From positions 1 to 22,887 of IMG/VR virus record IMGVR_UViG_3300042356_001651: DNA of 22,887 nt. One strand, 5' to 3'. Below, one piece after another: positions 1 to 22,887 of this stretch. Source of the DNA: a virus. Within the stretch, counting starts at the first letter, position 1. Every line of letters starts with the position of its first letter. The notes below the pieces were generated by a model. The model was given only the letters and a program-made list of their open reading frames with translations, was not told where the DNA came from and ran no database searches. The translations under genes were made by a program, and so were the position numbers.

Positions 1-226
1 ATGTAATAGTTACATCTTAAAGAGTGAATGAAGTATATTAGTGATAATATATGGACACACCTGGTCTTTGTTAAAAAACAATACACTTATTTAATTAAAA
101 AACTCAATAACTTTCCAAGATGTTGAGGACACCAGTTTTTCTTTGATATAAGTTTGTTGTAGCAGAATACAACTATCAAAGTTTTAGGTGTAAAACACAT
201 TTATTATCCATTTAACTTAATTTATT
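1..226. other. Non-coding leader with hairpin
   Basis: No open frame of useful length is visible here. A two-part hairpin is clear at 141-181: outer arms CTTTGATA (141-148) and TATCAAAG (174-181), inner arms GTTGTA (156-161) and TACAAC (168-173). Shorter complementary stretches (CCTGGT near 60-65, ACCAG near 130-135) suggest more folding upstream. It may be the 5' leader of the following small gene or the tail of an upstream transcript. No promoter consensus could be fixed with confidence. Confidence 0.4.
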
Positions 227-322
227 ATGAATACTGAATTAAAAATTATCTTAAGAGCAATAGCTTATTTTATGTTTTTATTAACTGTATTTGGGTTGAT
301 GTGGTTGTCCTTGTTTCTATAA
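227..322 (+). CDS. Small single-span membrane peptide
   Basis: A 31-residue frame starting MNTELKIILR and then almost entirely hydrophobic (about residues 11-31), reading as one membrane helix with no soluble domain. The leader upstream is A/T-rich, as for the other genes. The stop lies about 30 bases before a strong terminator hairpin, so it would be the last gene of its transcript. Phages often encode such tiny inner-membrane peptides, but nothing here reveals a role. It is short enough that chance cannot be excluded. Confidence 0.4.
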   Translation: MNTELKIILRAIAYFMFLLTVFGLMWLSLFL

Positions 323-353
323 CAAGGTGAGTTTAATTTTCATGTGATACAAT

Positions 354-387
354 AAAAAAGCTCATTATTATATAATGAGCTTTTTTT
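354..387. terminator. Intrinsic terminator, probably bidirectional
   Basis: A perfect stem (GCTCATTAT at 360-368, ATAATGAGC at 372-380) with a three-base loop is preceded by six A and followed by seven T, so it could stop transcription in both directions. It separates the leader and membrane peptide from the zinc-ribbon/radical SAM gene pair. Confidence 0.8.
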
Positions 388-413
388 ATTTCTATTATTA
401 ATTTAATAAGACT

Positions 414-551
414 ATGATTAAAATTAAATGTGATTGTGGATGGAAAGGTAAACAAGATGATTTACTTATTATGAGTGATTTTAATCACTTTTACAGTTAT
501 AACTACTATTATATTTGTCCAAAATGCAAAAATCAAATAGGAAGAAATTAA
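414..551 (+). CDS. Small zinc-ribbon protein
   Basis: A 45-residue frame (MIKIKCDCGWKGKQ...) with two knuckles, CDCGWKG near residue 6 and CPKCKN near residue 35. This is the classic four-cysteine zinc ribbon. Its leader (TAATAAGACTATG) resembles those of neighbouring genes and it is the first frame after the terminator. It overlaps the start of the radical SAM gene by 28 bases, implying translational coupling. Comparable mini zinc ribbons in phages bind nucleic acid or protein partners; the specific role is unknown. Confidence 0.6.
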   Translation: MIKIKCDCGWKGKQDDLLIMSDFNHFYSYNYYYICPKCKNQIGRN

Positions 552-1372
552 TAATTAGACCAAGCGGTAGGAGCACAGATTATCTTACACCAACCATAAT
601 CATGGGGTGTGGATATGAATGCTCCTATTGTTATTGTAAAAGATATAAAACTGAAGGTGTTGATATAGCTACTAATATTAATGAAATATTAACAGAAGTA
701 GACCATCATTCATGGTTTGCTAATGTAATTAAACCTAATCAGACACATTCAGAGTATATCACATACGATTTAGGTTGTAATTCAGATATGTCTTTACATG
801 CTAAACATTATGATTGGGTAAAAGTATTTGACTTCTTCAAGAATCACCCTAAAGCAATGGGATCGTTTGCTACTAAATATGTTAATCCTGTATTTTTAAA
901 ATATAATCCTAATAATAAAATAAGAATTAGGTTTAGTTTAATGCCTGATAAATATTCAACTATATTAGAACCTAAAACTTCATCTATAACCAGCAGAATA
1001 GAAGCTATTGATACATTTATTAATGCTGGTTATGATGTGCACATTAATTTTTCTCCTGTAATAGTAACAAATAATTGGTTAGATGAGTATGAGAAATTAT
1101 TTAATCAAGTAAACACTATTAAAAATAAAGATAAAGTAAAAGCTGAAGTTATATTTTTAACTCATAATGAGGGAAAACATTTATATAATGTAGCTAATAA
1201 TTTACCTGGAGAAAATTTATTATGGAGACCTGATATACAAGAAAATAAAATCTCGCAGTATGGTGGTAAAAATATAAGATATAACCATAAATTAAAAAAT
1301 GGTTATATTGCACAGTTTTTAGATTTACACAATAAAATCATACCTTGGAATACAATAAGGTATATATTTTAA
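524..1372 (+). CDS. Radical SAM protein, spore photoproduct lyase-like
   Basis: About 282 residues. The radical SAM cluster motif CGYECSYC (C-x3-C-x2-C) sits near residue 29-36 and would bind a 4Fe-4S cluster and S-adenosylmethionine. The flanking LTPTIIMGCGYECSYCY and the later FSLMPDKYS and IEAIDTFINAGYDVHINFSPV segments resemble the SPL-type family, which in bacteria repairs spore photoproduct thymine dimers. In a phage it could repair or modify DNA; the substrate cannot be read from sequence. ATG 524 is chosen over an in-frame TTG at 515, since the family's conserved part begins a few residues later. It overlaps the zinc-ribbon gene. Confidence 0.75.
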   Translation: MQKSNRKKLIIRPSGRSTDYLTPTIIMGCGYECSYCYCKRYKTEGVDIATNINEILTEVDHHSWFANVIKPNQTHSEYITYDLGCNSDMSLHAKHYDWVKVFDFFKNHPKAMGSFATKYVNPVFLKYNPNNKIRIRFSLMPDKYSTILEPKTSSITSRIEAIDTFINAGYDVHINFSPVIVTNNWLDEYEKLFNQVNTIKNKDKVKAEVIFLTHNEGKHLYNVANNLPGENLLWRPDIQENKISQYGGKNIRYNHKLKNGYIAQFLDLHNKIIPWNTIRYIF

Positions 1373-1384
1373 ACAATAAATATC

Positions 1385-1756
1385 ATGATAATATACAAAT
1401 TTGCACTATACACATTAATTTTAAGCTACAATCCTTGTGATGTGTTTAAATATTACAATGTAACAGAAATGCACGGATTAAATTTACAAGATTGTAAAAA
1501 ATATAACAATACAAGAGATTCTGCTTATATAGCTGGATTATGTAATCTTTCACCTATAGATAATAAACCATTTGTGTTTATTAATCTTAGTAGATGTAAT
1601 ACAGATATTGAAACAACTGGATTAGTAATGCACGAAATGATGCATCTTAATTTTATTGTTCATGACTATAATATAGTTAAAGAAGAAGAAATTATAACAG
1701 ATGCAGAAAATGAAACTTACAAAGTAGTAAAATTAATTCAAAAGATTAAAGAATAA
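1385..1756 (+). CDS. Small HExxH metallopeptidase-like protein
   Basis: A 123-residue protein with the zinc-peptidase signature HEMMH near residue 83, followed by acidic residues around ITDAENE that could supply the third ligand (glutamate zincin type). The N-terminus MIIYKFALYTLILSY is hydrophobic and may be a membrane anchor or uncleaved signal. Several cysteines lie in the middle. It follows the radical SAM gene by 12 bases and is directly abutted by the next gene, so the three are probably cotranscribed. Substrate unknown; a host-directed protease or an inactive zincin are both possible. Confidence 0.6.
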   Translation: MIIYKFALYTLILSYNPCDVFKYYNVTEMHGLNLQDCKKYNNTRDSAYIAGLCNLSPIDNKPFVFINLSRCNTDIETTGLVMHEMMHLNFIVHDYNIVKEEEIITDAENETYKVVKLIQKIKE

Positions 1757-1957
1757 TTGACAACAATTCATGAAATACAACAAATATTATGGGTAAATAC
1801 TCCTCATGGTATAGGATTAGCATTATTTATAATTGATTATGGTATGCAAAATAATACTGTATGGGTTGTTAGTCATCAATCTGATGGTACTATCAAACAT
1901 TATGATAGTAATCAGATAAAATTGCATAAAAATAATACAATAAATTTTAATTTATGA
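1757..1957 (+). CDS. Hypothetical phage protein, TTG start
   Basis: 66 residues, ending in a beta-rich stretch (FIIDYGMQNNTVWVVSHQSD, then IKHYDSNQIKL). This resembles small phage proteins built on a short SH3-like barrel. The frame begins at TTG immediately after the stop of the zincin gene; no in-frame ATG occurs before residue 30, so a TTG start coupled to the upstream stop is the best reading. The end overlaps the next ATG by four bases (ATGA). Function not recognised. Confidence 0.55.
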   Translation: MTTIHEIQQILWVNTPHGIGLALFIIDYGMQNNTVWVVSHQSDGTIKHYDSNQIKLHKNNTINFNL

Positions 1958-2427
1958 AAACAATGAAAACAGAATTAGAAGAAGCTGAAAAATATGCACA
2001 TAATTATTTTGAAATGCACAGTAATCATTATAAAGGATTAAATGAAGGATTTATTGCAGGTGCTAAATGGCAAGCAGAAAGAATGTATTCAGAAAAAGAA
2101 GTCTATGATTTATTACGTCAGTTTCCTAATAAAGAAGAATTAGATTTATGGTTTGAACAAAATAAAAAAAATAATATGAAAAAAATACAAACAGCAGAAG
2201 AATTAGGAAATAAGTTATATCAACCAATTGGTATGAGTTGCAATAAATTTGCTATTAAATTAGCAATTGAATTTGCTAAACTACATGTAGAAGCTGCATT
2301 AAAATCAGCAAGTGAAAAAGGTGAAGCTTTTGTACAAACTAATGGTGAATGGAATAGTGTTAACGTAACCGCAAGTGTTAATAAAGAATCAATCCTAAAC
2401 AGTTATTCACTAGAAAATATTAAGTAA
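1954..2427 (+). CDS. Hypothetical protein, helical
   Basis: 157 residues, mostly helical and charged. The stretch FIAGAKWQAERMYSEKEVYDLL is a recurrent element of hypothetical proteins in Bacteroidota phages and prophages. A second half starting near MKKIQTAEELGNKLY contains LHVEAALKSASEKGEAF, also seen in such proteins, so two modules may have been joined. It overlaps the upstream gene by ATGA. No catalytic motif is visible and the role is unknown. Confidence 0.7.
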   Translation: MKTMKTELEEAEKYAHNYFEMHSNHYKGLNEGFIAGAKWQAERMYSEKEVYDLLRQFPNKEELDLWFEQNKKNNMKKIQTAEELGNKLYQPIGMSCNKFAIKLAIEFAKLHVEAALKSASEKGEAFVQTNGEWNSVNVTASVNKESILNSYSLENIK

Positions 2428-2428
2428 T

Positions 2429-2773
2429 ATGGAAATAATAATAGATGGAATAGTATATGTTCCTAAAAATAAAGAAGTAGAATCAGTTATTGTAGAGCAA
2501 CATTTTAAGTTTGAAGTACATCCTGAAGAATTAGGTGAAATGACTTGGGAAGATGCTGTAAAAGCAGTTAAAGAACTAGGTAGTAGTTGGAGATTGCCTA
2601 CAATTGAAGAATGTTTTATTATGTATAGACATAAAGTAATTACTACTGCCTTCTATTGGAGTAGTACGGAGCTCGACAACTACGACGCGTGGTACTTCTA
2701 CTTCAACAATGGGAATGCCTACATCAACGATAAGTACTACACGTACTATGTGCGTGCGGTTAAATCAATTTAA
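2429..2773 (+). CDS. DUF1566/C-type lectin-like protein, probable DGR target
   Basis: 114 residues. The core (MTWEDAVKAVKELGSSWRLP, then FYWSSTE, AW, NNGNAY, YVRAV) matches the formylglycine-generating-enzyme or C-type-lectin fold of DUF1566 proteins, the usual scaffold of diversity-generating retroelement targets. The last ~37 codons before KSI switch abruptly to C-ending codons (TAC, AAC, GAC, TTC) in a genome that otherwise prefers TAT, AAT and GAT. That is the mark of adenine-directed mutagenesis of AAC codons. No reverse transcriptase or template repeat was found in the window. It would be a ligand-binding protein of variable specificity; the partner is unknown. It starts one base after the upstream stop. 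Confidence 0.8.
   Translation: MEIIIDGIVYVPKNKEVESVIVEQHFKFEVHPEELGEMTWEDAVKAVKELGSSWRLPTIEECFIMYRHKVITTAFYWSSTELDNYDAWYFYFNNGNAYINDKYYTYYVRAVKSI
2651..2761 (+). repeat. Putative DGR variable region
   Basis: A GC-richer tract at the 3' end of the lectin-like gene. Conserved framework codons (TATTGGAGTAGTACGGAG at the start, GTGCGTGCGG at the end, GCGTGG and AATGGG inside) are interspersed with codons of the type NNC (CTC, GAC, AAC, TAC, TTC, ATC). These are reachable from AAC by changing A only. The GC-rich end GTGCGTGCGG could act as the initiation-of-mutagenic-homing segment. Boundaries are approximate because the template repeat is not in the window. Confidence 0.65.
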
Positions 2774-2785
2774 AAAGAAATAACT

Positions 2786-3184
2786 ATGAATAAAGATTTT
2801 GTACCATACGAGGTAGCATTAGCTTTAAAAGAACTTGGGTTTGATGAACCTTGTTTTAGGTGGTACGATAAAAATGACCAAGAGTATCTAAACGATGGAT
2901 ATTGTAAAAATTCTGAAAAGTGGTTAAATGGTTTGCATTGCTCAGCACCAACATTCTCACAAGCATTTAGATTCTTTAGAGAGAAGTATAATTTGTTTGG
3001 ATGTATTGATTTATCAGCAATGTCACCATCTTATTGGTTTGTAAGAATTGACAGAATAGATACTAATGACTATCTATATCATTCTATTGATGAAGATTTA
3101 AGATTTGAAACTTATGAAGAAGCAGAACTTGAATGTTTAATTAAATTAATTAAAATAGTTGATTTTAAACTTGAAAAGTTATAA
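2786..3184 (+). CDS. Conserved hypothetical phage protein
   Basis: 132 residues. Segments ALALKELGFDEPCF, APTFSQAFRFFREKY and EEAELECLIKLIKIV form a pattern often seen in uncharacterised proteins of Bacteroides and Flavobacterium phages and prophages. No enzymatic motif or membrane span is visible; the fold looks mixed alpha/beta. It begins 13 bases after the DGR target and is followed by about 155 bases of non-coding, structured sequence. Function unknown. Confidence 0.75.
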   Translation: MNKDFVPYEVALALKELGFDEPCFRWYDKNDQEYLNDGYCKNSEKWLNGLHCSAPTFSQAFRFFREKYNLFGCIDLSAMSPSYWFVRIDRIDTNDYLYHSIDEDLRFETYEEAELECLIKLIKIVDFKLEKL

Positions 3185-3339
3185 ATCTATCTTATATTGA
3201 AAACAGTACCACGATGCTTCCCGTAAGATTAGCACACTTCTGTGGTTTTGTTTCCACGCAAACGAATAGCCCAAGGCATAAGTTAAGGTGGATTACCAAA
3301 CCTCTCCTTGGTGGACGCATCAAGTGAAGTTTGGGATAT
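3185..3339 (+). ncRNA. Structured non-coding segment before tRNA-like gene
   Basis: No gene. The base composition is richer in G and C than the flanks. The clearest fold is CCAAAC (3296-3301) with GTTTGG near 3329-3334, enclosing CCTCTCCTTGGTGGACGCATC. GTGG/CCAC near 3241-3257 is another possible stem. It could be an uncharacterised small RNA or the leader of the tRNA-like transcript. No known RNA family is recognised. Confidence 0.35.
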
Positions 3340-3425
3340 AGTCAGGTGGCGGAAGGGTAGACGCTATACTTAAGCAGTTGAAGCTGGGTAATTCAACAAT
3401 ACAGGTTCAAGTCCTGTCCTGACTA
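3340..3425 (+). tRNA. tRNA-Leu-like gene 1, anticodon arm abnormal
   Basis: The acceptor stem is perfect (AGTCAGG at 3340-3346, CCTGACT ending 3424). The D-stem is GCG/CGC with GGTAGA in its loop, the T-arm is ACAGG-TTCAAGT-CCTGT, and a discriminator A follows. The TGGCGG...GGTAGACGC block is typical of leucine tRNAs. Between D-arm and T-arm there is only a 12-base linker (TATACTTAAGCA) and one 6-bp hairpin (GTTGAA/TTCAAC with a nine-base loop), which sits where the long variable arm belongs. No regular five-base-pair anticodon stem with U33 can be drawn. CCA is not encoded. It may be degenerate or a non-decoding tRNA mimic. Confidence 0.55.
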
Positions 3426-3457
3426 CAAAAAATAAATCCACACAAACCCTTGCAATT

Positions 3458-3688
3458 ATGGAACTTGATGAATTTGATAAAAGAGTTTGGAAACATAAAA
3501 CAAACAAAAGATTGTTTTTAGAGCAATCTTATAGATGGAAAGATAGAGTAGTTTTAATTGATGAAACCGAAGGTAGACAAATTATAGATAGTTATATGGC
3601 ATCCACTTATGATTATTCTGCTTGGACACCAATGACTAAATCAGAGTATGATTCGGTTAAACGTTGCTACAAAGAAATTTACAATTAA
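3458..3688 (+). CDS. Hypothetical protein between tRNA-like genes
   Basis: 76 residues, charged, with several tryptophans and tyrosines (VWKHK, YRWKDRVV, SAWTPMTKSEY). The segment VVLIDETEGRQIIDSY looks like a beta hairpin followed by a helix. No cysteine motif, signal peptide or membrane span is present. It lies between the two tRNA-like genes, with 32 bases before and 6 bases after, so all three are probably on one transcript. The protein family is not recognised. Confidence 0.6.
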   Translation: MELDEFDKRVWKHKTNKRLFLEQSYRWKDRVVLIDETEGRQIIDSYMASTYDYSAWTPMTKSEYDSVKRCYKEIYN

Positions 3689-3694
3689 ACACAT

Positions 3695-3795
3695 AGTCAG
3701 GTGGCGGAATTGGTAGACGCTAATGATGTGAGATAGGTGGAAGCATATATGACACACAACCTATCATGCAGGTTCGAATCCTGTCCTGACTACCA
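3695..3795 (+). tRNA. tRNA-Leu-like gene 2, anticodon arm abnormal
   Basis: Shares the perfect acceptor stem AGTCAGG/CCTGACT, the D-arm block TGGCGGAATTGGTAGACGC and a regular T-arm (GCAGG-TTCGAAT-CCTGT) with the copy 350 bases upstream, and encodes ACCA at the 3' end. Between D- and T-arms lie an 11-base linker (TAATGATGTGA) and one long hairpin, GATAGGT/ACCTATC, with a 20-base loop. As in the first copy, no standard anticodon stem-loop fits, so the amino acid and codon cannot be assigned. It could be a variant leucine tRNA with an inserted segment or a tRNA-like decoy. Confidence 0.55.
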
Positions 3796-3935
3796 AAAGT
3801 TATTTGTAACACATAATCAAGTACCCGTACAGCGAGAGCAGGGTTAAATTAGATACAATTCCTCGTAGCTGGGAGTAGAATGCTTGAGAGTGTGTTATAT
3901 AATAATTAAACAATTAAATTTTTAAAATTAAAACT
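3796..3935 (+). ncRNA. Possible structured small RNA
   Basis: No frame of interest. A segment at about 3810-3898 has complementary ends (AACACA near 3810, TGTGTT near 3893) and a second nested pair (TCAAG near 3818, CTTGA near 3882), plus CCC/GGG inside (GTACCCG...GCAGGG). This nested complementarity, directly after a tRNA-like gene, suggests a small folded RNA. It does not match a tRNA and no RNA family is recognised. The remaining ~35 bases are an A/T-rich leader for the next gene. Confidence 0.35.
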
Positions 3936-4214
3936 ATGAAAGAACCAAAAGAGTGTAAAAAAATAGCGTTAATTAATTACAATGACCATCAAATAGAAAT
4001 TTACATTAACTACAAAGAAATAGATACGTCTTGGTGGGATACAGAAGGAGATTATTATCGTAATTTAATTTATGAAACAAAGTTAGAGCTCGATAATATA
4101 TCTTATAACAAAGAAGATATAAGTCATTTAACAGAAAAAGAAAAAAAAGAATTTTTTAAATGGTTAGAAGATAATGAAGAAGAACTTTTTGATGAGTATA
4201 TATTAACTGTATAA
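3936..4214 (+). CDS. Hypothetical acidic protein
   Basis: 92 residues, strongly acidic toward the C-terminus (LEDNEEELFDEYILTV). N-terminal alternation of hydrophobic and polar residues (KIALINYNDHQIEIYINYKE) suggests two beta strands. Central WWDTEGDYYRNLIYETKLEL and LTEKEKKEFFKWLED look helical. Small acidic early phage proteins often inhibit host factors, but there is no direct evidence here. Ten bases separate its stop from the next start. Unrecognised family. Confidence 0.65.
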   Translation: MKEPKECKKIALINYNDHQIEIYINYKEIDTSWWDTEGDYYRNLIYETKLELDNISYNKEDISHLTEKEKKEFFKWLEDNEEELFDEYILTV

Positions 4215-4224
4215 ATTGATAATT

Positions 4225-4449
4225 ATGAAATTAACTGATAAGCTAATAGATAATAGATATAATAATATTGTTAATAGAGATAGCTATGGTCAAAAATATA
4301 TATTTGATCAACGTATAAAAACATTGTTACCTGAATTTACAGAACAAGAAATAAAAGATTTTTGTAAAACATCTAAAAAATGGAATTGTTCTTTTTATGG
4401 TGGGAAAATTGGTACTTACTATGCAATAACAAAAAAAATAAAATTATGA
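4225..4449 (+). CDS. Hypothetical basic protein
   Basis: 74 residues and basic, starting MKLTDKLIDNRYNNIVNRD. The segment FDQRIKTLLPEFTEQEIKDF reads as helix-turn-helix-like helices, followed by a tail ending in KIKL. ATG 4225 is preferred over TTG 4216 because it has the usual A/T leader (GATAATTATG). Its stop overlaps the next start by ATGA. No family is recognised. Confidence 0.6.
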   Translation: MKLTDKLIDNRYNNIVNRDSYGQKYIFDQRIKTLLPEFTEQEIKDFCKTSKKWNCSFYGGKIGTYYAITKKIKL

Positions 4450-4811
4450 CAAAAGAATTTATTTTAGATACTTTATTACCGTACAAAAAAGATTCAAGTC
4501 TTTGTGCTATTGATAATGGATGTGTTTATTTAACACCTAATGGTAAAAAATGTGCAGTTGGAAAACATTTGATTGAAGGTGAACATCAAAAATTTGTTGG
4601 CGATATTTATGATTTAGATGCTGAATATAATCTAAATAATATACTAACAGAAGAAGCACAGCGTCAAAATATTTCATTACAAATTTGGGAATTAATGCAA
4701 CAATACCATGATTTTATTGCACTTAAAAAATCTTTTATTGCAATAAATAATACAGCAAAACTTTTAGAAAAACATACACATATACAATTTCCAGAATTGT
4801 ATATGGAATAA
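4446..4811 (+). CDS. Hypothetical protein
   Basis: 121 residues. The start MTKEFILDTLLPYKKDSSLC is followed by CVYLTPNGKKCAVGKHL, a pattern (residue after residue of small strand plus conserved cysteines) seen in uncharacterised phage proteins, then a helical C-terminal half (QRQNISLQIWELMQQYHDF). ATG 4446 is the start because it overlaps the upstream stop as ATGA. The open frame extends further upstream, but that part lies over the preceding gene in another frame. Function unknown. Confidence 0.7.
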   Translation: MTKEFILDTLLPYKKDSSLCAIDNGCVYLTPNGKKCAVGKHLIEGEHQKFVGDIYDLDAEYNLNNILTEEAQRQNISLQIWELMQQYHDFIALKKSFIAINNTAKLLEKHTHIQFPELYME

Positions 4812-4879
4812 AATTATACTAAATAGTATAATACTGGATAGTATATTATAATTTAATTTTTAATTAAAACAAAAAAGCT

Positions 4880-5335
4880 ATGGGATTAGATATGTATTTA
4901 AATAAAAAAATATATATAGGTGCTAATTACGAACATCGTAATGTTACAGGTACTGTAGATATATATATACATAATAAAAAAGTAAATATTGAACTAAATA
5001 AAATAAGCTATATTATAGAAGATATAGCTTATTGGAGAAAAGCAAATCAAATACATAATTGGTTTGTATCTAATGTTCAAAATAATAATGATGATTGTGG
5101 AGAATATAGAGTTACAATTGATCAATTAAAAGAACTACTTGAAACTTGTGGAAAAGTATTAGATAATAAAAAATTAGCTAAAACTTTATTACCAACAGTT
5201 TCTGGTTTCTTTTTTGGTGATACAGAATATAATCCAGATTATTATTCAGATTTAGAATATACTATTGAACAATTAGATAAAGTTTTAAATAATCATGATG
5301 AAAATGCAGACTATTATTATCATTCATCTTGGTAA
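4880..5335 (+). CDS. Conserved hypothetical protein, MGLDMYL family
   Basis: 151 residues. MGLDMYL at the start, IAYWRKANQIHNWFV near residue 50 and LLPTVSGFFFGDTEY near 105 define a conserved family found in many phages and bacterial genomes but never assigned a function. The strongly conserved tryptophan, histidine and FFFG patches suggest a binding pocket. It follows about 70 bases of very A/T-rich sequence with short inverted repeats. It overlaps no neighbour and appears intact. Confidence 0.8.
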   Translation: MGLDMYLNKKIYIGANYEHRNVTGTVDIYIHNKKVNIELNKISYIIEDIAYWRKANQIHNWFVSNVQNNNDDCGEYRVTIDQLKELLETCGKVLDNKKLAKTLLPTVSGFFFGDTEYNPDYYSDLEYTIEQLDKVLNNHDENADYYYHSSW

Positions 5336-5346
5336 ACTTTAACATT

Positions 5347-5562
5347 ATGCAAGTTTATACAACAAAAATTAGAGCTATATCTCCTATTGATGGGGAATTA
5401 AAAACTTATGTAGGTCCTAATGTTCCAGGTATTTCATTTCAAACAGCACAAGATTATTGTGATAATAATGGACTAGGATACTGTAGAGTAGATGGTATGT
5501 TAATATCTGAAATATCATTTAGTGATAATAAATGTATTGATTACGAAACTAATTTAAATTAA
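5347..5562 (+). CDS. Hypothetical protein
   Basis: 71 residues, starting MQVYTTKIRAISPIDGELKT. Mostly short strands, with a final helix-like segment SFQTAQDYCDNNGLGYCRVD. The build (beta strands, then AQDYC..NGLGYC, then a strand) is like small phage proteins with a compact alpha/beta fold. ATG 5347 is preferred to the TTG at 5329, which would overlap the previous gene. The stop TAA shares its last base with the next ATG. Role unknown. Confidence 0.65.
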   Translation: MQVYTTKIRAISPIDGELKTYVGPNVPGISFQTAQDYCDNNGLGYCRVDGMLISEISFSDNKCIDYETNLN

Positions 5563-5771
5563 TGGATACTGTTAGATGTAAATGTTGCTTTCAATTTAAA
5601 AGTAAAAGAGACTTTTATAAAGCAGGAGATATTAGATGGGTTAATCGTATTTGTATTAAATGTACCTTAGCTAAGAAAAAATTGAAGTACTTTGAAGAAA
5701 AAGTACTTCAATTACAAAAAAAGTTAGATAGAATTACTTCTATGGAACCCATATATTCATTCGATTTCTGA
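5562..5771 (+). CDS. Small zinc-finger protein
   Basis: 69 residues. RCKCCFQFKSKRDFYKAG followed by ICIKCTLAKKK gives a C-x2-C / C-x2-C zinc finger, as in many phage proteins whose N-terminus reads R-C-x-x-C...F-Y. A coiled-coil-like tail (YFEEKVLQLQKKLDRI) follows. Such proteins are thought to bind nucleic acid; a dimer through the tail is plausible. The start codon overlaps the upstream stop (TAATG). The stop is TGA. Confidence 0.7.
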   Translation: MDTVRCKCCFQFKSKRDFYKAGDIRWVNRICIKCTLAKKKLKYFEEKVLQLQKKLDRITSMEPIYSFDF

Positions 5772-5780
5772 TAAAAACTT

Positions 5781-6443
5781 ATGAAATACGAAATAATTAA
5801 AACAGAAAATTATCTACTTGTAGTAGATGATTCAGAGATTAAAGAAGGTGATTGGTGTTTAGCAGATATACCTGCTGGAGATTTTTATGGGGTTGTAAAA
5901 CATAATGAAGCATTTGCTAAACATTACTACAAAAAAATCATAGCTTACCTACCACTCAACAACTCACCGATACTTGAAGGTGTAGATTTATTACCACCAC
6001 TTGAAGATAAGGTTGAGAAGCTTTTAAATGATGAGATAAATTATTGGTATCGTGAAACAGGAAGTTTAACATCTGAAAAAATAGTTAGAAGAGCTTTTTC
6101 AATAGGGTTAAAGGCCAAAGAGAAGTATAAGTACACAGAGGAGGATATGATTGAATATTCTAATTGGTTATTTAAATGGTGTGAATATAATAAATACCGC
6201 AAATTAATTGATGGAGTAAAACCTTATGGTATTGGAGAATTTATATCAGATAAAGATATGTTTGATAAGTTCTTAAAGGAAAAATCCCTTCAACAACCAA
6301 AGATGCCTGTTGGGTTTGAAAGTGAAGATGAACAAACAAATAACAAACCTGGTTGTTCTTATGCAACATTAACAATGTATAAAACAAAAACAACAACCAA
6401 CCCACAAGGACTTACTCAATGGGTAGGTAGATATATTTATTAA
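5781..6443 (+). CDS. Conserved hypothetical phage protein
   Basis: 220 residues. The N-terminal KTENYLLVVDDSEIKEGDW and the following KKIIAYLPLNNSPILEGVDL are hallmarks of a family very common in Bacteroidota phages and prophages, with a variable middle and C-terminal part. Repeated tyrosines and a helical middle (EEDMIEYSNWLFKWCEYNK) are visible, and the C-terminus is low in complexity (TKTTTNPQ). No catalytic motif is evident. It is the last gene before tRNA-Glu, with 10 bases between. Function unknown. Confidence 0.75.
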   Translation: MKYEIIKTENYLLVVDDSEIKEGDWCLADIPAGDFYGVVKHNEAFAKHYYKKIIAYLPLNNSPILEGVDLLPPLEDKVEKLLNDEINYWYRETGSLTSEKIVRRAFSIGLKAKEKYKYTEEDMIEYSNWLFKWCEYNKYRKLIDGVKPYGIGEFISDKDMFDKFLKEKSLQQPKMPVGFESEDEQTNNKPGCSYATLTMYKTKTTTNPQGLTQWVGRYIY

Positions 6444-6453
6444 CAGTACCAAA

Positions 6454-6525
6454 GCTCGATTCGTCTATCGGTTAGGACGTCAGGTTTTCATCCTGAAAAG
6501 AGGAGTTCGATTCTCCTATCGAGTA
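6454..6525 (+). tRNA. tRNA-Glu (UUC)
   Basis: A regular cloverleaf: acceptor GCTCGAT/ATCGAGT (first pair G-T), anticodon stem TCAGG/CCTGA with loop TTTTCAT (U33, anticodon TTC), T-arm AGGAG-TTCGATT-CTCCT, discriminator A. CCA is not encoded. The glutamate anticodon UUC reads GAA and GAG; GAA is abundant in this AT-rich genome, so this tRNA may supplement the host. Confidence 0.95.
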
Positions 6526-6551
6526 CAATTATTAACTTAAATTTAAAAATT

Positions 6552-6710
6552 ATGCACCATGCATTTATATTATTACTAATCGTATTTATATCAACTGTTT
6601 ATTTATTAATAAACGCATATAAAAACAAAGATGCAGAAGCTTCATTAGTTTCTGTTATTATTATGCTTGTAACTTTTTTATTAACTTTCATTATAAAATT
6701 TAACAATTAA
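6552..6710 (+). CDS. Two-span membrane protein
   Basis: 52 residues: HHAFILLLIVFISTVYLLI (first hydrophobic segment), a charged bend NAYKNKDAEA, then a second hydrophobic segment (SVIIMLVTFLLTFIIKF). The pattern resembles tiny two-helix phage membrane proteins such as those near lysis or superinfection genes. The leader TTTAAAAATTATG matches its neighbours. Role not shown. Confidence 0.65.
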   Translation: MHHAFILLLIVFISTVYLLINAYKNKDAEASLVSVIIMLVTFLLTFIIKFNN

Positions 6711-6714
6711 AATT

Positions 6715-6852
6715 ATGTCAAAATCATCGTTTGCAAAAAACCTAAGACAAAATCGTAAAGAAAATCATTTAGCAATTAGCAGAGCAGAGTTTCAAATTAC
6801 ATTGAAACAAGAAGCTGAAAAAAAGAAAAAAGATGCGTTATCTAATAGTTAA
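6715..6852 (+). CDS. Small basic hypothetical protein
   Basis: 45 residues, rich in lysine and arginine (FAKNLRQNRKENHLAIS, QEAEKKKKDALSNS). It would be helical, with a charged tail, and might bind nucleic acid. It begins four bases after the preceding stop and has the same A/T leader as its neighbours. No family recognised. Confidence 0.55.
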   Translation: MSKSSFAKNLRQNRKENHLAISRAEFQITLKQEAEKKKKDALSNS

Positions 6853-6961
6853 ATATTGGTTAAAAGAATTATTCTTATTCTTTCTACACGAAATAAAAAA
6901 TAGCTTTGTAAGAATGTTTTTTAAATTAAAATCGTATGTTAATTACAGTAGAAGAAGCTAA
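6833..6961 (+). CDS. Possible small overlapping gene
   Basis: A 42-residue frame (MRYLIVKYWLKELFLFFLHE...) overlaps the previous gene by 20 bases and the next by 26. Its hydrophobic, aromatic first half could be a membrane-associated helix. Coupling through overlaps is common here, but the frame is short, lacks a clear leader and could be a chance reading frame. Confidence 0.35.
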   Translation: MRYLIVKYWLKELFLFFLHEIKNSFVRMFFKLKSYVNYSRRS

Positions 6962-7145
6962 AAAAATATTAGCTTTAGAAGTAGTAAGTGATGTTTTTTT
7001 ACTTAAAGTAGTAAGAAGATACATTTACGACAGAACAGGTCATGTCATTAATGAAATAAATAGACCTCAAAATTTAATTCAAGTTCAGTTATTACAATTA
7101 GCAATTCAATCGTGTACTAATTATTATCTAAACAATGGAAAATGA
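6936..7145 (+). CDS. Hypothetical protein
   Basis: 69 residues, starting MLITVEEAKKILALE. The rest is helical with hydrophobic spacing (LLKVVRRYIYDRT, LIQVQLLQLAIQS) and ends in NNGK. The beginning LITVEEAKKIL resembles the N-terminus of short phage DNA-packaging or head-tail connector proteins of gp6 type, but that is only a weak resemblance. It overlaps the following gene by 11 bases. No certain function. Confidence 0.55.
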   Translation: MLITVEEAKKILALEVVSDVFLLKVVRRYIYDRTGHVINEINRPQNLIQVQLLQLAIQSCTNYYLNNGK

Positions 7146-7510
7146 AAAAGAAGTTGATCTGTCAAACATCACCAATTTTGATGAGTTTGACAAAAAGTTT
7201 GAAAAAATCATGGGGAATTGGAAAACTATTCCACCATACAATTTCAAATCAATATCAAAAAAAACTGTCAGAAGCTCAAATAAAAAGAAAAAAACACAAA
7301 GCGTTTATGTGCTTCGACAAAATATCTTTAATCATATCAAGAGTTGGTACAAACAACTACATGTATGAAGAACAAATTGATATTTGTCGTAATTGCATTA
7401 ATCAATTTAAAAATCAATTTCCTGAGTTTGAGCAACTTTCTGATAAGTTAGAAGAAAGTTTATTTTATTGTAGCAAAAAAGTTATTAAACAACCTAATTT
7501 AATTATTTAA
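7135..7510 (+). CDS. Hypothetical gene with apparent frameshift at A8 run
   Basis: The first frame (from ATG 7135) reads an acidic N-terminus, MENEKEVDLSNITNFDEF, up to ...FKSISKK. After a run of eight A at 7257-7264 that frame drifts to a basic tail with unusual codons and stops at 7368. The +1 frame then looks like the genuine continuation (LSEAQIKRKKHKAFMCFDKI, then EEQIDICRNCINQFKNQFPE) to 7510. Removing one A joins them into a 124-residue protein. Either the run carries an assembly indel, or +1 slippage makes the product, or a second gene starts at ATG 7307. The C-terminal half has CRNC and many hydrophobics; family unknown. Confidence 0.5.
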
Positions 7511-7521
7511 ATTTTAAAATC

Positions 7522-7815
7522 ATGTATCAACTAGTATTTACTCAAAAAGTGGATGGTTCTTTTATAAATCATCAGTCAATTGAAATCCCTAATTATAGTA
7601 TTCCTGTAAAGCACAATTTTAAAAGTAATAAAAGCTATGCAGAATATTTAAAGGTAAGTAAAGAATGTGAGGAAAGGGTAATTCAATTTAAGAAAGAACA
7701 ATTAGAGTTTAATAAAAAGAAAGGTATTGATTCTCGTATTCAAGAAGTTAGAACAGCTAAGAAAATATATAATTTAGCTATTAGTAGCTTGTTACAAATT
7801 CAAACCTGTGATTAA
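7522..7815 (+). CDS. Hypothetical protein, coiled-coil
   Basis: 97 residues. A strand-rich start (MYQLVFTQKVDGSFINHQS) is followed by a long charged helix from about residue 36 (SYAEYLKVSKECEERVIQF onward), a likely coiled coil. The leader AAATTTTAAAATCATG is typical of this phage. No enzyme motif; role unknown. Confidence 0.65.
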   Translation: MYQLVFTQKVDGSFINHQSIEIPNYSIPVKHNFKSNKSYAEYLKVSKECEERVIQFKKEQLEFNKKKGIDSRIQEVRTAKKIYNLAISSLLQIQTCD

Positions 7816-7826
7816 ATTTAAACATT

Positions 7827-7991
7827 ATGAACAAAATAATGGGAATGTTAAGTTTATTTACTTGTTTATTAGCAAGTAAAGCTGTATTAACAGAAATGTG
7901 GTATTTAGGTATTAATAATCAAACAATTGTAGAATTAATATTATTACTTGTCATGTCTGTTTTTTCAATTGTTATAGTTATTAAATACTAA
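7827..7991 (+). CDS. Two-span membrane protein
   Basis: 54 residues with a moderately hydrophobic N-terminal segment (MLSLFTCLLASKAVL), a polar loop WYLGINNQTIVE, then a strong membrane helix (LILLLVMSVFSIVIVI). It is the last gene before the terminator hairpin at 8001, so it ends the accessory transcript. No holin-type charge pattern is certain. Confidence 0.6.
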   Translation: MNKIMGMLSLFTCLLASKAVLTEMWYLGINNQTIVELILLLVMSVFSIVIVIKY

Positions 7992-8000
7992 ATACAATCA

Positions 8001-8040
8001 ATAAAGCTATAATCTGGGTAACTGGATTATAGCTTTATTT
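8001..8040 (+). terminator. Terminator hairpin before DNA polymerase
   Basis: A perfect 14-bp stem (8001-8014 and 8025-8038) with a ten-base loop TGGGTAACTG is followed by a T-rich stretch (TTTATTTAATT). It divides the accessory block from the polymerase operon. Confidence 0.75.
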
Positions 8041-8052
8041 AATTAAAAGCGT

Positions 8053-9418
8053 ATGATATATTATGTAGGATCTGAAAGATTGATTGAAAGCGATTTTTAT
8101 ACTCAAAGTACATTGAAAGAATGTTTAGATTTTCTAAACAATAAATGTACAAGCATTGCATTAGATACTGAAACTCAAGGTTATTTCGACCATAAAAATA
8201 AAATAATAATGCTTCAATTAAGTAATGGAGTTGATGCGTTTGTTATTGATGTTCGTGTTATTGATATCTTACCATTAAAAGAAGTTTTAGAAAATAAATT
8301 ATGTATTTTACAAAATGCAAAGTTTGATTATAAATTTCTAAAACTACATGGTATAGAATTAAAAAATATTGCAGATACATTTTTAAATGAATGTATTTTA
8401 ACAAATGGTATTGAGAATAGAAAACTAGGATTAGATGCTATTGCTTTCAAATATTGTGATGTAGTATTAGATAAAACAGTTAGAAATGATTTTTCTAAAT
8501 TAATTGATAAACCTTTTACTGATAAACAAATCATTTACGGTGTAAGTGATGTATTATGTCTCCATGAAATATATGAAAAGCAAACTATTGAGCTTATTAA
8601 ATGGAATTTATTAAATGTTGCTCAATTAGAATACGAAACTTGTTTAACTTTAGCTGATATGGAATATACAGGAATGTATATTAATACAGATAAATGGAAA
8701 AACTTAGCTAGTAAAGCACAAAATAATACAGAGAAATTAAGTAATGAAATAGATGAAATGGTGTTTAACAACCCTAAATTATCTAAGTTTATTAAAAAAT
8801 ATAGTCAGTTAGATTTATTTGGTAAAGTAGAAAGGGTAATAGACATAAAATATTCATCTCCTTTACAATGTTTGAAAATGTTTAAACAATTAGGTTTAGA
8901 TATTCCTTCAACTAATGCAAAAGATTTAATAAAATACCAAAATTCTGAACCACTTGTAAAAAAGTTTCTTGATTATAAAGAAGAAGAGAAATTATTTACA
9001 ACTTATGGATATGAATTTTTAAATTTTATTAATCCTCACACTAATAAAATTCATACTGATTTCTTTCAAATACTTAATACTCACCGTATTAGCTCATCTA
9101 AACCTAACATGCAACAAATACCGGCAGATAAAGATTATCTTGCTTGTTTTGAAGCACCAAAAGGATTCAAAATAGTAGGTTGTGATTTTTCAGCACAAGA
9201 ATTGCGTTTGATAACAGAGCTTTCACAAGATCCTCTATGGGTAAAAACTTTTAATGAAGGTGGAGATATCCATTCTATTATAGCATCAAAAGTATTTAAT
9301 ATTCCTGAAGATAAAGTGAAAGATAACTTTGAATATCTGTATGTAGGTAAAGTAAAAGTGTTTTTAAGAGGTAAACCACCAAGACATATTGCTAAAGTAA
9401 TTAATTTTATGTTAGCCT
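8053..9418 (+). CDS. polA: Family A DNA polymerase, exon 1
   Basis: Exon 1 encodes residues 1-455 plus the first base of codon 456. The N-terminal 3'-5' exonuclease domain shows Exo I LDTETQ, Exo II NAKFDYKFL and Exo III YGVSDVLCLH. Polymerase motif A is CDFSAQELR, with catalytic Asp378. Motif B starts at RHIAKVINFMLA (Arg444, Lys448). The frame then runs into a nonsense tail LIKKNYI, because a group I intron begins after T9418. Joined to 10451, it restores INFMLAYGGS, a perfect motif B. The spliced enzyme is 620 residues, like other phage family A replicases lacking a 5' nuclease domain. It would act as the phage replicase. Confidence 0.92.
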
Positions 9419-10450
9419 TAATTAAAAAAAATTATATATAGTCAATTATATTATCTACCTTTGTACCAAAGCAAAGTTACAATGGAAGAAAATATAATTA
9501 AATTATCTAAAAATGGACTATTTCCTAAAGAAATAGCTGTAAAATTGAATTTAAAATATTATTATGTACTTAAAATATTTAAGAAGCACAGTTTAAGTCT
9601 TCAAGGTTCTGGAGGAACAAATAAAATTGTAAATAATAATTCATTTCTTAAAAAGAATGGTGATTATTGGTTAGGTTTTATTTCTGCTGATGGTAATTTA
9701 AGTAAAAAACAGTATTCTATATATTTAGGTATAAAGGATTTAGATCATATTATTAAATATCGAGATTTTATTAATTCTAAACTAAAAATTTATTATAAGC
9801 TAAATAAAGCTAACTCTACTATTGGAGTAATAGTTTTTAGAAATAGTGAAATTTGGAATTATTTAAATAAAATAGGCATAACACCAACTAAATCGCGAAC
9901 CTTTACTTATAAAAAAGAAATAAATTGGGAGTTTATAAGAGGGTATTTTGATGGAGATGGGTCTATTTCAAAAAATGAACCTAAAATTACTACTGGAAGT
10001 GAAAATTTTAAAAATCAATTATTAGAATTTTTTAAGTTAAATAATATAACTTATTCAGTAAGTATTAAAGGAAATAAAGTTTTTGATATTTATATTAGAG
10101 GAAACTCTAGATTTGATTTTTTTCATAATATATACAAAGAAAATTCAATTAAATTAGATAGAAAATATATAAAATACAGGGCAGCTCTAGAGAAATTTAG
10201 AGTAAAAAATATCGGATAAATTGCTGGAAAACCTTGAAGAGGGCAATCAGCAGCCTACTACTAATTTAAATGGTTAGTAAGGGTTCAACGACTAGATATT
10301 GAAACTATGAAAGTAGAATATAAAATATCCACGAACATCCGACATCTTAATAAATATTTTAAGATGATGATATAGTCTGAGCTGCACATATAACTTTAGT
10401 AAAGAAAGTGCAGAAGTACAAGATAAAGAGCTTGTACGATAACATAACTG
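9419..10450 (+). mobile_element. Group I intron in polymerase gene
   Basis: A 1032-base intron. The upstream exon ends in T and the intron ends in G, as the group I rule requires; joining restores codon 456 (TAC, Tyr). Core elements after the endonuclease frame: P4-P6 region GCTGG...AATCAGCAGCC, P7 GACTA (10290-10294) with TAGTC (10373-10377), P8 CATCTTA/TAAGATG (near 10342-10366), P9 CTGCAC/GTGCAG (10382-10413) and a further hairpin GTACAAG/CTTGTAC (10416-10438). The P1 guide pairing was not found. The intron encodes its own homing endonuclease. Confidence 0.9.
9482..10219 (+). CDS. LAGLIDADG homing endonuclease
   Basis: About 245 residues. An N-terminal helix-turn-helix-like segment (LSKNGLFPKEIAVKLNLKYY) precedes two LAGLIDADG motifs, YWLGFISADGN and FIRGYFDGDGS, each with the acidic residue that binds the catalytic metal. 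Two motifs in one chain mean a monomeric enzyme with pseudo-twofold symmetry. It would cut intronless alleles of the polymerase gene to spread the intron. ATG 9482 is preferred to TTG 9461. It lies in the 5' part of the intron, upstream of the catalytic core. Codon use is as AT-rich as the phage. Confidence 0.9.
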   Translation: MEENIIKLSKNGLFPKEIAVKLNLKYYYVLKIFKKHSLSLQGSGGTNKIVNNNSFLKKNGDYWLGFISADGNLSKKQYSIYLGIKDLDHIIKYRDFINSKLKIYYKLNKANSTIGVIVFRNSEIWNYLNKIGITPTKSRTFTYKKEINWEFIRGYFDGDGSISKNEPKITTGSENFKNQLLEFFKLNNITYSVSIKGNKVFDIYIRGNSRFDFFHNIYKENSIKLDRKYIKYRAALEKFRVKNIG

Positions 10451-10947
10451 ACGGTGGTAGTAAATTTAAGTTATCTGCAGTATTAGGTATTTCTGTAGAT
10501 GAAGCTGATACAATTATTACAGAGTATTTTAATCAAGTACCTAAAGTAAAAAGTGTATTAGAATCTTGTTCTAAATATGCGTTAAAGAATAGTTATATAC
10601 GTTCATTAAAACCATATTCTATTGTAAGACATTTTGAATATTCAAAAGAAGATTTAAAACAAGTTGGTGCAGTAGAAAGAGCAGGTAAAAACACGGTTAT
10701 ACAATCTAGTGGCGCGATGATGTGCAAGTTAGCATTAGTGAATATTCGTAAAAAAATTAAAACTTTAGATTATAAAGTAATTATGTTTTTACAAATTCAT
10801 GATGCAATATTCTGTTATGTTCAAGAAGATAAAGCTGAAGAATGGGCAGAGATACAAAAAGAAATAATGGAAGAAGCTGGTAGAGAATTTATCAAATCTA
10901 TACCAGTAAAAAGTGATGTTATAATATCAGATTATTGGTCTAAATAA
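10451..10947 (+). CDS. polA: Family A DNA polymerase, exon 2
   Basis: Continues the polymerase from codon 456 (two bases AC join T9418 to form TAC). It opens with the second half of motif B, YGGSKFKLS, then fingers/palm helices (EYFNQVPKV), and ends with motif C, LQIHDAIFCYV, near residue 573 of the spliced protein. The second motif C residue is alanine, where most family A polymerases have glutamate (HDE); the metal-binding aspartate (Asp573) is kept. The in-frame sequence upstream of 10451 belongs to the intron, so the apparent ATG at 10408 is not a real start. Confidence 0.92.
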
Positions 10948-10958
10948 AAATTAAAATT

Positions 10959-11177
10959 ATGAAACTATTATTATTTTACACGATGTTTAGTTTTAATCTT
11001 CATTTTGGAGATTATTGTGATGGATTCAGAAATGGATTTAAAGATGGGTATTGTTATAGAGAATCGTATTGTATACCACCAATACCTCCACTATGTCCTA
11101 TGAGAAGATTTGGTGAAGATGATACTTATACTGATGGGTACAAGAGAGGATTTATTGTTGGATTAAATAGTAAATAA
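10959..11177 (+). CDS. Small secreted or membrane-linked protein
   Basis: 72 residues. A short hydrophobic start (MKLLLFYTMFSFNLHF) may be a signal peptide or anchor. It is followed by GDYCDGFRNGFKDGYCY, four more cysteines around CIPPIPPLCP, and TYTDGYKRGFIVGLN. The doubled DGF/DGY-x-x-GF pattern looks like an internal repeat (FRNGFKDGY and TDGYKRGFIVG). Such proteins occur next to polymerase genes in Bacteroidota phages, with no known role. Confidence 0.65.
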   Translation: MKLLLFYTMFSFNLHFGDYCDGFRNGFKDGYCYRESYCIPPIPPLCPMRRFGEDDTYTDGYKRGFIVGLNSK

Positions 11178-11183
11178 AAAGTT

Positions 11184-11588
11184 ATGGTAATAAATTATAT
11201 AGAAACTCCATCAGGTAAAAAACTATTTTCTTTTCATAGACACGACTTTAAACTTGAAGAAGGTGTTGGAATTGATGGTGGTTTTGATTATACAAGAATT
11301 ATTGGAAATCCAGAATTAAGAACAGATAATTTATCTAATGTAATTGAATCTGTCCGAGAACAATTTGTTTGGGGTAGAAATTATGATAAAGAAAATAATA
11401 GACTTGATAAAACCGAGTACATATTATTAAAAAACTTAGATACTGATCATATAGTAGCTATTTTAAAATATTTTACAGAAAAATTAAAGATTGAAAACGG
11501 ACTTGTCACAACTCCAATATCAAAAGAATGGATTGCAATACATTTAATATTAATTGAAGAATTATTATACAGATTAAAAGCTAAATAA
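11184..11588 (+). CDS. Conserved hypothetical protein
   Basis: 134 residues, starting MVINYIETPSGKKLFSFHRHDF; VGIDGGFDYTRI and SVREQFVWGRNYDKENNRL follow, and the C-terminal third is helical (WIAIHLILIEELLYRL). It lies two bases before the SF2 helicase start and six after the previous gene, so translation is probably coupled. The pattern recurs as an uncharacterised protein in Bacteroidota phages. No motif reveals its function. Confidence 0.7.
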   Translation: MVINYIETPSGKKLFSFHRHDFKLEEGVGIDGGFDYTRIIGNPELRTDNLSNVIESVREQFVWGRNYDKENNRLDKTEYILLKNLDTDHIVAILKYFTEKLKIENGLVTTPISKEWIAIHLILIEELLYRLKAK

Positions 11589-11589
11589 A

Positions 11590-12825
11590 ATGACAAAAAA
11601 AGATTTAGAGTATTTTAAAAAGTTTACTAATCCTTTAGAATGCAAAAATGAAATCCATAATCATGCTTTATTAAATCATATTAAGTTAGGACAAAGGTCT
11701 AGCTTATTTATGTCACCTGGTTCAGGTAAAACTAGAGTAGGTATTATAGCTGCATGTGAAAATATTAAAAAGTATGGAGGAAAATGGTTAGTATCAGTTC
11801 CAAAAGAAAACTTAATTAAACAATGGTCTGATGAAGCAGCTAAATGGAAATATTCTAAAGAATGGAAAAATGTAGATTGTATATGTCATGCTAGTAATGC
11901 AAAAGTAAATATTAATAATTACAATGGTATTATTATTGATGAAGTTCATTTAGCAATAAAAGGTGAAATACATGGTTCATTATTAAATTTTGATTACAAA
12001 AAAAATAATAAAAAACTATTGTGTTTAACAGGTACAAAACCAACTGCAGAGTTATTAGAAAAACTAGAAACTGTAGCTCCTTGTGCTTTTGAACTAACAT
12101 TAGATGAAGCAGTAGAATTAAAACTTGTATCAGAATATATTATCAATGTAATAGATGTTCCATTATTACCAAAAGAAATAACTGAATATAAAAAAGCTCA
12201 ACAACAGTTTATTTATTATAAGTATATTTTAGGAGGTAATGATGCGTTTGACAAAGCTACATTGTATTTAAAGAGTAGTAATGCTTCTAAACATGATAAG
12301 AAAAATGCTACAATGTTTTATGGTGCAATTCGTAAAAGAAAAACAGTAGCTCAGAATGCAGAGAATAAATTAATTATAGGAAAAGAATTAATTAAATTGC
12401 ATAAAGATTACAATATTATTACTTTTGCTGAAACAAATGCTTTTACTGAAGCTTTGTATAAATCTTTAGGAGACACAGCTTTAATGTTTCATTCAGAAAT
12501 GAAGAAAACAGAAAAAGATAATACTCTAAAAAGATTTAAAGATGGTAGAACAAAACAAAATATTATTTGTTCTACTAAAGCATTATCAGAAGGATTCAAT
12601 GTAGAAAATATATCTTGTGCAATTATTTTAGCATTTACTTCTAAATCTAATACATTGATTCAGCGATTAGCAAGGTCAATTAGATATAAAGAAGGAAAAC
12701 AAGCTAAGATATTTATTCTATGTGTTCCTGATAGTCAAGAAGAATTATGGTTAAAATCAGCTCTTAAAGGAGTATCAAATGTAAAATACTATGATTCTTT
12801 TGAAACGTATGTAAAAAATATGTAA
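11590..12825 (+). CDS. SF2 helicase (DEAD/SNF2-type)
   Basis: 411 residues. Walker A SPGSGKT (residues 42-48), motif Ia SVPKENLIKQW, Walker B/motif II IIIDEVH (Asp117), motif III CLTGTKP, motif V STKALSEGFNVENI, motif VI QRLARSIRY near residue 358. This is a full set for a superfamily 2 ATP-dependent translocase of the SSL2/SNF2-like group found in crAss-like and T4-like replisome operons. It would unwind or remodel DNA during replication or recombination. The length fits a two-RecA-domain core without large additions. Confidence 0.92.
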   Translation: MTKKDLEYFKKFTNPLECKNEIHNHALLNHIKLGQRSSLFMSPGSGKTRVGIIAACENIKKYGGKWLVSVPKENLIKQWSDEAAKWKYSKEWKNVDCICHASNAKVNINNYNGIIIDEVHLAIKGEIHGSLLNFDYKKNNKKLLCLTGTKPTAELLEKLETVAPCAFELTLDEAVELKLVSEYIINVIDVPLLPKEITEYKKAQQQFIYYKYILGGNDAFDKATLYLKSSNASKHDKKNATMFYGAIRKRKTVAQNAENKLIIGKELIKLHKDYNIITFAETNAFTEALYKSLGDTALMFHSEMKKTEKDNTLKRFKDGRTKQNIICSTKALSEGFNVENISCAIILAFTSKSNTLIQRLARSIRYKEGKQAKIFILCVPDSQEELWLKSALKGVSNVKYYDSFETYVKNM

Positions 12826-12836
12826 TTTTTATAATA

Positions 12837-12965
12837 ATGTCTTATATCTGCATAAGAACTTTTGAATCTTCTAAAGGAATAACCTACATCAAAAGTAGAG
12901 TTATTCCTGAAGAAGTTTATAAAACACTAAATATGCTAGAGCAAAAAAACTTTGTTAAACTATGA
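12837..12965 (+). CDS. Small hypothetical protein
   Basis: 42 residues (MSYICIRTFESSKGITYIKS, then RVIPEEVYKTLNML). A short beta hairpin and one helix are suggested. Its stop overlaps the next start as ATGA, an arrangement typical of real genes in this window. The leader TTTTTATAATAATG is A/T-rich. Family unknown. Confidence 0.55.
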   Translation: MSYICIRTFESSKGITYIKSRVIPEEVYKTLNMLEQKNFVKL

Positions 12966-13345
12966 AAAAATATAACATAGAATTATCAGAAGAACAAATG
13001 CGTTTGATTTCTCTTTGTCTTGAAGATTTATCAAGATTTGCAAGTGGTCAATGGGAACTTAGATACACCATTGAAGAAATGTTGCGTGGCTTACCATTTG
13101 ACGAACAAATGAAAAGACGTGACGAAGTCGAAGAACATTTAAAACAAGTCAAAAGAATTTTGTTACCTGGATTACCTGACAATACAAGCAAAGGATATAA
13201 TGGTTCTGATTTTATTGGTAACACCTATCAAATTTACAGAAGCATTTTACACCAACTTGCGATAGACAATAATTGGAATAATGTTTATTCTTCATCATCG
13301 TTACCTTCTGGTAATATGGGAACAATAAAAATAAAAAAAGCATGA
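12962..13345 (+). CDS. Conserved hypothetical phage protein
   Basis: 127 residues. N-terminal IELSEEQMRLISLCLEDLSR and FASGQWELRYTIEEML, with a central EEHLKQVKRILLPGLPDN, form a pattern seen repeatedly in hypothetical proteins of Bacteroidota phages. The C-terminal part (SDFIGNTYQIYRSILHQLAI) is helical. It is coupled by ATGA to both neighbours. It is the last clear backbone gene before the cassette array. Function unknown. Confidence 0.75.
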   Translation: MKKYNIELSEEQMRLISLCLEDLSRFASGQWELRYTIEEMLRGLPFDEQMKRRDEVEEHLKQVKRILLPGLPDNTSKGYNGSDFIGNTYQIYRSILHQLAIDNNWNNVYSSSSLPSGNMGTIKIKKA

Positions 13346-13527
13346 AAAGGTACTACCGATGCAAAGCAAAATTACCTTTGTTTATGTTTGGCAAGTCGCA
13401 GAAAGCCAAAGAAACCGACAAAAAGATAGTAGAAGAGTATGCCGAAATGCCTGAATTTAGCAGTAACCCACTTGACTTAGCCGCCAAAAGAATACATACA
13501 GTAATTGATGAAGAAAACCCTTTTTAA
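13342..13527 (+). CDS. Truncated or chimeric YRCK-type protein
   Basis: 61 residues. The first 20 (MKRYYRCKAKLPLFMFGKS) nearly match the start of the gene at 14959 at both protein and DNA level over about 58 bases, then the two diverge completely. The paralogue keeps CYRC and a second CRVC knuckle; here the first cysteine is tyrosine and the second knuckle is absent, so zinc binding is probably lost. The remaining helix-rich tail (TDKKIVEEYAEMPEFSSNPL) is unrelated. It overlaps the upstream gene as ATGA and ends one base before the next ATG. It forms the left border of the cassette array. Confidence 0.6.
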   Translation: MKRYYRCKAKLPLFMFGKSQKAKETDKKIVEEYAEMPEFSSNPLDLAAKRIHTVIDEENPF

Positions 13528-13528
13528 G

Positions 13529-13828
13529 ATGAAAACAAACAAAATATACAATGAAAACCGTCTTTGCAAAAACAATGTTATAAGCAGTTGCGATTGCTTA
13601 TTAGGATTTCTTAGCGGAGAAAAAGTAAACAAATCTACTATTGATTATGAAGTAAAAAGGCTTGTAAACATTCAACCGACTTTCAAAAAGTATGGATTGT
13701 TGAAGTGTGAACCACAAAGTAAAAGTCAAATAGTAGATGGTAGAAAAGGATATTTAAGTAGATTCGTTTACTGTCCTTATTGTGGCGAAAAAGTCAATTG
13801 GAAGCAGGTTCTTAGCAATTGCTTATAA
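13529..13828 (+). CDS. Cassette A protein, zinc-ribbon C-terminus
   Basis: 99 residues from ATG 13529. The end FVYCPYCGEKVNW is a C-x2-C zinc ribbon half; two cysteines near residue 19-22 (SSCDCLL) may complete it. The cassette proper begins at 13577, so the first 16 codons lie in the flanking half attC and the stop TAA is inside the next attC (CTTATAACG). Translation thus crosses a recombination junction, and a native start could be a non-ATG codon inside the cassette. It begins one base after the preceding stop. Function unknown. Confidence 0.55.
   Translation: MKTNKIYNENRLCKNNVISSCDCLLGFLSGEKVNKSTIDYEVKRLVNIQPTFKKYGLLKCEPQSKSQIVDGRKGYLSRFVYCPYCGEKVNWKQVLSNCL
13555..13585 (+). repeat. attC-like right half (site 0)
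   Basis: CCGTCTTTGCAAAAACAAT followed by GTTATAAGC (13577-13585), the R' type end seen in complete sites. No matching left arm was found upstream, so the site is probably truncated. It marks the left end of cassette A. Confidence 0.45.
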
Positions 13829-14017
13829 CGTGCCGAGTGTTGGCGTAGTTGCGGAAATTTTAAACTAAATATTATTATGAATACAGAAACAGTAACAGTG
13901 TTTGCAAAAGGTGAAGATTTTGAAATCATAGTACAGCATGACCAAAGCGGAAGTGCTTATGGAATGCCTTTATCGAAGAACGCATACGAGCAATTACGCC
14001 AACACTTTGTTAGCGGT
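13821..14017 (+). repeat. attC-like site 1
   Basis: Left end GCTTATAAC (13821-13829) and right end GTTAGCGGT (14009-14017). Inner arms are an exact 12-bp inverted repeat, AGTGTTGGCGTA (13836-13847) and TACGCCAACACT (13995-14006). The loop is long (about 147 bases) and holds the start of the next gene. The outer ends do not match each other but match the ends of cassettes A and B respectively. Confidence 0.6.
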
Positions 14018-14116
14018 TCGTTGGCCTTTTTAGGAAAGATATTGGAAGAAGAAATGTCCGCTGAATTACGAACTTGGTTGATGGAGTTGAATGTTAAGTT
14101 AGCCAATGACCGCTAA
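13877..14116 (+). CDS. Hypothetical protein spanning attC site 1
   Basis: 79 residues. The N-terminal half (MNTETVTVFAKGEDFEIIVQ, then GSAYGMPLSKNAYEQLRQHF) lies in the loop and right arm of attC site 1; the C-terminal half (LAFLGKILEEEMSAELRTWL...) lies in the very short cassette B. The start has a Bacteroidota-type leader (ATATTATTATG). The stop TAA is the first base triplet of the next attC (CGCTAACG). It could be one gene interrupted by, and still reading through, a recombination site. Family unknown. Confidence 0.5.
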   Translation: MNTETVTVFAKGEDFEIIVQHDQSGSAYGMPLSKNAYEQLRQHFVSGSLAFLGKILEEEMSAELRTWLMELNVKLANDR

Positions 14117-14208
14117 CGTTTTGCGTGTATGTGCAGTACGCATACGATGAACTTAATTATTAACAACAAATACTTATTAGCGTATTGCACATATACGCTG
14201 TTATAAGC
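14109..14208 (+). repeat. attC-like site 2
   Basis: Left end ACCGCTAAC, right end GTTATAAGC. Inner arms GCGTGTATGTGCAGTACGC and GCGTATTGCACATATACGC pair over 19 positions, with two G-T pairs and no true mismatch. The loop between (about 50 bases) is A/T-rich. The outer ends differ because they belong to cassettes B and C. Confidence 0.7.
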
Positions 14209-14225
14209 TGTAAAAATTACGATTT

Positions 14226-14492
14226 ATGGACTTAAAACTTCATTCAAACGACAAAATTAGATTAATAACTGGAAGTAGTAAAAATAACTTCATTGATTGC
14301 TCAGCAGAATATCAAGAGATGGCTTTAACTGTTTCTTTTTTATGCTCACAAACATATATGGAAATAAGAAGAAAAAACAATCAAGTAAAGACTTTTTATT
14401 TTGAAAGTAAAAGACATAAAAAAGAATTTGAGTTTGGATATTGGGAAGATGCAGAAGTTATTTTTGCGTTTAACGAGGTCGTTCACAAGTAA
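14226..14492 (+). CDS. Cassette C hypothetical protein
   Basis: 88 residues, starting MDLKLHSNDKIRLITGSSKN, with strand-rich stretches (ALTVSFLCSQTYMEI, KTFYFESKRHKKEFEF) and an acidic end. No signal peptide, span or catalytic motif. It is the only gene in cassette C and lies 18 bases after the left border. Its stop is followed 9 bases later by the next attC left end. Family unknown. Confidence 0.6.
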   Translation: MDLKLHSNDKIRLITGSSKNNFIDCSAEYQEMALTVSFLCSQTYMEIRRKNNQVKTFYFESKRHKKEFEFGYWEDAEVIFAFNEVVHK

Positions 14493-14500
14493 TTTTTATT

Positions 14501-14636
14501 GCTTATAACGTGCAGATGCTATACGAAGGCGGGAAATTAGATGCACACCCTGTCAGCCTTGCACAAATGACAAATAGATGCACAACTGTTCAATTGCGGA
14601 ACGCTGCCCCACTATTGGCAATATATTGTTGGCAGC
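14501..14636 (+). repeat. attC-like site 3
   Basis: Left end GCTTATAAC (14501-14509), matching cassette C; right end GTTGGCAGC (14628-14636), matching cassette D. Inner pairing is weaker than in sites 2, 5 and 6; CTGCC/GGCAG pairs locally near 14603-14635, and TAGATGCACA is directly repeated inside (near 14538 and 14576). It may be a fused or decayed pair of sites. Confidence 0.5.
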
Positions 14637-14651
14637 AGTTAAATTTAAATT

Positions 14652-14924
14652 ATGTTCAATTTATTCAAACAAAAAGAAGCTGTTTTATACAATGGCAAAA
14701 AAGTAAAGGAAGGTGATAAAATCTTTTTTATTAATTCCGATGGCGAAAGATTGGAAGATGTAATTAAAAGACGAACTCAAGATTATGAGTTGTCAAAACC
14801 CGCTGGGCACGAACCAAGATTTCAGAAACCACACGAAGATAAAGTTTTAAAAAAAGGGACTTTGTTTTTCTGGAATCCGTCATTTTTAATAACTGATTAT
14901 TTTACGGCAGATGTGGTCGATTAA
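14652..14924 (+). CDS. Cassette D hypothetical protein
   Basis: 90 residues, starting MFNLFKQKEAVLYNGKKVKE. The N-terminal part looks like a small beta barrel (AVLYNGKKVKEGDKIFFI), then a polar loop and a strand-rich end (TLFFWNPSFLITDYF). It fills cassette D, which is bounded by GTTGGCAGC and GCTGCCAAC, an exact inverted pair. No known function. Confidence 0.6.
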   Translation: MFNLFKQKEAVLYNGKKVKEGDKIFFINSDGERLEDVIKRRTQDYELSKPAGHEPRFQKPHEDKVLKKGTLFFWNPSFLITDYFTADVVD

Positions 14925-14926
14925 TT

Positions 14927-14955
14927 GCTGCCAACATAAATATAGACGCATTTAA
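14927..14955 (+). repeat. attC-like left half (site 4)
   Basis: GCTGCCAAC (14927-14935) is the matching end of cassette D, but no right arm follows. Instead the sequence reads ATAAATATAGACGCATTTAAAT and then the next gene. Nearly the same AATAGACGCA tract follows the last half site at 16530, suggesting a shared junction type. Confidence 0.45.
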
Positions 14956-14958
14956 ATA

Positions 14959-15171
14959 ATGAAAAGATGTTACCGATGCAAATTGCAATTACCTTTGTTT
15001 ATGTTTGGCAAGTCCAAACGTGCCAATTTAAGTTATGACAAAAAGCATTTAAGAACTTGCCGAGTGTGTACCTTTCGCATGGCTTCCGAGCCAGTTGTGC
15101 GTTTTAAAGAAGGTAAATACCATGTGGTTCAATTGACAATGATAGAACGGCTGAAAGAATTATTAAAATAA
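14959..15171 (+). CDS. Small YRCK-type zinc-finger protein
   Basis: 70 residues. CYRCK at residue 4-8 and CRVC near residue 35-38 give two C-x2-C knuckles; LPLFMFGKSKRANLSY lies between. Similar short proteins (MK-CYRCKLQLPLFMFGKS...) are known as hypothetical genes in Flavobacteria and their phages. It is the intact relative of the gene at 13342, and the pair flanks cassettes A-D. It follows a truncated attC and could be backbone sequence or part of cassette E. Confidence 0.65.
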   Translation: MKRCYRCKLQLPLFMFGKSKRANLSYDKKHLRTCRVCTFRMASEPVVRFKEGKYHVVQLTMIERLKELLK

Positions 15172-15270
15172 TGCTATTTAAGCCGTTTAAATTTTTTACC
15201 TTATAATAACACTAAAACTATATTTGCGTTTAACAGAAAGCCTAAAACAAGGCAAAAACAAGATGTATTT

Positions 15271-15471
15271 ATGAAAGCTAAACAAAAGCCATTGCCAAAA
15301 GTCCAATTTGGGGTTTATGATTCCAAACACGATGGACTAATAAAGGTAGATTTAGTTGATACCGAGACGTGCAGATTTACTTACCTAGAACGCAATAAGC
15401 CAAGCATAACCACCACCATAAAGCATTTGGAATTGATGGTTTGGTATGGCTCTTTTGTGTTAAAAAATTGA
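15271..15471 (+). CDS. Cassette E hypothetical protein
   Basis: 66 residues, starting MKAKQKPLPKVQFGVYDSKH and continuing with alternating strands (GLIKVDLVDTETCRFTYLER, then TTTIKHLELMVWYG). A compact beta fold is likely. It is followed 13 bases later by attC site 5. The 99 bases upstream hold only a short GCCT..AGGC hairpin near 15240. No known family. Confidence 0.55.
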   Translation: MKAKQKPLPKVQFGVYDSKHDGLIKVDLVDTETCRFTYLERNKPSITTTIKHLELMVWYGSFVLKN

Positions 15472-15484
15472 AAATGAAAATACA

Positions 15485-15584
15485 GCTTATAACGTATCGG
15501 GGCTTTGCGTAGTAGCCCTTAGTAGAAACTTAAAATTAACCACGACACTTGATGGGGCTATTACGCAAAACCCTTGTTATGTGC
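15485..15584 (+). repeat. attC-like site 5
   Basis: Left end GCTTATAAC, right end GTTATGTGC. Inner arms GGGGCTTTGCGTAGTAGCCC (near 15499-15518) and GGGCTATTACGCAAAACCC (near 15555-15573) pair almost completely, allowing G-T pairs. The outer ends belong to two different cassettes and do not match each other. This is one of the clearest sites. Confidence 0.7.
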
Positions 15585-15600
15585 CGTTAAATTTAGAAAG

Positions 15601-15801
15601 ATGATTGACTTTACAAAAGAACTGGATAGATTTTCAAACAAAAGTATTTCGTTTGAAATCAATTCCAAAACAAATGAACTTGAAATTGATAGTGAGGAAT
15701 ACACAAAAAATGGACTAAGTGTAGATAGACATACTTTTAATTTGTCAAAAGACGAAGCAAAAAAGATAGTCGAATACTTGTCTGAGTGGGTGTCTGCTTA
15801 A
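15601..15801 (+). CDS. Cassette F hypothetical protein
   Basis: 66 residues, starting MIDFTKELDRFSNKSISFEI. Strand-rich centre with many asparagine and glutamate residues, and a C-terminal helix (SKDEAKKIVEYLSEWVSA). It fills cassette F, bounded by GTTATGTGC and GCACATAAC, an exact inverted pair. Start at ATG 15601 rather than an in-frame TTG at 15574, which lies inside the attC. Unknown function. Confidence 0.6.
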   Translation: MIDFTKELDRFSNKSISFEINSKTNELEIDSEEYTKNGLSVDRHTFNLSKDEAKKIVEYLSEWVSA

Positions 15802-15803
15802 TG

Positions 15804-15888
15804 GCACATAACGTTTGTGGCTTTGCGTTCGTTAGCGAAGCAAAGCCTTGTGTGGTCGGGCTAATGACCACAAACCGCTGTTATGTGC
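15804..15888 (+). repeat. attC-like site 6
   Basis: GCACATAACG...CGCTGTTATGTGC with inner arms TTTGTGG/CCACAAA and a further GGCTTTGC/GCAAAGCC stem around GTTCGTTAGCGAA. Here the outer ends do match each other, since cassettes F and G share the same end sequence. The stop of the previous gene is two bases away. Confidence 0.7.
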
Positions 15889-15927
15889 TAAGCGGTTTAT
15901 CAGCACTAAATTTAATTTAAAAAAGAA

Positions 15928-16071
15928 ATGGAAGCACTAAAAGAAATGTTAACTGAGTTTATTGATTGGGCAAGAGATTGCGGTGAAGATGCGTGGTATA
16001 TATTTGAAAATACCGATGAATCAATCGAACGATTTTTTAAAGAAACTCAGTCGGACGAAGACGAGGAGTAG
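15928..16071 (+). CDS. Cassette G small acidic protein
   Basis: 47 residues (MEALKEMLTEFIDWARDCGE, then AWYIFENTDESIERFFKETQ, ending SDEDEE). Strongly acidic and probably all-helical. It ends in TAG, the only TAG stop among the genes annotated here, consistent with a foreign origin. It follows an A-rich leader (AAAAAAGAAATG). Family unknown. Confidence 0.55.
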   Translation: MEALKEMLTEFIDWARDCGEDAWYIFENTDESIERFFKETQSDEDEE

Positions 16072-16075
16072 CCTT

Positions 16076-16211
16076 GCCACTAACGGTTCACGGCTTGCCG
16101 TCAGGGCGGGTATTGAACCACAAAACTTGAATAGAATTACTAACTTTTAAATAACAACAAAATGTCAAACGAAGAACTGAACCCCGCCTTGCGGCAAACC
16201 GATGTTAGGCG
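16076..16211 (+). repeat. attC-like site 7
   Basis: Left end GCCACTAAC, right end GTTAGGCG (16204-16211). Inner arms GGCTTGCCGTCAGGGCGGG (near 16094-16112) and CCCCGCCTTGCGGCAAACC (near 16183-16201) pair well with one small bulge. The left end resembles but does not exactly match the start of cassette G. Confidence 0.6.
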
Positions 16212-16536
16212 TTGTTTTACTTTTTTCAAGTCAGACGAATACCCTAACGGTGCGATTAAAATAACAAAAGAAGATGCTTTAAAATTGCAAGAAATTGGAT
16301 GGTCGGTAAACTTCCATACAGATTATTATTTGAACTTTATTGGATGTAATTTCAATGGGTTAGAAATATTTTTTTGTAATTGGATGAGTAATTTAGATGC
16401 TGTAATAAGCACACCTGAAGTTGGATATTATTCTGATTCTTGGGGTGAAACTGTAAAGTTCAAAAGTCAAGAATGTCTTGATGCTTTTGTAGATACTATT
16501 TCTAACTTGGTGTGGTTGTCAAAAAATAACGCCTAA
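16162..16536 (+). CDS. Cassette H hypothetical protein, starts in attC
   Basis: 124 residues. The first 14 codons (MSNEELNPALRQTD) are the right arm of attC site 7; the rest (FFKSDEYPNGAIKITKEDAL, then GWSVNFHTDYYLNFIGC...) lies in cassette H. No in-frame ATG follows before about residue 75, so either translation starts in the site or a non-ATG codon near 16210 is used. Strand-rich, with no catalytic motif. Its stop overlaps the closing end CGCCTAAC. Confidence 0.55.
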   Translation: MSNEELNPALRQTDVRRCFTFFKSDEYPNGAIKITKEDALKLQEIGWSVNFHTDYYLNFIGCNFNGLEIFFCNWMSNLDAVISTPEVGYYSDSWGETVKFKSQECLDAFVDTISNLVWLSKNNA

Positions 16537-16560
16537 CTCACAAATAGACGCAACAATTAA
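16530..16560 (+). repeat. attC-like left half (site 8), right border of array
   Basis: CGCCTAAC (16530-16537) closes cassette H, but no right arm follows. The next bases TCACAAATAGACGCAACAAT resemble those after site 4, and then the phage backbone gene at 16574 begins. This is taken as the right border of the cassette array. Confidence 0.5.
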
Positions 16561-16573
16561 ATTTAAAATCAAA

Positions 16574-16762
16574 ATGAAAGATAAAACAGTCGAAAAAGTA
16601 ATTAACCGATTTTTGGAAAGGTCGGAACTTGGAATTAAAAAATATGGTACAACTCTTGACAAAAATAACTTACCTTTGTCAGAGTGGTTAAAACACAGTA
16701 TTGAAGAAAAGATGGACGACATCTTATATATGCAAAGAATAATTGATGAATTAGATAAATAA
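16574..16762 (+). CDS. Small MazG-like protein
   Basis: 62 residues. RFLERSELGIKKYGTTL near residue 12, then WLKHSIEEKMDDILYMQRII, recall short phage proteins related to all-alpha NTP pyrophosphatases (the E-E-x-x-D-D pattern may bind Mg2+). It is shorter than full MazG domains, so it could be a subunit or a degenerate copy. The return to AT-rich codon use marks re-entry into the backbone. A larger pyrophosphatase is two genes downstream. Confidence 0.55.
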   Translation: MKDKTVEKVINRFLERSELGIKKYGTTLDKNNLPLSEWLKHSIEEKMDDILYMQRIIDELDK

Positions 16763-16768
16763 AAGATT

Positions 16769-17137
16769 ATGGAAAGTAAAGTACTTTTATGGTTAGATGA
16801 TCAAAGGGATCCTTTTGAAGAAAAGAAATGGTTAATATTTTCTCCTATACCTTTAGAAGAATTAGCAGAAATAGTTTGGGTTAAAAATTATAATGAATTT
16901 AGAAATCATATAGAAGAGTATGGAGTTCCTGATGGAGTTTGTTTTGACCATGATTTGGGGGATGAAAACAATACACAAGAATTAACAGGGTATGATTGTG
17001 CTAAATTTCTTTGTGCGTACTGTGAAAAACATGGAGTACCGTTACCTGTATGGAATTGTCAATCTGTTAATCCTATTGGAAAAGAAAACATTAATACACT
17101 TTTAAAATCTTTTTTAAAATATTACAACGAATTTTAA
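16769..17137 (+). CDS. cREC-type receiver-domain protein
   Basis: 122 residues. LLWLDDQRDPF at the start, CFDHDLGDENN near residue 58, TGYDCAKFL near 74 and WNCQSVNPIGKENINTLL near the end reproduce the cyclic-phosphate processing receiver (cREC) domain: a receiver-like fold with acidic residues and a C-terminal S-x-N-P-x-G-x-x-N motif. Such domains were proposed from comparative genomics to handle cyclic phosphates of nucleotide or RNA ends. Here it is cotranscribed with a pyrophosphatase. No sensor or output domain is attached. Confidence 0.7.
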   Translation: MESKVLLWLDDQRDPFEEKKWLIFSPIPLEELAEIVWVKNYNEFRNHIEEYGVPDGVCFDHDLGDENNTQELTGYDCAKFLCAYCEKHGVPLPVWNCQSVNPIGKENINTLLKSFLKYYNEF

Positions 17138-17138
17138 A

Positions 17139-17696
17139 ATGTTAGAATCAGTAGTAGAATTTCAAAAAGCAGCTGGTCAAACTGTTGCTTATAGTACAGA
17201 TAATCATGTTCCTTTAGTAAAAGATAGAATATTAAGACTTAGATTAATATTTGAAGAGCTTAGTGAATTAGCAGAAGCTTATGGGTTAAAAGGTACATTT
17301 GCTGAAATGTGTTACAAACATTCTAAAAATTTAATAACTATGAAAATGGGTGGAGCTACTTTTCCTCATGATACTTTAGAATTTAATAAAATAGAATCTT
17401 TAGATGCTTTGTGTGATTTATCAGTTGTAGTAAATGGTGGATATTGTGTATCAGGTTTTACTGATATTGCTAAAGAAGCGTATGAAGAAACTATGGATTC
17501 CAACATGTCTAAATTTTGTTATTCTTTAGACGAAGCGTTAGCTACAATAGCTAATAAAGAAGACTGGACTTATAGAGTTACTGAAATAGGTAATAAAATA
17601 ATTTATGTATTTTTAAGAAAAGAAGATGGTAAAATAATGAAAGGAGCTTCTTTTTATAAACCTAATTATAATAAGTTCTTTAAACCCAATGAGTGA
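17139..17696 (+). CDS. MazG/PRA-PH-like NTP pyrophosphohydrolase
   Basis: 185 residues. RLIFEELSELAEAYGL near residue 35 contains the E-E-x-x-E metal-binding pattern, LDALCDLSVVVNGGY supplies the second acidic pair, and EETMDSNMSKFC is the conserved closing motif of phage phosphoribosyl-ATP-pyrophosphohydrolase-like proteins. It would hydrolyse a nucleoside triphosphate, probably non-canonical, or alarmone. It starts two bases after the cREC gene and overlaps the next gene by 8 bases, so they share a transcript. Confidence 0.8.
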   Translation: MLESVVEFQKAAGQTVAYSTDNHVPLVKDRILRLRLIFEELSELAEAYGLKGTFAEMCYKHSKNLITMKMGGATFPHDTLEFNKIESLDALCDLSVVVNGGYCVSGFTDIAKEAYEETMDSNMSKFCYSLDEALATIANKEDWTYRVTEIGNKIIYVFLRKEDGKIMKGASFYKPNYNKFFKPNE

Positions 17697-17985
17697 TAGA
17701 AAAATTGAAATCAAAGCGTTAGCTGCTCAAGCATGTATTCATACTGCTGCTTGTTTAATTGAAGAAGTTTTAGAAGCAAAAGGAATTGTTTTTAAAAATC
17801 TAAAAACTCCTCCTTCTAAATTACTAAAAGATTTATTATCCGCTAGGAGTAAAATGAATGATTGTTGTGATAGAATAATGCCTGATTTTAATGCTCAGCA
17901 AACAGATTTTATTAATCAAGTAAGCTACATTATTGAAGATGTAATTACAGAAGTTTATGACAAAAATTATTCAATTAAGCAATAA
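17689..17985 (+). CDS. Helical hypothetical protein
   Basis: 98 residues, almost all helical: KIEIKALAAQACIHTAACLI, EEVLEAKGIVFKNL, LLKDLLSARSKMNDCCDRI. Four cysteines are spread through the chain without a paired zinc motif. It overlaps both neighbours (8 and 29 bases). Unknown function; the context suggests a nucleotide-metabolism or replication accessory factor. Confidence 0.65.
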   Translation: MSDRKIEIKALAAQACIHTAACLIEEVLEAKGIVFKNLKTPPSKLLKDLLSARSKMNDCCDRIMPDFNAQQTDFINQVSYIIEDVITEVYDKNYSIKQ

Positions 17986-18310
17986 ATTAAAAACTATTTT
18001 AAAAGACAAGTTTAATACTCAAAGTAAAGTTTTAATTACAAATCCCTTTTTCAAGTTAAACAGTATCGGATTAAGAAAAGATGAATTAGAAACAGGTGTT
18101 TATTTATTTTTAATAGGTAGAGAAGATAAACCGTTGTTTGATGCTAATGTCTATTATTTTCCTCCTACTAATAATTTTGAAAAGATTTCTAGTTTATATA
18201 ATGTGCAGTATGATAAATACATGTTCCCTTTATGGAAATTAGGGGATTATACAGCTATTATTAACTTAAAGTATTACGAAAATAGTTTTAAAGATAAGAT
18301 AACTATGTAA
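17957..18310 (+). CDS. Hypothetical protein
   Basis: 117 residues, starting MTKIIQLSNKLKTILKDKFN, with strand-forming stretches (VYLFLIGREDKPLFDANVYY, YTAIINLKYYENSF). Mixed alpha/beta. It overlaps the preceding gene by 29 bases in another frame; ATG 17957 is the first start with a usable leader, although a later internal start is possible. It stops one base before the next ATG. Family not recognised. Confidence 0.6.
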   Translation: MTKIIQLSNKLKTILKDKFNTQSKVLITNPFFKLNSIGLRKDELETGVYLFLIGREDKPLFDANVYYFPPTNNFEKISSLYNVQYDKYMFPLWKLGDYTAIINLKYYENSFKDKITM

Positions 18311-18311
18311 A

Positions 18312-18908
18312 ATGGAAAATAAAATAATTATTGATTTAGAAGAAATCATTGATCTAGGAATCACAACAGAACAATATTATTTATTGTGCTTGTTGTCATT
18401 GAAAAAAGTAGATTTAATGGTTAAATATGTTGGAAAGTACGGTTCTTTTAAAAAGACTGATTTAGAAGCTTTAAAAAATGAAGATCTAATTGAGTATGAT
18501 AATTTTACTGGTAATATTTCTGATATAACAGTAACAGATAGAGGTAATCGTTTTGTTCATTCTATGCAAATTGAAAATCAAATTCAAAAAGCAGATATGA
18601 ATGAACAACAATTCAATCAATTGTTGGAACTATATCCTAAGAAAACTCCAAGAGGTAGAGCTTTACAAGCAGGGTATAGAGTAAACAAAGAGAAATGGAT
18701 GAAAATGTATTTTACCAATTTAAAAAAAAGTAATTGCACTCATCAGCAAGTTTTAGAAGCTGTAAACAATGAGGTTAGAAGTAGGACTATTAGCAATACA
18801 TTAGAGTATTTATCTATGCTACCTACTTATATTAACCAAGGTAAATGGGATAGTTATATCAATACTTCAGTTATTAATCCTGCACAATATGGAGAAGACT
18901 TTAAATAA
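18312..18908 (+). CDS. Putative replication initiator or helicase loader
   Basis: 198 residues. The N-terminal half (ITTEQYYLLCLLSLKKVDLM, then LEALKNEDLIEYDNFTGNIS) reads as a winged helix. The C-terminal half (LYPKKTPRGRALQAGYRVNK, then LEYLSMLPTYINQGKWDSYI) resembles the DnaD/replication-O-like segment ending in a Y-I-N-Q-x-x-W motif. It overlaps the DnaB-like helicase by 20 bases, which is where a helicase loader would be expected. No Walker motif is present, so it would not be an AAA+ loader. Function inferred from build and context. Confidence 0.6.
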   Translation: MENKIIIDLEEIIDLGITTEQYYLLCLLSLKKVDLMVKYVGKYGSFKKTDLEALKNEDLIEYDNFTGNISDITVTDRGNRFVHSMQIENQIQKADMNEQQFNQLLELYPKKTPRGRALQAGYRVNKEKWMKMYFTNLKKSNCTHQQVLEAVNNEVRSRTISNTLEYLSMLPTYINQGKWDSYINTSVINPAQYGEDFK

Positions 18909-19851
18909 TTTGGGTCTTGTACACATACGAGATGCTACAAAAGATGCTCTCCAAGAAATAAAAGATAGAAAAGAGGATAGAATACGTCCTTTAAAAACAA
19001 GGTGGGAAAAGTTTAATGATTTAATTGGTGGTGGAATAGAGTTTAATAACTTGATTACTATCGCAGGAATTTCAGGTGCAGGTAAATCTTCTATTGCAAA
19101 TGAATTAGAAACTGCTTTATTCGATTATAATCCTAATGAAAATTTTGTAGTCCTTAGCTGGAATTATGAAATGACAAATAAAGCTCAGGTTATAAGAAAA
19201 TTAAGCTATAAAACTAATTTAACTGTTAATGAAATAAAGTCTGGTAAAATTAAAATTACAGATAGTCAATATGACACATTAGCAGAAAAAGCAAAAGATA
19301 TAGAAAAGTATAGGATTTATTATGCTGAAAATACTAGAACTCCTGAAGAAATGTGTCAAATGGTTAGAATATTTCATGAGGAGTGTAAGAAAGAATATGG
19401 TAAAGATTGTGGGTTAATTTGTTTTTTAGATCATACTCGTTTGACTAAGAAAAAAGGAAACGAACAAGATACTATCAATAGTTTACAAGAAATGTTTATT
19501 GAGCTGAAAAAAGAAGATAGAAGAACATTTGTGCAGCTTAGTCAATTAAACAGAAGTATTGAATCTGTAGATAGGGTAGCTAATCCTTTAATGCATTTTC
19601 CTCAAAGATCTGATATATTTCTAGCAGATTCCATTTATCAATGTTCTGATTTAGTAATCTGTGCTCATAGACCAGAACTTCTTAATTTACAATATTATAG
19701 TTTAAATAATTATGCTGTAAAGAATAAAGTTTATGTTCATGGATTAAAAGTTAGAGAGGGAGAACCAGCTCCTATTAGATTTGTTAATAATCTAAAGTAT
19801 AACAGGATTGATGAAGATCCTGTTCTTCCAAAAATCAACGAGATAAATTAA
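18889..19851 (+). CDS. dnaB: DnaB-like replicative helicase
   Basis: 320 residues. Walker A GISGAGKS (residues 60-67), motif LSWNYEMTNKAQVIRKLS, Walker B ICFLDH (Asp181), sensor QLSQLNR (216-222) and a basic C-terminal stretch mark a RecA-fold SF4 helicase like the DnaB C-terminal domain. The long N-terminal DnaB domain is missing; only about 35 residues precede the core, as in other compact phage helicases. It would form a hexameric ring at the fork together with the primase at the end of the window. Confidence 0.88.
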   Translation: MEKTLNNLGLVHIRDATKDALQEIKDRKEDRIRPLKTRWEKFNDLIGGGIEFNNLITIAGISGAGKSSIANELETALFDYNPNENFVVLSWNYEMTNKAQVIRKLSYKTNLTVNEIKSGKIKITDSQYDTLAEKAKDIEKYRIYYAENTRTPEEMCQMVRIFHEECKKEYGKDCGLICFLDHTRLTKKKGNEQDTINSLQEMFIELKKEDRRTFVQLSQLNRSIESVDRVANPLMHFPQRSDIFLADSIYQCSDLVICAHRPELLNLQYYSLNNYAVKNKVYVHGLKVREGEPAPIRFVNNLKYNRIDEDPVLPKINEIN

Positions 19852-19855
19852 ATTT

Positions 19856-20209
19856 ATGAGTAAAGTAGCTTTAACAGAAGATCATCGTTTTAAGTTGGTC
19901 GAGATGACAAGATTTGTGATGTATCAATATGATATAAGTATAGATGATGACACTTCTCCCTTTATCTATTACGAACACAAAACAGATACAGATAAGAAAG
20001 GTAAAATATATTGGTTAGAACATATAGTTTACCACATTGCAAAAAAGATATTAAATAGAGATGATAACGCAATAATGTTATTTAAAAATTGCTGTTTAAC
20101 AAACATTATGCCTAGTAATTCACCGCATCATCCTATCATATATCTGTACGAGAGATATAAAAGAAATAAAGAAGCAAGAGAAAAACAATTACAATTACCT
20201 TTAAATTAA
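19856..20209 (+). CDS. Hypothetical replication-operon protein
   Basis: 117 residues, largely helical, starting MSKVALTEDHRFKLVEMTRF, with a central WLEHIVYHIAKKILNRDDNA and a basic tail ending EKQLQLPLN. The tail resembles a short linear binding peptide (Q-L-x-L-P-L-x), reminiscent of sliding-clamp or beta-clamp binding motifs (QLxLPL or similar). That is a weak analogy. It lies five bases after the helicase and five before the Sak4-like gene. Confidence 0.6.
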   Translation: MSKVALTEDHRFKLVEMTRFVMYQYDISIDDDTSPFIYYEHKTDTDKKGKIYWLEHIVYHIAKKILNRDDNAIMLFKNCCLTNIMPSNSPHHPIIYLYERYKRNKEAREKQLQLPLN

Positions 20210-20214
20210 TAAAG

Positions 20215-20919
20215 ATGGGAAAAACAGTAGGTATTTTTAGTATGAGTGGTGAAGGTAAAACAACTTCTACTATCGTAAATCCTGATGGTAAATATGATTT
20301 TACCAAAGAAGGATACAATGGTATGGATCCTAAAACACATTTTATCATTAATTGTGATAAAAAAGAGCTTCCATTTCCAGGAAATATGTGGTGTGCAGAA
20401 GAAAAGAATTATGCTTCAACTTCAGACTATGATTCTATTCTAAAGTGCATAGATTATTGCGCTAAAACACAAGAAATTAAATCAGTTTCTATTGACACAA
20501 TCAATTCTTATTTGACTTTTAAAGAATTTAATGATCGTAAGAAAATGACTTTTGATCAATGGAGAGATTTAGCGTTAGATATTGTAGAATTAATTAATTT
20601 GTGCAATACTAAACTAAGAAAAGACCAGATAGCTTATTTGTTTGGTCATGTTGAGCTTATTACAGATGTAAACGGTGAAGAAAAGAAAGTACTTGCTACT
20701 ACTGGTAAAAAATTAAAGAAGATATTTCCAGAATCTTTACTTCCAATCGTATTATTTGGTAGAGTAGATGGTGGTCTTGATGGTGATAATACTCATTATT
20801 TTGAAACAAAATCTTCTAAATCAACAGCAAAAACTCCAATAGGAATGTTTCCTAACTTCTTGATTCCTAATAGTTTAAAACTTGTAGATAGTTCTATAAG
20901 AAGTTATTACAAAATCTAA
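20215..20919 (+). CDS. Sak4-like RecA-fold ATPase
   Basis: 234 residues. The P-loop SMSGEGKTT (residues 10-18) is followed by a Walker B strand, IKSVSIDTINSYL, and the polypeptide FGHVELITDVNGEE is typical of phage AAA_24/Sak4-type single-strand annealing or recombination ATPases. In phages these proteins sit next to an SSB, as here. It would promote homologous recombination or annealing of ssDNA. The first P-loop residue is serine where glycine or alanine is usual. Confidence 0.8.
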   Translation: MGKTVGIFSMSGEGKTTSTIVNPDGKYDFTKEGYNGMDPKTHFIINCDKKELPFPGNMWCAEEKNYASTSDYDSILKCIDYCAKTQEIKSVSIDTINSYLTFKEFNDRKKMTFDQWRDLALDIVELINLCNTKLRKDQIAYLFGHVELITDVNGEEKKVLATTGKKLKKIFPESLLPIVLFGRVDGGLDGDNTHYFETKSSKSTAKTPIGMFPNFLIPNSLKLVDSSIRSYYKI

Positions 20920-20962
20920 TTTTTATTTTTTATTTATTATAAACCCTTAAACAATTATTATT

Positions 20963-21229
20963 ATGTCAACTGTTAAAACAATTACAAGACAGACGCTACA
21001 AAATTATGTAGACCAAAAGAAAACCGTAGAAGAAATGGCAGAACTTCTATCAGCTCCAAAATCTAAAATCAAAGAAGGTTTAAAATTCTTTGATATTAAA
21101 CTACCTAGAGCTTCTCGTGGTGGTGTTATTTGGAATTTTGTAGACGATGAAGCAGCTACATTTATTGATGACGTTGTAGCTAACGATGTAGATTTGACGC
21201 TACCTAACGAAGAAGTTGTTAACTTCTAA
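20963..21229 (+). CDS. Small HTH-like protein
   Basis: 88 residues. TRQTLQNYVDQKKTVEEMAE and LLSAPKSKIKEGLKFFDIKL look like a helix-turn-helix domain (short linker PKS between helices). The C-terminus is acidic (FVDDEAATFIDDVVANDVDL). It may be a transcription or replication regulator. It is followed by a terminator, so it ends the transcript with the Sak4-like gene or forms its own unit. The leader AAACAATTATTATTATG is A/T-rich. Confidence 0.65.
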   Translation: MSTVKTITRQTLQNYVDQKKTVEEMAELLSAPKSKIKEGLKFFDIKLPRASRGGVIWNFVDDEAATFIDDVVANDVDLTLPNEEVVNF

Positions 21230-21241
21230 TTAAACTTTTCT

Positions 21242-21275
21242 AAAGGTCCGCATTAATTTGTGGACCTTTTTATTC
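21242..21275 (+). terminator. Intrinsic terminator
   Basis: The stem AAAGGTCCGC...GTGGACCTTT has one A-C or G-T variation and an A/T loop, and is followed by TTTTTATT. It separates the HTH-like gene from the SSB gene. Confidence 0.8.
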
Positions 21276-21306
21276 TTTGTATTTATTAACCATTAATTAT
21301 TATATT

Positions 21307-21900
21307 ATGTCAGGATTTTCATTTAGCAAAACAGAAGAAGTTAAACAAAACGTAGGAGTTAAAGCTTCTACAGGTATTCATGAATTTAAAGTTACTGCTG
21401 TTGAAGTAGTAGAAATCAAAGGTAAAGATGGTAACCCTGATTGGGAAAAAGGTCAAATTACTTTTGAGTGCACTAAAACTATTGAAGGTAAAGATTCAGT
21501 AGGTAAAACAATAAACTACGACATTCTTTTCCCTAAAGATGAAGAGAGTGCTGAAAAACTAGGTAAAAGATTAATTCATATCTTGTCTAAAGTATCTACT
21601 AAAGATAAAATAGATACTGTAAAAGAAATGATTAAGAAACTTGACTTAACTTCTATTAAGACTTTGATGAATGGTATCAAAAAGATTGCTGAAAACAGAA
21701 GTCTTCGTCTTAAAGTAGTAGCTAACAAAGAAGGTAAGTATCCTATGATTCCTATGTATTATTCAGGATATGCTGAAACTATAGATACTAATCCTTCTGA
21801 GCTTCGTTACGATGCTGAGAAAGAAGGTACTAAAAGTTTTCCTAGTAATACAGAAGTTGCAATTGCAACAGAGGAATTGATAGACGATCTTCCTTTTTAA
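21307..21900 (+). CDS. ssb: Single-stranded DNA-binding protein
   Basis: 197 residues. A strand-rich core (STGIHEFKVTAVEVVEIKGK, then WEKGQITFECTKTIEGKDS) looks like an OB-type fold. The extreme C-terminus EELIDDLPF is the acidic tip of bacterial SSB proteins, used to bind recombination and replication partners. ATG 21307 is the real start; an upstream in-frame TTG lies in the terminator. It forms a pair with the Sak4-like ATPase and is bracketed by terminators on both sides, so it is probably transcribed from its own promoter. Confidence 0.8.
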   Translation: MSGFSFSKTEEVKQNVGVKASTGIHEFKVTAVEVVEIKGKDGNPDWEKGQITFECTKTIEGKDSVGKTINYDILFPKDEESAEKLGKRLIHILSKVSTKDKIDTVKEMIKKLDLTSIKTLMNGIKKIAENRSLRLKVVANKEGKYPMIPMYYSGYAETIDTNPSELRYDAEKEGTKSFPSNTEVAIATEELIDDLPF

Positions 21901-21926
21901 TTTTTTTAATTTAATTTGTATATAAG

Positions 21927-21960
21927 AATAAGGGGTAGTAAATTTGCTATCCCTTATTTT
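21927..21960 (+). terminator. Intrinsic terminator
   Basis: The stem AATAAGGGGTAG (21927-21938) pairs with CTATCCCTTATT (21947-21958), with one G-T pair, an 8-base loop, and TT after it. It ends the SSB transcript just before the primase start. Confidence 0.75.
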
Positions 21961-21968
21961 ACTCCACT

Positions 21969-22887
21969 ATGTTTAAATTTGATAAAATCAAAGAACAGGA
22001 GAAACTATCTCCAAAAGAGATAATTCAAAAGATAGGAGAAGAGAATATATATTTTAAATATTTAGGATATTACCCAGAACCAAATAAAAAATATAAATCA
22101 CCGTTTTCAAAAGATAAAACTCCATCGTTTGCATTTAAACAATTTGATAGTTTAATTTTCAAATGTTTTAGTACAGATAAAGGAGGAGATTGTGTAAAGC
22201 TAGTGTCAGAATTATATAATGAATCTTATAAAGATGCGATTAAAAGAATCATATTCGATTTCAAAACAGGAGATACTTTACCATACGAATCTAAAATATT
22301 GGATTCAAGTAAATTTGTTAAACATAATACTGAAATACAAGTTGTTTTACAACCTTTTAATGAAAGTGATTTAAGATACTGGAAGCAAGGTAATATAGAT
22401 AGAGATACACTAGATTTTTTTAATGTAAAAGTTGCAAGAGAAGTGTGGTTAGATAAAGGAGAAGGGTTTAAGTATGTATGGAATTACTTACCTAAAAACC
22501 CTATATTCAGATACTTGGTTAATGGGAGGTATAAATGTTATAGACCATTAGAAAAAGATAAATCTTTTAAATGGTTGAGTAACATGACAAAGAAAGATTG
22601 GCAAGGGTTTAACCAATTACCTGATAAAAATGATGTACTGATAATCACCAAATCAATGAAAGATATAATGGTTTGGTATAAATTAGGTTATCCTGCTGTT
22701 TCACCAGCTACAGAATCTCAAGTTATTAAACCAGAAATCTTTGATTATTTTTATAGGAAATTTGACAAAATTTACCTAAATTATGATTTCGACCAAACAG
22801 GTATATCTAAAGCAATGCAGTATGATGTACCCAAAATATTTACTTTTGACGACAAAAGTAAAGACGCGTTTGATTTAGTAAAAAATA
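21969..22887 (+). CDS. DnaG-like primase, 3' truncated by window end
   Basis: 306 residues are visible and the gene runs off the end. Residues 43-95 align with the DnaG zinc-binding (CHC2-type) domain: SPFSKDKTPSFAF, then FKCFSTDKGGDCVKLVSEL. However, three of the four usual zinc ligands are replaced (SPFS for C-P-x-H, CFST for C-x-x-C). The TOPRIM domain begins near residue 222 (VLIITKSMKDIMVWYKLG; lysine stands where many have glutamate) and continues with YLNYDFDQTGIS, the D-x-D metal site. It would synthesise RNA primers for the DnaB/polymerase fork. Start ATG 21969 sits directly after a terminator. Confidence 0.82.
   Translation, partial: MFKFDKIKEQEKLSPKEIIQKIGEENIYFKYLGYYPEPNKKYKSPFSKDKTPSFAFKQFDSLIFKCFSTDKGGDCVKLVSELYNESYKDAIKRIIFDFKTGDTLPYESKILDSSKFVKHNTEIQVVLQPFNESDLRYWKQGNIDRDTLDFFNVKVAREVWLDKGEGFKYVWNYLPKNPIFRYLVNGRYKCYRPLEKDKSFKWLSNMTKKDWQGFNQLPDKNDVLIITKSMKDIMVWYKLGYPAVSPATESQVIKPEIFDYFYRKFDKIYLNYDFDQTGISKAMQYDVPKIFTFDDKSKDAFDLVKN

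Follow-up and report, generated by a model that had tools for sequence, protein, structure and literature searches.

A phage cassette array probably built by integron-type site-specific recombination, of a kind associated with a recombinase outside the IntI family

Clusters of attC sites without an integrase (CALINs) are already published from phages: Qi et al. 2023 (PMC9892861) reported 17 of them, including one in Polaribacter phage P12002L that contains DNA methyltransferase cassettes, and described no phage-type recombinase of the kind considered here. The array described below resembles these CALINs in being an attC cluster in a phage without an integrase, but its type is linked to a clade of recombinases that has an attI of its own. 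With the classical integron this system shares hairpins of folded single strands with AAC...GTT outer boxes and an inner stem, exchange at the AAC/GTT box, tandem one-gene cassettes with complementary ends within the cassette, an attI beside the recombinase, and the same attC polarity toward attI. The pairing of recombinase and array, its orientation and its scale were not found described in the literature searched, which left out bioRxiv preprints and most subscription journals.

In the window (the whole stretch of 22,887 nucleotides analysed here, phage DNA with a Bacteroidota-type host), positions 13577-16537 contain an array of about seven cassettes, with ends that are complementary along each cassette. 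The features are as follows.

12962..13345, + strand: ORF of 127 aa, unknown, within the block absent from the collinear relative L015
13342..13527, + strand: ORF of 61 aa; paralogue at 14959-15171, 85% over 61 nt
13577..13829, + strand: cassette 1, core GTTATAAGC ... GCTTATAAC; ORF from ATG 13529 to stop 13828; own hairpin gone
13830..14117, + strand: cassette 2, hairpin S1 (13830-14008) plus GTTAGCGGT...ACCGCTAAC
14118..14509, + strand: cassette 3, hairpin S2 (14118-14199), ORF 14226-14492, end GCTTATAAC; E 1.6e-15
14510..14935, + strand: cassette 4, degenerate hairpin region S3 (14510-14627), ORF 14652-14924, end GCTGCCAAC
14936..14951, + strand: attI-like array end, AAC and, across the breakpoint, ATAAATATAGACGCAT; weak (p 0.012, bacterial attI matrix)
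14959..15171, + strand: ORF of 70 aa between two array segments; paralogue of 13342-13527
15271..15493, + strand: ORF 15271-15471, then TACAGCTTATAAC, the right end of an older cassette
15494..15812, + strand: cassette 5, hairpin S5 (15494-15575), ORF 15601-15801, end GGCACATAAC; E 7.8e-16
15813..16084, + strand: cassette 6, hairpin S6 (15813-15879), ORF 15928-16071; E 1.1e-4
16085..16537, + strand: cassette 7, hairpin S7 (16085-16203), ORF 16162-16536 starting in the loop, end GCCTAAC
16538..16553, + strand: attI-like array end, AAC and, across the breakpoint, TCACAAATAGACGCAA; p 0.0017, bacterial attI matrix

The ORF of cassette 2 (13877-14116) has its start codon inside the S1 hairpin loop. 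The attI-like end at 16538..16553 precedes an ordinary phage gene at 16574.

The sequence-only reading of this DNA had claimed an integron-like cluster of attC sites with no integrase, and the six pairs of cassette ends that it named are all present as exact 9-mer reverse complements (13577/13821, 14009/14109, 14200/14501, 14628/14927, 15576/15804 and 16204/16529, the last having been placed at 16530). Between 13501 and 16600, exact pairs of the form GTT-6N...6N-AAC number 8, against 0.34 expected and a maximum of 3 in 200 dinucleotide shuffles. The claim that ends match along the cassette and not within a repeat also held: among related sites, comparison along the cassette gives a perfect match of the six bases beyond AAC/GTT in 49% of cases (n = 184), and comparison within a single hairpin site gives one in only 1.5% (n = 323); complementarity along the cassette is therefore a general rule. 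So did the claim of a composition unlike that of the flanks, the GC content of the block being 0.31-0.36 versus 0.25-0.30 for most of the flanking sequence.

The terminal inverted repeats of 9-21 nt on each unit could also suggest small transposon-like units (MITEs), or plain terminator hairpins between genes. This reading is all but excluded: the repeats vary by unit (TTATAAGC, TTAGCGGT, TTGGCAGC, TTATGTGC, TTAGGCGT) with only AAC/GTT constant, the units abut head to tail in a single orientation, and simple terminators neither travel with the next gene nor end at one base. No target-site duplication was seen in the comparison with L015, a systematic search not having been made.

When single strands are folded, the window repeats form long hairpins of attC type, so that the objection that no such fold would be obtained is not met; one repeat, that at 14501-14636, has lost the fold. 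A covariance model built from 24 sites on recombinase-bearing contigs, with the window left out, matches S5, S2 and S6 (E 7.8e-16, 1.6e-15 and 1.1e-4, respectively), with the + strand far ahead (86 versus 27 bits). The match to S7 is weak (14 bits, E 0.86) and S1 was missed when the window was searched with this model. With S3 degenerate, S7 weak and S1 unmatched, it is possible that part of the array is dead.

Comparison with other phages supports mobility. The collinear relative L015 lacks the block and thus represents an empty site, and cassette 5 recurs with 318 of 319 positions identical in two other phages (L022 and L045) whose flanks are unrelated (25-34%). Cassette 6 is homologous to a cassette in the Flavobacterium phages mumin and hattifnatt, and the ORF at 12962..13345, which has no hairpin of its own in the window, has a homologue inside an attC cassette in L005. 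Taken together, the end pairs, the hairpin-model matches, the empty L015 site and the presence of cassette 5 elsewhere indicate that the window cassettes are real and mobile. The claim of an attC cluster without a recombinase thus survived every test, on the evidence of covariation-supported hairpins, cassette gain and loss between relatives, the empty site and the absence of a recombinase from the window; the objection that related phages might keep an identical array is not met, cassettes being gained and lost among them, and neither is that of a chimeric contig, which was tested, the contig not having been checked against reads. Several of the compared contigs possibly come from one sampling site and are then not independent. 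A search with the helicase as query recovered no relative, and searches of Pfam and PHROGs with the ten window cassette proteins returned nothing convincing.

Within the hairpin model, compensatory change is found in 18 of 25 pairs, and two G.T pairs are invariant in 24/24 sites. The consensus stem has no regular bulge or extrahelical base but carries these invariant G.T pairs instead, unlike the classical integron, where extrahelical bases set strand choice in attC (PMC2727003). On the coding strand, G.T pairs outnumber A.C pairs by 423 to 82. The orientation of the cassettes follows from their flanks: of 660 pairs of sites with a common hairpin, 239 also have the downstream flank in common and 4 the upstream flank, and the hairpin therefore belongs to the gene downstream. 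Phage cassettes are thus inverted relative to classical ones, with attC lying 5' and not 3' of the cassette gene, and the earlier view of the ORFs as pointing toward their own repeat failed on this assignment. Many unrelated genes occupy one conserved frame that spans from stop codon to start codon.

These data also bear on a fossil reading of the array, in which no site-specific reaction operates today and cassettes pass between phages solely by homologous recombination through shared hairpins. Some sites are indeed degenerate (S3), and near-identical hairpins such as S5 could supply short homology. However, the breakpoints fall exactly at AAC with merely 4-6 nt of upstream sequence in common, and the same side of the hairpin is linked throughout (239 versus 4), whereas homologous crossover within the hairpin would scatter breakpoints; this explanation is considered very unlikely. 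The transposon, terminator and passive-homology readings were all rejected, on the grounds of variable ends, AAC breakpoints and one-sided linkage.

A related tyrosine recombinase is encoded by 178 viral contigs, and among the contigs examined it mostly lies directly after the cassette array, behind a conserved attI-like site (AAC and, across the breakpoint, TATTATATAT; 36-52 nt 5' of the recombinase gene). The attC hairpins are upstream of the recombinase in 59/67 contigs and downstream in 1/72, and attC polarity agrees with the recombinase strand in 179 cases versus 1. Within the groups L108/L109/L111, L116/L117 and L121/L122, the sequence is identical for 500 nt from attI onward and for only 4-6 nt before it; since cassette turnover occurs exactly at the attI-like site, the expectation of attI function beside the recombinase is met. 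Well over 50 phage contigs carry this array type, which is common in Bacteroidota phages and not a single oddity, contrary to the earlier view of it as unusual there; the recognisable genes in other arrays are mostly DNA methyltransferases.

The sequence-only reading had also expected a recombinase with the IntI-specific insertion, and this failed: the enzyme linked to these sites is not IntI. The insertion (I2 region) is absent from the phage recombinase, in which the K box and HxLRH are 59-60 aa apart versus 106 in IntI1, and the protein is about 48 aa shorter than VchIntIA (2A3V); this is a clear difference from the classical integron, in which an additional IntI domain is reported to be necessary for activity (Messier and Roy 2001, cited in PMC2426708, PMC7790495). 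As in XerA/XerC/XerD, the IntI insert is lacking and the best NCBIfam model is XerA (NF040815; 140-206 bits, below the cut-off of 220), but unlike those enzymes the array-associated recombinase adjoins hairpin cassettes and an attI-like site, and in a tree the main phage clade (99/97 support) groups with neither the XerC/D rows nor IntI.

A sister clade of the recombinase, with an N-terminal extension, is found beside arrays in Bacteroidota chromosomes. Here the distance from K box to HxLRH is 64-69 aa, again versus 106 in IntI1, and the hairpin model gives 93 matches in 32/38 loci, 92 of them (tallied by hand) on the strand opposite the recombinase. These arrays keep the classical gene order, with 13 ORFs on the recombinase strand and 1 on the other. 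An attI-like motif (TATAAACAAG, breakpoint, TT) follows the recombinase stop codon in 23/38 loci, versus 1.4 expected from shuffles; it was chosen after inspection of the first 19 loci, and a stricter first motif is found in 6/38.

It might be argued that the window array is a plain CALIN, that is, ordinary integron cassettes that a classical host IntI made and mobilised and that the phage merely acquired. Phage CALINs are known, IntI1 proved able to recombine five of the six phage attC sites assayed, one of these being from a Polaribacter phage (PMC9892861), and classical IntI genes occur in 84/297 Bacteroidota genomes sampled. Against this, none of these hairpins was found in the 8-16 kb surrounding 20 classical IntI genes of Bacteroidota (the model returned 0 matches in these loci plus L014/L015, 293 kb) or in the class 1 integron piece L156; the hairpins accompany a non-IntI recombinase in 59/67 phages and 32/38 bacterial loci; and the gene order is inverted relative to attC, with invariant G.T pairs replacing extrahelical bases. 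The plain CALIN reading is thus unlikely, and classical IntI was rejected as the partner, being frequent in Bacteroidota but without these hairpins nearby.

Sequenced isolates provide a further view of the system. The Flavobacterium phages mumin and hattifnatt and the Polaribacter phage Freya carry the same kind of array, and the isolates Freya_1 to Freya_10 differ by whole cassettes, with arrays of 0-4942 nt, every difference lying immediately after AAC, and one exact internal loss of 902 nt. The Freya arrays barely match the hairpin model (best E 0.04) and the Freya recombinase shows 36% identity, so what relates this system to the others is its recombinase and its breakpoints, not the sequence of its hairpins. 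In mumin, methyltransferase genes sit between hairpins. The source papers (PMC7077304, PMC8776804) mention neither cassettes nor integrons, and the Freya recombinase was interpreted as a sign of lysogeny.

We conclude that the block is likely (probability about 0.8, without experiment) to be a row of cassettes built and rearranged by integron-type site-specific recombination. Each cassette would consist of an attC-like single-strand hairpin, GTT, a gene and AAC, its AAC end being joined either to the next cassette, at the base that follows AAC there (AAC, breakpoint, G), or else to a site resembling attI (AAC, breakpoint, NNNNNTATA). From the base-pair asymmetry, and by analogy with integrons, it is inferred that the strand which forms the hairpin, and which is cut and transferred, is the coding strand. 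The putative enzyme is a tyrosine recombinase of an Xer/IntI-like clade without the IntI insertion, whose recombination of attC has not been assayed. For the window array the enzyme is itself inferred: no tyrosine recombinase or Phage_integrase is found in the known 22.9 kb, which has only attI-like ends, and none was found in L005, L006, L007 or L015. Because attI-like ends are present without a recombinase, it is inferred that the array is most likely served in trans by an enzyme of the host or of a co-infecting phage. The probable benefit would be a rapid swap of accessory genes, and DNA methyltransferases, the main recognisable cargo of other arrays, would protect phage DNA from restriction.

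A bolder reading, which we hold to be slightly less likely than not, is a single joint claim: that gene capture of integron type has a second origin or a second surviving form, in an Xer-like recombinase lineage found in Bacteroidota and in their phages and lacking an I2 helix, with G.T wobbles and not extrahelical bases marking the strand, and with phage cassettes inverted such that the site and a 5' leader precede the gene. Integron integrases are thought to have acquired single-strand recombination through an I2 helix that docks extrahelical bases (PMC7790495), and a recombinase without the I2 region acting with hairpins that lack extrahelical bases would make this question directly testable. 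The occupation of one stop-to-start frame by unrelated genes is relevant to how genes are turned into cassettes, a process that is still unresolved. Complete integrons are nearly unknown from Bacteroidota, with In0 only plus one complete example in Salinibacter (PMC9024848), and the present system, if correctly understood, would explain this apparent scarcity; some of the phage 'integrases' taken for lysogeny genes would turn out to be cassette shufflers, and a mechanism would be at hand for the fast exchange of DNA methyltransferases among phages, the methyltransferase content of Flavobacterium phages being known to track plating efficiency (PMC7077304). The system points towards a second integron lineage, so far largely overlooked, that may serve phage gene exchange, for example of DNA methyltransferases.

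The window is a single IMG/VR record of 22,887 bases. Its + strand encodes phage replication proteins, with a DnaB-like helicase and another helicase alongside a family A DNA polymerase. It also has a series of small ORFs with imperfect palindromes between them. The features considered here are as follows.

515-1372: ORF with a match to the spore photoproduct lyase family
2429-2773: ORF carrying an Lcl_C domain
3340-3426, 3695-3792 and 6454-6526: tRNA genes (ARAGORN called Leu (AAG) and Glu; 3695-3792 came from Rfam only)
8053-9441 and 10408-10947: split family A DNA polymerase gene, interrupted by a LAGLIDADG ORF
9461-10219: LAGLIDADG ORF between the two polymerase gene parts
13577-16537: small ORFs and palindromes

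The split of the polymerase gene (8053-10947) could mean that an intron or an intein carrying a homing endonuclease lies within it. Separately, the 3' end of the Lcl_C ORF (~2670-2770) has an unusually high GC content and many aromatic and Asn codons. In these respects the ORF resembles the target gene of a diversity-generating retroelement, a resemblance only.

The block of small ORFs is an insertion, as a relative (contig L015), collinear over ~16 kb with 77-83% identity across long matches, runs directly from window position 12984 to 16565 with no intervening sequence. Because L015 is empty between these positions, the insert also includes the ORF at 12962, whose homologue in contig L005 (88% identity) sits within an attC cassette of another phage. 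Eight exact 9-mer GTT...AAC pairs were counted along the units where shuffles predict 0.34, and in a wider site set perfect pairing is found along the unit in 49% of cases versus 1.5% within the palindrome. The key claim of the sequence-only reading, that the ends are complementary along the cassette and not within the repeat, therefore held, and the cassettes and their ends are shown from sequence. The same reading had proposed single-strand folding as a check, and single strands of most window sites do form long hairpins.

These hairpins constitute a real family, as supported by compensatory changes, model matches and clean controls. In a covariance model derived from 24 sites, all from other phage contigs, 18 of the 25 pairs show compensatory changes, and two G.T pairs are common to all 24 sequences. 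The model matches the window at 15482-15587 (E 8e-16), 14106-14211 (E 2e-15) and 15801-15891 (E 1e-4), far more strongly on the coding than on the opposite strand, and gave no match in 293 kb of controls. In the Flavobacterium phages mumin and hattifnatt, model matches flank each methyltransferase gene; the hairpins of the Polaribacter phages Freya fit the model poorly, which marks these phages as more distant relatives. When stems are read on the coding strand, G.T mismatches outnumber A.C mismatches by 423 to 82, indicating that this strand folds better; that the folded coding strand is the substrate remains an inference.

Contigs carrying the hairpin that heads window cassette 5 (S5) number 46 among viruses and 6 among Bacteroidota. 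Upstream of the hairpin's AAC the sequence differs almost every time, and downstream it is conserved through GTT and the leader to the start codon, as is the end of the same cassette. Related hairpins, compared over 660 pairs, have the downstream flank in common 239 times and the upstream flank four times; each hairpin thus belongs with the gene downstream of it, and the earlier suggestion that ORFs point toward their repeat had assigned the repeat to the wrong gene. This gene orientation is the inverse of that in classical cassettes. Cassette 5 (319 nt, AAC| to AAC) is identical at 318 of 319 positions in contigs L022 and L045, with unrelated flanks. Together with the flank linkage, this places the exchange at AAC| on the coding strand, equivalent to G|TT on the other.

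Association of the arrays with a recombinase is also shown. A tyrosine recombinase (one truncated) lies directly behind the array, on the same strand, in four of the viral contigs carrying the S5 hairpin, and relatives are encoded in 178 viral contigs, which are phages on the evidence of terminase genes in eight large ones (113-362 kb). Hairpins lie upstream of the recombinase in 59 of 67 fetched loci with sufficient upstream sequence and downstream in 1 of 72, with polarity agreeing with the recombinase strand in 179 instances and not in one. A conserved site, AAC|TATTATATAT (63 distinct sequences), immediately precedes the gene. From this site on, contigs including L108, L109 and L111 are identical for 500 nt; just before it they carry different cassettes and have only 4-6 nt in common. 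Turnover precise to a single base is likewise evident among the seven of the ten isolates Freya_1 to Freya_10 with compared arrays, where the spacing from a fixed gene to the recombinase is 0, 842, 1744, 2216, 4040, 4635 or 4942 nt, the common parts are identical, all breaks fall at AAC and one exact internal deletion (902 nt) is found. This array variation is not described in the isolate paper. In phage contig L077 (1498-2223, - strand), cassette sequence has taken the place of the 5' part of the recombinase gene and reads in frame across an attC hairpin; cassette insertion probably disabled this recombinase.

The phage recombinase (263-270 residues) is not IntI. Its stretch from the K box to HxLRH spans 59-60 residues versus 106 in IntI1, and is ~48 residues shorter than in VchIntIA. 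The best curated model is XerA, with scores below the cut-off of every model, and the nearest structures to the prediction (pLDDT 86) are VchIntIA and XerA. Of the 29 phage sequences placed in a tree, 28 group as a single clade (99/97) separate from IntI (99/99); the sequence from L074 falls outside it, and deep relationships are uncertain. Catalysis by the array-linked recombinase is inferred, and the novelty of the system is judged against the literature searched, which did not cover preprints.

A sister system is present in Bacteroidota chromosomes, with recombinases mostly of 340-390 residues that have an N-terminal extension and likewise lack the insert (K box to HxLRH, 64-69 residues). 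Hairpins there follow the gene along the recombinase's own strand direction, with 93 model matches spread over 32 of 38 loci and all but one of the matches (92) on the strand opposite the recombinase (strands tallied by hand); gene order is classical, and an attI-like site, TATAAACAAG|TT, lies ~100 nt past the recombinase stop codon in 23 of the 38. Of 297 sampled Bacteroidota genomes, 84 carry full-length classical IntI genes, and no hairpins of the present kind were found near such genes in 20 loci from this phylum. A Weeksella contig (L016) carries a chromosomal array of mixed orientation, in which genes are mostly classical and one S5-type cassette is inverted as in phages; the genome yielded no partner recombinase. 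A phage-type attI with a 268-residue recombinase also occurs in one Bacteroidota chromosome (L189 / L224, genome G159), conceivably within a prophage.

No tyrosine recombinase is present in the window or in the compared contigs L005, L006, L007 and L015. The two array segments of the window end AAC|TCACAAATAGACGC and AAC|ATAAATATAGACGC, scoring on the bacterial attI matrix with p 0.0017 and 0.012, respectively. Some other array ends from recombinase-less phages also score (L026, L055, L023 and L031), and those of L034, L036 and L043 do not. The most economical reading, an inference, is that a host-type recombinase would act in trans on the window array.

The ten cassette proteins of the window gave no convincing family. 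Among 30 larger cassette proteins from recombinase-bearing phages, nine have Pfam matches, comprising eight DNA methyltransferases and one exoribonuclease. Because eight of these nine are DNA methyltransferases, the likely benefit of the cassettes, as inferred here, would be evasion of restriction, with which published plating data for mumin phages agree (PMC7077304).
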